Positions 1 to 64,000 of a stretch of 64,000 nucleotides of DNA are shown here, in pieces. The first letter of the stretch is position 1; the number at the start of each line of letters is the position of its first letter. Under the pieces are notes generated by a model. That model saw only the letters and a list, made by a program, of their open reading frames with translations, had not been told where the DNA came from and did no database searches. The stretch comes from Candidatus Pseudothioglobus singularis PS1 (GTDB lineage Bacteria; Pseudomonadota; Gammaproteobacteria; PS1; Pseudothioglobaceae): contig NZ_CP006911.1 in assembly GCF_001281385.1 (NCBI RefSeq), forward strand, positions 124,001 through 188,000. Direction: 5' to 3'. The translations under genes were made by a program, and so were the position numbers.

Positions 1-171
1 CGCACGCTGCAGAAGTGCAATAATTAGGAATACAACTGTCCCAGTAAACCCAAGGATTATTATTACTTCTGATATTGGAAAATAAGTTGAGAGCATTTTA
101 ATAAAAAGATCCTCAAATGCAAAACCTGCCATCGCGAGAATCATAAATAGGATGCCCTTTAAGTTATCCAT
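1..171 (-). CDS. DMT/EamA-family permease, N-terminal part only
   Basis: The first 57 residues of a minus-strand gene whose 3' part lies beyond the window start. Translation from the ATG at 171 begins MDNLKGILFMILAMAGFAFE and gives two hydrophobic segments separated by a short polar stretch. That is the usual opening of ten-helix drug/metabolite transporter (EamA) permeases of the inner membrane. It follows the DUF1989 gene by 30 bp on the same strand, so it is probably the third gene of the oxoprolinase operon and may carry a substrate or product of that pathway. The substrate cannot be told from this fragment. Family assignment rests on the helix pattern and opening residues only. Confidence 0.6.
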   Translation of the reverse strand, partial: MDNLKGILFMILAMAGFAFEDLFIKMLSTYFPISEVIIILGFTGTVVFLIIALLQRA

Positions 172-201
172 TTTTGTTGAACCAGATATTAAAGTTGAAT
201 T

Positions 202-1065
202 TTAACTGTAGCCATGCCCTCTTGAGTAATTATTTATTTTGGGAGGAGTCCATTGTTTCAAGGAGTCAGCTGATGGTTTGAAAATCTCCACCTTTAGAGG
301 ATAGCAATTCGCCTCATCGCTTGAATGGCTGGAACTACAATCGCCACCAGGACAAGCTGACAATCCTCCCAAAAGATCAATTTCAGCAAAGAATTCTATG
401 AAATCATCTGGCCTTACAGGGCTTGCTTTCATGAAGTACTGGTGAGTATTTTTTGTAAATCCGGTGCACATAAAAACATTTAATACGTCATGAACGTTAT
501 CCTCTATTTGAGAAATTGGCTTTTGTTGCTGATTTGAGAGTGCTCTGCATAGGTTTGAGTGACAACAGTAGTGATACTCTTTGTTATTTAAAGCGACGTG
601 TGTATAGGGGTCACACCTTGTTCCAATTACATCATGAACGCTTCCACCATCCTCATCATAGCCATACCAGTCTAGAGTGTCATGGGTAATGGTAGCCATC
701 GGCCTTAAAAAAGGAAGATTCGAATAAAGTCTATCCCCAGTACTCACATGCGTCCCATAGAGTGCACGCGTTTTGCCACTAAAAAAACGTTCACTAATAT
801 TATGTTTGTTCCATAAATTTAAATCTCCTACTTGTGGCCCTTCAACACTGATAATTCTGAAAAAACAACCCGCAGGAACTTCAAAAGTTTTAGCATCTCT
901 TGGAGGAATTATAATTGACTCTATTAGATGCATATTTTCTCTGGCTGATTGATAAATATTTGCGTTATAAGCTGGGAGATTGTCAATGGGATAAGATATG
1001 ACTGGTTTAATGCCACGACGACTTTTTGCATCATCTGGCTCTGGACTTTGATTAATTATTTTCAT
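202..1065 (-). CDS. DUF1989 / urea carboxylase-associated family protein
   Basis: A 287-residue soluble protein of the DUF1989 family, often annotated as urea carboxylase-associated. Family-like signatures include the FEVPAGCFFRI region near residue 65, a CHSNLCRAL segment near 167, and the C-terminal half with VFMCTGFT, DDFIEFFAEIDLL and SACPGGDCS. The cysteines and histidines in these motifs could bind a metal, but this is inference. The biochemical role of the family is poorly defined; members commonly sit beside urea, allophanate or oxoproline/hydantoin amidohydrolase genes. Here it lies 41 bp downstream of the fused 5-oxoprolinase gene on the same strand, so it probably assists that amidohydrolase pathway. 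The start is an ATG at 1065. Confidence 0.8.
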   Translation of the reverse strand: MKIINQSPEPDDAKSRRGIKPVISYPIDNLPAYNANIYQSARENMHLIESIIIPPRDAKTFEVPAGCFFRIISVEGPQVGDLNLWNKHNISERFFSGKTRALYGTHVSTGDRLYSNLPFLRPMATITHDTLDWYGYDEDGGSVHDVIGTRCDPYTHVALNNKEYHYCCHSNLCRALSNQQQKPISQIEDNVHDVLNVFMCTGFTKNTHQYFMKASPVRPDDFIEFFAEIDLLGGLSACPGGDCSSSHSSDEANCYPLKVEIFKPSADSLKQWTPPKINNYSRGHGYS

Positions 1066-1106
1066 AGTTGTCTCCTATTGATAAAACCATAACCATTATG
1101 TTGATT

Positions 1107-4100
1107 TTAGAGTGCTTTTCCAAATCCACCACCACCTGGTGTTTTTAGAACAAAAAGATCATTTTTCCGAACCTCTATCTGACCTTTAGTGCCCAATTTT
1201 GTGATACTTTCATCTGAGTGAATAACGTAATTTTCTCCAACGGCACCTGACTCACCTCCAGACACTCCGTAGGGCGGAATTTTCCTATGGCCCGCAATAA
1301 TATTCACTGTCATTGGCTCCAGGAACCGCATCCTTCTATCCACTCCATCTCCCCCTCTATTAAGACCTTTTCCACCAGAATTTTTTCTGATGCTAAATGA
1401 CTCAAGTTTGACTGGGAAGCGCCACTCTAAAACCTCTGGATCAGTTAGCCTTGAATTTGTCATGTGGGTATGAACCGCACTGCAACCAGGCTGATTTGAA
1501 CTGGCTCCAGAACCACCACAAATGGTTTCATAGTTTTGGACTTTATTGTTACCCCAAATATAATTATTCATCGTCCCTTGTGATGCTGCAAATTCTCCTA
1601 GAGCTCCGAGCAAAGCATCAACAATGTATTGCGAAGTCTCAACATTCCCAGAAAATACAGCTGCTGGGTATTGGGGGTTGATCATTGAATGTTTGGGTAT
1701 GATTAAATTTAAAGGTTTTAGGCATCCAGCATTAAGAGGGATATCGTCATCAACTAGGCAACGGAAAACATATAAGACTGCAGCGTAACAAATTGAACTT
1801 GGGGCGTTATAATTTCCTGGGTGTTGACCACTTGTGCCAGTGAAGTCAATGGTTGCAGTACGATTTACTTTGTTGACGCTTATTGAGACTGTGACTTGAT
1901 GACCATCATCCATCTTATATGTAAAGCTTGAATCACTTAATACATCTAAAACTCTTCGAACAGATTCCTCAGCGTTATCTTGAACATGGCTCATGTATGC
2001 GTGAACAACTTCCAGGCCATAGTGCTTGATTATTTTCATTAGTTCTTGAGACCCTTTTTCTGCAGCTGCAACTTGAGCTTTTAAATCAGCAATATTTTGT
2101 TTAATATTTCTAGCAGGGTGTTCACCTAAGCTTAATAATTTGAATATTTCCTTTTCAAGAAATACACCCTTAGCGACTATGGTGAAGTTATCAATTAGTA
2201 CCCCCTCCTCTTTAATATGGGTCGAGTTTGCTGGAGCAGAGCCAGGAACTGTTCCACCAATATCTGCATGGTGACCTCTTGTAGCAACATAGAAAATTAC
2301 GTTCTCATTATTGTCATCAAATACTGGCTTTATAAGTGTAATATCTGGCAAATGTGTGCCCCCATTATATGGGGCGTTAATAAGAAAAGCATCACCTGGA
2401 TTCATCGTGGCAGAATTCTCTCTAATGATCGTCTTAATGGATTCACTCATTGAGCCTAAATGAACTGGAACATGGGGTGCATTTGCTACAAGATCTCCGG
2501 TGGGGGAGAATAATGCACATGAGAAATCTAGACGCTCCTTAATATTAACAGATGAAGCTGTATTCTCAAGAACCATACCCATTTGTTCTGCAACACTCAT
2601 AAATAAATTGTTAAATATTTCCAACATGATGGGGTCTACACTTGTTCCAATAGCACTTGACCTTATGATTTTTTGAGTTCGAGTTAAAAGTAAATCATTG
2701 CTATCTTTAAGAGTTGCATCCCATCCTGGCTCAACTACGATAGTTGATGTTGGTTCAATGATTATGGCTGGACCAGACAGTTTTTCATTCGGTTTAATGT
2801 TGTCCCGATGATAAAAAATAGTCTTTTCAAGTTTTCCATTGATAAATACATCTTGGGTTTTAAGAGGTTTAGTTTTTAGCTTATCAGAGATAATTTTAGT
2901 TGACTCAAATTGCTCACTTTGACATGAAACCTCTGACTGGATTGATTCAATGATGACAATCTTTTCGGGTGAAATAAAGCCAAACCTTGCACTATGTGTT
3001 CTCTCGAAACAAAGTTTCATTCCCTCAACATCTTCAAATGGAACAGCTAATGACGTGTCAGAATCCTTATAGCGGAGATAGACTCGATCAGTATACTGAA
3101 ATAAGTTTTTATTGAGGTTTTGTGAGATTAAATCTTTCTTACCCTTAACATGAAGCCTTTTGAAATTCTTTGAAAGGTCATCAATTTCACTATTTCCAAG
3201 AGGCAATTCAACAGTTAGATCATAGATAGTTCGACTATCGGCAAGTCCAATACCGTAAGCAGACAAAACGCCTGCATAAGGATGAAGATGGATTTGTTTT
3301 ATACCTAATCTATCTGCAACTAAGCATGCGTGTTGTCCACCAGCACCACCAAAACAAGATAAGGCATAGTCGCTGACATCATACCCTCGTTGTACTGATA
3401 TTTTTTTTATAGCGTTGGACATGCTCTCAACAGCGATTGATAAAAATCCTTCTGCAACAGAAGATGGATGGACTGTTTTTTTAGTTTTTAAGGAGATTTC
3501 TTTAGCAAGTTCTGTAAATTTTTTATCAACAATACTGAAGTCAAGTTTTTGATTGGCTTTGGGTCCAAAGACTTTAGGAAAAAATTCTGGATTTAATTTT
3601 CCTAGCATCACATTGCAATCTGTAACGGTAAGAGGACCTCCATTGCGATAACAAGCTGGGCCGGGAAATGCTCCTGCAGAATCAGGTCCTACTCGATATC
3701 TTGAGCCATCAAAATGAAGAATTGATCCTCCACCTGCAGCTACTGTATTTATTAACATCATTGGTGAGCGAAGCCTTACGCCTGCTACTTCAGTCTCAAG
3801 AGTTCTTTCATATTCACCATTAAAGTGACAAACATCTGTGGATGTTCCACCCATATCAAAACCGATGAGCTTATTGAGACCAATCTTCTCACCAGTTTTA
3901 ACCATGCCAACGACTCCACCAGCTGGTCCTGAGAGTATGGCATCCTTGCCTTGAAAATAGTTTGCATCCGTCAAACCTCCATTGGACTGCATAAACATTA
4001 ATTTTCCATAGTCGCTTTGAGTTGGGCCAAGTGCATCTTTGACCTGATTGACGTAGCGACGCAAAATTGGCGATAAGTATGCATCAACGACTGTCGTGTC

Positions 4101-4730
4101 TCCTCTTGGAATCATTTTCATGAGTGGGCTGACTTTGTGGCTAACTGAGATCTGCACAAACCCAATTTTTTTAGCAATTTCAGCAACTTGTTGTTCATGG
4201 CCTTGGTGTCTATAACCATGCATCAAAACAATTGCTATCGAATTAAATCCTTGATCAAAGGCAATTTTTAGTAATTTTTTTGTATTAATTAGATCAAGTT
4301 TTTTAATTATTTTTCCGTTGATATCGACTCTTTCTTCAATCTCAACAATCTCCGAATAGAGCATGTCAGGAAGCTGGATATCTAGTGAAAATAATTGGGG
4401 CCTTTGTTGATAACCAATCCTTAAGATATCTGAAAAGCCTGAAGTGATCGCTAATAGAGTTTTCTCACCTTCTCTCTCTAACAGAGCATTAGTTGCAACT
4501 GTTGTCCCCATTTTTATTGAGTCAATCTGATCAATTGGAACGCTATCTGCATCTTTTAGGTTTAATAGGTTTCTGATGCCTTGTATCGCTGCATCCTTGT
4601 ATTGAGCTGAATTTTCAGAAAGTAGTTTGCGCGTTGAAATTTGACCCTCTGGACTTCTACCAATAATGTCTGTAAAGGTTCCCCCTCTATCAATCCAGAA
4701 CTGCCATTTAGGTCTTCCATTAGTTATCAT
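1107..4730 (-). CDS. 5-oxoprolinase / hydantoinase, fused A and B subunits
   Basis: A 1207-residue fusion of hydantoinase A and B domains, the architecture of ATP-dependent 5-oxoprolinase, which opens 5-oxo-L-proline to glutamate using ATP. The N-terminal phosphate-binding motif DRGGTFTDI lies at about residues 14-22 and a second actin/Hsp70-like motif, GGTSTDV, near 290. The B part starts near residue 700 ([12 protein letters not shown]) and ends in the typical glycine-rich PGGGGFG tail. Length matches eukaryotic-type and bacterial fused enzymes of about 1200-1290 residues. I chose the ATG at 4730 over the TTG one codon upstream. The gene heads an operon with DUF1989 and a DMT permease. Separate HyuA/HyuB hydantoinases with other substrates belong to the same superfamily, so the exact substrate is not proven. 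Confidence 0.88.
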
Positions 4731-4896
4731 CAAAATTTATTTACTTATAAGTCTGAACTAAATTATATATGCAAATAAATACATATAAGTTAGCATGACT
4801 AGAGCGCTTAAAAAAATGATTGACACGAGGTAGTTTTAGGAACAAAATGCAAAAAAGTTCTATCCAGATATTTCAATATTTCAAGGGGGCAATAGG

Positions 4897-5793
4897 ATGA
4901 ACAACAATTATTTACTTGGCTTTAGCTTGGTCGTTATTAGCGGCATAATTTGGAGCTTTGGAGCACCACTAGTAAGATTACTTGAAGACGCTGAGAGCTT
5001 TAGGCTTCAGTATTTGCTTTACAGGGGTCTGGCCATTACCTCAGTCATACTCATATTCGTTTTGCTCAGAGAGGGTCGACACTTTTTTCAAACATTTAAA
5101 CGGATTGATTCATGGAGCTTAGTGGGTAGTCTCGTCATGTCGGTCACTTTCTTTGGTTGGATTTATGCATTAACTACTACTACAGTTGCAATCACTTTAT
5201 TAATGCTTGCATTGTCACCAGTTTTGTCAGCATTTTTGGGGTTTGTTATTCTAGGAGAGAGACTAAGTCGTATCACCTTTTTAAATATGTTAATAGTGGC
5301 TGCTGGAATCACAATTATGGTTTGGGATTCTGATAAATCAACCACTATCATTGGAGCTATTTATGGATTCTTTGTAGCTTTAGGTTTTGCTATTTACACA
5401 ATAACACTAAGAAAAAATCCCGAAGTACCAAAGTTATTGACACCCGCTCTTGCTGGCTTTTGGTGCATGCTATGGGCAACTATCCTAATTCTCATTAATG
5501 GTGGCGGTTTTGAGATGCCAACTATCAATATTGGAATCAGTATGTCCCATGGATTAGTAGTCGGCTGTGGATTAATACTCTATGGACTTGGTGCAAAATA
5601 CCTACCTAGTGGTGAATTAGTAATGCTTTCACTCCTTGAGGTGGTGCTGGGTATTTTTTGGGCTTGGCTTCCAGTTATAGGCATCAATGAAGTTCCAACT
5701 AGAAATACCTTAATAGGGGGAATGGCAATTATCTTAGCCATTATTCTTCAAGGGATTTATGCCAGAAAAAAGCACGTTATTCCAATGCCATAA
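4897..5793 (+). CDS. DMT/EamA-family transporter
   Basis: A 298-residue integral inner-membrane protein with about ten hydrophobic helices in two EamA repeats. The first repeat begins LGFSLVVISGIIWSF and the second GAIYGFFVALGFAIYTIT. The C-terminus ends in a short basic stretch (ARKKH), as is common for this family. The ATG at 4897 is preceded by a strong purine-rich site (AAGGGGG) at about 4883. It is divergent from the oxoprolinase operon, with 166 bp between their starts holding both promoters. Its neighbour suggests metabolite or amino-acid export, but the substrate cannot be read from sequence. Confidence 0.85.
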   Translation: MNNNYLLGFSLVVISGIIWSFGAPLVRLLEDAESFRLQYLLYRGLAITSVILIFVLLREGRHFFQTFKRIDSWSLVGSLVMSVTFFGWIYALTTTTVAITLLMLALSPVLSAFLGFVILGERLSRITFLNMLIVAAGITIMVWDSDKSTTIIGAIYGFFVALGFAIYTITLRKNPEVPKLLTPALAGFWCMLWATILILINGGGFEMPTINIGISMSHGLVVGCGLILYGLGAKYLPSGELVMLSLLEVVLGIFWAWLPVIGINEVPTRNTLIGGMAIILAIILQGIYARKKHVIPMP

Positions 5794-5829
5794 GCTCTTG
5801 TAATATATTTATTTTTTTGTTTTATTTGA

Positions 5830-5878
5830 AAGATTGCTTTAGCCAATCTTTATTGCTAAAATTCCTCCTTTTTAGCAA
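5830..5878 (+). terminator. Two tandem hairpins downstream of the DMT permease gene
   Basis: Two perfect inverted repeats lie side by side. AAGATTG (5830-5836) pairs with CAATCTT (5844-5850). TTGCTAAAA (5853-5861) pairs with TTTTAGCAA (5870-5878) across a loop of eight bases. They lie 37-85 bp after the stop of the permease gene and about 145 bp before the reductase gene. Neither is GC-rich and the T-tract is weak, so they could be a terminator pair or part of the leader of the downstream operon. Confidence 0.4.
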
Positions 5879-5995
5879 ATCAGCACTGACTCGTTAGATT
5901 AGATATAGTTTCATTTTTTGTAATAAATAATTACCTATCATTATCTTTGTTAATTTATTTATTTATCAACTCTAATGCTACAATTGATTTCTTAC

Positions 5996-6020
5996 AATTA
6001 AATTAAATTAAATTAAATTA
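5996..6020 (+). repeat. Pentanucleotide microsatellite, five AATTA units against a start codon
   Basis: Five perfect copies of AATTA run from 5996 to 6020, followed by AAT, so the array ends inside the ATG at 6022 of the reductase gene. The array fills the region where a ribosome-binding site would be, and no Shine-Dalgarno sequence is visible. An in-frame TAA at 6019-6021 directly precedes the ATG and excludes an N-terminal extension in this copy number. A five-base unit is not a multiple of three, so slippage would alter leader spacing rather than reading frame. Confidence 0.9.
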
Positions 6021-6021
6021 A

Positions 6022-7128
6022 ATGAAAGAGCTAGTATTTCCTGATATTAATTTTGATAACCTTGAGCGTTGGACTGGTGACGTTTCACCACTCGAGTGTA
6101 TTCTTATTAAAGATGAGACGCATAATGTAAAAAGCTTTACTTTCAAATCAAAGAAAGACGCTTGGTTTCAGTTTTTTCCTGGACAACATACAACTCTTTT
6201 TTTGAATATTGATGGTAAGGATGTCATGCGCACTTATACGATTGCATCAAGCCCTACAAGGCCAAATACAATTACTATCACCAATAAAAGAATGCAAGAT
6301 GGTGTGGTGACAAACTGGATGCATGACAGCCTTAAAGTAGGTGATTGCGTTGAGGCACTTGATATTGGCGGGTCATTTAGTGTAGCCCTTGATCAACCAA
6401 AGCCAAAAATTTTACTTTTATCAGGTGGAAGTGGAATTACGCCGATGCTTTCTATGTCGAGATACTTTTTTGACCTTTCAATGAATCTTGATTTGGTTTT
6501 TATTCATAACGCTCAATCTGAAAACGATTTGATTGCCAAAGCAGAGCTCGATTATTATGATTCAACTCAGGATAATTTTAAGAGGCACTATGTATGCGAT
6601 GTCGCCAGTGAAAGTTGGGATGGTGCGAGTGGCTATCTTAGTGAAGAGATGATGGTTGATCTGGTGCCTGATTTCACAGAACGAGAAATCTATTGTTGTG
6701 GACCAGAACCTTATATGCAAAACGTTAAGAAAATTCTCAACTCTTGTGATTATGATATGAGTCTATACCATCAAGAAAGTTTTGATATTGAGAGTTCAAC
6801 TGCTCAAAATAACATGGCTATTGATGCAGATTTGCCCGAGCATAAAGTTTCAGAAAGTGAAATAAATGAATATAATGTCACCCTGTCAAAGAGTGGTGAA
6901 GTTTTGCAATGTGGAAGTAATACAAGTATTTTGGTTTCAATCCAAAAACAGGGAATTACAGTCCCATTTGCATGCTCTCAGGGTTTGTGCGGAACATGCA
7001 GAACTAAAATGCTTGATGGGACAGTTGAGATGGATGCTCAAGGTGGGCTCTTAAAGTCACATGAAAAAGAAGGATACATACTGACTTGTTGCTCTTACCC
7101 AACCAGTGATATTGTTCTGGATTTATAG
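6022..7128 (+). CDS. FAD/NAD(P) and [2Fe-2S] reductase, betaine demethylase (GbcB)-like
   Basis: A 368-residue electron-transfer protein with three domains. A ferredoxin-reductase FAD domain carries RTYTIASSP near residue 75. An NAD(P)-binding domain carries LLLSGGSGITPML near 136. The C-terminal plant-type [2Fe-2S] ferredoxin has cysteines at 318, 323, 326 and 356. This layout is that of reductase subunits of Rieske oxygenases such as glycine betaine monooxygenase (GbcB), which demethylates betaine to dimethylglycine. The sarcosine oxidase genes start 22 bp downstream, which supports a role in methylated-glycine catabolism. No Rieske oxygenase partner (GbcA) is in the window, so the partner must be elsewhere or different. 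Stachydrine or carnitine monooxygenase reductases are alternatives. The start abuts a pentanucleotide repeat. Confidence 0.8.
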   Translation: MKELVFPDINFDNLERWTGDVSPLECILIKDETHNVKSFTFKSKKDAWFQFFPGQHTTLFLNIDGKDVMRTYTIASSPTRPNTITITNKRMQDGVVTNWMHDSLKVGDCVEALDIGGSFSVALDQPKPKILLLSGGSGITPMLSMSRYFFDLSMNLDLVFIHNAQSENDLIAKAELDYYDSTQDNFKRHYVCDVASESWDGASGYLSEEMMVDLVPDFTEREIYCCGPEPYMQNVKKILNSCDYDMSLYHQESFDIESSTAQNNMAIDADLPEHKVSESEINEYNVTLSKSGEVLQCGSNTSILVSIQKQGITVPFACSQGLCGTCRTKMLDGTVEMDAQGGLLKSHEKEGYILTCCSYPTSDIVLDL

Positions 7129-7150
7129 ATTTATTAGTTGAGTTAAAGTT

Positions 7151-8401
7151 ATGCAAAAAAAATATTCGTGGTATTCCTTGTTGAAAGCAGGCTTGTCAAA
7201 CCAAGAGTGGGATAAAGCAATTCCACTATGTAAGCCAAAGCCGAAGTATGACGTCATTATTATTGGTGGAGGAGGTCATGGTCTTGCTACAGCTTACTAT
7301 TTAGCAAAGGAATGCGGGATTACTAATGTTGCAGTTGTTGAAAAGGGATATATTGGCGGTGGAAATACCGGTAGAAATACTACAATTATTAGGTCAAACT
7401 ATCTCAGAGATGAAGCGTCTAGTCTGTATGAGCACTCAATGAGGCTATGGGAAGGGCTAAGTGAAGATTTAAATTTCAATGTCATGTTCAGTCAGAGAGG
7501 AGTCTACAATCTTGGACACACCCTTCAGGACATGAGGGATATTGAACGAAGAGTAAATGCCAATGTACTTAATGGAGTCGATGCTGTCGTTGTTGACCAT
7601 AAAGAGATTAAAGAACAAATTCCGATTATCAATACCTCCAAAAATGTCAGGTATCCAATTATGGGTGCTTCATTCCAGGCGCGTGCTGGTGTGGCTCGAC
7701 ATGATGGCGTAGCATGGGGTTTTGCTCGAGCAGCCTCAAACTTAGGTGTCGATATTATTCAAAATTGTGAAGTCATTGATATTGAAGTTGAAGAGGGTAG
7801 AGTGAAAGGTGTAAAAACCACGCAAGGAGATATTTTTGCAGATCAAATTGGATGCGTCAGCGCAGGACACTCTTCAGTGATAGCAAAAATGGCCGGATTA
7901 AGACTGCCAGTTGAGAGTCATCCTTTGCAAGCGTTTGTATCTGAGGCAATGAAGCCTATTCTCCATACGGTTGTAATGTCCAACGCTGTTCATGGATATG
8001 TCAGTCAGAGTGATAAGGGAGATTTAGTTATTGGTGCTGGAATAGATGGCTATAACTCTTATGCTCAGAGAGGTAGCGCCAAAATAGTAGAGCACTGTGC
8101 AGCGGCAATACTGGAGTTGTTTCCAATTTTTTCTCGCGTTCGCATGAATCGACAATGGGGCGGTATAGTTGATGTCTGTCCTGATGCCTGTCCAGTGATT
8201 AGCCCAACTAAAGTTGAAGGTCTCTACTTTAATTGTGGCTGGGGAACGGGCGGCTTTAAGGCGACACCTGGTTCAGGTAATGTTTTTGCGCATACTATTG
8301 CACAAGACAAGCAACATGAATTGGCAGTTCCATTTCACATTGATCGCTTCACAACTGGTGCTCTTATAGATGAGCATGGCGCCGCAGGCGTAGCCCACTA
8401 G
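7151..8401 (+). CDS. soxB: Sarcosine oxidase beta subunit
   Basis: A 416-residue FAD-dependent oxidoreductase, the catalytic beta subunit of heterotetrameric sarcosine oxidase. The complex oxidises sarcosine to glycine and passes the methyl group to tetrahydrofolate. The dinucleotide-binding motif [14 protein letters not shown] starts near residue 37. His184 in the RHDGVAWG segment matches the histidine that carries covalent FMN in characterised heterotetrameric enzymes. The C-terminal region has [15 protein letters not shown], typical of the family. It is the first gene of a soxB-D-A-G run, in the canonical order, following the GbcB-like gene closely. Cytosolic. Confidence 0.95.
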
Positions 8402-8420
8402 TTTAGTAAAAGGTAATATT

Positions 8421-8705
8421 ATGTTTTTGATAGATTGTCCATACTGTAAAGAATTAAGAGATCAGAATGAATTTTCGCCTGCAGGGGAAGCTTTCATTGC
8501 AAGACCTCAAAACCCTGAGGCATTGACTGATGAAGAGTGGGCTGATTATGTATTTTATCGAACAAACCATAAGGGTGACCACTGGGAGCAATGGGTTCAT
8601 ACCGCTGGTTGTCGAAAATACCTATTAGTCAAAAGATCAACCATTAGTCATGAAGTCATCCAGGTGTCGACTTTTGGAGAGATTAACAGTGAGAACATAT
8701 CATGA
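8421..8705 (+). CDS. soxD: Sarcosine oxidase delta subunit
   Basis: A 94-residue zinc-binding subunit of heterotetrameric sarcosine oxidase. The four likely zinc ligands are Cys6 and Cys9 (CPYC), His60 and Cys64 (HTAGC), the known Cys3His pattern of SoxD. The segment WADYVFYRTN is family-typical. It has no catalytic role of its own and helps hold the alpha subunit. A GGTAATATT leader precedes the ATG. Its stop overlaps the soxA start by four bases (ATGA), indicating translational coupling. Confidence 0.95.
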   Translation: MFLIDCPYCKELRDQNEFSPAGEAFIARPQNPEALTDEEWADYVFYRTNHKGDHWEQWVHTAGCRKYLLVKRSTISHEVIQVSTFGEINSENIS

Positions 8706-11700
8706 GACTAGATAATCACAAAAGCAGCCTCATAGATTATTCAAAGCCACTGAGTTTTATATTTAATAATAAATCCTACAAGGGTTTTCATGGAGATACG
8801 CTAGCTTCAGCGCTTATTGCAAACAACGTCCTCTTCTATGCAAGAAGCTTTAAGTATGGCCGAAAACGTGGATTGATGGGGGCAGGAGTTGAAGAGCCAA
8901 ATGCCTTAGTTTCTCTCGAGATAGGGGGAAGATATACTCCCAATATGAAGGCTACTGAGGTGATGCTTTATAATGGTTTGAGTGCTGTTAGTTCCAGCAA
9001 TCCAAATTCATTTGATTTTCGCGCTATGATTAAGCCGCTGCATCGTTTTATGCCAGCGGGCTTTTACTACAAGACATTTATTAAACAAAGAGTTTGGTCT
9101 TTGGTAGAAGATAGCTTGAGATCCTTATCTGGGTTTTCTAAAGCTCCTACTGAAGTAGATGAGGATGTGTACGATCATGTATTTCAGCATACCGAGTTTC
9201 TTGTCGTTGGCGGCGGAGTATCTGGCATAACGGCAGCATTAGAGATCCTCAATCACTCAAAAAATGCTAGGGTGATTCTGGTTGACGAAAGAGAGTGTTT
9301 GGGCGGAGAATTGCTGAGTGAGTTTTCAACTGATGAATCATCATACGACTGGCATGAAGAAAGCATTAATAGTCTATCGAAGTTTAAGAATGAAGATAAT
9401 AGTCGTCTTAAAATCCTCACATCAGCGACTGCTTATGCTTGGTATGATCATAACTATATTGAAGTTCTTCAAACCAATGCTACGGGTCAATCTACTCTAA
9501 GAGATGGTGTTCGATCAGCAAGAAAAGTTCTACATAAGGTTAGAGCAAAAGAGGTTATTTTAGCTACCGGAGCCCATGAGAGGCCAATGCTTTTTGAAAC
9601 CAACGACTTGGCCAATATTATGCTAAGTCAGTCTGTTAGACGATACATTGAAGAGTTTGGTGTGGTCTCAGGTAGAAAGGTTATTTTGTATGGAAACAAT
9701 GACAGTATTTATAGCACTGCAATCAGTCTAAATAATAATAATATTGATTGTAAAGTTATTGATGTAAGAGCTCCTGGTGGTGAAAGTGAAATTGTTATCA
9801 AGGCTAAGAATTCAGGTATCGACATTATTCAAGGCTATGCAATTAGAAAAGCGAATGGAGCAAGCAGCATTAAAGGGGTTGAAATTTCAAAAGTTGAATT
9901 ACAATCTAAGCCGCCTCATTGGCAATCCCAATGGAGGCTTACCAAAGATACACAAACACTAGAATGTGACTTATTAGCTACGTCAGGTGGGTTTAATCCT
10001 GTTGTGCACTTGGACTGTCATTGTGGTGGTAAGACTTATTTTGATGAGTATTCTCAATCATTCTTGCCTCAAAAAAAGAGAAAAAGTAGAAAAGTTTGCG
10101 GCGCTGTAAATTCTGTTGGGTTTTGGAAGGATGCCATTTTGGATGCTAAAAATAAAGCGCAACAGTCCCTGGAGTCTATGGGTGAAGTTAAAAAGGCCAG
10201 TATTCAACCACTTACTAAGGAGTGTTCAAACTATTACAAGGTTGATCGATTCTTTACTCCAAGTGAAATCCTTAATAAGCCGAAAGTGTTTATTGATATG
10301 CAAAATGACGTCACTACTTTGGATGTTGCGCTTGCAATTAGAGAGGGCTATCAGTCTATCGAGCACATCAAGCGTTATACAGCAATGGGTTTTGGTACTG
10401 ACCAAGGTAAAACTGGAAATATTAATGGAATTGCTGTAGCAGCTGAATTCTTAGATGTTCCAATGTCAGATGTTGGAACTACGACATTTAGACCAGCATA
10501 CACTGGAGTTGATTTTGGTGCGATGGCAGGCCGAGAAGTAGGTGATTTTTTTGACCCACAAAGATATACAACGATTCACAACTCCCACGTGGAGAGTGGC
10601 GCTGAGTTTGAATTAGTTGGTCAATGGTTCCGACCTTGGTTCTATCCAATGGAAGGGGAAGATATGCATCAAGCTGTCAATCGAGAGTGTAGATCTGTTC
10701 GAAACTCTCTAGGCATGATGGACGCATCAACGCTTGGAAAAATTGATGTCCAAGGAAAAGATGCAAGAGAATTTTTATCGAGAGTGTATACCAATGCCTG
10801 GATGAAGCTTGCCCCTGGAAGTTGTCGTTATGGCTTAATGTGTAATGAAAAAGGAATGATTATTGATGACGGTGTATCAGCTTGTATTAATGATAATCAT
10901 TTTATTATGACCACGACAACAGGCGGTGCAGCAAGTGTTTACTCCACTCTAGAAATGTGGCTTCAAACTGAATGGAGTGACTTGGATGTTCATCTCAATA
11001 GTGTCACAGATCAATTTTCAACGGTCGCAGTAGTGGGGCCAAATGCTCGCAAATTAATGGAAGTATTGTGTGAAGATGTTGACTTTAATAAAGAAAGTTT
11101 TAAGTTCATGCAGTGGCGTCCTGGAACCGTATGCGGAGTCAACGCAAGAATTATGAGAATTAGTTTTTCAGGGGAACTGGCTTATGAAATCAATATTGAA
11201 GCCAACTATGGTCGCTTCATTTGGGATCAAGTTGCGCTAGCAGGGAAGCCTTGGAATATAACGCCTTATGGTACTGAATCAATGCATGTGCTTCGTGCAG
11301 AAAAAGGCTATATTATTGTTGGTCAAGATACAGATGGTTCAATGACACCTATGGATGTTAATATGAGCTGGATTCTTGCAAAAGATAAGTCATTTTCATA
11401 TATTGGTCAACGCTCTTTTAGTATTGCTGCATTGAATTCAAATGATAGGCTTCAATTAGTAGGGCTATTAACAAAGGATGCCCAGGTCGTGTTACCTGAA
11501 GGGTCTCATATTATTAGTAATAAAGGGGTCTCTATCGGTTATGTAACCTCAAGTTATTATAGTTCAGCTTTAGGAAGGTCTATTGCGCTTGCTCAACTGA
11601 AGGGCGGGCTTTCTAAGATAACTGAAACAGTTTTGGTGAAAATTGTTCAAGAGAAGCAAGGATTGAAAGAGATACCTTGCGAAGTTTCTAGTAGCGTCTT

Positions 11701-11740
11701 TTATGATGCTAAAGGTGAAAAGGTGGATGGAAATGAGTGA
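8702..11740 (+). CDS. soxA: Sarcosine oxidase alpha subunit
   Basis: A 1012-residue alpha subunit of heterotetrameric sarcosine oxidase. The N-terminal part (about residues 10-105) is the 2Fe-2S-like fold with FHGDTLASALIANNV, a pseudo-ferredoxin domain. An NAD-binding flavoprotein domain follows, with VVGGGVSGITAALE near 160. The C-terminal half, from about residue 620, is an aminomethyltransferase (GcvT-like) folate-binding domain with MDASTLGKIDVQGKDA and SFSGELAYEIN. This half makes 5,10-methylenetetrahydrofolate from the sarcosine methyl group. Length matches the family (about 965-1010). It overlaps soxD by four bases and soxG by eight. Confidence 0.95.
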   Translation: MRLDNHKSSLIDYSKPLSFIFNNKSYKGFHGDTLASALIANNVLFYARSFKYGRKRGLMGAGVEEPNALVSLEIGGRYTPNMKATEVMLYNGLSAVSSSNPNSFDFRAMIKPLHRFMPAGFYYKTFIKQRVWSLVEDSLRSLSGFSKAPTEVDEDVYDHVFQHTEFLVVGGGVSGITAALEILNHSKNARVILVDERECLGGELLSEFSTDESSYDWHEESINSLSKFKNEDNSRLKILTSATAYAWYDHNYIEVLQTNATGQSTLRDGVRSARKVLHKVRAKEVILATGAHERPMLFETNDLANIMLSQSVRRYIEEFGVVSGRKVILYGNNDSIYSTAISLNNNNIDCKVIDVRAPGGESEIVIKAKNSGIDIIQGYAIRKANGASSIKGVEISKVELQSKPPHWQSQWRLTKDTQTLECDLLATSGGFNPVVHLDCHCGGKTYFDEYSQSFLPQKKRKSRKVCGAVNSVGFWKDAILDAKNKAQQSLESMGEVKKASIQPLTKECSNYYKVDRFFTPSEILNKPKVFIDMQNDVTTLDVALAIREGYQSIEHIKRYTAMGFGTDQGKTGNINGIAVAAEFLDVPMSDVGTTTFRPAYTGVDFGAMAGREVGDFFDPQRYTTIHNSHVESGAEFELVGQWFRPWFYPMEGEDMHQAVNRECRSVRNSLGMMDASTLGKIDVQGKDAREFLSRVYTNAWMKLAPGSCRYGLMCNEKGMIIDDGVSACINDNHFIMTTTTGGAASVYSTLEMWLQTEWSDLDVHLNSVTDQFSTVAVVGPNARKLMEVLCEDVDFNKESFKFMQWRPGTVCGVNARIMRISFSGELAYEINIEANYGRFIWDQVALAGKPWNITPYGTESMHVLRAEKGYIIVGQDTDGSMTPMDVNMSWILAKDKSFSYIGQRSFSIAALNSNDRLQLVGLLTKDAQVVLPEGSHIISNKGVSIGYVTSSYYSSALGRSIALAQLKGGLSKITETVLVKIVQEKQGLKEIPCEVSSSVFYDAKGEKVDGNE

Positions 11741-12317
11741 TTCTAAAAACAAAATTGAACCCATATTTAGATCCACTTTTGATCCTGTTACAGATGCTGA
11801 TGGCTTTCTAATTAATCAGAAAAATCTTATCTCTCTGGAAGTAACTGGACACTCTTTGATTGTTCTAAGAACATCTGCAAGTTCAAAAAATAATACTAAG
11901 GCGGCAAAAGATATCTTTAATCTTAAGCTTCCTGGAACGCTTGAGATAACTTCTGGCGATAATGATTCAAAATGTTTTTGGGTTAGCCCCGATGAATTTT
12001 GGATTTTGTTATCGCGAAACCATAAGATAGAAATAGAAGAAAAGTTATCATCACTTCCTAAGGGTATTTCAATAAGTGATAATTCTGGAGCTTATGGAAT
12101 AATTGAGTTTCTTGGAGATCAAACTAACAATCTATTAGCTAGATGGATGAGCTATGATATTGAAGGCTCTCTTAAGGATGGAAAGGCTGTTTCAACTACT
12201 TTTGGCCAGGCCCCTGTGTTTGTTTATCGTGATAAAAAAAGTTTATTTATGATGGTGAGACACTCCTTTTCACATTATGTAGCGGGGTTACTAAAGGATA
12301 GCGCAAAAAGGTTATAA
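11733..12317 (+). CDS. soxG: Sarcosine oxidase gamma subunit
   Basis: The 194-residue gamma subunit of heterotetrameric sarcosine oxidase, a GcvT-C-like structural subunit. I set the start at the ATG at 11733 (MSDSKNK) because a purine-rich AAGGTGGA lies just upstream, although the frame is open further into soxA. Family-like features include SPDEFWILL near residue 90, and the C-terminal MVRHSFSHYVAGLL. It completes the soxBDAG set, making the complex self-sufficient in this locus. The HD-domain gene follows after 28 bp and is likely cotranscribed. Confidence 0.9.
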   Translation: MSDSKNKIEPIFRSTFDPVTDADGFLINQKNLISLEVTGHSLIVLRTSASSKNNTKAAKDIFNLKLPGTLEITSGDNDSKCFWVSPDEFWILLSRNHKIEIEEKLSSLPKGISISDNSGAYGIIEFLGDQTNNLLARWMSYDIEGSLKDGKAVSTTFGQAPVFVYRDKKSLFMMVRHSFSHYVAGLLKDSAKRL

Positions 12318-12345
12318 GCAGTTATATTGCTGTAAGATGTGAGCT

Positions 12346-12930
12346 ATGAATAAGGTTGATTTTATAAGCATGGAAAATGGCACTGCTGAGGAGTATGCCT
12401 TTCTAGATAATCTCGAAAATCAATATTTAAAAGATCTCCCCTCTCGACTCATTGAGGCTTTAAAAGCATTAGATTTTAGTTTATCAGGTTATCAAGTTAG
12501 TCGACTCGAACACTCTTTGCAAGGAGCAACACGAGCTTTTTTAGCTGAGGAAGATCTAGAAATGGTTATGGCTGTTTTGTTTCATGATATTGGTGACTCT
12601 CTAGCACCCCACTCTCACTCTGAAATGGCTGCTGCGATTCTTCGACCATTTGTCTCAGATAAAATCTATTGGATTGTTAAGCATCATGGTGTTTTTCAAA
12701 TGTATTATTATGCGCACCACTCTGGCGGCGATAGAAATGCCAGAGAGGCTTTCATTGATAGTCCTTGGTATGACGATACCGTAAGATTTTGTCATCATTA
12801 TGACCAAAACTGTTTTGATCCTGACTATAAATCAAAGCCGTTAGAATTTTTTATACCTATGATCAATGGGTTTTTTTCTAGTCCAAGATTAGATGACTCT
12901 GAGCAACTTGCAAGACATGGAAATAGATAA
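12346..12930 (+). CDS. HD-domain protein, PhnZ/MIOX-like (possible di-iron oxygenase)
   Basis: A 194-residue HD-superfamily protein. Visible metal-site residues are His56 in LEHSLQG, the His80-Asp81 pair in LFHDIGD, His89/His91 in PHSHSE, His113/His114 in VKHHG, and Asp153 in HHYDQN. The LEHSLQ opening followed by HD, H, H and D resembles PhnZ/TmpB-type mixed-valent di-iron oxygenases that cleave C-P bonds, and TIGR03276-like proteins, rather than nucleotide phosphohydrolases. TmpB-type enzymes yield glycine betaine. That would fit its position 28 bp after soxG in a methylated-glycine operon, but this is inference. Function could also be hydrolytic. It is followed closely by dsbB (15 bp). Confidence 0.6.
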   Translation: MNKVDFISMENGTAEEYAFLDNLENQYLKDLPSRLIEALKALDFSLSGYQVSRLEHSLQGATRAFLAEEDLEMVMAVLFHDIGDSLAPHSHSEMAAAILRPFVSDKIYWIVKHHGVFQMYYYAHHSGGDRNAREAFIDSPWYDDTVRFCHHYDQNCFDPDYKSKPLEFFIPMINGFFSSPRLDDSEQLARHGNR

Positions 12931-12945
12931 TATAAGGAAACTGTA

Positions 12946-13458
12946 ATGAGTTATTTTTTCAATAATTTTTCTCCACGCCAGATTCACTTAATCATTTTTT
13001 TGATTGTTGGCTCACTGCTTGGTTATGCTGCGTACAGTATGAAAATTCTAGGCCTGGAGCCTTGCACACTATGTCTTACTCAGCAGTTCTTTTATTGCTT
13101 AATTGGCATTAGCTCATTCGTAGCCTTCCTTCATAACCCAAAAATTAACTTTAGTAAATTATATTCAATCTTTTTATCACTTTTTGCATTAGCTGGGATG
13201 TGGATTTCTGGTCGCCAGATATGGCTTCAAGGTCTTCCTGAAGATGAGGTTCCTTTATGCGGCCCACCACTCGAATATATTATTGATGTGTTCCCTTTTG
13301 CTGACGTAATTAACGCACTATTTATGGGAGACGGTAATTGCGCTGAGATACCTTGGCAATTCTTGGGTTTGAGCATGGCCGGCTGGTCTTTTGTTTGGTT
13401 CCTTGTCATTTTGATTTTAAGTTTAACCGCGATTTTTAATTCAAAGCCTGCTTCATAG
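12946..13458 (+). CDS. dsbB: Disulfide bond formation protein B
   Basis: A 170-residue four-helix inner-membrane protein that reoxidises DsbA and passes electrons to quinone. The first periplasmic loop carries the CxxC pair Cys40-Cys43 (CTLC). The second loop has Cys105 (LCGPP) and Cys132 (NCAEIPW), the pair that exchanges with DsbA. The C-terminal FLGLSMAGWSFVWFL is the last helix and matches the family's PxWS-like region. A good AAGGAAA site precedes the ATG. It trails the sox/HD operon by 15 bp; no functional link is obvious. Confidence 0.92.
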   Translation: MSYFFNNFSPRQIHLIIFLIVGSLLGYAAYSMKILGLEPCTLCLTQQFFYCLIGISSFVAFLHNPKINFSKLYSIFLSLFALAGMWISGRQIWLQGLPEDEVPLCGPPLEYIIDVFPFADVINALFMGDGNCAEIPWQFLGLSMAGWSFVWFLVILILSLTAIFNSKPAS

Positions 13459-13534
13459 TAAAAATCTGCAAATTTCCATATTAAATCGTAATATGGTAAG
13501 ATTTATAGGCAACGGGGTAACTTATTTTTAAGAT

Positions 13535-14689
13535 TTGGCTGATTTTAAAGAAACAGTAACTAAGCTATTTGAATCAGTTGATATTCAAGTCAATGGCTCT
13601 CGTCTGTGTGACCCTCAAATTCATAATGAACTTTTCTATTCACGCGTTTTAAGTGGCGGTTCACTCGCGCTTGGCGAAAGCTATATGGATGGATGGTGGG
13701 ATTGCGAAGCATTAGATGAGTTTAGTTGTCGATTACTTCGCGGCAGAATTGATAAACAAGTCAAGGTCACAAATCCTTCTTTCCTAATGCATGCTTTAAA
13801 AGCCTATCTATTCAATGCTCAAAACATAAATCGCGCCTATATCGTTGGTGAGGAGCACTACGACACTGGAAATGATTTATTTAAATTGATGCTTGATCAA
13901 AGAATGAATTATTCATGTGGCTATTGGAAAAATGCCGTTAACTTAGAACAATCTCAAGTCAATAAATTAGATTTAGCTTGCAGAAAACTTCATCTGAAGT
14001 CTGGTATGCGCGTGCTTGAAATTGGCTGTGGTTGGGGCGCTTTCGCAAAATATGCGACAGAAAATTACGGCATTAGTGTGCATGGAATCACTGTATCAAA
14101 AGAGCAAATGAATTATGCTCAAAAATCTTGTGAAGGGCTAGATGTTACCTTTGAATTAAAAGATTATAGGGCGTTAAATACAAAATATGATGCAATCGTT
14201 TCAATAGGAATGTTTGAGCATGTGGGGTATAAAAATTATCGAGATTATATGGAAGTTGTTCATAGATGCCTCAGTGACAAAGGGTTATTTTTGCTACATA
14301 CAATTGGACGTAATACACCATCACGATCCACTGACCCATGGACAAATAAATATATTTTCCCTAATGGAATGGTTCCCTCTCCGGCTCAGATTAGTGGGGC
14401 TGCGCAGGGCATTTTTGTTATTGAGGACTGGCATAACTTTGGGCAGGATTATGATAAAACCTTAACGGCATGGAATGAAAATTTTCAAGTTAACTATGAT
14501 CATTTAAAAGAAAAATATGACGATAGATTTAAGCGAATGTGGGAGTATTACCTGTTAATGTGTGCTGGCACCTTTCGCTCCAGGAGAAACCAATTATGGC
14601 AACTAGTGATGTCTAAAAATGGCATAAAAGGCGGTTACGATTACAAGAATCATGCCCGATTTAATAGCCAAAAAGACCATCAATCATAG
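13535..14689 (+). CDS. cfa: Cyclopropane-fatty-acyl-phospholipid synthase
   Basis: A 384-residue SAM-dependent enzyme that adds a methylene group across double bonds of membrane phospholipid acyl chains. The SAM-binding motif VLEIGCGWGAFAKYA is near residue 155, and IVSIGMFEHVGYKNY (near 225) is the conserved active-site region with a Glu ligand. HYDTGNDLF and MNYSCGYW are signature segments. The likely start is a TTG at 13535, since there is no ATG nearby in frame. Length equals E. coli Cfa (382). The 3' end overlaps the convergent thiE gene by 29 bp. Confidence 0.95.
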   Translation: MADFKETVTKLFESVDIQVNGSRLCDPQIHNELFYSRVLSGGSLALGESYMDGWWDCEALDEFSCRLLRGRIDKQVKVTNPSFLMHALKAYLFNAQNINRAYIVGEEHYDTGNDLFKLMLDQRMNYSCGYWKNAVNLEQSQVNKLDLACRKLHLKSGMRVLEIGCGWGAFAKYATENYGISVHGITVSKEQMNYAQKSCEGLDVTFELKDYRALNTKYDAIVSIGMFEHVGYKNYRDYMEVVHRCLSDKGLFLLHTIGRNTPSRSTDPWTNKYIFPNGMVPSPAQISGAAQGIFVIEDWHNFGQDYDKTLTAWNENFQVNYDHLKEKYDDRFKRMWEYYLLMCAGTFRSRRNQLWQLVMSKNGIKGGYDYKNHARFNSQKDHQS

Positions 14690-15233
14690 CCACTGCATTA
14701 CAACCAGCATCATAAGCCAAGCCTTGATTTTCAAAATTAATACCACCAATACCAACAATAGGTATATTGATATCTTTTTTTATATTTGTGATTTTAGAAA
14801 GGGGACAATGAATCGCTTTTGGCTTATTGGTTGATTTAAATATTGCTCCCAGAGCGACATAGTCAGCACTATTATTTTCAGCATCGATCGCAAGCTCATT
14901 ACTATCATGACAGGTTACCCCAATGATATACTTCTTGCCTAGAATCTCTCTCGCTAATCTAGCATTAATATCATTCTGACCAATATGAATGCCATCTGCA
15001 CCTACTTTCTGGCAAAGGTTAATATCATCGTTGATAATAAATAAAGTATTATATTGTTTACATAACTCAAGCAATTTATTGGCTTCATCTAGCTTATTTT
15101 TTATGTCCAGATTCTTGCGGCGGTATTGGAGAATATTAACTTTATGTTTTTTAATTGCATTCTCAATAAGGGTGATATCAAAACCTTTATCTGGAGTAAT
15201 TGCGTACAATCCTTGTATTCTTTGATTTAGCAT
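14661..15233 (-). CDS. thiE: Thiamine-phosphate synthase
   Basis: A 190-residue TIM-barrel enzyme joining the pyrimidine and thiazole phosphates to give thiamine phosphate. Visible elements are LYAITPD near the N-terminus, LQYRRKN near residue 36, the phosphate/Mg segment FIINDD, DGIHIGQND, and the C-terminal IVGIGGI phosphate-binding loop. The start at 15233 (MLNQRIQG) is preferred to the longer frame, because it leaves a 3-bp gap to the divergent lptC ATG rather than overlapping it. It is slightly shorter than E. coli ThiE (211) and ends inside cfa. No other thiamine genes are adjacent. Confidence 0.88.
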   Translation of the reverse strand: MLNQRIQGLYAITPDKGFDITLIENAIKKHKVNILQYRRKNLDIKNKLDEANKLLELCKQYNTLFIINDDINLCQKVGADGIHIGQNDINARLAREILGKKYIIGVTCHDSNELAIDAENNSADYVALGAIFKSTNKPKAIHCPLSKITNIKKDINIPIVGIGGINFENQGLAYDAGCNAVAMIDGLFGY

Positions 15234-15236
15234 ATT

Positions 15237-16187
15237 ATGGCAATATTTCAAACTAAGAAAATTCAATCATTTATTGTTTTCATTATAGTCTTGGCAGCTA
15301 TTCTTTGGATATTTCAAGATAATATATTAAATATTTCTGTATTTAAAAAAACCACTGAAGTATCTGAGTTGAGTGAAGAGCAGATTAAAGATACTCCTTA
15401 CCTTGAAAAAATTGACAACTTTATTATCAAGGAATATTCTAGTGACCAAGTTCTGTTGCATACTATTGAGGCTGATGTATACAAAAGCTTTAAAGACTCA
15501 CCAGTTCAATTAGAAATTGTAACAGTGACAACTTTTGATGAGAAGCAAAATGAAACCTTAACTCTAACCTCTAATCGAGCAGTCATATTTAAGTCAGGAT
15601 CGATCCATTTTATTGGAGAGGTAGAAATAAAAACGCTCAGCGGTATTTCTCATGAAATTGATACTGAACTCTTAGTTGTTAAAGGAGATCAAATTAAAAG
15701 TAATAGAGACGTTTTTTATCTAGGAGAGAATGCAAAAATCAAAGCACAAGGACTGGATATGAATACTAAAAGTGACTTAGTGAATTTAAATGGAGATGTT
15801 GAGATCCTCCAAGATAGTGGTGCAACCTTAACTACAAAAAACTTATTAATTAGTCATCGCTCAGGTGAAAAAAGATATGAAAGTAATGAAAAGACTATTT
15901 ATAAATCGAATGAAAATATTGTGAATACAGATAGGGGTGTTGATATTAATATGAAAACAGAGCAAACTAAACTGCTTGGGGATGTAACAGTTGTTAATGG
16001 TTTTGGGAGCTCACTTACTAGTTATGATCTCATCATTGATCAATCAAACGATGGTGAGATTTTTAAGTCCAATTCGCCTACACGTTTTCAATCAAATGCG
16101 GTTGACATAAAGGCAAAAAAAATGCATTATGATGCTATTGCAAAAAAACTTAAATTAACGGATGAGGTTAAAGCGACTTATGAATAA
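15237..16187 (+). CDS. lptC: LPS export protein LptC, long form
   Basis: A 316-residue protein with one N-terminal membrane helix (about 9-27) and a periplasmic beta-jellyroll region, matching LptC of the LptBFGC-A-DE lipopolysaccharide bridge. It lies directly upstream of lptA and overlaps it by eight bases (ATGAATAA). LptC is normally about 190 residues. Here the part after about residue 150 looks like further OstA/LptA-type repeats (NLNGDVEIL, KLLGDVTVV), each with a 'G-DV' strand. The protein may therefore span more of the periplasm alone. I am sure of the Lpt family and less so of how the extra length is used. Confidence 0.82.
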   Translation: MAIFQTKKIQSFIVFIIVLAAILWIFQDNILNISVFKKTTEVSELSEEQIKDTPYLEKIDNFIIKEYSSDQVLLHTIEADVYKSFKDSPVQLEIVTVTTFDEKQNETLTLTSNRAVIFKSGSIHFIGEVEIKTLSGISHEIDTELLVVKGDQIKSNRDVFYLGENAKIKAQGLDMNTKSDLVNLNGDVEILQDSGATLTTKNLLISHRSGEKRYESNEKTIYKSNENIVNTDRGVDINMKTEQTKLLGDVTVVNGFGSSLTSYDLIIDQSNDGEIFKSNSPTRFQSNAVDIKAKKMHYDAIAKKLKLTDEVKATYE

Positions 16188-16665
16188 ATTGGCTCTAATG
16201 ATTGCTTTATTTTTATCAACCTATACATTCGCTTTGACTGAGGATGCGCAGCAGCCTATAGAGATTGAAGCTGATTCAGTAATGGTCGATGAAACGTCTG
16301 GGTTCAACGAGTTTATTGGCAATGCAGAAGTCAAGCAAGGCTCTCTAGTGATGACTGCTGAAATCATTCAGGTCCAAACTAATGCTGATGGGGTTGAAAC
16401 AATGAAGGCAAAAGGAACGCTGGAACAGCCTGCTAAGTATATTCAAAGTCAAGAAAATCAGGCGCGCTTTATCGAGGCAACTGCGACTCTTATAACTTAT
16501 GACGTGAATGAAGGAATGATTTTTTTAGTTGGTGATGCCTATTTAGTTCAGGGCTTTGATTCATTTAGTGGAGACTCTCTGACATACGATATTAACAACG
16601 ACAAGGTCCTTGTAAAGGGTTCAGAAGATGGAACCAAAAGAGTAAAGTTTAAAATTGACCTTTAA
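16180..16665 (+). CDS. lptA: LPS transport periplasmic protein LptA
   Basis: A 161-residue periplasmic protein with a signal peptide (MNKLALMIALFLSTYTFA) followed by the OstA beta-jellyroll: QPIEIEADSVMVDE, FIGNAEVKQGSLVM and ARFIEATATLITYDV. It bridges LptC and LptD to carry LPS across the periplasm. The start at 16180 gives a clean signal peptide and an eight-base overlap with lptC; the longer upstream frame adds only charged residues. LptB would normally follow, but here the convergent adk gene lies 3 bp downstream. Confidence 0.9.
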   Translation: MNKLALMIALFLSTYTFALTEDAQQPIEIEADSVMVDETSGFNEFIGNAEVKQGSLVMTAEIIQVQTNADGVETMKAKGTLEQPAKYIQSQENQARFIEATATLITYDVNEGMIFLVGDAYLVQGFDSFSGDSLTYDINNDKVLVKGSEDGTKRVKFKIDL

Positions 16666-16668
16666 GAA

Positions 16669-17322
16669 TTAGCTGACCAATGCAGTTGAAATTCTTTCTT
16701 TAACTTCTTCAAGTGTGCCAACGCCATTTATTGCTATGAACTTTGTGCCTGTTTCAGGTTTTTCTGAATCATTTTGATAATATTTAACTAAGGGCTCAGT
16801 TTGCTTATGGTAAATCTTTAGCCGGCCTCTTACAATATCTTCTTTATCATCGACCCTTTGAATGAGTTCTCCTCCAGTAATGTCATCTTTACCAGACTCT
16901 TGAGGGGGATTAAATTTAACATGGTATGTTCTGCCAGAGGAAAGGTGAACACGACGTCCCGACATTCTGACAACAATATCATCATCTGGGACCTTGACCT
17001 CAACACAGTAATCAATCCTTATTCCTTCCAATTTGAGTGCATTTGCCTGATTTATAGTTCTAGGAAACCCATCTAATAAATAACCATTATGACAGTCAGG
17101 CAACTGTATTCTGTCTTTAACAAGTGCTATGATTAGATCATCAGGAACAAGATTTCCTGCGTCTATAGTTTTTTTAGCCTCTACCCCAACAGGTGATCCA
17201 GAATTTACAGCAGCGCGCAGCATATCCCCAGTTGAAATCTGAGGAATATTAAATTTTTCACAAATATGTGCCGCTTGAGTGCCTTTTCCTGCACCTGGCG
17301 GGCCTAATAAAATAACATTCAT
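16669..17322 (-). CDS. adk: Adenylate kinase
   Basis: A 217-residue enzyme interconverting ATP, AMP and ADP. The P-loop [11 protein letters not shown] is at residues 7-17. [10 protein letters not shown] binds [11 protein letters not shown] is the DGFPR motif near 82, and VDDKED follows the LID. The LID (about 120-160) has [10 protein letters not shown] and lacks zinc cysteines, as in the long gammaproteobacterial form. It lies 15 bp downstream of the PPi-phosphofructokinase gene on the same strand, so the two are probably cotranscribed, a link between nucleotide and glycolytic energy. Confidence 0.97.
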
Positions 17323-17337
17323 TTGAGCGCCTTTTAT

Positions 17338-18582
17338 TTAAACTTCAAAGGGTGGTAACTTTTTCCCAACTTTAATTTTTTTCATTACAACGTAGTCTGG
17401 CAATCCGTTATTATACGGTGGATAATTCTCACCTTCAATAAGCGGAAGTAAATATTCACGACATGCATTTGTTATAGAAAATCCATCTTCGGAGATATAG
17501 CTTTCTGGCATCATTTTCTCTACATTTGCAATATCTTTTAATTCTCCATATCCAATTTCCCACTGATAAGGGTTGTTTGATTTTCTAACTATTGAGGGCA
17601 TGATTGAATTTTTGCCATCAAGAGCCATTTCAACTGCCGCCTTTCCAAGAGCATACGCTTGCTCAACATCAGAGTTTGAAGCTAGATGCCTAGCTGCACG
17701 CTGAAGGTAATCTGCTACAGCCCAATGAAATTTATAGCCTAAAGCTTTTTTGATTATGTTAGCAACAACTGGAGCCGCGCCACCCAGCTGCGCATGACCA
17801 AAATCATCTCTAGTACCCTGTTCAGCAAGGAATGTTCCATCAGGCCACTTAGTTCCCTCTGAAACAACAATGGTGCAATACCCATACTCTTTAACATTTT
17901 GATCAACTTTAGCCAGAAACTTTTCTTCATTGAAGTCAACTTCAGGGAACAGAATAACTACAGGTATCGAAGAGTCAACAAGTCCTCCCGCTGCTGCTAT
18001 CCATCCGGCATGGCGACCCATCACTTCAAGGACAAAGATTTTAGTAGAAGTGGCAGCCATTGATGCAACATCAAAGCTTGCCTCCATAGTAGAGACCGCA
18101 ATATACTTCGCGACCGACCCAAAACCTGGACAATTGTCAGTCACCGGCAGATCATTATCTACAGTTTTAGGAATGTGAATAGCTTGAATTGGAAAGCCCA
18201 TACTTTCAGATAGTTGAGAGACTTTCAGGCAGGTATCAGCTGAATCACCACCACCGTTATAGAAAAAATAACCAATATTGTGTGCCTTAAAAACTTTAAT
18301 TAAGCGCTCGTATTCAGCTTTATTTGCTTCCAGTGATTTCATCTTGTAGCGACAAGACCCAAAGCCACCTGAGGGCGTATGATTTAAAGCAGCGATATCT
18401 GCATCTGATTCAGCAGATGTATCAATGAGATTTTCTGTTAGTGCCCCTATGATGCCATTCTCTCCGGCGTAGACAGTGCCAATTTTATCTGAATGTTTTC
18501 GGGCTGTTTCAATTACACCACTAGCTGAAGCATTAATTACGGCTGTTACTCCGCCAGATTGTGCATAAAAGGCATTTTTCAT
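17338..18582 (-). CDS. Pyrophosphate-dependent 6-phosphofructokinase
   Basis: A 414-residue phosphofructokinase of the PPi type, which phosphorylates fructose 6-phosphate reversibly with pyrophosphate. The motif NGGGDSADTCLK near residue 108 replaces the GGDGS of ATP enzymes; the Asp there marks PPi use. PKTVDNDL (about 141-148) and MGRHAGWIAAAGG (near 187) are the other signature segments. Such enzymes are common in methylotrophs and autotrophic gammaproteobacteria, including SUP05 relatives. They can also work with sedoheptulose phosphates, so a gluconeogenic or Calvin-like role is possible. It is upstream of adk. Confidence 0.92.
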   Translation of the reverse strand: MKNAFYAQSGGVTAVINASASGVIETARKHSDKIGTVYAGENGIIGALTENLIDTSAESDADIAALNHTPSGGFGSCRYKMKSLEANKAEYERLIKVFKAHNIGYFFYNGGGDSADTCLKVSQLSESMGFPIQAIHIPKTVDNDLPVTDNCPGFGSVAKYIAVSTMEASFDVASMAATSTKIFVLEVMGRHAGWIAAAGGLVDSSIPVVILFPEVDFNEEKFLAKVDQNVKEYGYCTIVVSEGTKWPDGTFLAEQGTRDDFGHAQLGGAAPVVANIIKKALGYKFHWAVADYLQRAARHLASNSDVEQAYALGKAAVEMALDGKNSIMPSIVRKSNNPYQWEIGYGELKDIANVEKMMPESYISEDGFSITNACREYLLPLIEGENYPPYNNGLPDYVVMKKIKVGKKLPPFEV

Positions 18583-18893
18583 AATATTCCGATATTTTTA
18601 ATAGTTAAAAAGATTAAGAATTGGATTTAGTATAGAAGTCATATACAAAACTTATAGATTTTTATGTTAAACATATGAGTATATCATTTGATATAAATGT
18701 GGCTCTGAATAATTCTAAACTAGAGTTTAATTCTATTAATTAGAGATTTTAAAGTCCACAAACAATATGAATGTGTCAATTTGTTTCACCACCTGTAGTA
18801 AGTAAATATATTAAAGAGTCTTGTGTCAAAGGTCTTTCATTTTAAAAGCCCAAACTTCTGAAGCTCTTTATCAGTTATATTTCTTGGAGTACT
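18583..18893. other. 311-bp intergenic region, no complete gene
   Basis: This AT-rich gap separates the PPi-PFK start (18582) from the IRED-like gene stop (18894). I see no tRNA, no strong terminator with T-tract and no complete gene. The PFK promoter must lie in its left half. The right edge (18837-18893) holds an open in-frame continuation of the upstream reductase gene, listed separately. The rest shows no repeat or palindrome that I can support. Confidence 0.6.
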
Positions 18894-18896
18894 TCA
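18837..18896 (-). other. In-frame protein-like continuation after a TGA stop
   Basis: Immediately after the TGA (18894-18896) that ends the IRED-like gene, the same frame stays open for 18 codons to a second TGA at 18837-18839. The peptide is STPRNITDKELQKFGLLK, whose 'PRNIT..EL..FGLL' pattern looks like a real C-terminus rather than noise. It could be a remnant of a deleted gene, a former longer reductase, or readthrough product. The upstream gene is already of full family length without it. Confidence 0.35.
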
Positions 18897-19778
18897 ATTC
18901 TTGTTTGAAAACACCTTGACCATAGCAGATAAATCATGCCCTCCTATGTTTTGATCAATTGTCTCTTTAAACATCAAACTTAATCCTTGATGGAATCTTG
19001 TATCCACCCCAAGTTTATCTGAGATTTTCAATAATTTTAAATGTGCGTCATACCAAGTTGAAACGGATGCCTGTGTATTTTCAGTATCCTGGTTGGCTAT
19101 AGCATCCAAAATACGCAGCGGCTCTGTTTGCATGCGTGCAAAATTATGAACAGTTTGTTCTCTATACGATTTTAAAGGGACATCGCCCTTTAAACATAAG
19201 GCAGCACCATTTATTAGGCCAGCTGAAAAACCCAATACACTAGACATAATTGCATTACCTAAGACTACAGGAGCGGAAAGACTCTCACCAAGGTAACTAA
19301 TCTTTGGAGACATTAGTCTTAAAATTGAGTCACATGACTCAATCACATCTGATTTGCCAGCAAGAATAATTGACGCAAGCTCTGTGCCAATTTGTTCTGG
19401 AAAACATAAAATAGAACCCTCTATTAGCTCCACATCAAGATCTTTCATAATTAAAGAGTTTGCTTCAACTTCAGCCATACTTCCAGTTGACAATTGGATT
19501 AGAATGGAGCTTTTTAAGCTGGAGCGTACATTTTCATAGTCAATAATCTCTTTCCATGCGTCATAATCTGACAAGCACACAATGACTATATCGCATGATT
19601 CAATTGCCTTGTGCGGTTGAGTATAAGTTATAGCTCCTTTTTGAGCTAATGTTTCAATCTTTTCTGGGGTTCTATTCCAAACATGAATCTCTATTTCATT
19701 TTCAAGAAGGGTTTGAGCTAATGCAGTTCCCATAGCGCCTATACCAACTAATGCAACTCGATTGTTTTTTTTGATCAT
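18894..19778 (-). CDS. NAD(P)-dependent imine reductase / beta-hydroxyacid dehydrogenase-like
   Basis: A 294-residue oxidoreductase. The N-terminal Rossmann motif VALVGIGAMGTALAQ, with R36 of WNRTPEK following, suggests NADP preference. IQLSTGSMAEVEA (about 94-106) replaces the usual substrate loop DxSTxSP. The C-terminal part has SAGLINGAALCL and FARMQTEPLRIL, resembling imine-reductase-like proteins rather than 3-hydroxyisobutyrate dehydrogenase; the canonical catalytic Lys is not at GKxxKxxNN (here LSAPVVLGNAIM). The substrate is unknown. It stands alone with 115 bp separating it from yrfG. Confidence 0.68.
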   Translation of the reverse strand: MIKKNNRVALVGIGAMGTALAQTLLENEIEIHVWNRTPEKIETLAQKGAITYTQPHKAIESCDIVIVCLSDYDAWKEIIDYENVRSSLKSSILIQLSTGSMAEVEANSLIMKDLDVELIEGSILCFPEQIGTELASIILAGKSDVIESCDSILRLMSPKISYLGESLSAPVVLGNAIMSSVLGFSAGLINGAALCLKGDVPLKSYREQTVHNFARMQTEPLRILDAIANQDTENTQASVSTWYDAHLKLLKISDKLGVDTRFHQGLSLMFKETIDQNIGGHDLSAMVKVFSNKN

Positions 19779-19941
19779 AGATTACCTATTTAATGAAGTA
19801 CTTAAGTTAAGTGCTATATTTTAATTACTAAAATTACAGTTCAAATAGAAGTTCAAATTTTATTTGGTATGTGAGGGGTATATAAATATTTATGCTATTG
19901 AGTTAGGCTGCCTCTCAATGCTTAAGAGTATGTATAAGGTC

Positions 19942-20625
19942 TTATTTTGGAGTGACCTCCATGAAATTTACTATATTGATAAATCCAGGAACATGCTTTT
20001 TTGGAATTTTAGTGCTGGGCCTACTGATTGCAATTACATTTTTAATATTATATCTTGAAGCAGATTCAAGGACATCTAAAGAGTCGTCAAAAAATACTGA
20101 CCTCTCTTTGTTAAAGTTAATTTGATTACTTAATTCTTCCCAAAATTTTTGCTCTTGTTTTGGAACTCCATAGTCATGCGAAGAGATGATTTCATCAAAA
20201 TAATCATGAAGTCCAGATTTTTGCATCTTAAGCTTTATTCCTTTTCTATGAGCATTGGTAACAAGGTATATGCGCTTATTATGCTTTTTTACAGTTTGAA
20301 GGAAATTCAAAGCGTGATCATGAACTTGAATTAAATGAGAAATATCACCCTTTAGTTTCATAATATCTAAGTTAAGTGTCTCTTCCCAGTAATCGAGACA
20401 ATACCAAGTCAGCTTTCCTTCTTGTGAATTAATCATAGATATGATTACTTCTTTAGCTTCATCTATTTTGATGTTATGTTTTTTTGAGTAAATTTCTGGA
20501 ATATATTCAAGCCAAAATTCAAGATCAAAATTTAAGTCTAAAAGCGTTCCATCAAGATCAAGCAAGACAGTATCAATCAGATTCCAGTCTATGTTTAGAT
20601 TACTTTCTGCGCCATGTTGTTCCAT
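19942..20625 (-). CDS. yrfG: HAD hydrolase, YrfG-type GMP/IMP nucleotidase
   Basis: A 227-residue haloacid dehalogenase-fold phosphatase. Motif I is LLDLDGTLLDLNFD (about 20-33), motif II YLVTNAH near 119, and motif III/IV FFDDSLDVLESA near 178. The LDLxFDxEFW stretch after motif I is typical of YrfG, which dephosphorylates GMP and IMP in E. coli. The start codon at 20625 lies inside the end of cysS (26-bp overlap), so it is likely translated by coupling. Substrate assignment is from family resemblance. Confidence 0.78.
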   Translation of the reverse strand: MEQHGAESNLNIDWNLIDTVLLDLDGTLLDLNFDLEFWLEYIPEIYSKKHNIKIDEAKEVIISMINSQEGKLTWYCLDYWEETLNLDIMKLKGDISHLIQVHDHALNFLQTVKKHNKRIYLVTNAHRKGIKLKMQKSGLHDYFDEIISSHDYGVPKQEQKFWEELSNQINFNKERSVFFDDSLDVLESASRYNIKNVIAISRPSTKIPKKHVPGFINIVNFMEVTPK

Positions 20626-21979
20626 TTACACTATCCTCAAGAATAATCCCAAGTTCTAGAAGCTCATCACGAATTTGATCTGACAACGCAAAGTCTTTTG
20701 ATGCTCTTGCGGATTCTCTTTGTAAAATTTTGTTTGAAATTTCATCTTCTGATAATTCAGAGCCCTGTTTTAAGTAATCTTCAGCATTGTATTCAAGAAT
20801 ACCTAGAGAGTTACCAAGCTTAATTAGTTGTTTGGCTAAACCATATGCTTTTTCATGGTTTATGGCTTTCTCAATATTGATTTGTTTTGCAATTTCGAAA
20901 AGTATACTCAGTGCAATAGGGGTATTGAAATCATCATTTAGTGCAGCGTTGAAGCGTGCTTCATAATCTGCTTCAGGGCCAATGTCATCTGCAGTTGTAG
21001 ATAGACCTTTTGTAGCGTTGTATAGTCTTTTTAGTCCAGATTTGGCGCTTTCAATATTGGTGTCACTAAAATTTAAAGGCGAGCGATAATGACTACTTAT
21101 AAGAAAATACCGGAGCGTTTCACCATCATACTTTTCTAAAACATCACGAATAGTAAAAAAATTATTTAGAGATTTGCTCATCTTTTCGTCGTCAATATTG
21201 ACAAATCCAACGTGCATCCAGGTATTCACAAATTTACAGTTATTTGAGCCCTCAGATTGAGCGATTTCATTTTCATGATGAGGGAACGTTAAGTCCATTC
21301 CACCGCCATGAATATCAAAATGGTTTGAAATAAAGTGATTTGACATCGCTGAGCATTCAATATGCCACCCAGGTCTTCCATCTCCCCAAGGTGAAGGCCA
21401 ACTGGGCTCATCAGACTTTGCTTTTTTCCAAAGAACAAAGTCAAGTGGGTCATCTTTATCACTCTCAACGTCTACCCTTGCACCCGCTACAAGATCATCT
21501 AAATTTTTACCAGAGAGCTTGCCATAATCCTTAAATTTTCTGACCGAATAAAATACGTCACCATTTTTACCTTGATAAGCTAATCCCTGTTTTGAAAGAG
21601 ATTCAATCATTTCTATCATCTTATCGATAGATTCAGTAGCACGTGGTTCTATGTCCGGACTCAAAACACCTAGCGCCCTTTCGTCCTCATGCATTGCATC
21701 AATGAATCTATTTGTTAGTGAGTAGATATCTTCATTATTTTCGGCAGCCCTCGCAATAATTTTGTCATCAATATCTGTAATATTTCTTACATACTTAACG
21801 CTTAAAAAATTCCGCCTTAGGTGCCGAGTAATCACGTCAAACATAACTAATACTCTGGCATGACCCATATGACAAAAGTCATAAACTGTCATTCCACAAA
21901 CATAAATCCCAATATTATTTGTGTCAATAGGCTGGAACTCTTCTTTTTGGTTGGTGAGTGTGTTATAAATTTTGAGCAT
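20600..21979 (-). CDS. cysS: Cysteinyl-tRNA synthetase
   Basis: A 459-residue class I aminoacyl-tRNA synthetase that charges tRNA-Cys. It has the HIGH-like motif CHMGHAR (about 36-42), preceded by CGMTVYD with a zinc Cys, the zinc segments HIECSAM and FPHHENE, and the KMSKSLNN loop near 267. Length equals E. coli CysS (461). The promoter lies in the 176-bp gap shared with the divergent rubredoxin gene. Confidence 0.97.
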   Translation of the reverse strand: MLKIYNTLTNQKEEFQPIDTNNIGIYVCGMTVYDFCHMGHARVLVMFDVITRHLRRNFLSVKYVRNITDIDDKIIARAAENNEDIYSLTNRFIDAMHEDERALGVLSPDIEPRATESIDKMIEMIESLSKQGLAYQGKNGDVFYSVRKFKDYGKLSGKNLDDLVAGARVDVESDKDDPLDFVLWKKAKSDEPSWPSPWGDGRPGWHIECSAMSNHFISNHFDIHGGGMDLTFPHHENEIAQSEGSNNCKFVNTWMHVGFVNIDDEKMSKSLNNFFTIRDVLEKYDGETLRYFLISSHYRSPLNFSDTNIESAKSGLKRLYNATKGLSTTADDIGPEADYEARFNAALNDDFNTPIALSILFEIAKQINIEKAINHEKAYGLAKQLIKLGNSLGILEYNAEDYLKQGSELSEDEISNKILQRESARASKDFALSDQIRDELLELGIILEDSVNGTTWRRK

Positions 21980-22155
21980 TGCGATATTTTATACTGGATT
22001 TCCTGGGTTAATATTAATACCCGTTATATTAGTTCTCATATGGCCAACAGTTTTAATTTTGATTATCAATTAATCACTTACAAAATGTATAATTATTTTT
22101 CTCAATAGTAATTTAAAGAAAGTATGCAAAATACTTTGTACAAGGTCAGCATATT

Positions 22156-22320
22156 ATGAAAAAACTTCAATGCAAAATGTGTGGATGGGTTTATGATGAA
22201 GCGAAAGGAATTCCAGATGAAGGGATCATTCCTGGCACAGCTTGGGCTGATATACCTGAAGACTGGACTTGTCCAGTTTGTGGTTCTGGAAAGGAAGACT
22301 TTGAAATGGTAGAAATTTAG
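22156..22320 (+). CDS. Rubredoxin
   Basis: A 54-residue single-iron electron carrier. The four iron-binding cysteines are Cys6 and Cys9 (CKMC) and Cys39 and Cys42 (CPVC). The aromatic WVYDE and PEDWTCP segments are typical. Rubredoxins supply electrons to alkane or other hydroxylases, or to peroxide and superoxide reductases. The rubrerythrin in this window (46857-47276) lacks its own rubredoxin domain and might use this or another one. It is monocistronic with its own promoter region, 63 bp before leuB. Confidence 0.95.
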
Positions 22321-22333
22321 GTATTGAGGGTTC

Positions 22334-22353
22334 GAAACCTAAGATGAGGTTTC
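22334..22353 (+). terminator. Small hairpin between rubredoxin and leuB
   Basis: GAAACCT (22334-22340) pairs perfectly with AGGTTTC (22347-22353) across a six-base loop. It starts 13 bp after the rubredoxin stop and is followed only by a short T-rich stretch (TGTTTG). It may be a weak terminator, or a 3'-end stabiliser for the short rubredoxin transcript ahead of leuB. Confidence 0.4.
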
Positions 22354-22383
22354 TGTTTGCGAAAATGAAATAAGGAATAAATA

Positions 22384-23457
22384 ATGTCAAAAGTACTAAT
22401 TTTGCCTGGTGACGGCATTGGAACTGAAATTGTTGCTCAAGCTGTCAAAGTCATAGATTCATTAAACTCGAATCATTCAATGGGAATGACTCTTGAAGAT
22501 GGGCTTATAGGAGGTATTGCCTATGATGAGACTGGAACACCTCTTCCTGATGAGACTATAAAAGTTGCAAAAGAGTGTGACTCCATACTTTTAGGTGCTG
22601 TTGGAGGACCAAAGTGGGAGCCTTTAGAGAGGGCTTTGAGGCCAGAGCGAGGGTTGTTAGGCATACGTTCAGAGCTCGAATTATTTTCAAATTTGAGACC
22701 TGCTATTTTATATCCTCAGTTAGCAAATGCTTCAAGCCTTAAGACTGAAATTGTATCTGGCTTAGACTTAATGATTGTCCGTGAACTTGTAGGAGGGATT
22801 TATTTTGGTGAGCCAAGGGGTGTTGAAATAAAAGATGGTGAACGTTTTGGAATAAACTCTGCAACATATTATGAATCTGAAATTGCACGAATTGGACATT
22901 CTGCTTTTCAAATTGCTCAAAAAAGAGGAAAGCGTGTATGTTCAGTCGATAAGGCGAATGTTCTGGAAGTATGCGAACTATGGAGAGAGGTAATGGAGGA
23001 AGTTTCTAAGGACTATCCTGATGTTTCGCTTTCTCATATGTATGTTGATAACGCTGCTATGCAACTCGTTAGAGATCCCAAACAATTTGATGTAATGGTA
23101 ACGAGTAATCTTTTTGGCGATGTATTGTCGGATTGTGCAGCAATGCTAACAGGTTCAATTGGAATGCTTCCATCCGCTTCATTAGATCAAAATAACTTTG
23201 GAATGTATGAGCCTATCCATGGCTCAGCACCTGATATTTCAGGGAAGGATATAGCAAACCCTCTTGCCACGATATTGTCTGTTTCGATGATGCTTAGGTA
23301 TTCACTTAATCAAGGAGAATTGGCTGACAAAATTAACTCAGCGGTAAGCAAAGTTTTAGATAAAGGCTACAGAACAAAGGATATTGCTTCTGATGGGGAC
23401 AAAGTGGTTGGGACAGAGCAGATGGGTGATCTAGTCATTGAAGAGCTTGAGACTTAG
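22384..23457 (+). CDS. leuB: 3-isopropylmalate dehydrogenase
   Basis: A 357-residue NAD-dependent enzyme of leucine biosynthesis, decarboxylating 3-isopropylmalate to 2-oxoisocaproate. Segments include LPGDGIGTE (N-terminus), [26 protein letters not shown], the Lys/Asp catalytic regions KANVLE and [20 protein letters not shown] and [10 protein letters not shown]. It is not next to leuCD, which would be unusual in E. coli but common in other bacteria. Its 3' end overlaps the convergent glycosylase gene by four bases. Confidence 0.96.
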
Positions 23458-24077
23458 TAAAGAACTTCCTCACTGTCAATAGAGCGCCATAAAAACCAGC
23501 AGGCTACGCTTCTATATGGCCTCCATGTTTCTGAAATTGCAATTATTTTTTCTAAGCTGAGGGGTTTTCCTTCTCCATAAATCTGATTCATTGCTCTTAT
23601 TATTCCAATATCCTTAATAGGAAATATATCTTTTTCCAATAGGTAAAACATTCCAAACATTTCTGCAGTCCAAGGGCCAACTCCCTTGATAGTGATTAAT
23701 TCATCATAAATACTTTCGAATGAGCGATTTTCCCAATATAAGTGGTCTTTAATTGAGAAGTTTATAAAATGATTGCAAATATTGATTATGTATTGAACTT
23801 TTTGTTTTGATAATCCACAAGACTTAAGTTCTTCGAAGCTCATCAAAATTACATTTTCTGGTTTTATTTTGCCAATTTTTTTTTCTAACTTTCCCCATAC
23901 ACTTGCAGCAGCTTGAACTGAGATTTGTTGCCCAACTATTGATCGAAGTAGAGTTTCTAAAGCCTCACCACGAGAAGAAATACTGTATTGCTGATGTTCG
24001 AGAATTAACTTTGCTAACTTAGGGTCAGTGTGTGTTAAGAATTCTTTAGATTGCTGCCAATAAGCTGGGAGAGACAT
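23454..24077 (-). CDS. DNA-3-methyladenine glycosylase II-like (HhH-GPD)
   Basis: A 207-residue helix-hairpin-helix DNA glycosylase that removes alkylated bases. It has [10 protein letters not shown] (about 45-54), the HhH motif [13 protein letters not shown], and the catalytic Asp region FPIKDIG about 20 residues later. It lacks the N-terminal AlkA domain of E. coli (282 residues), so it is closer to the short AlkA/MagI-like bacterial form. No iron-sulfur cysteine cluster of the Nth/MutY type is present. It stands alone on the minus strand. Confidence 0.85.
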
Positions 24078-24205
24078 TTATAAATTTAAAAAGTGTTTTG
24101 ATAAGAGGATAAAGTTAGTTGTTTTCTTTAACTGAGAATGTAGTATAGATGACATTGTCGTATAATTTATACTAATTTTTAACAACATATAAGACAGGGA
24201 ACACT

Positions 24206-25090
24206 ATGAGTAAAAAAAGAAATGTGACTTTTGTTGGTCTAGGAACGATGGGCTATCCTATGGCTGGACATTTATCAAGGTCTGAGTTATTTAATGTAAG
24301 TGTTTTTAATCGAACCTCAGAAAAATCTGCCCAATGGGGAGAAGCATATGAAGGAAGGGTTGCATTAACTATTGAAGACGCCGTAAAAGATGCAGATGTG
24401 GTTATTACATGCACTGGAAGAGATGAAGATATGATGGAAATCGTTTTTTCAGATGATGGAATGATGCCATACCTTAAAAAGGGCTCCATTTTTATTGATC
24501 ATACTACAACATCCTTTAAGCTAGCAAAACACCTAAATGAATCACTAAAAGATAAGAATATATCATTTATTGATGCTCCAGTTAGTGGAGGAGAAGCTGG
24601 AGCTATTAATGGAGTTTTAAGCGTTATGGCCGGCGGTGACGCTCACATATTGGATGCATGTGACTCAATCATTAAAACATATTCTAAAAGTATCACACTG
24701 ATGGGAGATTCTGGGTCTGGCCAATTAGCAAAAATGGTTAACCAAATTTGTATAGCGGGTTTGTTACAAGGATTATCCGAGGGATTGCTTTTTGCTGAAT
24801 CTGAGAACTTGAATATGGATAAGTTGCTGTCTGCTATTTCAGGAGGCGCAGCTCAGTCTTGGCAAATGGTGAATAGAGGCAAAACAATGCATCAAAGAGA
24901 GTTTGATTTTGGTTTTGCTATTAAGTGGATGGTGAAGGATTTAGGCTACTGTTTAGATCAAGCAGATGGAAACAATACAAAACTAACTTTTACTCAAGAG
25001 GTCTATGACCGTTATACTAATTTAATGGATAAAGGCCATACCTATAGTGATACCTCTGCTTTAATGATGTTTGATGAGTTGAATAAATAG
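24206..25090 (+). CDS. 3-hydroxyisobutyrate dehydrogenase-family oxidoreductase
   Basis: A 294-residue beta-hydroxyacid dehydrogenase. The Rossmann motif VGLGTMGYPMAGHL is near residue 10 and FNRTSEK follows, suggesting NADP(H). The substrate loop is DHTTTSFKL (about 98-106), and DAPVSGGEAGA precedes the catalytic region GSGQLAKMVNQ, whose Lys is the general acid. It could be a 3-hydroxyisobutyrate, tartronate semialdehyde or succinic semialdehyde-type reductase. The PhyH dioxygenase gene follows by 15 bp, so a joint pathway is likely. Confidence 0.82.
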   Translation: MSKKRNVTFVGLGTMGYPMAGHLSRSELFNVSVFNRTSEKSAQWGEAYEGRVALTIEDAVKDADVVITCTGRDEDMMEIVFSDDGMMPYLKKGSIFIDHTTTSFKLAKHLNESLKDKNISFIDAPVSGGEAGAINGVLSVMAGGDAHILDACDSIIKTYSKSITLMGDSGSGQLAKMVNQICIAGLLQGLSEGLLFAESENLNMDKLLSAISGGAAQSWQMVNRGKTMHQREFDFGFAIKWMVKDLGYCLDQADGNNTKLTFTQEVYDRYTNLMDKGHTYSDTSALMMFDELNK

Positions 25091-25105
25091 GTAACAAACC
25101 AAGTA

Positions 25106-25927
25106 ATGATTAAAGCTTCACTCACTGAAAAGCAATTGATTGATTTTAATAATAATGGATTTCTAACAGTTGATAATTTCATAGAATTGCAGTATTTAGA
25201 AGACCTTAAAACAAGAATCAATCTTCTCTTTAAAGGAAACTTTGAAACTGGTATTGAGCCAGATGAGTGGAATTGGAGGCAAGAAAGAGACCCAAGCGAT
25301 GTTACACGACAAATTTGTAATGCTTGGAAATCCGATAGTCTTATAAAGCGTTTAGTTTGTAGCTCAATTATTGGAGAGAGCGTTTCGAAATTAATGAGCT
25401 GGAAGGGAGCAAGACTTGTTCAAGATAACGTTTTATGGAAGCCACCGCAAGGAAAAGCTTTAAATTTTCATCAGGATGCTGCATATGATGACTGGATAAT
25501 TCCACAAACTATGGTGACTTGCTGGATGCCTTTAGATGATACCTTTGCAGAAAATGGAACACTAGAGTTTGCAAGGGGATCACACAAATGGGATCTATGT
25601 CCACCATCTGAGGACTTTCATGCCCCAAATGATTATAAAAAAGAGCTCCATAATTATTTAAATAAAAATGATAAAACTCTTTATATTGATTCAGTTCAAG
25701 TTCCTGCCGGGGGTGCTTCATTTCACCATGGCCATACTTGGCATGGTTCAGGGCCAAACAAGTCAAATAGCCATCGAAGAGCAATAGTCGCACATTGCGT
25801 CCCAATTGATGCTAAATTTCATCCAACTAATTGTGGGGGAACTGGAAAAATTTATAAAAAATATAAATTGAATGAAAGTGATGAGTTACCTGATAGTTTT
25901 TTTCCTCCCTTGTGGCAGGAAAATTAA
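25106..25927 (+). CDS. Phytanoyl-CoA dioxygenase (PhyH) family protein
   Basis: A 273-residue Fe(II)/2-oxoglutarate oxygenase. The iron ligands appear to be His122 and Asp124 (FHQDAAYDDW) and His213 (TWHGSGPN), with Arg224/225 (SHRRAIVAH) binding 2-oxoglutarate. The family hydroxylates small metabolites such as ectoine, phosphonates (PhnY*, TmpA) and fatty acyl-CoA; the substrate here is not determinable. It is cotranscribed with the preceding reductase (15 bp apart). A hydroxylation followed by oxidation to a semialdehyde-type product is one inference. Confidence 0.85.
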   Translation: MIKASLTEKQLIDFNNNGFLTVDNFIELQYLEDLKTRINLLFKGNFETGIEPDEWNWRQERDPSDVTRQICNAWKSDSLIKRLVCSSIIGESVSKLMSWKGARLVQDNVLWKPPQGKALNFHQDAAYDDWIIPQTMVTCWMPLDDTFAENGTLEFARGSHKWDLCPPSEDFHAPNDYKKELHNYLNKNDKTLYIDSVQVPAGGASFHHGHTWHGSGPNKSNSHRRAIVAHCVPIDAKFHPTNCGGTGKIYKKYKLNESDELPDSFFPPLWQEN

Positions 25928-25984
25928 AGAGTTTATTTATTCTTTGCATCAAAATTTTTTAAAAGAAATGGCATAATATTGGAT

Positions 25985-26536
25985 ATGAGAAAAAAGCCAA
26001 AATTAACAAATATTCATACTGTTGCTCAGAGTCGAATCTTCAATCTTGAGTCACTTGATGTCGAATTTTCTAATGGCGCAACTCGTGTCTATGAGAGGCT
26101 TATGTCTCGAGGAAATGGAGCAGTTCTAGTTATCCCAATGCTTGATGATGATACTGTCCTCATGATTTATGAGTTTTCTGGAGGCACTGAGCGCTATGAA
26201 TTAGGACTTACCAAAGGGAAAATAGATAAGGGTGAAACTCCAATTGAGGCTGCGGGTAGAGAGCTAAAAGAAGAAATCGGGTTTGGCGCAAATAAGCTAA
26301 CCTTTCTCAAAACAATCACACTTGCGCCTGGGTATCAGTCAAGTGAGACGCACATCGTGCTCGCTGAAGATCTGTTTGAGGAAACTGCAGAGGGAGATGA
26401 GCCTGAACCTCTAGAAATCGTCCCTAAAAAACTTTCTGAGTTAGAGGAACTAACCTATAACGAAGACTTAACTGAAGCAAGGAGCATTCTAGCTCTTTAT
26501 ATGGTAAGAGATATCATTAATAATCGATCAGTGTGA
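25985..26536 (+). CDS. nudE: ADP compounds hydrolase NudE
   Basis: A 183-residue Nudix hydrolase that cleaves ADP-ribose, Ap3A, NADH and similar compounds. The Nudix box is GKIDKGETPIEAAGRELKEE followed by IGFG, matching GX5EX7REUXEEXGU. The downstream TLAPGYQSSETHIVLA is characteristic of the NudE subgroup. I use the ATG at 25985; a TTG two codons upstream is less likely. The aat gene starts within its stop codon (GTG overlap). Confidence 0.88.
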   Translation: MRKKPKLTNIHTVAQSRIFNLESLDVEFSNGATRVYERLMSRGNGAVLVIPMLDDDTVLMIYEFSGGTERYELGLTKGKIDKGETPIEAAGRELKEEIGFGANKLTFLKTITLAPGYQSSETHIVLAEDLFEETAEGDEPEPLEIVPKKLSELEELTYNEDLTEARSILALYMVRDIINNRSV

Positions 26537-27192
26537 TAGATATACCGCAGTCATTTTGGCTGGATGAAGATCAATTAAAATTCCCTGAAATAGAGTTAGC
26601 GCTCAAAGAGCCAAATGGATTAATCGCTATAGGCGGTGATTTATCATTAAATAGACTCTTGGAGGCTTACTCCAGAGGTATATTCCCTTGGTATGGTAAA
26701 GATGAACCTATACTCTGGTATTCTCCAGATCCCAGAATGATTATTACGCCGAACTCATTTCACCTATCAAAAAGTTTAAAAAAAACAATTAATTCATCAA
26801 GATTTGATGTTTTAGTTGATACATCATTCAATAATATAATTAGACAATGTCAAGAGGCTCCTAGGTTTGGTCAGTCAGGAACATGGATCGATGATGAGAT
26901 GGTCAAAGCTTATACAAATTTGTACAAGGAAGGCTATGCGCACTCATACGAAGTGTTTGAGAATGGAGAGCTTGTGGGTGGGTTATATGGGGTTGCATTA
27001 GGAGGGGTTTTTTTTGGTGAGTCCATGTTTTCATTGGTAAGCAATGCTTCAAAAGTAGCATTCGCATTTTTATTGCAAAATAGCCATTATCAATTAATAG
27101 ATTGTCAAGTGGAGAATCGACATTTAGAAAGTTTGGGTGCCTACAATATCCCAAGAGATTTGTTTATGCAACAGCTTAAGGCCTTTGTGTAA
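26533..27192 (+). CDS. aat: Leucyl/phenylalanyl-tRNA--protein transferase
   Basis: A 219-residue enzyme that adds Leu or Phe to N-terminal Arg/Lys, marking proteins for ClpAP (N-degron pathway). Signature segments are GLIAIGGDLS, YSRGIFPWY, WYSPDPRMII, TWIDDEMVKAY, YEVFENGELVGGLYG and FFGESMFS. Length is near E. coli Aat (234). It starts with GTG at 26533, overlapping the nudE stop (GTGTGA), so translation is coupled. Confidence 0.95.
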   Translation: MIDIPQSFWLDEDQLKFPEIELALKEPNGLIAIGGDLSLNRLLEAYSRGIFPWYGKDEPILWYSPDPRMIITPNSFHLSKSLKKTINSSRFDVLVDTSFNNIIRQCQEAPRFGQSGTWIDDEMVKAYTNLYKEGYAHSYEVFENGELVGGLYGVALGGVFFGESMFSLVSNASKVAFAFLLQNSHYQLIDCQVENRHLESLGAYNIPRDLFMQQLKAFV

Positions 27193-27225
27193 AATATACT
27201 CCATTAAATTAGGGATTATTACGCT

Positions 27226-27348
27226 ATGACAAACCATATTAAATTCGTTTTACTGGTCTCACTTGTTATTACGTTAGCAGCATGTGGCAGAATGGGTGAT
27301 CTAGTCCCAATAAAAGATACAGTTGAATCAACTACTAGTACTTACTAG
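27226..27348 (+). CDS. lptM: LptM (YifL)-like small lipoprotein
   Basis: A 40-residue lipoprotein precursor. It has a basic start, a hydrophobic core (FVLLVSLVITLA) and a lipobox LAAC, with Cys20 as the lipidated residue, followed by GRMGDLVPIKD. LptM/YifL proteins, which assist LptD assembly in E. coli, have the same 'CGxxGxLxxP' opening and often sit next to lysA or dapF. Here lysA starts 11 bp downstream. A TTAGGGATTATT leader precedes the ATG. Confidence 0.85.
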   Translation: MTNHIKFVLLVSLVITLAACGRMGDLVPIKDTVESTTSTY

Positions 27349-27359
27349 CGAAAAATCCA

Positions 27360-28613
27360 TTGAACGCATTCAATTTCCAAAATAAAAATCTTTATGCTGA
27401 GTCTGTGCCCGTTTCAGACTTAATGAACTTGTACGGCTCGCCACTTTATATTTATTCAAAAAGTCAAATAGAATTCAATTGGAAGGTTTTTGAAAATTCA
27501 TTTGGAGCCCATCCTCATCTTATTTGTTATGCTGTAAAGGCTAATTCTAATCTTGCAGTATTAAATATTCTTGCTAATCTAGGATCTGGTTTCGATATTG
27601 TTTCCCTTGGAGAGCTAGAGAGAGTTATTGCTTCAGGTGGAGATCCAGCTAAATGCGTTTTTTCAGGTGTTGCAAAAACTGAAAACTCAATACGAAAAGC
27701 ACTTGAGTATGGAATTTACTGTTTCAATGTAGAGTCTGAGGGAGAACTAGAACAGATTGAATCAGTGGCATCCTCTTTGAATGTTCGTGCCTCAATTTCA
27801 ATCCGAGTCAATCCAGATGTAGATGCAAAGACTCATCCATATATTTCAACAGGTCTGACTGAAAATAAGTTTGGTGTGAGTGCTGAAGTGGCTTTGTCTA
27901 TGTATAAAAAAGCAAGCCTTTCTGATTATCTTGATGTCTGCGGACTTGATTACCATATTGGCTCTCAAATTACAGATCAATCTCCATTTATCGAGGCTCT
28001 TGAAAAAGCATTAGATCTGATTGAAGAGCTCAAATCAGAAAACATAGATTTAGACCACATTGATATTGGAGGTGGAGTAGGTATAACCTATGATCAAGAA
28101 AAAATAATCAGTATTGAGGATTACATCAATAGGGTAATCAGCAAAGTTGGAAGTATGAAAATTTTGGCTGAACCTGGGCGATCAATTGTTGGAAATGCAG
28201 GTATTTTTGTAACAAAAGTTGAATACTTGAAGCAAAATGATATTAAGTCATTTGCAATTGTAGATGGTGCAATGAATGATCTGATTAGGCCTGCTCTTTA
28301 TAGTTCATATCATGAGGCGGTTTCAATACAAGAAAAATCAAAGGGCGTTACTGACTCATGGGATATCGTCGGACCAGTTTGTGAAACTTCAGATTTCTTG
28401 GCTAAGGATAGAGAACTAACTTTAGAAAAAGGAGACTATATTGCAATTTTAACTGCAGGTGCGTATGGTTTTGTTTTGAGTTCAAATTATAACTCGAGAC
28501 CCAGAGTGCCTGAAGTTATGGTGAGTGAAAAGAGCCATAGTTTGGTGCGAAAAAGAGAAACTATCGAATCACTATTTGAGAATGAAACTATATTTAAAGA
28601 TGAAGTTAACTAA
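27360..28613 (+). CDS. lysA: Diaminopimelate decarboxylase
   Basis: A 417-residue PLP enzyme that makes L-lysine from meso-diaminopimelate. The PLP lysine is in CYAVKANSN (about 59-67), with FDIVSLGEL, DYHIGSQ, HIDIGGGVG, AEPGRSIVG and GPVCETSDF as the family signatures. The start is a TTG at 27360, because no ATG exists in the correct position. It follows lptM, and yhbY begins before its stop, so the three form an operon. Length equals typical LysA (about 415-420). Confidence 0.96.
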   Translation: MNAFNFQNKNLYAESVPVSDLMNLYGSPLYIYSKSQIEFNWKVFENSFGAHPHLICYAVKANSNLAVLNILANLGSGFDIVSLGELERVIASGGDPAKCVFSGVAKTENSIRKALEYGIYCFNVESEGELEQIESVASSLNVRASISIRVNPDVDAKTHPYISTGLTENKFGVSAEVALSMYKKASLSDYLDVCGLDYHIGSQITDQSPFIEALEKALDLIEELKSENIDLDHIDIGGGVGITYDQEKIISIEDYINRVISKVGSMKILAEPGRSIVGNAGIFVTKVEYLKQNDIKSFAIVDGAMNDLIRPALYSSYHEAVSIQEKSKGVTDSWDIVGPVCETSDFLAKDRELTLEKGDYIAILTAGAYGFVLSSNYNSRPRVPEVMVSEKSHSLVRKRETIESLFENETIFKDEVN

Positions 28614-28899
28614 TAATCAAAAAAAGTACTTAAGATCTTTGGCGCATGATTTAAAGCCATTTGTAATGATTGGTCAGCATGGATTAAGTGAGTCAGTTAT
28701 TGCTGAGATTGAGTCAACTATGCTTAAACATGAACTCATTAAAATCAAACTAAGGGTAAGCGATCGTGATGAAAAGCAAGGGATAATCAACAAGATTATT
28801 AAGTTTTCTGAAGCTGAATTAGTCCAAGTTATTGGGGGCGTAATAGTTATTTATAGGCCTTTTGAAGACAACCCTGATATTATCTTACCTAGATCATAA
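28600..28899 (+). CDS. yhbY: YhbY-type RNA-binding protein (CRM domain)
   Basis: A 99-residue protein made of a single CRM domain, associated with ribosome (50S) assembly. The start MKLTNNQKKYLRSLAHDLKP and IGQHGLSESVIAEIESTM are close to E. coli YhbY. The GxxG-type loop and the C-terminal VIGGVIVIYRP fit the family. I use the ATG at 28600, overlapping lysA by 14 bp, rather than the longer open frame whose extra N-terminus does not look like YhbY. Confidence 0.9.
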   Translation: MKLTNNQKKYLRSLAHDLKPFVMIGQHGLSESVIAEIESTMLKHELIKIKLRVSDRDEKQGIINKIIKFSEAELVQVIGGVIVIYRPFEDNPDIILPRS

Positions 28900-28943
28900 T
28901 AAATTTAACAGAGCTTATTGTATTCTTATAATACTTAATTGAA

Positions 28944-30032
28944 ATGAAAATTGCCCTCAGTGCTGCAGAAACTTCAGGCGATCTGATTGCTTCATCTTTG
29001 GTCGTTGCTTTAAAAAACAATGATCACCATTGTGAAATAGACGGACTGGCCGGCGACAAGATGATTGAAGCAGGTTGCAATAGTTTGTGGCATACTGATG
29101 AAGTAAATGTGATGGGTCTCAGTGAGGTGTTGAAGAAGCTGCCATCCGTCTTAAAGTTAAGAACTAAAGTCACTAATCACTACATTTCTAATAAGCCCGA
29201 TGTATTTATTGGTGTTGATTCACCAGACTTCAACTTCAGGATTGAGCATTCATTAAAGAAAGAAGGCGTTAAAACAATTCATTTTATTAGCCCCTCAGTT
29301 TGGGCTTGGCGTTCTAAACGAATTAAAAAAATTAAAGCTTCAACTGACCTAGTATTATGTCTTTTCCCTTTTGAAGTGGATTTCTTCACACAGCATAATC
29401 AAAAAGCTATTTTTGTTGGTCATCCACTAGCTGAAACCTTAAAACCAAGGAAGAAATATAAACCAAACAAAAGCGTTTTATTAATGCCAGGCTCAAGAGA
29501 GTCAGAAATTAAAACGCTTTTGCCAGAATTGATTGAGGCTGTAAGGGTAATGCAGTCTAGAGACTCCGAACTAACTTTTAATCTATCTCTTGCCAATGCT
29601 AATCATAGAGATTGGGTTGAGAAAAGTATAGAGGGTTTATCTATAAAAATCAGCATTGGTGATGCTCACAAAAAAATTATTGATTCTGATCTAGTTCTAG
29701 TTGCATCTGGCACTGCAGCACTTGAGGTGGCCTTACTAGCAGTTCCAATGGTTGTTATTTATAAGCTCTCCTATTTAAGTTATCAAATAGTAAAGCGTCT
29801 ACTTAATACCAAAGAAGTTTCACTTCCCAATAAGATTTTAGGAAAAAGAGTTGTACCTGAATTAATTCAAAATGATGCGAACGGTCAAAATATTTCTGAT
29901 CATGCTATGACATTACTAGGGTCTGATAATAGCAAGCTTGTTAGCGAATTAGAAAAGATTCATGTTCTATTAAATCATGATTCTAGCTCCAAATCTGCTG
30001 AGGCAATAATTGAGTTTATTAATGAAAAATGA
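28944..30032 (+). CDS. lpxB: Lipid-A-disaccharide synthase
   Basis: A 362-residue GT-B glycosyltransferase that joins UDP-diacylglucosamine and lipid X into the lipid A disaccharide at the inner membrane. Segments: AAETSGDLIASSLV (N-terminus), WHTDEVNVMGLSEVL, FIGVDSPDFNFR, FISPSVWAWRSKRI, LMPGSRESEIKTLLP and VASGTAALEVALLAVPMVV. Length is shorter than E. coli (382) but complete. Its 3' end overlaps nadC by 11 bp. It shows that LPS is made, as the Lpt genes here also imply. Confidence 0.95.
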   Translation: MKIALSAAETSGDLIASSLVVALKNNDHHCEIDGLAGDKMIEAGCNSLWHTDEVNVMGLSEVLKKLPSVLKLRTKVTNHYISNKPDVFIGVDSPDFNFRIEHSLKKEGVKTIHFISPSVWAWRSKRIKKIKASTDLVLCLFPFEVDFFTQHNQKAIFVGHPLAETLKPRKKYKPNKSVLLMPGSRESEIKTLLPELIEAVRVMQSRDSELTFNLSLANANHRDWVEKSIEGLSIKISIGDAHKKIIDSDLVLVASGTAALEVALLAVPMVVIYKLSYLSYQIVKRLLNTKEVSLPNKILGKRVVPELIQNDANGQNISDHAMTLLGSDNSKLVSELEKIHVLLNHDSSSKSAEAIIEFINEK

Positions 30033-30846
30033 CATTGAAAAAATCGTTGAACTTGCACTATCTGAAGATATTGGTGAAGGAGATGTCTCATCAGTTTTAA
30101 TTGATAATAAGATTATCGAGGCTGAAATAATTTGCAGAGATGATGCAATAATTTGTGGAGTTGAATTCTTTAATTTATGTTTTTTATCAATTGATCCAAA
30201 AATTCAAATACATTGGAAGGTTGAAGATGGCTCAAGGGTCAAGTCAGGTGACAAAATATGCGGCCTTAAAGGCAATACAAAAACGATAGTAACTGCCGAA
30301 AGAGCCGCACTTAACTTTTTGCAAATATTAAGTGCTACTGCAACACAAACTAGCTACCTTGTCAGTCTCATAAATAGTACGAATGCAAAATTACTTGATA
30401 CAAGAAAAACAATACCTGGGCTTAGAAAGGCGCAAAAATATGCGGTTAAGTGTGGTGGTGGGGTGAATCATAGGATGGGTTTGTATGACTGTATCATGCT
30501 AAAAGAGAATCATATATTATCAATTGGCTCTTTAGAGCAATTGATTAAAAATGCAATCAATCAATTTCCAAAAACACCTATTATTGTTGAAGTGGAGTCT
30601 CTTGAAGAACTTCAATCAGCGCTCCTTATGAAAGGTATAAAGCGAATTCTGTGCGATAATTTTAGTCTTCAAGATCTTCGAGAAGCTGTGAAAATTTCAG
30701 AAGGAATTTGCCCTTTAGAGGCATCGGGCGGCATTACTGAGATTAATATTTTGGACTATGCAAATACAGGCGTGGACTATATTTCAATTGGCTCAATTAC
30801 AAAAGATATAAAGTCAATTGATTTGTCTTTAAGGTTTAGTTCCTAG
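30022..30846 (+). CDS. nadC: Nicotinate-nucleotide pyrophosphorylase (carboxylating)
   Basis: A 274-residue quinolinate phosphoribosyltransferase of de novo NAD synthesis. Family segments: LSEDIGEGDVSS (N-terminus), DTRKTIPGLRKAQKYAV (about 128-144), GGGVNHRMGLYD, KENHIL and LEASGGITE. The start at 30022 (MKNDIEK) fits the usual N-terminus; the frame is open four codons further upstream but only from a TTG. It ends in a CTAG that is shared with the convergent cysQ stop. Confidence 0.95.
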   Translation: MKNDIEKIVELALSEDIGEGDVSSVLIDNKIIEAEIICRDDAIICGVEFFNLCFLSIDPKIQIHWKVEDGSRVKSGDKICGLKGNTKTIVTAERAALNFLQILSATATQTSYLVSLINSTNAKLLDTRKTIPGLRKAQKYAVKCGGGVNHRMGLYDCIMLKENHILSIGSLEQLIKNAINQFPKTPIIVEVESLEELQSALLMKGIKRILCDNFSLQDLREAVKISEGICPLEASGGITEINILDYANTGVDYISIGSITKDIKSIDLSLRFSS

Positions 30847-31607
30847 GCTATTGCTCTAAATGCTGGGCTAATAATGTCTTTTGTAGAATTGTATTGTAAG
30901 GCGTTATCATTGAGGTCAGTTACTTTGCCTCCTGCCCCTTCAAGTATCCAAACTCCTGCAGCAGTATCCCATTCAGAGCACCGACCAAATTTTGGATAGT
31001 AATGATAAATTCCTTCTGCAATAAGACAAAACTTGAGCGCACTACCCAGCTTAAAAGTTTCAAAATTTGTTTTATATTTGAGATGCTCTTTTAGCCCTTT
31101 ATTGTTATTTGAGTATCTACCAACAACAATTTTTTCCCACCTTTTTGGCTTTGATGTAAGTATTGTAGAAGTTGTTTTATTGACTAGCTTAACAGAAGCA
31201 TTATTTTCAAATCGATAATAGTGCACTTTATTGAAGGGTGAATAAATTAGTCCAAAAACAGGATAATTATCTCGAATAAGGGCAATAATAATGCAAAAAT
31301 CAGGAGAGCCATCAATAAAATCTCTAGTTCCATCTAGAGGATCAATCAACCAATATTCATCCCATGATTTTCTAGTTGAAAAGGGAATGTGCGATGATTC
31401 TTCTGAGAGGATTGGAGTGTGAGGTGTTAATTTTTGTAATGTGTTAACTATCAATTCATGGGAGGCTTTGTCTGCTAGGGTCACAGGCGTGTTATCAGCT
31501 TTGATAGAGTAATCACTGGAATTAGCTCTAAGGTCCATAATAATTTCACCGGCTTGAGCAGTTAAATTGATGAGCTGTGAAAGAATTTTAGAGTTCATTG
31601 TTTTCAT
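30843..31607 (-). CDS. cysQ: 3'(2'),5'-bisphosphate nucleotidase CysQ
   Basis: A 254-residue Mg-dependent phosphatase of the inositol monophosphatase superfamily, expected to hydrolyse 3'-phosphoadenosine 5'-phosphate from sulfate assimilation. Metal sites: LSEESS (near 69), the WLIDPLDGTRDFI motif (near 87) and the C-terminal CSEWDTAAG. TPVTLADKASHELI is the CysQ-typical N-terminal region. The final TAG (complement of 30843-30845) overlaps the nadC TAG within the palindrome CTAG. Confidence 0.88.
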   Translation of the reverse strand: MKTMNSKILSQLINLTAQAGEIIMDLRANSSDYSIKADNTPVTLADKASHELIVNTLQKLTPHTPILSEESSHIPFSTRKSWDEYWLIDPLDGTRDFIDGSPDFCIIIALIRDNYPVFGLIYSPFNKVHYYRFENNASVKLVNKTTSTILTSKPKRWEKIVVGRYSNNNKGLKEHLKYKTNFETFKLGSALKFCLIAEGIYHYYPKFGRCSEWDTAAGVWILEGAGGKVTDLNDNALQYNSTKDIISPAFRAIA

Positions 31608-31693
31608 TATATCATCGAGAGTCGTAATTATTTATTCTCAGCTTCGATCTTAAGTAAAATTTATTCCTCTATAATTATTTATCAAATTTGAAT

Positions 31694-32389
31694 ATGAAAA
31701 AGCATGTACTAGCAATGGGAGGTGGTGGATTTACCTCGAAACCTGAAAATCTAAAGTTAGATGAATATCTCCTATCTTTATCCAATAAAAAAAATCCAAA
31801 AGTGTGCTTTATTCCTACTGCAAGTGGAGATGATGAGAGCTATAGAAGAAGATTTTATTCTTCTTATAAAAAACTAAACTGTGAGACAAGCCATTTGTCA
31901 CTCTATTGGCCTCCTGAGGGAGATTTAAGAGAATTTGTTTTAGATAAAGATATCTTTTATGTTGGTGGTGGAAATACTCGCAATCTGATGGTTCTATGGA
32001 AAGAGTGGAGTCTTGATAAATATTTATACGAGGCCTGGGACAATGGAGCGATTATGGCAGGTCTCAGTGCAGGCTCAATTTGCTGGTTTGAAAAAGGATT
32101 GACTGACTCAGTAACGGGAAAGCTCTTACCATTAGATTGTTTAGGTTTTTTACCAAACAGCAACTGCCCGCATTTTGATAGTGAGTCACAAAGGAGACCT
32201 GAATACCACAAAGCCATTTTAAATGGATCAATGATGGAAGGTATTGCTTGTGATGATGGAGTGGCTGCACATTTTGTTGATGGAAAACTCAAACGTTGCG
32301 TTTCATCCCTTCCCAATGCAAAGGCTTACAATGTTAGTGCAGAGAATGGAAAAATTAATGAATCCATTATTGAGCCAAAATACTTGTAG
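31694..32389 (+). CDS. Peptidase E-like (S51) protein
   Basis: A 231-residue protein of peptidase family S51, which includes alpha-aspartyl dipeptidase PepE and cyanophycinase-like proteins. The nucleophile Ser is in GLSAGSICWFE (near residue 125), with FYVGGGNTRNLM before it. The N-terminal LAMGGGGF and CFIPTASGDD are family-typical. Substrate specificity within S51 is uncertain; aspartyl dipeptides are the leading candidate. I prefer the ATG at 31694 to a TTG six bases upstream. A strong hairpin follows its stop. Confidence 0.8.
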   Translation: MKKHVLAMGGGGFTSKPENLKLDEYLLSLSNKKNPKVCFIPTASGDDESYRRRFYSSYKKLNCETSHLSLYWPPEGDLREFVLDKDIFYVGGGNTRNLMVLWKEWSLDKYLYEAWDNGAIMAGLSAGSICWFEKGLTDSVTGKLLPLDCLGFLPNSNCPHFDSESQRRPEYHKAILNGSMMEGIACDDGVAAHFVDGKLKRCVSSLPNAKAYNVSAENGKINESIIEPKYL

Positions 32390-32412
32390 GGATTTAAATT
32401 AATTTTGGCATT

Positions 32413-32440
32413 AAAAAACCTAGTTAAAACTAGGTTTTTT
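32413..32440 (+). terminator. Bidirectional intrinsic terminator
   Basis: A 13-bp perfect inverted repeat, AAAAAACCTAGTT (32413-32425) and AACTAGGTTTTTT (32428-32440), with T-runs on both sides. It can terminate the peptidase gene on the plus strand and the tRNA-Ile2/rpoD transcript on the minus strand. Confidence 0.88.
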
Positions 32441-32445
32441 TATTT

Positions 32446-32522
32446 TGGTGGGCCTACTTGGACTTGAACCAAGGACCAATCGATTATGAGTCGACTGCTC
32501 TAACCAACTGAGCTATAGGCCC
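32446..32522 (-). tRNA. tRNA-Ile2 (CAU anticodon, lysidine type)
   Basis: A 77-nt cloverleaf with encoded 3' CCA. The acceptor stem pairs GGGCCTA with TAGGCCC, the anticodon stem is GTCGA/TCGAT, the loop CTCATAA carries CAT, and the T-loop is TTCAAGT. The sequence around the anticodon (GACTCATAATCG), the TTGGTC variable region and TGGTTCAAGTCCA resemble E. coli ileX far more than elongator tRNA-Met. C34 should be modified to lysidine by TilS, which is encoded at 49250-50419. tRNA-Met identity is the alternative. Confidence 0.85.
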
Positions 32523-32532
32523 GGGTAAAGAG

Positions 32533-34401
32533 CTACTCCAAAAAGCTTTGAAGCTTATGAGCACGAGAAGGATGGCGCAATTTTCTGAGTGCTTTTGCTT
32601 CAATTTGACGGATTCTTTCACGTGTCACATCAAATTGTCTTCCAACTTCCTCTAGAGTGTGATCAGTACTCATGTCGATTCCAAATCGCATTTTAAGTAC
32701 TTTTGCTTCACGAGGTGATAAGTTCGCTAATAGATCACCAGTAGTTTCTTTCAAACTTTCACGAGTAGTTACTTCAACAGGTGAAGAAAGTTTTTCGTCT
32801 TCAATAAAATCACCAATTGTTGAGTCTTCGTCATCACCTACCGGGTTTTCCATAGATAACGGCTCTTTAGCAATTTTAAGAATTTTATTAATTTTATATT
32901 CAGGAAGTTCCATTTCTACTGAAAGCTCTTCAGGTGTAGCCTCTCTTCCAAATCTTTGAAGAAGTTGGCGTCTTACACGGTTGAGCTTATTAATTGTCTC
33001 AATCATATGGACTGGTATCCTAATCGTGCGCGCTTGATCGGCAATTGACCTTGTAATAGCTTGACGAATCCACCAAGTTGCATACGTTGAAAATTTGTAA
33101 CCTCTGCGATATTCAAATTTATCAACAGCCTTCATGAGGCCAACATTACCTTCCTGGATAAGATCTAAAAACTGTAAGCCACGGTTAGCATATTTTTTTG
33201 CAATCGAGATCACTAACCTTAAATTAGCTTCAATCATCTGACTCTTAGCATTTTTAGCTTTTCTATCGCCCTGGCGAAGCTTTTTATTTATTTCCTTAAG
33301 CTCAGCAATAGTCAGTTGCATTGCTTCTTCGTTTTCTAAGAGACTTTTTTGAGAATAGTAAATCTCATTCTTATTTTTTTCTAGTGACTTTAATGTTGCT
33401 TTATCAATTCCAGCAGTTTTGAGCCAATCGAAGTTAGTTTCATTGCCAGGAAATGACTTATAAAAAACTTCGGTGGTCATTCCAGCATCAAGGCAAGCAT
33501 TGCGAATTAAATTCTCTTCTTTTTTAACTTGTGCAACTCTTGTTGAAACGAGCTCCATCATCGTGCTTACAAGTTTTGGTGCAAGTCTTAATTCAGAAAT
33601 ACAGCTTGAAAATTTGTGCCTGGCTTTAACAGTCTTTGCATCAAGGTAGCCATTTTTTTCACAAGACTTAACGTAACTGTTGTGAGATTTTTGAACTTTA
33701 TCGAAGCGCTCATAGACTTCTCCTTCGTCTGGTCCAGTGTACTCTAGCTCGTCGAACTCATCTTCCTCATCCTCTAGCTCTTCAGGATCTTCATCAAGGT
33801 CCATTGCATCTAATTTCGCTTGTTTTTCATCAAGAAGGGCTTGCTTTTCAACAATGAGAGCTTGCTTTTCTTCGAATTCTTCGGCATCACCTTGATACCC
33901 TATAACCACATCAGTCATCTTACACTTACCTTCTTCAAGTCTTGTGTATGCCTTAAAGAAATAATCAGATATTTCAGGGTAAAGAGAAATCGCCTGCATA
34001 ATTTGATAGACACCCGCCTCAATTTCCTTAGCAATTCTTACTTCATCACTTTGCTCTAAAAGCTCAACAACGCCCATCTCTCTCATATACATTCTGACAG
34101 GATCTGTGGTTCTACCAAACTCAGAGTCTAAAGCTGCAAGAGCTGCAACAGCAACCTCTGCTGAATTTGCCTCTGCCTTTCCACCTTCCTGCATCACGAG
34201 GGTATCTGCATCTGGCGCTTCATCAGCGACTACAATATCAAGCTCCTCCAGAATAGTTACAATTGGTTCAACTTGTTCAGGGGTTAATAAGTCTTCTGGA
34301 AGGAGATCGTTTATTTCAGAATAAGTCAGATAGCCTTGTTCTTTTCCTATCGTTATGAGACTATTAAGTGCAATTTTATGAGCTTCGGTAGTTGTTTTCA
34401 T
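32533..34401 (-). CDS. rpoD: RNA polymerase sigma-70 (primary)
   Basis: A 622-residue primary sigma factor. Region 1.1 is at the N-terminus ([18 protein letters not shown]), region 1.2 at about 98-130 ([16 protein letters not shown]), region 2 carries [18 protein letters not shown], and region 4 ends in the helix-turn-helix [19 protein letters not shown]. The nonconserved insert (about 180-235) is very acidic and has a heptad-like EKQA repeat, probably a coiled coil. Length is close to E. coli RpoD (613). tRNA-Ile2 lies 10 bp downstream on the same strand. Confidence 0.97.
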
Positions 34402-34489
34402 AGCATTGTTTTTTAAAAACAGAGGGGGAATTATACCTAAATCGTATAAGGTTTTTTAACCATTAATTTATTGATATAACAGCGTTTAG

Positions 34490-35452
34490 TTAGTTTGATT
34501 CAGCAAAAATTGTACTGATTGACTGCTCATCACTGATTCTACGAATGACATCAGCAAGTGTTGTTGCAATGGATAGTTGTCTTACCTTGCTACATTTGTT
34601 AGCGTTACCATTTAATGGGATCGTATTTGTAATAACTAATTCATCCAACTTTGAGTTAGAGATATTATCTATTGCACCGCCAGATAGGACTGCGTGTGTC
34701 GCATACGCAACAACTTTTTTGGCGCCCTTTTCTTTTAGTATTTCAGCAGCTTGGCAGAGCGTACCTGCAGTATCAACCATATCATCGATCATGATGCAGG
34801 TCCTTCCAGAGACATCACCAATAACGTTCATTACTTTGACCAAGTTTGGCTCTGGGCGTCTTTTATCAATAATGGCAAGATCAGCATCATTAATTCTCTT
34901 AGCTGCAGCTCTTGCTCTTGCTACTCCACCTACATCAGGCGACACCACGACCACATCCTCATAGTTTTGATCTAATATATCCTGGACAAGGACGGGCTGC
35001 GCATAAATATTGTCTATGGGTATGTTAAAAAAGCCCTGGATCTGGTCTGCATGGAGGTCCATTGTTAGTATGCGATCAACACCCGATGTTTCTATCATCT
35101 GTGCTACAAGTTTTGCGGTAATTGGGACTCTGGTGAGGCGCGAACGTCTGTCTTGTCTAGAATATCCAAGGTAGGGAACAACGGCTGTAATTCTTCCTGC
35201 TGAAGAGCGTTTGAGGGCATCAACCATTATCAATAGTTCCATTAAAGTTTCTGCCGATGAAGGTCCACAAGTAGGCTGAATCACAAAAACGTCACAGCCA
35301 CGGACATTGTCAAGAATTTCTACCTGAGACTCACCATCACTAAATTGACCTACAAAAGCCTTGCTTTGATTTATGTTTAGATTTGCAATAATTTCGGACG
35401 AAAGATCAGGGTTTGCATTACCACTGAAGATTTTAATTCTTTCTAAAGACAT
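34490..35452 (-). CDS. prs: Ribose-phosphate pyrophosphokinase
   Basis: A 320-residue PRPP synthetase. It uses ATP to pyrophosphorylate ribose 5-phosphate for nucleotide, His and Trp synthesis. Segments: [40 protein letters not shown] (ATP loop), [11 protein letters not shown] (metal site), the PRPP motif [14 protein letters not shown]. Length equals E. coli Prs (315). It is separated from rpoD by 88 bp with no strong terminator. Confidence 0.97.
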
Positions 35453-35537
35453 CTAATAGATTCTTATTGTTTAAGGTGGTAATTATACAAAGAAATCATA
35501 TGACTAAAGATAATAGTTTTTCTAGAAAACAAAAGTT

Positions 35538-36011
35538 TTATAGGAGTTCACTAATATAGGGCTTGATATCTTCAGGTTCCACTGTTGCGCTGAAGCGCTT
35601 ATAAGGCGTACCATCACGATCAATGAGAAATTTAGTGAAATTCCACTTAATGCTGTCATTAAGTTTGCCTTTTAGTTCAGATTTTAAATATTTATATACT
35701 GGGTGCGCATTGGAGCCATTTACCTCGATTTTTTCGGATAAGGGGAAAGTAACTCCATAATTAAGGTCACAAAAACTTTGTATTTCCTCAGAAGTCCCTG
35801 GTTCTTGTTTTCCAAATTGATTACAAGGGAATCCAATAATTTCAAGACCGGCGTCCTTATATTCTTGATATAGGTCTTCTAAGCCCTTGTAGTGATAAGT
35901 TAAACCACAATTACTTGCAGTATTTACAATTAAAACAACTTTTCCCTCAAAGCTTTTAAATGAAACCTCTTTTCCGACGATATTCTTAAAATTAAATTGA
36001 TGTATGCTCAT
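35538..36011 (-). CDS. Glutathione peroxidase family protein
   Basis: A 157-residue thiol peroxidase of the GPx/BtuE type. The peroxidatic Cys35 is in NTASNCGLT, encoded as Cys, not selenocysteine. The motif GFPCNQFGKQEPG (near 75) carries the resolving Cys and Gln, and IKWNFTKFLID holds the catalytic Trp and Asn. In bacteria such enzymes mainly use thioredoxin. It lies between tRNA-Gln and prs, so it breaks the ispE-tRNA-prs gene order. Confidence 0.92.
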   Translation of the reverse strand: MSIHQFNFKNIVGKEVSFKSFEGKVVLIVNTASNCGLTYHYKGLEDLYQEYKDAGLEIIGFPCNQFGKQEPGTSEEIQSFCDLNYGVTFPLSEKIEVNGSNAHPVYKYLKSELKGKLNDSIKWNFTKFLIDRDGTPYKRFSATVEPEDIKPYISELL

Positions 36012-36115
36012 CTTTAGCTATCCTTTTTAGTAAAAAAAATTAAATTGTACTCACTTCAAATGAATCTGATGTGTTGAGTTGATGAAGATGAACTATTGAT
36101 GGGTAACAAAAAATT

Positions 36116-36190
36116 TGGCTGGGATGGCAGGATTCGAACCTGCGAATGACGGGATCAAAACCCGTTGCCTTACCGCTTGGCGACATCCCA
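36116..36190 (-). tRNA. tRNA-Gln (UUG)
   Basis: A 75-nt cloverleaf with encoded CCA. The acceptor stem pairs TGGGATG with CATCCCA, the anticodon stem is ACGGG/CCCGT with loop TTTTGAT (anticodon TTG), and the T-arm is GCAGG-TTCGAAT-CCTGC. Its 5' part (21 nt) overlaps the ispE coding end. Only one glutamine anticodon is seen in the window. Confidence 0.95.
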
Positions 36191-37021
36191 ATTGTATAGT
36201 GGTGATTTATCAATCGCTTTCGCGACAAAACCAACCCACTTTGATGGCAATTCTTCTTTTGCTATCAATGCATCACTTTCATTTTCAAAAGCAACAAAAA
36301 CACATGAACCGCTTCCTGTCATCCTAGCAATATCAATATGATTTTGAGTGGAATCTAGATGCCTTAGAGCATCTTTAATGCCACCTTCCAAGTCAATTGC
36401 AGCATCCAGACAGTCATTATGTGGATTTGAGACTAATGAAAAATCAGACATTTTCCTTTGTACTGGTGTCATTGTCAATGCTTTATGGCTGAATATTTCT
36501 TGAGTGGAGACGTGTTTATTGATTGAAACAACTAAATAGAAGTATTTTGGTAAATTCAGAGGGTAGAGAATTTCACCAATTCCCTCTGCCCAAGAGCTTT
36601 GACCTTCTATAAATACTGGAACATCTGCTCCAATACCCTTACCTATATCTATGAGCTTTTGTTTTGTTAACTCAAGACCCCAAAGATGATTCAATGCCAT
36701 GAGTGCGGTCGCTGCATTTGAACTCCCCCCTCCGAGCCCTCCGCCCGAAGGAATCTTCTTTTTTATTCGAATATCAACACCCAAATTGACCCCACTCAAT
36801 TTTTGTAACTTTTTAGCACTCTTGATCATTAAGTCATTGGCCAGAGGAATATCTTCGTTACCAAGGGTACGGTTAATTTTTCCATCCTCTCTTACACTAA
36901 AATTTATCTCATCATAAAAACCCAAGAGTTGAAAAATGGTCTGTAGATTGTGATAACCATCATCTCTTTTTGAGTTGATGTGTAGGAACAAATTGATTTT
37001 TGCGGGTGATAGGTAAGTCAA
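36170..37021 (-). CDS. ispE: 4-diphosphocytidyl-2-C-methyl-D-erythritol kinase
   Basis: A 283-residue GHMP kinase of the MEP isoprenoid pathway. The N-terminal LSPAKINLFLHI, the ATP loop KIPSGGGLGGGSSNAA (near 88), and the C-terminal MTGSGSCVFVAF are the three GHMP motifs. The start is TTG at 37021 (1 bp from orn). The last codons (...NWDVAKR) and the TAA lie in tRNA-Gln: the TAA at 36170-36172 sits in its D-loop, a very tight arrangement. Confidence 0.95.
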   Translation of the reverse strand: MTYLSPAKINLFLHINSKRDDGYHNLQTIFQLLGFYDEINFSVREDGKINRTLGNEDIPLANDLMIKSAKKLQKLSGVNLGVDIRIKKKIPSGGGLGGGSSNAATALMALNHLWGLELTKQKLIDIGKGIGADVPVFIEGQSSWAEGIGEILYPLNLPKYFYLVVSINKHVSTQEIFSHKALTMTPVQRKMSDFSLVSNPHNDCLDAAIDLEGGIKDALRHLDSTQNHIDIARMTGSGSCVFVAFENESDALIAKEELPSKWVGFVAKAIDKSPLYNWDVAKR

Positions 37022-37022
37022 T

Positions 37023-37565
37023 TTAAGGTTTGATAAAGTGCTCTCTGTAGTATTTCAATTCATCGATGGAGTCATAGATATCTGACAAAGCTAAGTGCCT
37101 AGATTTTTTGAATGAGCTAGAAATGATGTCTGGTTTCCAGCGTACAGCTAGTTCTTTTAGTGTTGAGACATCAATATGCCGATAATGAAAAAACTTTTCA
37201 AGGTCAGGCATATAGTTATACAAAAATCTTCTGTCTTGACAAATTGAATTACCACACATGGGAGAAGCACCCGAATCAACATATTGAGAGAGAAAATCAA
37301 GGGTTTGGGATTCCGCTTCGGCGACTGATATTGAACTATCCTTAACCCTTTGAACTAATCCAGAGCGGTTGTGTTGATTGGTGTTCCATTCATCCATGCC
37401 ATCTAATAATTCAGTCTTTTGATTGATAGCTAAAGATGGGCCTTCATCAATAACATTAAGATTAGCATCCGTTACAACTGTTGCAATTTCAATGATCACA
37501 TCACTTTCAGGAATTAACCCTGTCATTTCAAGATCGATCCAGATTAGATTTGTTTTTTTATTCAT
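37023..37565 (-). CDS. orn: Oligoribonuclease
   Basis: A 180-residue 3'-5' exoribonuclease of the DEDDh family that degrades 2-5-nt RNAs and linear pGpG. The catalytic residues are in WIDLEMTGL (D11/E13 region), AGNSI-like MCGNSICQD, and [12 protein letters not shown] with the C-terminal His/Asp. It sits between trpD and ispE with only 1-2 bp gaps, so the three are cotranscribed. Length equals E. coli Orn (181). Confidence 0.97.
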
Positions 37566-37567
37566 TA

Positions 37568-38584
37568 TTAACTATTACTTGCAAGAGTGTAAGCATCAAG
37601 CTTATCTTGCGCAGATCCATCTGACAAAATTTGGTTAGCTTTTGTGACGCCTTCATCGAATGAATTCACAAGGCCACTCACATAAATCGCAGCGCCTGCA
37701 TTTAATGCAATGATATCTCTAGCGACACCCTTCCTCCCAGAAAACGCTTCATTGATTAAAGCGAGAGATTGCTCAGCATTTTCAGCTTTAATTGAATTTA
37801 GGTTTCCTTCCTCAAGCCCAAAATCACAAGGGTGAACAGTATAAGTCGAAATATTATTATCTTTTAATTCTGCAACATAAGTCGTGTTAGCAATGGAGAA
37901 CTCATCAAGACCATCTTCGGAATGCACGACCATTACGTGTCGTGAATTGAGACCTTTTAAAACATTGGCAATTGGCTCAACCAAGCTTTTATTATAAACT
38001 CCCATAATTTGATTTGGCGCTTTGGCTGGATTAGTCAAAGGGCCCAACACATTAAATATCGTTCTGACTGCCAGCTCTTTGCGAGGACCAATTGCATGTT
38101 TCATAGCACTATGATGAGCCGGTGCAAACATAAACCCTAAACCAATTTCCTCGATACAGTGACTGATTAATTCTGGACTTATATTGAGGTTAATACCAGC
38201 CGCTTCCAATACATCTGCACTTCCAGATTTTGAAGATATCGAGCGATTACCATGTTTTGCAACTTTTCCACCGGCCGCTGCGACTACAAAGGCTGAAGCT
38301 GTTGAGATGTTGAATAGACCAAGGCCATCTCCTCCAGTTCCACAGGTATCAACTAGGTAATCATTACTACTTAATTCTACTGATGTAGCAAGAGCACGCA
38401 TTACTTTAGCACTGGCAGTAATTTCCTCAATTGTCTCACCCTTCATTGACAGCCCAACTAGAAACGCACCAATCTGTGCATCGGTCGTTTGGCCAGTCAT
38501 GATGCTATTCATGACATCATGCATTTCACCTTCATTTAAATTTTGTTTAGAAATAACTGCCTTGATAGCTTCGCTAATATTCAT
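37568..38584 (-). CDS. trpD: Anthranilate phosphoribosyltransferase
   Basis: A 338-residue enzyme joining anthranilate and PRPP in tryptophan synthesis. Signatures are [18 protein letters not shown] (PRPP loop, near 77), [20 protein letters not shown] (near 105), and [11 protein letters not shown]. It is the stand-alone TrpD, not fused to TrpG, and no other trp genes are adjacent. It is 2 bp upstream of orn on the same strand and 2 bp downstream of pepP. Confidence 0.97.
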
Positions 38585-38586
38585 AA

Positions 38587-39837
38587 TTATCGCTGGCTCA
38601 TTAAATATTCAATTTCATCAATATCTTTAACTGCTTTTTTGGAGAGGACATGATTTCCTGCTTCAGTCACTAGGACATCATCTTCTATTCTGACTCCAAT
38701 GCCCCAGTACTTAGATTCAATTTTATCATCCCTGCGAATATAAATTCCAGGCTCAACAGTTGTTACCATACCACTTTTAAACTCACGGAACTCATCATTG
38801 ATTAGTTTAACACCCACATCATGGACATCGAGCCCAAGCCAATGCCCCGTTCCATGCATATAAAACTTGGTCAAATCTTCAGGGGATTTCATAATGCCTA
38901 GCTTTATAAGGCCATCTGTTATGATTTGACAAGCAGTCTCATGCGGCTTGTTGCAGCTTACTCCAGGTTTAATAGAATCAATAGCAGATTTTTGTGCACT
39001 TAAAACAATGCCATATATCTCTTTTTGGGCCTCACTAAACTTTCCATTAATTGGAAAAGTCCTTGTAATATCTGAAGCATAACCATTGATTTCACAACCT
39101 GCATCAATAAGCAGTAGATCCCCATCTTGAAGTTCTTGGTTGTTCTCATTGTAATGCAAAATGCATGCATTCTCTCCACTTGCAACGATTGGAGGATAGG
39201 AGTGCTCAGAGTTGCCGTTTGTAAATTGTGAATCAAACACAGAAGCAACATTATGTTCATATAGTCCAGGTGAGGCCACTCTCATGGCACTCATATGAGC
39301 TTCAGATGCTAAATCAGCAGCATCCTGCATATTTTTTACTTCTTCCTTATCTTTTATTAATCGCATTTCTGAAATACAAGGATTTAAGGGCTTTAAACTG
39401 CTTTCAAAAAGAGAATGAATGCGTTGATTATGAATATTTGTGCTTGAATTGTCTTTCCAACCACCACTTCCTGGGGCATCAAAATATATGACAGATCTTT
39501 TCTGAGTGAAAGAGTCAATATTATCAAAGAAAGTATCAATATCATAAGCTTGATCCACTAATAAAGTTTCAGGAGCAAGTGCAACACCAAGTCTGATTCC
39601 ATTCCAGATCTCTTTAGTTTCATCCTTCGGTCTCAAAAACATCACATAGCTTTCTTTACTAAATACCGCTATTGCATCGGGCTCTGTAAAACCAGTAAGA
39701 TACCAAAAATTACTATCGGGGCGAAATGGATAAGTCACATCACTGTTTCTTTTTTGTTCACTATTGGTCGACACAATGACTACTGCGTCTCGACCCAGCA
39801 TGCTTAACAACTCCTCTCTTCTTTTTTGATGTATCAT
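38587..39837 (-). CDS. pepP: Xaa-Pro aminopeptidase
   Basis: A 416-residue metallopeptidase that releases N-terminal residues before proline. The pita-bread catalytic half holds LLIDAGCEINGYASDITRTF (two Asp ligands), MHGTGHWLGLDVHDVG (His) and TTVEPGIYI (Glu), giving the dinuclear Mn site. The N-terminal VTYPFRPDSNFWYLTGF is the aminopeptidase P N-domain signature. I moved the start from 39915 to 39837 (MIHQKRREELL), because the longer frame would overlap rsmE and has a non-family N-terminus. Confidence 0.93.
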   Translation of the reverse strand: MIHQKRREELLSMLGRDAVVIVSTNSEQKRNSDVTYPFRPDSNFWYLTGFTEPDAIAVFSKESYVMFLRPKDETKEIWNGIRLGVALAPETLLVDQAYDIDTFFDNIDSFTQKRSVIYFDAPGSGGWKDNSSTNIHNQRIHSLFESSLKPLNPCISEMRLIKDKEEVKNMQDAADLASEAHMSAMRVASPGLYEHNVASVFDSQFTNGNSEHSYPPIVASGENACILHYNENNQELQDGDLLLIDAGCEINGYASDITRTFPINGKFSEAQKEIYGIVLSAQKSAIDSIKPGVSCNKPHETACQIITDGLIKLGIMKSPEDLTKFYMHGTGHWLGLDVHDVGVKLINDEFREFKSGMVTTVEPGIYIRRDDKIESKYWGIGVRIEDDVLVTEAGNHVLSKKAVKDIDEIEYLMSQR

Positions 39838-39884
39838 TTTGTTTGGTGTATTAATTCTTAGATATATAACGCAAGAAAGATACC

Positions 39885-40601
39885 ATGAAAACGATACGAC
39901 TTTATCAAAATACACCTTTTACCGAAGGTAAAACTGCTGAATTAGATAGTGACAATAGTCACCATTTAAATAAGGTTTTACGTTTTCCAGTTGGCAAAAA
40001 TATTACCGTGTTTAATGGTGATGGTTTTGATTACACAGCGTTAGTTCAAGACGCGAAAAAAACAACCAGTCTTAAAGTCATTTCTAAGGCACGAAATAAT
40101 ACAGAATCAAAATTAGATTTAACACTCGCCCAAGGAATTGCAAAGGGCGAAAAAATGGATTTTTTGATTCAAAAAGCGGTTGAGTTGGGAGTGACTAGAA
40201 TAATCCCAATGAAATTAGAGCGGTGTGTTGTCAGGCTGAGCGATGAAAAAGTTCAAAAAAAAATTGATCACTGGCAAAAAATTGCTAACCATGCCTGTGA
40301 ACAATCAGGCCGTTCAGTCATTGTCAGTCTGTCTGACCCACTCTCACTCGAAGAGTTATTAGAGGAGACGAATCATAATGGCTTTGTTTTGCATCATCGT
40401 GCAAAAATTAGCCTGAGTCAGCTTAAGGAAACGTCAAAAGCAACAATACTTATTGGTCCTGAAGGGGGCCTGACTGAAAAAGAAGTTAGTGATTCTGAGG
40501 TCGCTGGATATCAGTCAATCCTTATTGGAAAGAGGGTTTTAAGAACAGAAACTGCTTCTCTAGCAGCAATTGCTAATATGCAATTGCTATGGGGAAGTTA
40601 A
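39885..40601 (+). CDS. rsmE: 16S rRNA m3U1498 methyltransferase
   Basis: A 238-residue SPOUT-family methyltransferase acting on 16S rRNA U1498. Segments: HHLNKVLRFPVG (N-domain), LAQGIAKGEKMDFLIQKAVE, LGVTRIIPM, and the knot motif LIGPEGGLTEKEV plus ILRTETAS-like KRVLRTETASL. It is divergent from pepP; the 47-bp gap must contain both promoters. Length is near E. coli RsmE (243). Confidence 0.95.
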   Translation: MKTIRLYQNTPFTEGKTAELDSDNSHHLNKVLRFPVGKNITVFNGDGFDYTALVQDAKKTTSLKVISKARNNTESKLDLTLAQGIAKGEKMDFLIQKAVELGVTRIIPMKLERCVVRLSDEKVQKKIDHWQKIANHACEQSGRSVIVSLSDPLSLEELLEETNHNGFVLHHRAKISLSQLKETSKATILIGPEGGLTEKEVSDSEVAGYQSILIGKRVLRTETASLAAIANMQLLWGS

Positions 40602-40619
40602 TAGGTAATAAAGGAAACC

Positions 40620-41450
40620 CTAGTCAATGTTGCCTAATTCTTGACTCAGCTCTCTAGCCCGGTCATAGGCAGCTCTGGTTGCAGCTGCAACGATTCCCTC
40701 AAAGTTCTGATCTTGAAAGGTTTCAATCGCTGACTGCGTGGTTCCATTTGGCGATGTGACTTCTGCACGAAGCGTGCGAGAGTCTTTGCCAGAGTTCGTG
40801 GCCATTATGCTTGCACCAAGACTGGTCTTGATACTCAAAGCGTCAGCTGTTTCTTCATCCAGCCCCAAGGCCATAGCAGCCTGTTTCATGGACTGCATCA
40901 TTAAGAAAAAATAAGCGGGCCCACTACCTGATATCGCTGTAATTGCATCCAAAAGGTTTTCCTCATTGACCCAAAAACACTCACCTACAGCCGATAGCAA
41001 CAAGTTTACTGACTCTTTTTGAGTGTCATTAACGAGTTCATTTGCAAAAAGACCTGTCACTCCAGATTGAAAAAGAGCGGGCGTATTAGGCATTGTCCTT
41101 ACGAGTGCAAAGTCACCGCCAAGCCAACGATTAATATCTTTACTTTTAATACCAGCTACAATGGAGACAAAGAGCTGATCTGATGAAGCCTTATTTTTGA
41201 GCTCATGACAAACAACTGAGAGTACTTGAGGCTTAACAGCAAAAACGACAATATCACTATTGGTGAGAAGTGAGACATTATCAGAGTAAGTAGTCACACC
41301 CAGTTCAGAGCTACGTTTTTCAAGAAGCTCAAGGTTTGCATCACTAACATTAATATTTTTGGCTTCAAATCCATCACTCAAAAGCCCTTTAATAAGAGCA
41401 TATGCCATATTGCCAGCGCCAATAAATCCAATGACTGTTTTGTTTTCCAT
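40620..41450 (-). CDS. proC: Pyrroline-5-carboxylate reductase
   Basis: A 276-residue NAD(P)H enzyme for the last step of proline biosynthesis. The Rossmann motif is IGFIGAGNMAYALIKG (N-terminus), with FAVKPQVL, RTMPNTPALFQSGVTGLF, ISGSGPAYFFLMM and EVTSPNGTTQSAIETF as family signatures. Length equals E. coli ProC (269). It converges on rsmE with 18 bp between and diverges from gph. Confidence 0.96.
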   Translation of the reverse strand: MENKTVIGFIGAGNMAYALIKGLLSDGFEAKNINVSDANLELLEKRSSELGVTTYSDNVSLLTNSDIVVFAVKPQVLSVVCHELKNKASSDQLFVSIVAGIKSKDINRWLGGDFALVRTMPNTPALFQSGVTGLFANELVNDTQKESVNLLLSAVGECFWVNEENLLDAITAISGSGPAYFFLMMQSMKQAAMALGLDEETADALSIKTSLGASIMATNSGKDSRTLRAEVTSPNGTTQSAIETFQDQNFEGIVAAATRAAYDRARELSQELGNID

Positions 41451-41516
41451 ATAAAATATCTTTGTATTGAATGCTTAATTCAATTCTACCAAACTTGCAA
41501 TAAATAAAGAACATTA

Positions 41517-42185
41517 ATGACAATATTTCAGCCAAAACTAGTAATGATCGATGTTGATGGAACTTTGGTCGATAGCGTTCCTGATTTAGCGTATTGCGTT
41601 GATCAAATGATGCTCAGTCTGGATATGCCAGTCAGAGGAGAAGAGACAGTAAGGCATTGGGTTGGAAACGGAGTCCCTAGGCTAGTTGAAAGAGCTTTGA
41701 CTGGTGAATTGGATGGCTCTCCAAGTAAAGAGGCTTTTGACAAAGCGTATCCCATTTTTTTAGATTTGTATGCCCAAAATTCATCGGTCAGGTCTACTCT
41801 CTACGAGGGCGTAATGGAGGGCTTAGATTATTTAAAATCTAAAGATTACCTTTTAGGCTGCGTTACAAATAAAGCGGAGCAGTTTACGCTTCCATTACTT
41901 CAATCTTTAGGAATTATTGATTATTTTGGGATCGTTATTTCTGGCGATACTTTAGAAAAGAAAAAGCCAGACCCACTCCCTCTGATTCATGGCGCTAACT
42001 TTTTTAATATTAAGCCCAATGAGTGCCTTATGCTTGGGGATTCGGTGAGTGACGTCAAGGCGGCTAGGGCAGCAAGCTTTCAGATCATTTGTATGTCTTA
42101 CGGCTATAACCATGGAAATAATATTGCTGATGAAAACCCTGATCTCGTGATTGATTCTATGGCGCAATTGCGAGACTACCTATAG
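41517..42185 (+). CDS. gph: Phosphoglycolate phosphatase
   Basis: A 222-residue HAD phosphatase. Motif I is MIDVDGTLVDSVPDLAY (near residue 11), WVGNGVPRLVERAL the cap, GCVTNKAEQFT motif II, and KKPDPLPL with MLGDSVSDVKAA motifs III/IV. It removes phosphate from 2-phosphoglycolate, from oxygenase side reactions or DNA repair. Its TAG overlaps the GTG of bioA by one base. Confidence 0.9.
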   Translation: MTIFQPKLVMIDVDGTLVDSVPDLAYCVDQMMLSLDMPVRGEETVRHWVGNGVPRLVERALTGELDGSPSKEAFDKAYPIFLDLYAQNSSVRSTLYEGVMEGLDYLKSKDYLLGCVTNKAEQFTLPLLQSLGIIDYFGIVISGDTLEKKKPDPLPLIHGANFFNIKPNECLMLGDSVSDVKAARAASFQIICMSYGYNHGNNIADENPDLVIDSMAQLRDYL

Positions 42186-43426
42186 TGAATATTGACGAAA
42201 ATCATATCTGGCATCCTTATGCCAATATCCCAAACAAGGTGCCAACATACCACGTAGAAAGCGCCGAAGGAGTGTACCTTAACTTCAAAAATGGAGCACG
42301 CATCATTGACGGTATGAGTTCTTGGTGGTGCATGATACATGGCTATAATAATTCCTATATTAATGATGCTGTCAAGTCTCAGATTGATAAAGTGTCGCAC
42401 GTAATGTTTGGGGGTCTGACTCATCAACCAGCCATTGATTTATGTGAAAAACTCATCAATTTGACGCCCAAAGGCTTAGATAAGGTGTTTTTTGCTGATT
42501 CGGGCTCTGTCTCAGTTGAGGTGTCTTTAAAAATGGCCATCCAGTACTGGCAAAATAAGGGGCAAAAAGAAAAGTCATATTTTGTAACGCCAAGGGGTGG
42601 TTACCATGGTGATACTTTCGGTGCTATGAGTGTTTGTGATCCAAATAAGGGAATGCATCACCTTTTTAGTGAGGTTTTGCCAAAGCATTACTTCGTTAAT
42701 CAACCTAAACATGATAACACTGATGAAGCACTTTCTGATTTGGAGTCGAGGCTAAGTAAGAGCCATAAAAAAATCGCAGCCATGATTCTTGAGCCAATTG
42801 TTCAGGGCGCTGGAGGAATGAACATCTATGAGATGGATTATCTAAAAGGCGCTAGAGCGTTATGTGACAAGTACAACGTTCTTATGATTGTGGATGAGAT
42901 AGCCACTGGTTTTGGGCGAACGGGTGAACTATTTGGCTGCAATCATGCCAATATTGAGCCTGACATTATGTGTATTGGAAAAGCTTTGACTGGTGGATAT
43001 ATGACAATGGCCGCCGCCATCACCAATCAAAAGGTTTCTGAAACAGTGGGCGTACTGATGCATGGACCAACCTTTATGGCTAACCCTCTGGCCTGTTCTG
43101 CAGCGATTGCAAGTATTGATCTTCTTGTAGAAAGTAACTGGAAAAAAAGAGTAAGTGAAATTGAAACTATTTTGAGAGATCAATTGATGCCTCTTCAGAG
43201 TCATCAATCTATATTTGATGTCAGGGTTCTTGGTGCAATTGGGGTGGTAGAGTTCAATGAAGAATTGGACATGAAAAAAACTCAGGAAAAGTTGATTGAG
43301 TCTGGTGTTTGGCTGAGGCCTTATGGCAGGTTACTATACACCATGCCACCCTTTGTAATATCCGATAACGAGTTGTTAGTCATTACTCAGGCTATGGCCG
43401 AGATTGTTGACGACTCAATCAAATAA
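42185..43426 (+). CDS. bioA: Adenosylmethionine-8-amino-7-oxononanoate aminotransferase
   Basis: A 413-residue PLP aminotransferase of biotin synthesis that uses SAM as amino donor. Segments: HIWHPYAN (N-terminus, BioA-typical), MSSWWCMIHGYNN, FADSGSVSVEVSLKMA, RGGYHGDTFGAMSV, IVDEIATGFGRTG and CIGKALTGGYMTMAA (PLP Lys). The start is GTG at 42185. No bioB/F/D gene is nearby. It is convergent with priA (5 bp). Confidence 0.95.
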   Translation: MNIDENHIWHPYANIPNKVPTYHVESAEGVYLNFKNGARIIDGMSSWWCMIHGYNNSYINDAVKSQIDKVSHVMFGGLTHQPAIDLCEKLINLTPKGLDKVFFADSGSVSVEVSLKMAIQYWQNKGQKEKSYFVTPRGGYHGDTFGAMSVCDPNKGMHHLFSEVLPKHYFVNQPKHDNTDEALSDLESRLSKSHKKIAAMILEPIVQGAGGMNIYEMDYLKGARALCDKYNVLMIVDEIATGFGRTGELFGCNHANIEPDIMCIGKALTGGYMTMAAAITNQKVSETVGVLMHGPTFMANPLACSAAIASIDLLVESNWKKRVSEIETILRDQLMPLQSHQSIFDVRVLGAIGVVEFNEELDMKKTQEKLIESGVWLRPYGRLLYTMPPFVISDNELLVITQAMAEIVDDSIK

Positions 43427-43431
43427 ATTTT

Positions 43432-45393
43432 CTATTCGATAGGGTCAATATCAACAAACCATCGAACTGATGAGCTCACCTTAATGGTTTCAACATGCTG
43501 GTAAAAGGTTTGAATTAGTCTTCTAAGTTGTCCCCTGTCTTCTGATTGCAAGTAAAGATTAAAGTAGTAGTAGTCTGATTTACGCTCAATTACTCCAGGA
43601 ACTGGACCCCAAATTTCGACTGAATCAATCTCAATGCTATTCGTTAATTGGGCGACTTCGGTCAAAAAATTCTCAGCTAAATTTTTATTTTTAGCATTTG
43701 CACAAATCAACGCTTGATGGGCAAAAGGAGGCAGTTTCGTATCTTTGCGTTCTGATAAGAGGGTTTTAGCATACTCAATGTAACGCGAATCTTTCACATA
43801 GTTGAATATAGGATGGTTCGGATAACGCGTCTGGATATTGACCTCTCCCTTATATTTTCCTCTGCCACATCTTCCTGAGACTTGAACAAGCAGTTGAGCT
43901 AAATGTTCTGTTGCCCGAAAGTCAGTTGACATCAGCCCAACATCGACATCTAAAATACCAACAAATGCTAGATTAGAAAAGTCATGACCCTTGGCGAGCA
44001 TTTGAGTTCCTACAATGATGCAGGGCTCTCCTGAGTTGATTTTTTTTAAGTGAGTTGCAAAAGCTTTTTTCTTTCGCGTGGTGTCTCTGTCAATTCTAAT
44101 GACCTCTGCATTTGGAAAGAATGATTCTAGATTTTCTTCTAGCCTCTCTGTTCCATAACCAAGAATTTTGAGCTCATGGCTACTGCAATATGGACAAGAG
44201 GATTCGGGTGGTTTTTCTAGTCCACAGTGATGGCACTTAAGTCGATTAATGCTTCGGTGGTATACCAGCTTAGAATCACAACTGGTACATTCTGACTGCC
44301 AATCGCACTCTGTGCAGTAATATATAGGCGCATAACCTCTTCGGTTGATAAATAGCATGACCTGTTTGCCTTCTGAAAGGTGATGCTTGATTCTTGCGAT
44401 GAGCGGCTTTGATAATGGCTCTGAGGGCTGACTTCTCATATCAATCAGATCAACACTTGGCATGATTGCCTCGCCGGGGCGAGAGGTCAGAGTAAGACGA
44501 ATAAGTTTTTTTTCGATAACATTTTTCAAGGTTTCTAATGAGGGTGTTGCAGTTCCAAGTATAAGTGGAACATTGGCAAATTTAGCTCTCATAAAACTTA
44601 GATCTCTTGCGGAGTAGCGAAAGTTAGATTGCTGCTTAAAGGAGTTGTCGTGTTCCTCATCCACAATAACTAGTCCAAGATTAGGGATGGGTGTAAAAAT
44701 AGCAGATCGAGTTCCAAGAATCACTTTTGCATCGCCATCCTTTGCCATCAGATAGGCGTCTTGTTTTTGAGTGTCATTGAGCTGAGAATGAACTGCAACA
44801 ACTCGACCTTCTATTCTCTGTTCAAAACGGGAAATCATTTGAGGGGTTAATCCAATCTCTGGCACTAAAACAAGAACTTGTTTTCCTTTTTTTAAAAGCT
44901 GCTCAGTGATACTGAGGTAGACCTCTGTCTTGCCACTGCCAGTGACGCCATGAAGCAAAAAGCCATTAAACTCTGAGGAATTCTTGATCACCTCAGAGAT
45001 AGCAAAGGTCTGCTCATTAGTCAGTTCAAAGCCGCTTGATAAGACTTTGTCATGCACTTCACCCGGCTTTTTAATGACAGCTGGCTTACCATTTCTTAGA
45101 TTTTTTGGAATCGCATTGGAAAGCACTTCTCCAATTGGGTGGTGGTAATAGTTAGCAGACCAAGATAAAAATGTAAGAATCTCTTTCGATAAGAGTACTT
45201 CGTGATCTATCACTTCTTCAACTTCTCTAAGCTTTGTAAAGCTGCTCTTGTCTTTGTGAGAGAGGACAATGCCTGTCACTTTTTTATTTCCAAAGGGAAC
45301 TTTTACTCTTGAGCCAATGCCGACTTTATCTTTACACAGGTAATCAAACGTATTGTGTAATGGGACCGGAATTGCAACTTCTGTGATTTGCAT
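43432..45393 (-). CDS. priA: Primosomal protein N' (replication restart helicase)
   Basis: A 653-residue DNA helicase that reloads the replisome at stalled forks. Walker A is LLHGVTGSGKTEVYL (near 150), motif II VDEEHDNSFKQ, motif IV INRRGYAP. The zinc-binding region (about 370-420) has CTECDWQSECTSC and CHHCGLEKPPESSCPYC. QVSGRCGRG is motif VI. It is shorter than E. coli PriA (732), with a reduced N-terminal region. Start: ATG at 45393, not the TTG one codon before. Confidence 0.95.
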   Translation of the reverse strand: MQITEVAIPVPLHNTFDYLCKDKVGIGSRVKVPFGNKKVTGIVLSHKDKSSFTKLREVEEVIDHEVLLSKEILTFLSWSANYYHHPIGEVLSNAIPKNLRNGKPAVIKKPGEVHDKVLSSGFELTNEQTFAISEVIKNSSEFNGFLLHGVTGSGKTEVYLSITEQLLKKGKQVLVLVPEIGLTPQMISRFEQRIEGRVVAVHSQLNDTQKQDAYLMAKDGDAKVILGTRSAIFTPIPNLGLVIVDEEHDNSFKQQSNFRYSARDLSFMRAKFANVPLILGTATPSLETLKNVIEKKLIRLTLTSRPGEAIMPSVDLIDMRSQPSEPLSKPLIARIKHHLSEGKQVMLFINRRGYAPIYYCTECDWQSECTSCDSKLVYHRSINRLKCHHCGLEKPPESSCPYCSSHELKILGYGTERLEENLESFFPNAEVIRIDRDTTRKKKAFATHLKKINSGEPCIIVGTQMLAKGHDFSNLAFVGILDVDVGLMSTDFRATEHLAQLLVQVSGRCGRGKYKGEVNIQTRYPNHPIFNYVKDSRYIEYAKTLLSERKDTKLPPFAHQALICANAKNKNLAENFLTEVAQLTNSIEIDSVEIWGPVPGVIERKSDYYYFNLYLQSEDRGQLRRLIQTFYQHVETIKVSSSVRWFVDIDPIE

Positions 45394-45446
45394 CAATTAA
45401 AAAAGTTTTAGGGATAAAATAAGTATTTTAGCAATATTAACTTGCC

Positions 45447-45887
45447 ATGGTAGTTATTCAAAATATCATTAACGATTCAAATGTTGACGAAGAGAACCTT
45501 AGTCAGGTTTGTCAGGATTTTTTAAATGAAAATGCTTTAGAGGAATCTGAGTTATTAATTCGTCTTGTTTCTCCTGTTGAGATTCAAGTCCTTAATAAAG
45601 AGTATAGAGATAAGAATCAGGTCACCAATGTGCTCTCTTTCCAGAGCGACATTCCAGAGGAAGTCGAAGAGTCAATCCTTGGTGATGTTGTTATTTGTGT
45701 TGATGTTGTTAGAGAAGAGGCGCTAATCGGCGACAAAAAATTTACAGACCACTTAACTCATATGGCGATTCATGGCATCCTTCACTTGATTGGACATGAT
45801 CATGAAGATGTCTCTTCAGCTAATAAGATGGAGTCAATAGAGATTAATTTTTTAGGTAATCTTGGTATTAGCAACCCTTACAACTAG
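45447..45887 (+). CDS. ybeY: Endoribonuclease YbeY
   Basis: A 146-residue zinc endoribonuclease involved in 16S rRNA 3' maturation and quality control. The zinc motif HGILHLIGHDH (H3xH5xH) is near residue 113, preceded by TDHLTHMAI. NVLSFQSDIPE and GDVVICVDVV are family segments. It is normally next to phoH/ybeX; here it is alone, with priA divergent (53 bp). Confidence 0.95.
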   Translation: MVVIQNIINDSNVDEENLSQVCQDFLNENALEESELLIRLVSPVEIQVLNKEYRDKNQVTNVLSFQSDIPEEVEESILGDVVICVDVVREEALIGDKKFTDHLTHMAIHGILHLIGHDHEDVSSANKMESIEINFLGNLGISNPYN

Positions 45888-45894
45888 TGCCAAA

Positions 45895-46752
45895 CTAGTC
45901 TGTGTTCAAGAGCGCAGCCAGTTTTTTGATGTTTTCTTCTTGTGGATTGTTTTTTCTATAAATAACGCCAATATCTCTTTTTGCTTTCGTTGATTCTAGG
46001 TCTATATTGATATTTGGATAGTGACTCAGTATTCCAAAGTCAATTGCCATCCTTGGCAGGAAGCTCACCCCAATATTAGTATCTACCATAGCAACAAGTG
46101 TAGAAATGCTGGTACACGAGAAGTTTGATATGTGTTTAGTTGAAATCTCGTTATTTTGTAAAATGTGTGAACGAAGGCAATGGCCTTGTTCCAGCATCAA
46201 TAAGGAGCCGTTATCGATTACTTTCGACTTTCGATTTTTGTGTTGAATAAAATAAATAGGATCAGCAAAAACTTGAAAACTTTCAATAAAATCAGGCAGC
46301 TCATAGGGAAACGCAAAGATTGCAAAATCGATTTTAGCTTGATCGAGATGTTTTACTAAGTTCTCACTTGTGTCTTCCTTAAATGAAACTTTAAGTTTTG
46401 GGTGAGAATGGGTTAAATTGGATAGAAAATTTGGAAGAATATAAGTCGATATTGTTGGAATAACTCCGATCGTGATTTCAGATTCAAAAAAATCTAAATT
46501 TGAAGTGCTTACCAAAACGTTCATTTCTGCCAAAACTGACATTGCTTGTTTAGTGATACGATTTCCGGCCGATGTAAAGCGAACATTCTTGTTGTCTCGC
46601 TCAACTAACTTGACCTGAAGGTCATTTTCAAGTTTTGAAATCCCAGCGCTAAAGGTTGAGGCACTGACAAAACATTCCTTGGCAGCATTTGAAAAGTGAT
46701 TCGTTTTTTTCAATGCAACTAGATACTGTAAATTTTTAATTGAGGGTGTCAT
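45895..46752 (-). CDS. OxyR-like LysR-family regulator
   Basis: A 285-residue LysR-type regulator. The N-terminal winged helix (NLQYLVALKKTNHFSNAAKE...) and a substrate domain follow OxyR, with LEQGHCLRSHIL containing Cys192, equivalent to the peroxidatic Cys199 of E. coli. The second Cys (208 in E. coli, GFCFEAG) is absent; a Cys213 appears in NFSCTSIST, about where E. coli has FRATSLETL. It faces the rubrerythrin gene and a 7-bp palindrome overlaps its leader. A role in peroxide sensing is likely. Confidence 0.85.
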   Translation of the reverse strand: MTPSIKNLQYLVALKKTNHFSNAAKECFVSASTFSAGISKLENDLQVKLVERDNKNVRFTSAGNRITKQAMSVLAEMNVLVSTSNLDFFESEITIGVIPTISTYILPNFLSNLTHSHPKLKVSFKEDTSENLVKHLDQAKIDFAIFAFPYELPDFIESFQVFADPIYFIQHKNRKSKVIDNGSLLMLEQGHCLRSHILQNNEISTKHISNFSCTSISTLVAMVDTNIGVSFLPRMAIDFGILSHYPNINIDLESTKAKRDIGVIYRKNNPQEENIKKLAALLNTD

Positions 46753-46756
46753 TTTT

Positions 46757-46777
46757 ATATTCGTTTTTACCGAATAT
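46757..46777. promoter_or_regulatory. Palindrome in the OxyR-like/rubrerythrin divergent promoter
   Basis: ATATTCG (46757-46763) and CGAATAT (46771-46777) form a perfect inverted repeat with a 7-base spacer (TTTTTAC). It contains a T-N11-A core (46761 to 46773), the LysR-type operator form. It begins 4 bp upstream of the regulator's ATG and about 80 bp upstream of rubrerythrin, suiting autoregulation and control of the opposite gene. A TATGAT at 46820-46825 could be the rubrerythrin -10. Confidence 0.55.
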
Positions 46778-46856
46778 TATATACAGTATTATTCAATTTA
46801 ATTTTATATAAATGAATGGTATGATTGTGGCTCATTTAAACTATCGGAGCTAAAAA

Positions 46857-47276
46857 ATGAATTTAAGTGGAAGTAAAACAGAACAATCTTTAAAGGATGC
46901 ATTTGCTGGAGAATCTCAAGCAAATAGACGCTATTTATATTTTGCAAATCAATGTGACGTTTTAGGAGAGCCAGATATGGCTGCTCTTTTCAGATCAACT
47001 GCTGAAGGTGAAACGGGTCATGCGCACGGACACATGGAGCACTTAATTGAGGGTGGAGTTGGTGATCCAGGTACTGATATGCCAGCTAAAGAAGTCAAAG
47101 ATATGCTTGCTAGTGCAGTTCATGGAGAAACTCATGAGTACACTGACATGTATCCAGGAATGGCTAAAACAGCCAGAGAAGAGGGATTTGATGAAATTGC
47201 TGATTGGTTTGAAACCTTAGCGAAAGCTGAGCGTTCTCATGCTAACCGTTATCAAAAAGCTTTAGATAGTATCTAA
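46857..47276 (+). CDS. Rubrerythrin (ferritin-like domain only)
   Basis: A 139-residue di-iron peroxidase. Two-helix pairs with [13 protein letters not shown] (near 16), [14 protein letters not shown] (near 50), [13 protein letters not shown] and [12 protein letters not shown] carry the Glu/His iron ligands. The C-terminal rubredoxin domain of classical rubrerythrin is absent, as in sulerythrin-like proteins. Rubredoxin at 22156-22320 could supply electrons. The regulator opposite and two downstream genes (Fe-S protein, DUF3501) form a recurring oxidative stress cluster. RBS CGGAGC precedes the ATG. Confidence 0.92.
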
Positions 47277-47282
47277 AGTCAC

Positions 47283-47311
47283 TACTACCACAGATCTAGT
47301 CTGTGGTAGTA
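47283..47311 (+). terminator. 12-bp hairpin between rubrerythrin and Fe-S protein genes
   Basis: TACTACCACAGA (47283-47294) pairs perfectly with TCTGTGGTAGTA (47300-47311), with a 5-base loop TCTAG. There is no T-tract after it and only 23 bp to the next ATG, so it may lower rather than stop readthrough, or protect the rubrerythrin mRNA end. Confidence 0.65.
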
Positions 47312-47334
47312 ATAACCCTTAAAACCTAATAAAT

Positions 47335-48639
47335 ATGTCTAAATTCAAAGAAGGCAATTTAGAGGCTCCAACACGTCACCCTCTAAATTGGAAAGATAAA
47401 GATTTTTATGATGAAGATTCTCTCAACAATGAGCTTGAGAGGGTATTTGATATCTGTCACGGCTGCAGACGATGTGTAAGTTTATGTAAGTCTTTTCCTA
47501 CACTATTTGACTTGATCGATGAGTCTAAAACTTTTGAGGTAGATGGTGTCGATAAGGCTGATTATAAAAAAGTTGTGGATCAATGTTATTTGTGCGATTT
47601 GTGCTATATAGCTAAATGTCCATATGTGCCGCCACACGACTTTAATGTTGATTTTCCGCATCTTATGCTTAGAGCGAAAGCCATTCAATTTAAAAAGGGC
47701 GAAACTAAGTTATCACATAAAATCTTAACATCGCCTCAAAAGGTTGGTGCTATTGCATCGAAGCCAGTTATATCGCCTGTGGTTAACTGGTCAAATAAAA
47801 ATAAAACTCTCAGAAAGGTTACTCAAAAGGTACTCGGCGTTCATGAGAATGCGGTTGTGCCAACTTACCACTCTAAGAGTTTATCTAAGGTCTTTGTTGA
47901 AGAGAGCTCTGATAGTCAATTCAAGGTAGCAATTTTTGGAACCTGTTATGGAGAATACAATGATCCAAAAACAGTCATTGACCTAGTCGATGTATTAAGA
48001 CATAACAATGTTGAGGTGAAGCTAATCAAAAAAACTCAGTGTTGCGGAATGCCCAAAATGGAGCTTGGAGATCTTGACTCAGTCGAGAAGTATGCCAATG
48101 AAAATATTGAGCCATTAATGGAGCTAGTCAAAGATGGCTACAAGCTTATTGCGCCTATACCCTCTTGCGTCTTAATGTTTAAGAATGAACTACCAATGAT
48201 ATTGAATGAAAATGAAGATATAAAAGCTATTTCTGATGCATTCTATGACCCCTTTGAGTACCTTTCATTGCTAATAGAAAACAATCATTTTGATGACAAA
48301 TTTAAGGCCATTGATAAAGAGATTCTTTATCCCATGGCATGCCATCAAAGAGTTCAAAATATTGGAGCGCATACAAAAAAAATCCTAGGTTTAATTCCTG
48401 ATTTAGACGTCAATATTGCAGAAAGATGTTCAGGACATGATGGTACCTATGGTGTGAGAAAAGAGACACATACTTACTCAGTCAAAATTGGAATGCCAGT
48501 TGCCAAAAAAATTACCGACACTACCGACCTTGTTGTTAGTGATTGCGTTATGGCAGGTAACCATGTTGCACATATTGCTACACAAGATATAGAATCTATT
48601 CATCCGATTAGCCTAGTGAAGTTGGCTTATGATTTATAA
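47335..48639 (+). CDS. Fe-S oxidoreductase, GlpC/HdrD-like (CCG domain)
   Basis: A 434-residue protein with two 4Fe-4S binding sites, CHGCRRCVSLC (about 43-53) and CYLCDLCYIAKCPY (about 86-99). Two cysteine-rich CCG domains follow, TQCCGMPKMELG and the C-terminal ACHQRVQ/ERCSGHDG region. This resembles GlpC and heterodisulfide reductase-type subunits that relay electrons. Homologs sit next to rubrerythrin in many bacteria. The electron donor and acceptor are unknown; a role in reducing rubrerythrin is inference. Confidence 0.85.
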   Translation: MSKFKEGNLEAPTRHPLNWKDKDFYDEDSLNNELERVFDICHGCRRCVSLCKSFPTLFDLIDESKTFEVDGVDKADYKKVVDQCYLCDLCYIAKCPYVPPHDFNVDFPHLMLRAKAIQFKKGETKLSHKILTSPQKVGAIASKPVISPVVNWSNKNKTLRKVTQKVLGVHENAVVPTYHSKSLSKVFVEESSDSQFKVAIFGTCYGEYNDPKTVIDLVDVLRHNNVEVKLIKKTQCCGMPKMELGDLDSVEKYANENIEPLMELVKDGYKLIAPIPSCVLMFKNELPMILNENEDIKAISDAFYDPFEYLSLLIENNHFDDKFKAIDKEILYPMACHQRVQNIGAHTKKILGLIPDLDVNIAERCSGHDGTYGVRKETHTYSVKIGMPVAKKITDTTDLVVSDCVMAGNHVAHIATQDIESIHPISLVKLAYDL

Positions 48640-48660
48640 ACACAATTTGAGGAAATAATT

Positions 48661-49239
48661 ATGTTAGAAAGACAAGACCTATTAACTCTTGAAGAGTATG
48701 CAGAAAAGCGTTCATCGATTCGCCAGGAAACAATCCAGGTTAAAAAGCTTAGAGAAGTTCACTTGGGTGAGCATATTAGGATGATATTTGAAAACAAGCA
48801 AACTGTTCAATACCAAGTTCAAGAAATGCTTCGAATCGAGAAAATTTTTGAATCAAGTGAGATTCAAGATGAGCTGGATGTATACAATGCACTTGTACCC
48901 AATGGCGCCAATCTAAAAGCAACAATGATGATTGAGTATTCAGATGTTGCAGAGCGCATTGTTGCTCTAACAGAGCTCATTGGCGTTGAAAAAAGTATTT
49001 ATTTCCAAGTAGGCAACCATGAAAAAGCCTTCCCGATTTGTAATGAAGATTTGGAGAGAGAGACCGACGTTAAAACTTCAGCGGTCCACTTTATGAGATT
49101 CGAGTTTACCCAGGAGATGATTGATGATTTCATTGCAGGGTCAACTATAAAGGTAGGGTCTACGCATCCAAACTATGATTATGAAATGACCCTAGACACA
49201 GAATCACAGAAAGTTTTAAGTGGTGATTTTACTAGCTAA
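48661..49239 (+). CDS. DUF3501 family protein
   Basis: A 192-residue soluble protein of the DUF3501 family. The N-terminal EYAEKRSSIRQETIQVKKLR and MIFENKQTVQYQVQEMLR are the recognisable blocks; the second half has FQVGNHEKAFPICNEDLERE. No catalytic motif is visible and the function is unknown. It follows the Fe-S protein by 21 bp in the usual rubrerythrin-Fe-S-DUF3501 order. Confidence 0.82.
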   Translation: MLERQDLLTLEEYAEKRSSIRQETIQVKKLREVHLGEHIRMIFENKQTVQYQVQEMLRIEKIFESSEIQDELDVYNALVPNGANLKATMMIEYSDVAERIVALTELIGVEKSIYFQVGNHEKAFPICNEDLERETDVKTSAVHFMRFEFTQEMIDDFIAGSTIKVGSTHPNYDYEMTLDTESQKVLSGDFTS

Positions 49240-49249
49240 AAATTATAAT

Positions 49250-50419
49250 TTAAGCCTCAGACATTTCGCCTATTGACTCCATGCCAACAAGAGTTTCATT
49301 GATGTAATACATCCTCAATTTGTCTCTTTCCCAAGGCGGAATGTTTGCACTCTGAAGTACTTTTTTTAGAGAGCTTGAGTGCTTTTTATCCTTGAGTCTG
49401 ACTCTTTGACCGTCCTGACGAAATCGAATTGTAAAATTAGCTTGATCCTTTAGTTTATTAAAGAGAGGGCAATCTTCATTGGATCTATCAGGCTCACCAT
49501 CAAAAAAATATAACTCATTGTCATATCTTCTGACTTCATAAAGATGCCATTTTAAAATCACTTTGGCATCATCCTTCGCCCTTAAAACAGAAATGAGTTC
49601 AGTTAGCACTTTATTGGATGGCATCAAGAAGCCCCTTTGTGCAATGTAATATCTTAATATATTAGCAACTCTTCTTTCTGGGAGCTCAGTTAAAGGCAGC
49701 ACTTGAATTTTATGATTAATGACAAGATTGAACTTTTCGATATCAATTTCAGCAAGATCGTTTATTAGTTTTAATGCCTCAGACTGGTGATAAGCGCTTC
49801 TAGAAATATTTTTTATTACTCCTTTAAAACTGGAATCAAGTTTTGGAATAAACTCTAATCTTAGGAGATTTCTTTTGAAATTTAAATTAATATTGCTATC
49901 ATCTTCTACCCAGTCGAGATTATATTTTGTTGCATAGTCAACAATTAATTGCTTAGAAATGTTTAAGAAGGGACGGTATAAGAATGCGTCAGCAAAGCTC
50001 TTTATTTTTGGCATGGATGCCAAGCCCGCTACCCCACTTCCTCTAAATAGTTGAAGTAAAAAAGTCTCAGATTGATCCTCCTGATGATGCGCAGTACACA
50101 GAACTTCATTTTTAGATAATTCTGATTTTAGTGAATTATAGCGTTTTTTACGAGCATTTTCTTCGATGTTAGACGAAGTTTTAATATTAATGTCTATGCT
50201 TTTAAACTCAACCCCTTGTTTGTGGCATTGTTCTTTACAGAATAAAGACCAGTCTTTGCTGTGCTTCGAAAGGTTATGATTGATATGGACTGCTCTTATA
50301 TTGCCAGGGTAATGAGAGTTTAAGAAATGGAGCAGGACCACTGAGTCGATCCCTCCACTTAAGGCAATGACAATATTTTTGTCTATAAGGAAAGGATCTT
50401 TATTCGCTAAATCTTCCAA
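49250..50419 (-). CDS. tilS: tRNA(Ile)-lysidine synthase
   Basis: A 389-residue ATP-dependent enzyme that modifies C34 of tRNA-Ile2 to lysidine. The PP-loop [15 protein letters not shown] is near residue 19, [13 protein letters not shown] is next, and [29 protein letters not shown] follows. C-terminal domain is present. The start is TTG at 50419, inside accA (20-bp overlap). The likely tRNA-Ile2(CAU) substrate is encoded at 32446-32522. Confidence 0.95.
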
Positions 50420-51350
50420 AGCTAAGTAATTTTTCGTGCCTATCTTCTAAAAGTTTTTCAATAGGTAAATCAGCTAGATTTTTAAGCTCTTTGATGAGTG
50501 CTTTTTTTAGAAATTTAGAGGCTTTTTCAGGGTCTCTATGAATTCCGCCCAATGGTTCAGGGATCACCTTTTCAATTAACTTATTTTTTTTCAAATGCTT
50601 ACTAGTAAGCTTAAGAGACTCTGCAGCAATGGGAGCTTTAGATGCATCTTTATATAGTATAGATGCGCAGCCTTCAGGAGAGATGACTGAGTAAATGCTA
50701 TACTCAAACATCATCATCGTGTCACAAAGTCCAATAGCAAGCGCACCGCCCGAGCCACCTTCACCAATCACAACCGATAGAATTGGCGTTTTTAAAGTTG
50801 ACATTTCGAATAAGTTTTTTGCGATTGCTTCACTCTGTCCGCGCTCCTCTGCGCCAATACCAGGATAAGCGCCTGGAGTATCTATAAAAGTAATGACAGG
50901 CAAGCCAAATTTCTCAGCCATCTTCATAAGTCTAAGTGCCTTTCGGTAGCCCTCAGGCCTAGTCATTCCAAAATTATGGTAAATTTTTTCTTTTGTAGAT
51001 CGGCCTTTTTGTTGACCAAGAAACATAAATGTTAGGTCATCTATTTTTGCAATACCGCCTATCAAAGAATGGTCATTTGCATAGGCTCGATCTCCACATA
51101 GCTCTGTAAACTCATCAAAAATATTATCAATGTAGTCCAAGGTATAAAGTCTTTGAGGGTGCCTAGCTAATTGAGAGATTTGCCAATCAGTAAGTGACGA
51201 AAAAATTTTCTTTGTTAAGAGTTCACTTTTTGATTTAAGTGAATCCATCTCTTTGGAAATATCGACATCATCCTTAATGCTTTCAAGGGCATCAATTTTG
51301 TCTTCCAGCTCTGCGATTGGCTGTTCAAAGTCTAAATAGTTTAAGTTCAT
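50400..51350 (-). CDS. accA: Acetyl-CoA carboxylase carboxyltransferase subunit alpha
   Basis: A 316-residue subunit that transfers carboxyl from biotin to acetyl-CoA with AccD. Segments: [85 protein letters not shown] and [13 protein letters not shown]. Length equals E. coli AccA (319). It overlaps tilS by 20 bp, an unusual but known pairing. Confidence 0.97.
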
Positions 51351-51417
51351 TTAATGCACTTATTGTGAAAGGAAATTTAATGATAATTATAGCAGATGCA
51401 ATGTTTATAATCTTGCA

Positions 51418-52026
51418 ATGGATTTGCTTACCCTACTTTCTCTGATGATTGCTACTTTCGTTTATGCAATTTCACCCGGCCCTGGTTTATTTGCAGTGTT
51501 GGCGATTTCTACTCGATTTGGCCCAATCCCTGCAATTTGGGTTTCCATAGGCCACACAGTTGGTGATATTATTTATGTAGCTCTTGCAATGCTAGCTCTC
51601 AATGCCTTAGCTGAGGTGATTAATGAGAGTATGCTCTATGTGAAAATTCTTGGAGCATCATATTTAATCTTTATTGGCTATCAACAATTCCGTTCAAAAG
51701 GGATTAGTTTTGAACCTTCAAGTAAAAAGAGCTCAGTCATAAAGCTTTTAATAGCTGGGTTTGTTGTTGGAGTAACCAACCCAAAAACAATTATCTTCTA
51801 CCTGTCCTTCCTTCCAATCTTTATAGACTTAAATAATCTGACTTTAAATACAGAAGTTCAGGTGATAGTATCAATTGGATTGACTGTTTTTTTTGTTTTA
51901 AGTTTGGCAAATATTTTAGGTGTTAGACTTAGACGTTATATTGAAAATCCCGATAGCATCAGGAAGATAAATCAAGTGACTGGCGTGACTATGATTCTTG
52001 TTGGTGTTTTTGTCGCACTGTATTGA
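51418..52026 (+). CDS. LysE/RhtB-family exporter (first copy)
   Basis: A 202-residue integral membrane exporter with about six helices. The family signature is ATFVYAISPGPGLFAVLA near residue 12 (PGPG), with GHTVGDIIYVALAMLA and FVVGVTNPKTIIFYLSFLP following. Family members export amino acids or homoserine lactones. A second member is at 52962, with the same length; the DMT gene lies between. Divergent from accA by 67 bp. Confidence 0.9.
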   Translation: MDLLTLLSLMIATFVYAISPGPGLFAVLAISTRFGPIPAIWVSIGHTVGDIIYVALAMLALNALAEVINESMLYVKILGASYLIFIGYQQFRSKGISFEPSSKKSSVIKLLIAGFVVGVTNPKTIIFYLSFLPIFIDLNNLTLNTEVQVIVSIGLTVFFVLSLANILGVRLRRYIENPDSIRKINQVTGVTMILVGVFVALY

Positions 52027-52042
52027 ATATAAAAGGATGTAG

Positions 52043-52942
52043 ATGTTCCAATCTGAAAAAACAATGACACTAGTGATGCTTCTTGTTCCATTGGTATGGG
52101 CCTTATCAGGCGTCTCTGTAAAATACTTATCTTTTTATATCAGCGAAGATGAAGTCGTTGTGTATCGTTTTTTTCTATCAGCCTTATCGACCTTTCCTCT
52201 GCTTGTATGGATGAAAATTCCTATAAAAATTAGTTTAAAAAACTTTGTCATTTGCATTCTTTTGGCTTTTTTTCTGATCGGAAACTATAGAACCTACTTT
52301 ATGGGGATGCAGAGAGGCGCAGTTGGTTTAGGCGCGGCTCTAGTAACCGTTTTGATTCCAATTTTTGTCTATGTTATGATGATTTTTTCTAAAAAATCTA
52401 AACCTGTTTTAAAAGATTGGCTTGCATTGACAATTGGAGCAATAGGTGTCGCTTTAATGCTTGATATAGAACAAATGAATCTCGAAAAACTCATAAGTGG
52501 GGGCAATATCTATTTTGTATTAGCTGGTCTAACCTATGCCTTATTCACGGTAGCTGCGTCTTATATGAGAAATATTCATGTCTTGACTATTAACTTTTAT
52601 GTTTGTCTTATAGGCTTCTTAATCGATTGGAACTTATCTTATGATAGCAATCATCTGTTCACTTTAGGAGCCATGGATTATATATTTTGGGTTAATATTT
52701 TTTTCGTGTCATTTATTGCTGGAACTGCAATAACAGCACTCTACTATATGGGCATTAGAATTATTGGCTCCAAAAAGAGTTCTGCTTTTAGTATATTAAC
52801 TCCATTCTTTGCAATCGCATTGGGCGCAATTTTCTTTGAAGAAATGATTACTATAAAAAATGCTATTGGAATTCTAATGGCCGTTTCGGCTCTCGCTGTT
52901 CTTAACGATCTGAAGATTAAAAATCTAATTCCTTTTCGATAA
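52043..52942 (+). CDS. DMT/EamA-family transporter (between LysE genes)
   Basis: A 299-residue ten-helix membrane protein of the EamA type. It begins MLLVPLVWALSGVSVKY, the second repeat has GGNIYFVLAGLTYALFTV and it ends in a KIKN tail. It is 16 bp after the first LysE gene and 19 bp before the second, so the three exporters are likely cotranscribed. The transported compound is unknown. Confidence 0.88.
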   Translation: MFQSEKTMTLVMLLVPLVWALSGVSVKYLSFYISEDEVVVYRFFLSALSTFPLLVWMKIPIKISLKNFVICILLAFFLIGNYRTYFMGMQRGAVGLGAALVTVLIPIFVYVMMIFSKKSKPVLKDWLALTIGAIGVALMLDIEQMNLEKLISGGNIYFVLAGLTYALFTVAASYMRNIHVLTINFYVCLIGFLIDWNLSYDSNHLFTLGAMDYIFWVNIFFVSFIAGTAITALYYMGIRIIGSKKSSAFSILTPFFAIALGAIFFEEMITIKNAIGILMAVSALAVLNDLKIKNLIPFR

Positions 52943-52961
52943 TTATGGGTAGCAATAAATT

Positions 52962-53570
52962 ATGGAAATAAATATTTTTTTAGTCCTTGGCTTTACTCTT
53001 TTCATTTTTGCAGTGACCCCTGGTCCTGGGACTTTAGCACTTCTCTCTATTTCTACTTCGAGAGGTCTAGCCTCGGCAATATTCTTTTCAATTGGAATGA
53101 CGCTGGGTGATTTGTCTTATTTAACCATTGTTATTTTTTCTTTAAATGCTCTTGCTGATTTGATTACACCTGTTACAAATGCGGTCCAATATTTCGGTGC
53201 ATGCTATTTATTTTATTTGGGTTACTCTCAGTGGAGGGCTGGAAAATTCAGTATGGACAATGACATTTCAGCTCAATCTCATTTGAAAGAACTTCTGATG
53301 GGCTTCCTCTTAGCTGGAACTAATCCAAAGGTGATGATTTTTTATTTATCTGTCCTTCCATCTCTAATTGATCTCAATCAGGTGAGTTTATCTTATGGAC
53401 TCAAAATTGTAGCCACTGTTGCTATTTCACTATTGTTTGGCTTACTATTTATTGGTATTCTAGGAAAAAAATTAAGGCAACTAATAAGTAGTGACAAAAT
53501 GGCCTTGAGAGTAAACAGGATTTTTGGAGTAATAATGATTGGTGTTGGGTTTAGCCTTTTTTATTTCTAA
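52962..53570 (+). CDS. LysE/RhtB-family exporter (second copy)
   Basis: A 202-residue LysE-type exporter. The signature is IFAVTPGPGTLALLSIS near residue 15, then GMTLGDLSYLTIVIFSLNALA and FLLAGTNPKVMIFYLSVLPS. It has the same length and helix arrangement as the gene at 51418, so the pair are paralogs. No direct nucleotide identity is obvious, so the duplication is old. Confidence 0.9.
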   Translation: MEINIFLVLGFTLFIFAVTPGPGTLALLSISTSRGLASAIFFSIGMTLGDLSYLTIVIFSLNALADLITPVTNAVQYFGACYLFYLGYSQWRAGKFSMDNDISAQSHLKELLMGFLLAGTNPKVMIFYLSVLPSLIDLNQVSLSYGLKIVATVAISLLFGLLFIGILGKKLRQLISSDKMALRVNRIFGVIMIGVGFSLFYF

Positions 53571-53650
53571 AGACTGGGCCCTTCATTTCTCATAAATATA
53601 GTTAAAAGCTCTCGCTCACAGATATCAAACTAATGCTACTTTAAATTAAA

Positions 53651-54361
53651 TTACTTACTTCCAAAAGCTAAGCAAACTTTTTTAGAGATAGATATTAAGG
53701 CTTTTAAATAACTTTCAATATTATCGTCAGTGAATCGAGTTGTAAGCCCTGACAAGGAGATTACTCCAATCAGCTCTCCATCGCGCCCCAAAATAGGAAC
53801 TGTAATACCTGCAATATCCGGGTCACGCTCTCCATGACTAATATAGTATCCCTGATCTTTTATAATTTTAGACTGAGATGTTTTAGGATTTACAAACGCT
53901 TCTAGCACCTTTCCAGAAGAACCAAGATTAAGGGGATTTATTTCTCCTTCATCGATATGATATCGCATCCTTCTTTTAGAATTTTCACAATAAAGAACTA
54001 CACTTGAATTTCCTCGCAAGACATGAAATGCAGCAGTCTCTTCTGTTTTTTTAACAAGTTCTGTTAAAGCTGGACGAATAATATCTCCTAGTTGAAGGTT
54101 GTCACGGTAAACCGAACTTCGATGCCAAAGAGACGCACCAAGGTGAAAAATACCATCATAATCACGAGTAAGATAACCAAATTTTTCAAGTGAAGCACTA
54201 AGTCGCAATATTGTGGCTTTATTTAGACCAGTTCTTTGGGCAAGCTCTTTAAGTGCTAGACCATTGTCACCCATATTAAATGCCTCCAGAAGACTCAGAG
54301 CTCTTTCAACCGACTCAACACCACTTTTAATAGGCCTAGATTTTTCTTTTGAATTTGTCAT
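53651..54361 (-). CDS. IclR-family transcriptional regulator
   Basis: A 236-residue IclR-type regulator. The N-terminal winged helix is ALSLLEAFNMGDNGLALKEL and TGLNKATILRLSASLEKFGYL; the effector domain has HVLRGNSSVVLYCENSKRR and GITVPILGRDGELIGVISLSG. It is divergent from the binding-protein gene at 54627, with 265 bp between. Two copies of a GAAAC-N3-GTTTC palindrome in the downstream promoters are candidate sites. The effector is probably the imported compound or its product. Confidence 0.9.
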   Translation of the reverse strand: MTNSKEKSRPIKSGVESVERALSLLEAFNMGDNGLALKELAQRTGLNKATILRLSASLEKFGYLTRDYDGIFHLGASLWHRSSVYRDNLQLGDIIRPALTELVKKTEETAAFHVLRGNSSVVLYCENSKRRMRYHIDEGEINPLNLGSSGKVLEAFVNPKTSQSKIIKDQGYYISHGERDPDIAGITVPILGRDGELIGVISLSGLTTRFTDDNIESYLKALISISKKVCLAFGSK

Positions 54362-54500
54362 TTATATATTATTTATTTGGACAGGATATAAAAAATGTTA
54401 CTAGAAAATTTGAAAGAATTGTATAAGTAAAAATTAATAATAAGCTTAACATAATTTCAGAAATACTAAGTCAAAACCAAATTATTTTATAAATTTTTAC

Positions 54501-54542
54501 TTGACTTCTTTTTGATTATACAGCAAAATGAAACAATGTTTC
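54501..54542 (+). promoter_or_regulatory. Promoter with palindromic operator, first binding protein
   Basis: A -35 TTGACT (54501-54506), 17-bp spacer and -10-like CAAAAT (54524-54529) precede the palindrome GAAAC-aat-GTTTC (54530-54542). This arrangement repeats at the second binding-protein gene. The operator abuts the -10 box, fitting repression. Its flank AATGAAACAATGTTTC resembles IclR-family (KdgR-type) sites. A second weaker inverted repeat (AAAC-TTTTA-GTTT) follows. Confidence 0.6.
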
Positions 54543-54566
54543 GTAGAATGAAACTTTTAGTTTTAA

Positions 54567-54754
54567 ATTATGAGACAATATCCAAACTAAATTTTTAATT
54601 TGGAAAATAACTAAAGGAGATTTCAAATGAATAAGTATTTAAAAATAGTGTGCTTAACACTATTAATGGGAATGGGATTTGGCCTTAGTAATATCGCTAA
54701 AGCCGACGGACATTCTGTCATGTTTGCTTCATGGGGTGGATCTTTTCAAGATGC
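54567..54754 (+). repeat. 188-bp exact repeat, block 1 (copy A; copy B 56601-56788)
   Basis: Positions 54567-54754 are identical base for base to 56601-56788 at a constant offset of 2034. The block covers the leader, ribosome-binding site (AAAGGAG), signal peptide and first mature residues of both binding-protein genes. Identity ends abruptly at 54755. Confidence 0.95.
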
Positions 54755-55685
54755 ACTTAGAACAACTATGCTTACACCAGCAGCAGAAAAATTAGGTATT
54801 GAGGTTGAAGAGGATACGACAAACGGCATACAAGACGTACGCAGTCAAATTAGTGCTGGCGCAGTCTCTTGGGATGTTACTGAACAAGAGCTGTCAGTTT
54901 GTGAGACACTAAAACAGGAAGACTCACTTGAGCCACTGGATTATAGTCTTATTAATTCTGCAGGCATTCCTCCAGAGCTTGTCAACAGTCACTATGTGGG
55001 CTTGCTTGCATTTACAAAGGTAATATCATATAGGCAAGATAAGTTTGGTGATAATGGACCACAAAGCTGGGCAGATTTTTGGGATGTTGAAAAATTCCCA
55101 GGAAAGCGTGGTATGCATGGAAAAGTTAACTACAACTTAGAAGCTGCTCTTATGGCTGATGGTGTGCCTAAGAGTGAAATTTATAATGTTCTTTCTACTA
55201 AGAAAGGTCAGGAGCGTGCTTGGGCTAAACTTGCTGAAATTGTTCCACATGTGACAGTATGGTATCGTGGTGGAGCTCAGTCTGCACAACTTATGCGTGA
55301 TGGTGAGGTTGATATGATTCATATGGGACAAAATCATGTGGGATATATTAATGAATCTGGTATCGGAGTGAATTTCACCTTTGATGGTGGAACGATGGAT
55401 GTTGATTGTCTTCTTGTACCAAAAGGAGCACCCAACAAAGATAATGCGATGCGTTTAATTAATGAAATGGTTAGCGCAGAAGCACAGGCAAGACTGGTCA
55501 AGATTATGCCTTTTGGAACTGCGAATAGTGGAGCCTATAGTGTTGGCATTCTAACAGAAGATGAAGCAACTAAACTGCCTACATACCCTGATAACTATGC
55601 TCAGCAACTAGTCATTGATCCAAGCTTTTATATCGGACAGCTCAGTGAGTTAACTGAAAGATTTGATATGTTGATCCAGCAGTAA
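54627..55685 (+). CDS. Polyamine-type ABC transporter substrate-binding protein, copy A
   Basis: A 352-residue periplasmic binding protein of the PotD/PotF-like family 1 group. The signal peptide ends at A25 (NIAKA|DGHS). Mature sequence begins VMFASWGGSFQDALR, typical for spermidine/putrescine-type receptors. RHH-like GGTMDVDCLLVPKGA is near residue 252. It is followed by a strong hairpin, then an alpha/beta hydrolase gene and a second copy. The two copies share two blocks of exact DNA identity but differ elsewhere, so their ligands may differ. It serves the ABC transporter at 57808-60628. Confidence 0.88.
   Translation: MNKYLKIVCLTLLMGMGFGLSNIAKADGHSVMFASWGGSFQDALRTTMLTPAAEKLGIEVEEDTTNGIQDVRSQISAGAVSWDVTEQELSVCETLKQEDSLEPLDYSLINSAGIPPELVNSHYVGLLAFTKVISYRQDKFGDNGPQSWADFWDVEKFPGKRGMHGKVNYNLEAALMADGVPKSEIYNVLSTKKGQERAWAKLAEIVPHVTVWYRGGAQSAQLMRDGEVDMIHMGQNHVGYINESGIGVNFTFDGGTMDVDCLLVPKGAPNKDNAMRLINEMVSAEAQARLVKIMPFGTANSGAYSVGILTEDEATKLPTYPDNYAQQLVIDPSFYIGQLSELTERFDMLIQQ
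55036..55273 (+). repeat. 238-bp exact repeat, block 2 (copy A; copy B 57070-57307)
   Basis: Positions 55036-55273 are identical base for base to 57070-57307 at the same 2034 offset. It covers the middle of both binding proteins (from KFGDNGPQSW to WYRGG). Flanking codons on both sides are diverged, including synonymous positions. Confidence 0.95.
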
Positions 55686-55705
55686 TAATCAATGTTGTTC
55701 TCCTT

Positions 55706-55732
55706 GGGCGCGTTGGTTATTCCAGCACGCCC
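55706..55732 (+). terminator. Hairpin after first binding-protein gene
   Basis: GGGCGCGTTGG (55706-55716) pairs with CCAGCACGCCC (55722-55732) with one mismatch and one G-T pair, loop TTATT. It begins 20 bp after the binding-protein stop and 27 bp before the hydrolase ATG. GC-rich against an AT-rich background and without a T-run, it is likely an mRNA 3'-stabiliser that raises receptor expression over downstream genes. Confidence 0.7.
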
Positions 55733-55758
55733 ATTATTCTGTTACACTAGGGTTAATA

Positions 55759-56487
55759 ATGTCATCAGAAGTCAACATTAATAAATCGGTTGTTTTTATC
55801 CCTGGTGCGCTTTGCAGCGATGAAATCTTCGCTGATCAAATCTCAGGTATCAGTCCACCTTTCAATGCAGTCTTGATAGATACTAGGCAGACCAAAACGA
55901 TAACTGAAATGGCAAATACCATTTTGGCGCAAGCCCCAGATAATTTTTCCCTAGTTGGAATAAGTATGGGCGGCTATGTAGTATTGGAAGTTCTACGTAT
56001 TGCACCTGATAGAGTTTGGGGAGTGGTGCTAATCTCCACTTCGGCGAGAGCTGAAATGCCAGATCAGGCTGAAGAGCGAAAACGATGGATAGATAGAATA
56101 GAATCTGGTCAGTATGAAGATTTTGTTGACGAAATAGTAGATGATTGTATATCTGGCAAAGGTAAGCTGAATAATGCAAGAGAACGTTTTCATGAGATGG
56201 TCAACGCCCATTCAATCGACACGATTAGTCGACAAATGAGCGCCTGTGCAATGAGACCAGATTTCCAAAAAAACCTAAAAGACATTAAATGTCCACTCTT
56301 ATTGATTGGAGGTAGTGATGATTCAGAATTTTTCTTAAATGGACTTAAGGAAATATCAGTAAAAGTAATTTACAGCGAAATTTTAATTTTGCCAAACTGT
56401 GGACATTTGCCAACGATTGAGAGCCCCATCAGAACGACAAATGCAATAAAAAAATTCCTTGTAAAGGCTGAGAAAAGCCTATCTTAA
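55759..56487 (+). CDS. Alpha/beta hydrolase
   Basis: A 242-residue alpha/beta-hydrolase. The nucleophile elbow GISMGGYVVLEVL has Ser95-like position, the oxyanion region VVFIPGALCS is near the N-terminus, the acid is probably in LLIGGSDDSE, and the His is in LPNCGHLPTIE. No signal peptide is visible. It lies between the two receptor copies, so it may process the same substrate, for example by cleaving an ester or amide; this is inference. Confidence 0.82.
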   Translation: MSSEVNINKSVVFIPGALCSDEIFADQISGISPPFNAVLIDTRQTKTITEMANTILAQAPDNFSLVGISMGGYVVLEVLRIAPDRVWGVVLISTSARAEMPDQAEERKRWIDRIESGQYEDFVDEIVDDCISGKGKLNNARERFHEMVNAHSIDTISRQMSACAMRPDFQKNLKDIKCPLLLIGGSDDSEFFLNGLKEISVKVIYSEILILPNCGHLPTIESPIRTTNAIKKFLVKAEKSLS

Positions 56488-56534
56488 TAAATCATATAGC
56501 AAAATTTTTTAATAAGAAAAACTTAAATTTTTAC

Positions 56535-56576
56535 TTGACTTTTTATTCACTATACATCAAAATGAAACTACGTTTC
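56535..56576 (+). promoter_or_regulatory. Promoter with palindromic operator, second binding protein
   Basis: The same layout as at 54501: TTGACT (56535-56540), 17-bp spacer, CAAAAT (56558-56563), then GAAAC-tac-GTTTC (56564-56576). The palindrome arms and -10 are conserved while the 3-base spacer and the 17-bp region differ, which is what selection on regulator binding would leave. Confidence 0.6.
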
Positions 56577-56600
56577 GTATAATGAAACTTTTAGTTTTAT

Positions 56601-56788
56601 ATTATGAGACAATATCCAAACTAAATTTTTAATTTGGAAAATAACTAAAGGAGATTTCAAATGAATAAGTATTTAAAAATAGTGTGCTTAACACTATTAA
56701 TGGGAATGGGATTTGGCCTTAGTAATATCGCTAAAGCCGACGGACATTCTGTCATGTTTGCTTCATGGGGTGGATCTTTTCAAGATGC
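56601..56788 (+). repeat. 188-bp exact repeat, block 1 (copy B)
   Basis: Second copy of the block at 54567-54754, base for base identical. It spans the leader and signal peptide region of the second binding-protein gene and stops where the two coding sequences diverge (56789). Confidence 0.95.
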
Positions 56789-57719
56789 GCTTAGATCTTC
56801 AATGCTAGCTCCCGCTGCCCAAGATTTAGGTATTGAAGTTAAAGAAGATACAACCAATGGTATTCAAGATGTCCGTGCTCAGATTTCAGCTAATGCTGTT
56901 GCCTGGGATGTAGCGGAAATGGAATTATCTGCTTGTGAAACACTTTCAAGAGATGGTATGTTAGAGCCTATCGACTACAAAATGGTGGATGCTTCAGGAA
57001 TCCCATCTGATTTGCGACAAGATAACTATATTGGCTTTATTAACTTCACTAAAGTCATTGCCTACAGAAAAGATAAGTTTGGTGATAATGGACCACAAAG
57101 CTGGGCAGATTTTTGGGATGTTGAAAAATTCCCAGGAAAGCGTGGTATGCATGGAAAAGTTAACTACAACTTAGAAGCTGCTCTTATGGCTGATGGTGTG
57201 CCTAAGAGTGAAATTTATAATGTTCTTTCTACTAAGAAAGGTCAGGAGCGTGCTTGGGCTAAACTTGCTGAAATTGTTCCACATGTGACAGTATGGTATC
57301 GTGGTGGTTCTCAATCAGCGCAGATTCTTCGCGATGGTGAAGTTGATGTAGTCCATATGGGTCATAATCGAGTTGAGAGTGTTGCAAACTCTGGCGTTGA
57401 TGTAGCTTATACTTTCCAAGATGGCACGATGGATGTTGATTGTCTTCTCGTTCCAAAAGGTGCGCCAAATTATTCTAATGCAATGAAGCTTATAAACTCT
57501 GTATTATCAGCTTCATCTCAAGCTACATTAGCTAAAACAATGCCTCTTGGCCCTGTAAACAAGTATGCATTTGATGCAGGTGTACTAAGCATTGAACAAG
57601 CAAAAAATGTTAATACTCATCCAGATAATTATGACAAGCAATTGTTAGTTGATCCAAATTTCTATATTGGTCAACTAGATGTTCTAACAGAGCGCTTTGA
57701 TACACTAATCCAGCAATAG
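56661..57719 (+). CDS. Polyamine-type ABC transporter substrate-binding protein, copy B
   Basis: A 352-residue paralog of the receptor at 54627, same length, signal peptide and domain plan. Between residues 44 and 136 and after 217 it differs (for example ELSACETLSRDG against ELSVCETLKQED), while the signal peptide and residues about 138-216 are identical in DNA. It is the copy nearest to the ABC ATPase and permease genes, 88 bp before the ATPase ATG. Divergence lies in parts likely to contact ligand, so the two receptors may bind different compounds. Confidence 0.88.
   Translation: MNKYLKIVCLTLLMGMGFGLSNIAKADGHSVMFASWGGSFQDALRSSMLAPAAQDLGIEVKEDTTNGIQDVRAQISANAVAWDVAEMELSACETLSRDGMLEPIDYKMVDASGIPSDLRQDNYIGFINFTKVIAYRKDKFGDNGPQSWADFWDVEKFPGKRGMHGKVNYNLEAALMADGVPKSEIYNVLSTKKGQERAWAKLAEIVPHVTVWYRGGSQSAQILRDGEVDVVHMGHNRVESVANSGVDVAYTFQDGTMDVDCLLVPKGAPNYSNAMKLINSVLSASSQATLAKTMPLGPVNKYAFDAGVLSIEQAKNVNTHPDNYDKQLLVDPNFYIGQLDVLTERFDTLIQQ
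57070..57307 (+). repeat. 238-bp exact repeat, block 2 (copy B)
   Basis: Second copy of the block at 55036-55273 inside the second receptor gene, base for base identical, with diverged sequence on both sides. Confidence 0.95.
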
Positions 57720-57729
57720 AAAGGATAAA

Positions 57730-57764
57730 ATATTAGGGTGTAGTAAAGTTTCTGCACCCAATAT
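57730..57764 (+). terminator. Hairpin after second binding-protein gene
   Basis: ATATT-A-GGGTGTAG (57730-57743) pairs with CTGCACCCAATAT (57752-57764), one bulged A and one G-T pair. It starts 10 bp after the receptor stop. A T-rich stretch (57770-57790) follows at some distance, so it may partly terminate or attenuate transcription before the ATPase gene, keeping receptor levels above transporter levels. Confidence 0.65.
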
Positions 57765-57807
57765 ATCTGTTTAATTTTTAATTTTTTTTAGGATTTAACC
57801 TAGGATA

Positions 57808-58914
57808 ATGAGTATGTCAAATACCGATCATGAAAATCAAAAATCTTTGCCTATTGGCATCAAAAGTTTAAGCAAATCCTATGGTGATGTCTACGCACTA
57901 GAGGATGTTTCATTAGACATTAAAGCTGGTGAATTTATCACACTACTTGGTCCATCTGGATCAGGAAAAACAACTTTACTGATGACTATAGCAGGTTTTG
58001 TTAGTCCAGATCAAGGCAGTATTTACTTTGGCCAGCAAGAGATGACTATGACACCCCCTCATATGAGAGGATTGGGGATGGTATTCCAGAATTACGCTCT
58101 ATTTCCATTTATGTCGGTTGCTGAAAATGTTGGTTATCCACTTCGTGTTCGTGGAATGTCTGAGACTGATCAAAAAAAGAAAATTGACGCAGCTCTTGAA
58201 ATGGTTCAACTGGAAGGATATGGTGAGCGAAGAATCCATCAGCTTTCTGGTGGTCAAAAGCAGCGCGTAGCTCTCGCTCGTGCAATGGTCTTTGAGCCTA
58301 AGATTATTTTGATGGATGAGCCTCTATCCGCCTTAGACAAAAAGTTACGAGAGCATATGCAAATAGAACTTAAGGCACTTCATCAAAAACTTGAAGCAAC
58401 TATTGTTTATGTAACTCATGACCAGCGAGAAGCATTGACTATGTCAGATCGTATTGCAGTTATTAATAATGGGCGTCTTGTTCAGGTTGATGCTCCAAAG
58501 GCACTTTATGATAATCCTAAAGACCTATTTGTTGCTGACTTCATTGGAGAATCAGTTCTTCTTCAACTAGAGAATTCAAAAGATGGCCTTATTTTAAGAG
58601 GCCAGCCTTTAAAGATGAATAACCCTCAGCCGAAAGGAGTTGATCCATACTGTCTTGTTATTCGTCCAGAGCTTTTAGTTATGTCCAATTCAAAGGCTGA
58701 TACAGTGAACGATCTTTCAGGAATAGTCAGTGCATCAGTCTATCAAGGAGAAAGTGTACTGGTATTGGTAGACCTAGGTAAGGATACTAAAATTAGTGTC
58801 AGATTGCCTGCCAGCAAGTCACAAAGTAGCAACAATATTCCTGAAGTAGGTAAGCCAATTCAACTTGGCCTTCATGCTGAAGATGTCATTATCGTTGAGG
58901 GAACTGTTGAATGA
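57808..58914 (+). CDS. ABC transporter ATP-binding protein, PotA-like
   Basis: A 368-residue ATPase of the spermidine/putrescine type. Walker A is GPSGSGKTTLL (near 49), the Q-loop VFQNYALFPFMS, signature LSGGQKQRVALARA, Walker B ILMDEPLSALD, and the His switch VTHDQREALT. A C-terminal TOBE domain follows (about residues 290-365). It drives the two permeases downstream. Its stop overlaps the next ATG (ATGA). Confidence 0.93.
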   Translation: MSMSNTDHENQKSLPIGIKSLSKSYGDVYALEDVSLDIKAGEFITLLGPSGSGKTTLLMTIAGFVSPDQGSIYFGQQEMTMTPPHMRGLGMVFQNYALFPFMSVAENVGYPLRVRGMSETDQKKKIDAALEMVQLEGYGERRIHQLSGGQKQRVALARAMVFEPKIILMDEPLSALDKKLREHMQIELKALHQKLEATIVYVTHDQREALTMSDRIAVINNGRLVQVDAPKALYDNPKDLFVADFIGESVLLQLENSKDGLILRGQPLKMNNPQPKGVDPYCLVIRPELLVMSNSKADTVNDLSGIVSASVYQGESVLVLVDLGKDTKISVRLPASKSQSSNNIPEVGKPIQLGLHAEDVIIVEGTVE

Positions 58915-59807
58915 ATATAGTTGCCAATAATCATTTAGAAGGAGTTAATAGCAAGGCTCTTGCAAAAGCACGTCGAAAAGAGGGCAGGTTATTTTTTAAT
59001 CTATCACTTCCATCTCTTATCACCATTTTGATTGTTGTATTTATTCCAGTATTCTGGCTTTCATCTCTCTCATTTTTTGACCGTGCTGGTGTTTTCTCTT
59101 GGGAAAATTATGATCGAATTTTTCAAAGCCAACTCTATATCAAAACATTCATAGTTACCCTCAAAATTAGTTTTATTACTCTGTTCTTTTGTATACTTCT
59201 CGGGTATCCACTATGTTACTGGTTATCGCAACTTCCTGACCGATTGGCAGGAATTCTTATGGTTTTTGTTTTGTTACCATTTTGGACTTCAATTCTTGTT
59301 CGAACATATGCCTGGCTGGTTATTCTTCAACGCAATGGAATTATTAACGACACCCTTATTTCAATCGGCTGGATTGATGAACCCCTTCAATTAGCGCATA
59401 ATTTAACCGGAAGTATTATTGGTATGGTTCATATTTTATTACCATTTTTTATCCTTCCACTATTCGCTTCGATGCGTTCAATTGATACTAATTTCATTAG
59501 AGCTGCAATTAGTCTAGGGTCAACTCCTCGTGGAGCATTCTGGCGAGTTTTCTTTAAAATGTCTTTGCCTGGTTTTTTTGCTGGCACAGTTCTGGTATTT
59601 GTTCTCGCATTGGGTACTTATGTAACCCCCGCATTGCTTGGCGGTGGAAAAATACAGATGCTTGCTCAACGAATAGATTCAACTATTATGCTGTATTCGA
59701 ACTGGGGCGCAGCAAGTGCTCTAGGTGTAGTTCTTCTGATTTTGGCGTTTGCCACTATCTGGATTTTCAATCGTGCCTTTGGCATTGATAAATTATTTAT
59801 GAGGTAG
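58911..59807 (+). CDS. ABC transporter permease, PotB-like
   Basis: A 298-residue inner-membrane permease with about six helices. The EAA loop is RAAISLGSTPRGAFWRVFFKMSLPG near residue 200, the site of contact with the ATPase. LLPFWTSILVRTYAWLVILQ is a family signature. It overlaps the ATPase gene by four bases and is 5 bp before the next permease. Confidence 0.92.
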   Translation: MNIVANNHLEGVNSKALAKARRKEGRLFFNLSLPSLITILIVVFIPVFWLSSLSFFDRAGVFSWENYDRIFQSQLYIKTFIVTLKISFITLFFCILLGYPLCYWLSQLPDRLAGILMVFVLLPFWTSILVRTYAWLVILQRNGIINDTLISIGWIDEPLQLAHNLTGSIIGMVHILLPFFILPLFASMRSIDTNFIRAAISLGSTPRGAFWRVFFKMSLPGFFAGTVLVFVLALGTYVTPALLGGGKIQMLAQRIDSTIMLYSNWGAASALGVVLLILAFATIWIFNRAFGIDKLFMR

Positions 59808-59812
59808 GAAGA

Positions 59813-60628
59813 ATGGCTGCAATCGAAATGGTAGGTAAAAGAAAATATAATAATCTCTGGCTGGGAGTTGCTGGAGTTTGCATACTTTTTTTTCTTTCAC
59901 TTCCCACGTTAATCGTAATTCCGATGTCTTTTTCTGGAGCCTCTTATCTAGAATTTCCTCCTGAGTCTTGGTCGTTTCGTTGGTATGAGTCTTATTTTGG
60001 ATCGAGTGAGTGGATGAGATCTACAAAAACGTCCTTGCTCGTAGCCTTTTTGACTACACTTATTGCAACTCCATTAGGTTCTTTGGCAGCATACGGTTTA
60101 ACATTTACTTCTGCAAGAGTAAGGAATGCTTCTCAGCTTCTTGTCGTCATTCCAATCCTGGTGCCAGTTATACTTATTGCGATTGGTGTATTTCATCTTT
60201 ATGCAAAACTGGGTCTAAATTACACAATCACTGGAATCGTTATTGCCCATACTTCATTAGCAGTTCCATTTGTTATCATTACTGTACTTGCTGGGTTAAA
60301 AAATTATGATTTTAATCAAGAACTTGCTGCTCGAAGCCTTGGCGCATCTCGTCCAAGAGCTCTATTAACGATTACACTTCCACAAGTTAAGTTTTCAATC
60401 CAGACGGGCGCATTGCTTGCTTTTATAACCTCACTCGATGAGGTAGTTGTTTCGATGTTTGTTTCGGGTGGAGAAAATGCGACAATCACTCGTCGTATGT
60501 TTAATTCTTTGAGAGACCAAGTGGACCCAACAATTGCTGCAATATCAACTTGTCTGATTTTTGTCTCTGTCAGCGCTTTAGTTACTGTAATTATTTTTAA
60601 TAGAAATCAAAATAAGGATCAATCATGA
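59813..60628 (+). CDS. ABC transporter permease, PotC-like
   Basis: A 271-residue second permease with about six helices. The EAA loop is AARSLGASRPRALLTITLPQ near residue 177. MSFSGASYLEFPP near the N-terminus is family-typical. With the PotA-like and PotB-like genes it completes the transporter; either receptor could feed it. Ureohydrolase genes start 57 bp later, so it is probably the same transcript. Confidence 0.92.
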   Translation: MAAIEMVGKRKYNNLWLGVAGVCILFFLSLPTLIVIPMSFSGASYLEFPPESWSFRWYESYFGSSEWMRSTKTSLLVAFLTTLIATPLGSLAAYGLTFTSARVRNASQLLVVIPILVPVILIAIGVFHLYAKLGLNYTITGIVIAHTSLAVPFVIITVLAGLKNYDFNQELAARSLGASRPRALLTITLPQVKFSIQTGALLAFITSLDEVVVSMFVSGGENATITRRMFNSLRDQVDPTIAAISTCLIFVSVSALVTVIIFNRNQNKDQS

Positions 60629-60685
60629 TTACTCAGAGCATATCAATAATATTTTTGCAGCTATTTAATTTTAGGTTGAAATCTT

Positions 60686-61645
60686 ATGAGTAAAAATTTT
60701 GGTGAATCTACAACTGCTAGTGCTACTTATGCTGGATTTTCTGAGAAAAATCTAGAAGAAGTTACTAAAGGAAGTATTGTTGTTTTTGGCGCACCTGCTG
60801 ATTCCACTTTGCCTAGACGAAGTGGATCTTCAAATGGGCCTAAAGCAATTCGTCAAGCGACTATGAATGCTCTGACCAGTTATTTTAACTCACCATCAAA
60901 AACAGTGGTCTCACTTGACACAGGAAAGACCAGGCGTTTTAAGAGTGAAGTGATTGGTATTGATCTGGGTGATCTTTCTGACTGCATTGAAGTAACAACA
61001 GAGACTTTGAAACAAATTGATCAGTTAACTGCTGGAGTGCATGATCAGGGTGGATTGCCAGTTCTCTTGGGAGGGGATGGACGAATTCTAGAGGGAATGA
61101 CTACTGGACTGCAAAGCTCCTCTAGTGAATTAGGGCTTCTCGTGATATCAAACCGACTCGATATTCCAAAAGCAAATGGTTTGACCTCTAAAACCCTTTC
61201 ATCACTGCTCTCAATTAGTTCTAAATCTGACAACTATCCTATCCTTACTATAGGTACTAATGGCATTCAGCCTCATGAAAACTGGAAAGAAATAAAAAAG
61301 GTTCATGGAAACATTATTTCAGCTGAAGATATTCATGATCAAGGAGAAGAGATTGCTTTAAATGCGATTCAGCAATTCTCTCTTAAGAATAATCAAATTT
61401 TATGCGTAATAGATGCTGGAGTTTTAGATACTGGATTCGCAGCTGGAACTCCTGGCCTTAATGTAGGCGGTTTGACTCCATTGCAGCTAATAGAGATTCT
61501 ATCTAAAGCTAATATAGCTTCAAAGTTAGTTGGCATTTGTGTATCAAATGTTGCACCTTTGCTTGATGCTCGAGGCCATACTCAATATGCTGTAGCTGAG
61601 GCACTTTTAGCAGTAATGGGTGAGCGACTTTTTGAGGAAATTTGA
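60686..61645 (+). CDS. Ureohydrolase-fold paralog 1, degenerate metal site
   Basis: A 319-residue member of the arginase/agmatinase fold. It keeps RSGSSNGPKAIRQA near residue 45 (family GPxAIR), LLGGDGR at 128-133, and an AAGTPGLNVGGLTPLQ block near 252 typical of agmatinases. However, His of GGDH is Gly132, the DAHxD segment reads NRLDI (156-160), and SxDxDxxDP reads CVIDAGVLDT, keeping D243 but with Gly245. Most Mn ligands are lost, so it is probably not catalytic alone. It starts a four-gene run. Confidence 0.75.
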   Translation: MSKNFGESTTASATYAGFSEKNLEEVTKGSIVVFGAPADSTLPRRSGSSNGPKAIRQATMNALTSYFNSPSKTVVSLDTGKTRRFKSEVIGIDLGDLSDCIEVTTETLKQIDQLTAGVHDQGGLPVLLGGDGRILEGMTTGLQSSSSELGLLVISNRLDIPKANGLTSKTLSSLLSISSKSDNYPILTIGTNGIQPHENWKEIKKVHGNIISAEDIHDQGEEIALNAIQQFSLKNNQILCVIDAGVLDTGFAAGTPGLNVGGLTPLQLIEILSKANIASKLVGICVSNVAPLLDARGHTQYAVAEALLAVMGERLFEEI

Positions 61646-61647
61646 AG

Positions 61648-62583
61648 ATGAGTTCAGTAGATTCAATTCTTTCAATGCAATCAGTGCCCTCCTTTTTTGG
61701 TGCTCCTATTGGAGATATAGAAGATCTTTCTGAAGAAAAAATAGCTCTTACTGGGCTTTTTTGTGATCATTTTTCGGGTGGTGAGCCTGGCGCAAGATAT
61801 GCAGCTCGGCAATTAAGGTATGCATCTTTACCTCTGCTAATACATGGTCAAAATATTTCTCCATCTAATAATATTATTGATATTGGCGAACTCAATGTTT
61901 TTCCTATTGAGCCAATGAAAACGCAATCAATTCTTAAAGAACAGAGTTTTAGAATTCACCAAACAGGAGCTAAACTTCTCGCACTTGGTGGAGACTATAG
62001 CCTTATTCCTGCTTTAGTTTCTGGCCAGTTAAAGGCAAGGCCTGATAGTGATTTAAAGATTATTAGAATTTCACGTAATTTGGATACAGTAGAAATCTCA
62101 AATCCTCAACAAAAACCACTTAATCGTTCATGTGCAACAAGACAGCTTGGTGACTACTGCGGTGGATCAAAATCAATTGCTCTTTTAGGGGTTAGCGATT
62201 CAAGCTCCTTGGAGGAGTATGAATATTTAGTTGATAGTTTTGTTCGTTCTGCGCAACAACTTTCTTCATCTTTAGCTGGGCTAACAGAGCAAATACTTGA
62301 TGGCTTGCCAGGCAAAAATATTAGTTTCTATCTTAGTGTAGATGTCGATGTTCTTTCAATTCCCTCTATTCGCTCTAACTCTCCATACCTTGGAACTGGG
62401 CTGACACCAAAGCAGTTGACTTCACTCATTCTTGAATTAGGAAAACTGCCCATTATTGGTGCCGATGTAACCGGATACATACCAGATCTAGATATTTCTG
62501 GGAGTGCAGCTAGTGTCACTGTTGTTGAAATTATTAGAAGTGTTATTGAAGCAATGTCTCAGGAGAGCGTCCTATGCCGTTGA
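61648..62583 (+). CDS. Ureohydrolase-fold paralog 2, degenerate metal site
   Basis: A 311-residue paralog. GGDYS (114-118) has Tyr117 in place of the metal His; the DAHxD region reads SRNLD (142-146); the third motif SVDVDVLSIP (230-239) keeps both Asp residues but lacks the following DP. LGTGLTPKQLT near 248 is the agmatinase-like GG(L)TxxQ block. I chose the ATG at 61648, with GAGGAAA upstream, over a TTG at 61642. It overlaps the next gene by 10 bp, so coupled translation is likely. Confidence 0.72.
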   Translation: MSSVDSILSMQSVPSFFGAPIGDIEDLSEEKIALTGLFCDHFSGGEPGARYAARQLRYASLPLLIHGQNISPSNNIIDIGELNVFPIEPMKTQSILKEQSFRIHQTGAKLLALGGDYSLIPALVSGQLKARPDSDLKIIRISRNLDTVEISNPQQKPLNRSCATRQLGDYCGGSKSIALLGVSDSSSLEEYEYLVDSFVRSAQQLSSSLAGLTEQILDGLPGKNISFYLSVDVDVLSIPSIRSNSPYLGTGLTPKQLTSLILELGKLPIIGADVTGYIPDLDISGSAASVTVVEIIRSVIEAMSQESVLCR

Positions 62584-63569
62584 GAACTGCTCCATTACCT
62601 CGTATGGCTGGCCATTTATCATTTATGAGATCAGTAAGGGCAAAGGTTGAAGACTTATCATCAGGAACGTTAGCAGTCATTGGTGTTCCAATGGAAGGTA
62701 GTAAAAATCTTAAATCTGGTGCACGTTTTTCTCCCTTATCGATAAGAGAAACTTCAGTCTATTTTGGTTGGTATGCGAACCCACAATTTAGTAATCCAAT
62801 CAACATTGATGAGCATGAGGTATTTGATACATCATCAATCAACGAGCGATTATTTGATCTTGGAGATATTCCAATTTTAGGGCAAACTAAATTAAAAGCT
62901 GAAGAGCTTATTAATCATTCTATTGCACAAATATATAATCGTAATGCAACAAGTATTGTCCTTGGTGGGGATAGTAGCATTATTTCTCCTGTTTGCAGAG
63001 GTATTGCAAATGGAAAGTCTGCTGCATATATTCAAATTGGAGGGAAGACACCAGGCACTTCGAATATAAAGCTTGATCATCAATCTTCTGCGCCTCTTTG
63101 TTCTCTCTTGGCAAGTGGTGAAGTCAAGCTGGAAGATACATGTATTCTAGCCCCAGCTGAGAATCCATCTGTAGAATTTTTGAAGGAGCTATCAGGCGTT
63201 GGGGCAAAAATATTTTCATCAAGCCAACTTAAAGATATGAACTCTAAGGAGATTGCCGATTTAAGCCTAACATTATCGAACCGTGAGTTACCAGTAATCG
63301 TTAATCTGGATCTATCATCGGTATCTTCAGAGCTTCATGGTATGTCTGAACAGCCAATATTTAATGGAATGAGCCTAAAGTTGTTAAGGCAAGTGCTAGT
63401 CGCACTCGCTAGTGCACCAATAGCTACCTTAATTTTGACGGGTCATAACCCTACAATAAATGGACTAAGCGTTGTCAAAACTGGCCAGCGCCTAATTGTT
63501 ACTGCACTAGTTGGATACCTCTGTTCACGTCTTGGACTTATGAATGATTTCAACTCAAATGAAAATTAA
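62574..63569 (+). CDS. Ureohydrolase-fold paralog 3, degenerate metal site
   Basis: A 331-residue paralog. Early SGARFSPLSIRE near 48 corresponds to GxRFGPxAIR. GGDSS (131-135) has Ser134 for the His; the DAHxD region reads IQIGGKTPG, no ligand retained; the third motif VNLDLSSVS keeps D246 only. FNGMSLKLLRQVL replaces the usual GG(L)T block. It is the most eroded of the set. Length is retained, so it is under selection for fold, not a pseudogene. Confidence 0.7.
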   Translation: MPLRTAPLPRMAGHLSFMRSVRAKVEDLSSGTLAVIGVPMEGSKNLKSGARFSPLSIRETSVYFGWYANPQFSNPINIDEHEVFDTSSINERLFDLGDIPILGQTKLKAEELINHSIAQIYNRNATSIVLGGDSSIISPVCRGIANGKSAAYIQIGGKTPGTSNIKLDHQSSAPLCSLLASGEVKLEDTCILAPAENPSVEFLKELSGVGAKIFSSSQLKDMNSKEIADLSLTLSNRELPVIVNLDLSSVSSELHGMSEQPIFNGMSLKLLRQVLVALASAPIATLILTGHNPTINGLSVVKTGQRLIVTALVGYLCSRLGLMNDFNSNEN

Positions 63570-63591
63570 AAAAAGGAGCAAACTCTAACTT

Positions 63592-64000
63592 ATGTCAAAT
63601 TATCCAAAAATGAATCCCGTTGCTCGCTCTCTTTTTAGCGCACCACTTGGATCTCCAGAAGAGATTCAGTCTGGAACACTTGGGGTTGTGGGAATGCCAT
63701 CTGACTGGACACACTCAAGCCGTGTTGGAACTCGCTTTGGTCCAGATGCACTGAGGGCAGCAACTACAGAAATATCTAAATTGATGTCAAATGAACAAAC
63801 TGAATTTTTCGATCCTATTTTGAAAAATGTGCTTCGAAACCGTCAAGATAAATGGATTATTGATTGTGGTGATGCTGATATTTTTCCAGATTGTGTGGAA
63901 GATACGACTGAGTCTATTGCCTCAATGACACAAGCTATTACAGCTGCCGGGGGAATACCTCTTGCATTAGGCGGTGATCATTATAATGGTTATCCGGCAT
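63592..64000 (+). CDS. Ureohydrolase (agmatinase/arginase family), partial, intact GGDH
   Basis: The first 136 residues of a fourth member, cut by the window end. It keeps SSRVGTRFGPDALRAAT near 42 (canonical GxRxGPxAIR) and LALGGDHY (125-131), with the metal-binding His130. The N-terminus MSNYPKMNPVARSLFSAP resembles that of paralog 3. It is preceded by AAAAAGGAGC. It is the likely catalytic subunit; the DAHxD and SxDxD motifs are beyond the window. Confidence 0.82.
   Translation, partial: MSNYPKMNPVARSLFSAPLGSPEEIQSGTLGVVGMPSDWTHSSRVGTRFGPDALRAATTEISKLMSNEQTEFFDPILKNVLRNRQDKWIIDCGDADIFPDCVEDTTESIASMTQAITAAGGIPLALGGDHYNGYPA

Follow-up and report, generated by a model that had tools for sequence, protein, structure and literature searches.

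In bacteria, ectopic (interlocus) gene conversion between copies of a gene is described for tufA/tufB and for the rRNA operons in the cited parts of two reports (PMC6053082, PMC8022953), and multiple conversions are stated for the release-factor genes RF1 and RF2 in the title of another (PMC4530459). As far as that title goes, the locus described here resembles the release-factor case, since conversion would have acted between old, functionally distinct bacterial paralogs, but it differs from the multiple conversions named there in that it concerns one genome and tandem receptor genes. Compared to tufA/tufB and the rRNA operons, the mosaic comprises two short tracts in genes of one genome whose DNA is otherwise only 61-62% identical, and there is no sign of long-term homogenisation. 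We regard the event as one of a known kind in an unusual setting, namely between unusually different genes, and as very likely real.

The locus belongs to the small marine sulfur-oxidising bacterium 'Candidatus Thioglobus singularis' PS1, whose genome has been published (PMC4616169), is currently listed under Pseudothioglobus singularis and comprises 1,714,148 bp in one contig. All positions refer to the window, i.e. the whole stretch of 64 kb that was analysed. The two receptor genes, termed A and B, are part of a gene order consisting of an IclR regulator on the minus strand, A, an alpha/beta-hydrolase gene, B, a transporter ATPase, two permeases and three arginase-family genes. The reading frames of A and B are both intact. 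A hairpin lies between A and the hydrolase gene, and a look through the rest of the genome gave no other occurrence of it. The coordinates are summarised in Table 1.

Table 1. Features of the receptor locus of PS1, with positions in the window
Feature	Positions	Strand	Remarks
IclR-family regulator gene	53651..54361	-	divergent from the receptor genes; Pfam IclR_C and HTH_IclR; same position in L033 and L032
Promoter/operator region of A	54490..54566	+	9/77 positions differ from the copy before B; GAAAC-AAT-GTTTC palindrome at 54530
Block 1 in A	54567..54754	+	188 bp: 60 leader bases, codons 1-42 (signal peptide, first strand) and 2 bases of codon 43; same sequence as 56601-56788
Gene A, periplasmic substrate-binding protein, 352 aa	54627..55685	+	presumed conversion recipient; not at the locus in the 2 relatives with the locus
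Diverged middle of A	54755..55035	+	61% nt identity to B, codons 43-136
Block 2 in A	55036..55273	+	238 bp, from codon 137 (base 2) to codon 216 (base 2); identical to 57070-57307
Diverged 3' part of A	55274..55685	+	62% nt identity to B, codons 216-352
Alpha/beta-hydrolase gene	55759..56487	+	between A and B; Pfam Ndr, Abhydrolase_6 and Abhydrolase_1; not at the locus in L032/L033
Promoter/operator region of B	56524..56600	+	GAAAC-TAC-GTTTC palindrome at 56564
Block 1 in B, presumed donor copy	56601..56788	+	188 bp
Gene B, native periplasmic substrate-binding protein, 352 codons	56661..57719	+	95% aa identity to single-copy orthologs
Block 2 in B, presumed donor copy	57070..57307	+	238 bp
ABC transporter ATPase, PotA-like	57808..58914	+	TIGR01187 potA, above cut-off
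Permease 1, PotB-like	58911..59807	+	scores under family cut-offs
Permease 2, PotC-like	59813..60628	+	scores under family cut-offs

Two blocks of exact identity between A and B had been reported in the initial annotation, and their coordinates, their lengths and the constant offset of 2034 bp were reproduced exactly. When both genes were compared position by position at this offset, without gap, 268 of the 1056 coding positions differed, corresponding to 268 of 690 positions outside the blocks. The longest identical runs in the coding frame comprised 238, 128 and then 23 nt, while 20,000 shuffles of the differing positions gave a longest run of 54. Outside the blocks, 89 of the 135 codons encoding an identical amino acid in A and B differed (40/57 plus 49/78, Met and Trp excluded) and the synonymous distance was saturated, whereas none of the 109 such codons differed in the block-bearing codons 1-42 and 137-215 (0/37 plus 0/72). 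The sole difference between A and B in these codons is the first base of codon 137, which lies just outside block 2. Synonymous divergence along the genes is thus far from uniform, and the identity of the blocks lies far above that of their flanks with synonymous sites included, as is expected for ectopic conversion. With an exact seed of 18 bases, no further repeat of at least 45 bp was found in the 64-kb window.

The abrupt ends that had been described apply to three of the four block borders, but on its left side block 1 adjoins promoter copies that are only 12% different (9/77), and the similarity stops further upstream. Some of this promoter/operator sequence is conserved in the orthologs as well. 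The GAAAC-NNN-GTTTC palindrome found before A and B also precedes the single receptor gene of L033, and the version of L032 has a 4-base spacer. This palindrome would resemble the operators of IclR-family regulators such as KdgR.

In the two relatives sharing the locus (L032 in genome G010 and L033 in genome G003), iclR, the promoter, one receptor gene and the ATPase gene are present, and neither A nor the hydrolase gene occurs at the locus. The single receptor of both relatives is the ortholog of B. Judged from these gene orders, A and the hydrolase gene would be extra in PS1 or would have been lost in both relatives. The dS between B and the orthologs ranged from 0.34 to 0.78 within the blocks and from 0.48 to 0.83 in the two remaining segments, so that the blocks of B are about as diverged as the rest of the gene and are neither hyper-conserved nor foreign to B. 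Between A and B, by contrast, the blocks show no synonymous divergence at all, while the remaining sequence is saturated. Since B shows one history throughout, A is the recipient and the transfer occurred from B to A, if the deposited sequence is correct. The resemblance of the B blocks to the rest of B in their dS to the orthologs also reflects the non-reciprocity that characterises gene conversion. A transfer in the opposite direction is rejected because the B blocks and the remainder of B lie at similar distances from the orthologs.

Different trees were obtained for the tracts and their flanks, as is likewise characteristic of gene conversion. Relatives of B were encoded in 273 stretches of genome contigs, of which the best 80 were kept and from which PS1 itself or near genomes are possibly omitted; the protein trees comprised 22 of these best 80 loci, chosen by the author, plus A and B, and the nucleotide tree tests 5 chosen loci plus A and B. 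In the protein tree of the 229 non-block residues, A was placed outside a clade of B, the two orthologs and L034 (UFBoot 94), while in the block protein tree A paired with B on a near-zero branch (UFBoot 82). L034 originates from an alphaproteobacterial MAG; its identity to B amounts to 69% across block 2, compared to 64-66% across both diverged segments. For the nucleotides outside the blocks, a sister pair of A and B was rejected (p-AU 0.0002). For those in the blocks, the pair of A and B was the best arrangement and a position of A outside L034 was rejected (p-AU 0.03), while a position beside the whole Thioglobus B clade was not rejected (p-AU 0.40), which is expected because A equals B there. 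The trees disagree on the order of the splits outside the blocks: a split of A before L034 received a UFBoot of 94 with protein and a p-AU of 0.09 with nucleotides, and a split after L034 a p-AU of 0.92. Regarding the age of the exchange, the blocks show zero changes over about 74 synonymous sites, which dates it long after the separation from the relatives, to which the whole-gene dS is about 0.6.

A second strain carrying A was not found in the sets of 58 genomes, 83 family genomes and 369 class genomes searched. Among the 83 family genomes (PS1 included), a close relative was present besides PS1 only in G003 and G010, with 71% amino acid identity to A. With protein A as query at 1e-30, 18 of these 83 genomes matched, with at most 34% identity outside PS1, G003 and G010; 34 of the 83 are less than 90% complete or more than 5% contaminated, so an absence there is weak. 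A query with protein B gave matches in 22 of 58 genomes (PS1 included) at E<=0.001; besides PS1 only G003 and G010 reached 95%, and the remaining matches stayed at or below 44%, the two highest of them covering short stretches. In an even draw of 369 class genomes (PS1 included), protein A matched three at 1e-60, i.e. PS1 and two genomes at 36-37%. Among viral contigs, 11 stretches fitted a search pattern and none was confirmed. For the hydrolase, the best match by E-value outside the locus in 29 genus genomes was 31% identical.

Several other explanations for the mosaic have to be weighed. That extreme purifying selection or a nucleotide-level signal maintains the identity without any exchange can practically be dismissed, as nothing was found in its favour and the orthologs differ from B within the blocks at codons for the same amino acid, namely 11/30 in block 1 and 13/70 in block 2 for L033, and 11/30 and 20/69, respectively, for L032. 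These synonymous differences reject a hyper-conservation of the blocks. More attention is due to the assembly, which was built from SOLiD mate pairs and in which 177 gaps, 198 bp long on average, were closed by PCR (PMC4616169). Such an assembly copes poorly with exact repeats of 188 and 238 bp, which resemble the mean gap in length and in which gaps of this kind could lie. The blocks in A could be wrong or falsely exact if reads were collapsed or a gap in A was filled with sequence of B, and the absence of any difference can be trusted only as far as the gap closure. On the other hand, a collapse would need near-identity to start with; it may hide a few differences, but should not turn 61% identical sequence identical, and the mosaic therefore probably survives these doubts. 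Furthermore, both reading frames are intact and in register, and additional PCRs as well as coverage and insert-size checks were reported by the authors of the genome (PMC4616169). Altogether, we consider an assembly artefact unlikely.

The structure of the locus in the relatives would also suit an integration scar, in which foreign A and the hydrolase gene entered at the leader of B, block 1 being the duplicated crossover and only block 2 resulting from conversion. Both relatives have the order of iclR, promoter, receptor and ATPase genes without A or hydrolase, and block 1 is situated close to the 5' end of the additional 2034 bp. However, such an integration leaves block 2 unexplained, so that conversion is still needed, with which this reading is compatible, and the promoter copies upstream of block 1 already differ from each other. 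At the promoter sites differing between A and B, some are ortholog-like in A and others in B (judged by eye), so that either promoter may be the native one. Neither does the base composition plainly mark a foreign origin, as the GC content of the non-block part of A (0.41) and of the hydrolase gene (0.39) lies within or close to the range found for nine further genes or segments there (0.36-0.40). We regard this course of events as rather unlikely. The same single-genome mosaic would be expected if B had recently been duplicated in tandem and parts of the duplicate had then been replaced by foreign A-type DNA, the blocks being the leftovers. This would require two replacement tracts from an A-type donor, but no such donor was present in the 83 family genomes or, at E<=1e-60, in the 369 class genomes, and promoter copies with 12% differences do not fit a recent duplicate. 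A tandem duplication is thus quite improbable.

Compared to these alternatives, a recent one-way ectopic gene conversion from B to A, in two short tracts between direct repeats 2 kb apart, is the explanation we hold to be probable with good confidence. The initial annotation had proposed a conversion between the copies, and this proposal is well supported and gains a direction from the dS between B and its orthologs. Besides the SOLiD assembly and the position of A beside the whole B clade, which is not rejected for the blocks, two observations speak against it: A and B are only 61-62% identical outside the blocks, and A is known from one genome among those searched. In this respect, conversion rates are described to drop sharply with reduced homology (PMC8022953, in a passage citing Morris and Drouin 2007).

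Based on their sequences, A and B encode ABC-transporter binding proteins of the MotA/GABA type, with a predicted fold match from the model of A only. Both belong to SBP_bac_8 (PF13416), with E-values of 7e-39 for A and 1.5e-37 for B, and for both the best sequence match in the PDB was the mannopine receptor MotA (E about 1e-64). The predicted model of A (mean pLDDT 90.7) matched the MotA chains best by fold, with TM-scores of 0.81-0.88, and also matched the GABA receptor Atu4243. Thus, A and B resemble opine/GABA receptors of the MotA/AgtB/Atu4243 type by sequence, and A by the fold of its model; differing features are G234 and N236 in both, and H237 in A.

For the GABA sensor Pf622, the pocket residues given in the cited part of the report are W9, T13, F100, F102, W202, R205, D228 and Y264 (PMC12999171). 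They were mapped with HMMER alignments, the chain number being taken as the number in that report plus 6 since the named residues then fit the letters, and correspond to positions 36, 40, 127, 129, 234, 237, 260 and 296 of A and B. The GABA set is not matched in this alignment: W36, F129 and D260 occur in both proteins and R237 only in B, the equivalent of W202 is G in A and B, and the remaining positions differ. At position 237, A alone has H, while B and all 22 aligned relatives have R. Positions 234/236 are G/N in A, B, both orthologs and L034, and W/G in the 17 other aligned relatives. Taken from the alignment, residues 234, 236 and 237 suggest a ligand other than GABA, and A and B may perhaps bind different ligands.

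It had further been proposed that the exchange maintains identity of the signal peptide and core whereas the parts in contact with the ligand evolve. The signal peptide indeed lies in block 1, but the pattern as a whole was not borne out by the pocket. Block 1 holds two of the eight pocket positions and block 2 holds none, which leaves six outside, compared to 231 of 326 mature residues (71%) outside (P = 0.57, residue 137, which differs, being counted as within the block). Outside the blocks, A and B differ at three of the six pocket positions and at 90 of the 231 residues. The blocks thus avoid the pocket no better than expected by chance. A selective purpose of the conversion is not supported. 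It is conceivable, but in our view doubtful, that conversion works here on genes of about 61% identity and has equipped a functionally shifted A, with Arg replaced by His in the pocket, with the leader, the signal peptide and perhaps also the surface for transporter docking of B, so that one transporter would serve two ligands by domain-wise tuning rather than by neutral noise.

The history of the locus may be envisaged as follows. B would be the long-standing resident, and A either a diverged paralog of much greater age or a relative gained by horizontal transfer, which together with the hydrolase gene would have come to lie between the IclR regulator and B. Recent one-way copying from B would then have given A its present leader and signal peptide (188 bp) as well as the middle stretch (238 bp), in two tracts or in one tract repaired patchily, presumably by RecA-type pairing or template switching. 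Provided that the deposited sequence is correct, the mosaic, its direction and its recency are evident from the data, and we infer that the exchange took place in the cell lineage rather than in the assembly.

If the deposited sequence is right, this small marine genome offers a clean, polarised example of gene conversion in short tracts, acting on two adjacent genes that have strongly diverged. A tree built from the entire protein A would consequently blend two histories. The finding also describes, at a single transporter locus, a second receptor with a predicted pocket that is different at a key position.

A GAAAC-NNN-GTTTC palindrome lies upstream of each of the two receptor genes, genes A and B, and a third match was found in the window at 3006. 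A similar sequence precedes the single receptor gene, the ortholog of gene B, in both relatives' loci (L033 and L032). The palindromes before genes A and B are possibly the operator of the adjoining IclR-type regulator. The strong hairpin predicted between gene A and the alpha/beta-hydrolase gene occurs only once in the searched genome, and may represent either a terminator or the trace of an insertion.

Features of the receptor locus and of the related locus L034
Feature	Position	Location	Pfam
GAAAC-NNN-GTTTC palindrome	54530-54542	upstream of gene A	
GAAAC-NNN-GTTTC palindrome	56564-56576	upstream of gene B	
Predicted hairpin, GGGCGCG...CACGCCC	55683-55760	between gene A and hydrolase gene	
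Three tandem arginase-family genes	60686-63569	3' of transporter genes	PF00491
Receptor, ATPase, two permease, IclR and arginase-like genes	L034:5832-12779	MAG contig	

The gene set of L034 resembles that of the PS1 locus. Its contig is labelled Pseudoprimorskyibacter sp., and the presence of a similar gene set under this label suggests that either the whole locus was moved horizontally or the contig was misbinned.

Canonical metal-ligand motifs of the arginase family are GGDHS and DxHxD. Inspection by eye of translations and alignments showed that the usual motifs are missing from all three PS1 genes, the GGDHS position reading GGDGR, GGDYS and GGDSS and DxHxD being lost. The trio is retained in L033 (76-84%) and, further diverged, in L034, where GGDHS is likewise absent over the aligned parts. 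The trio could form a conserved assembly of non-metal or non-catalytic function.
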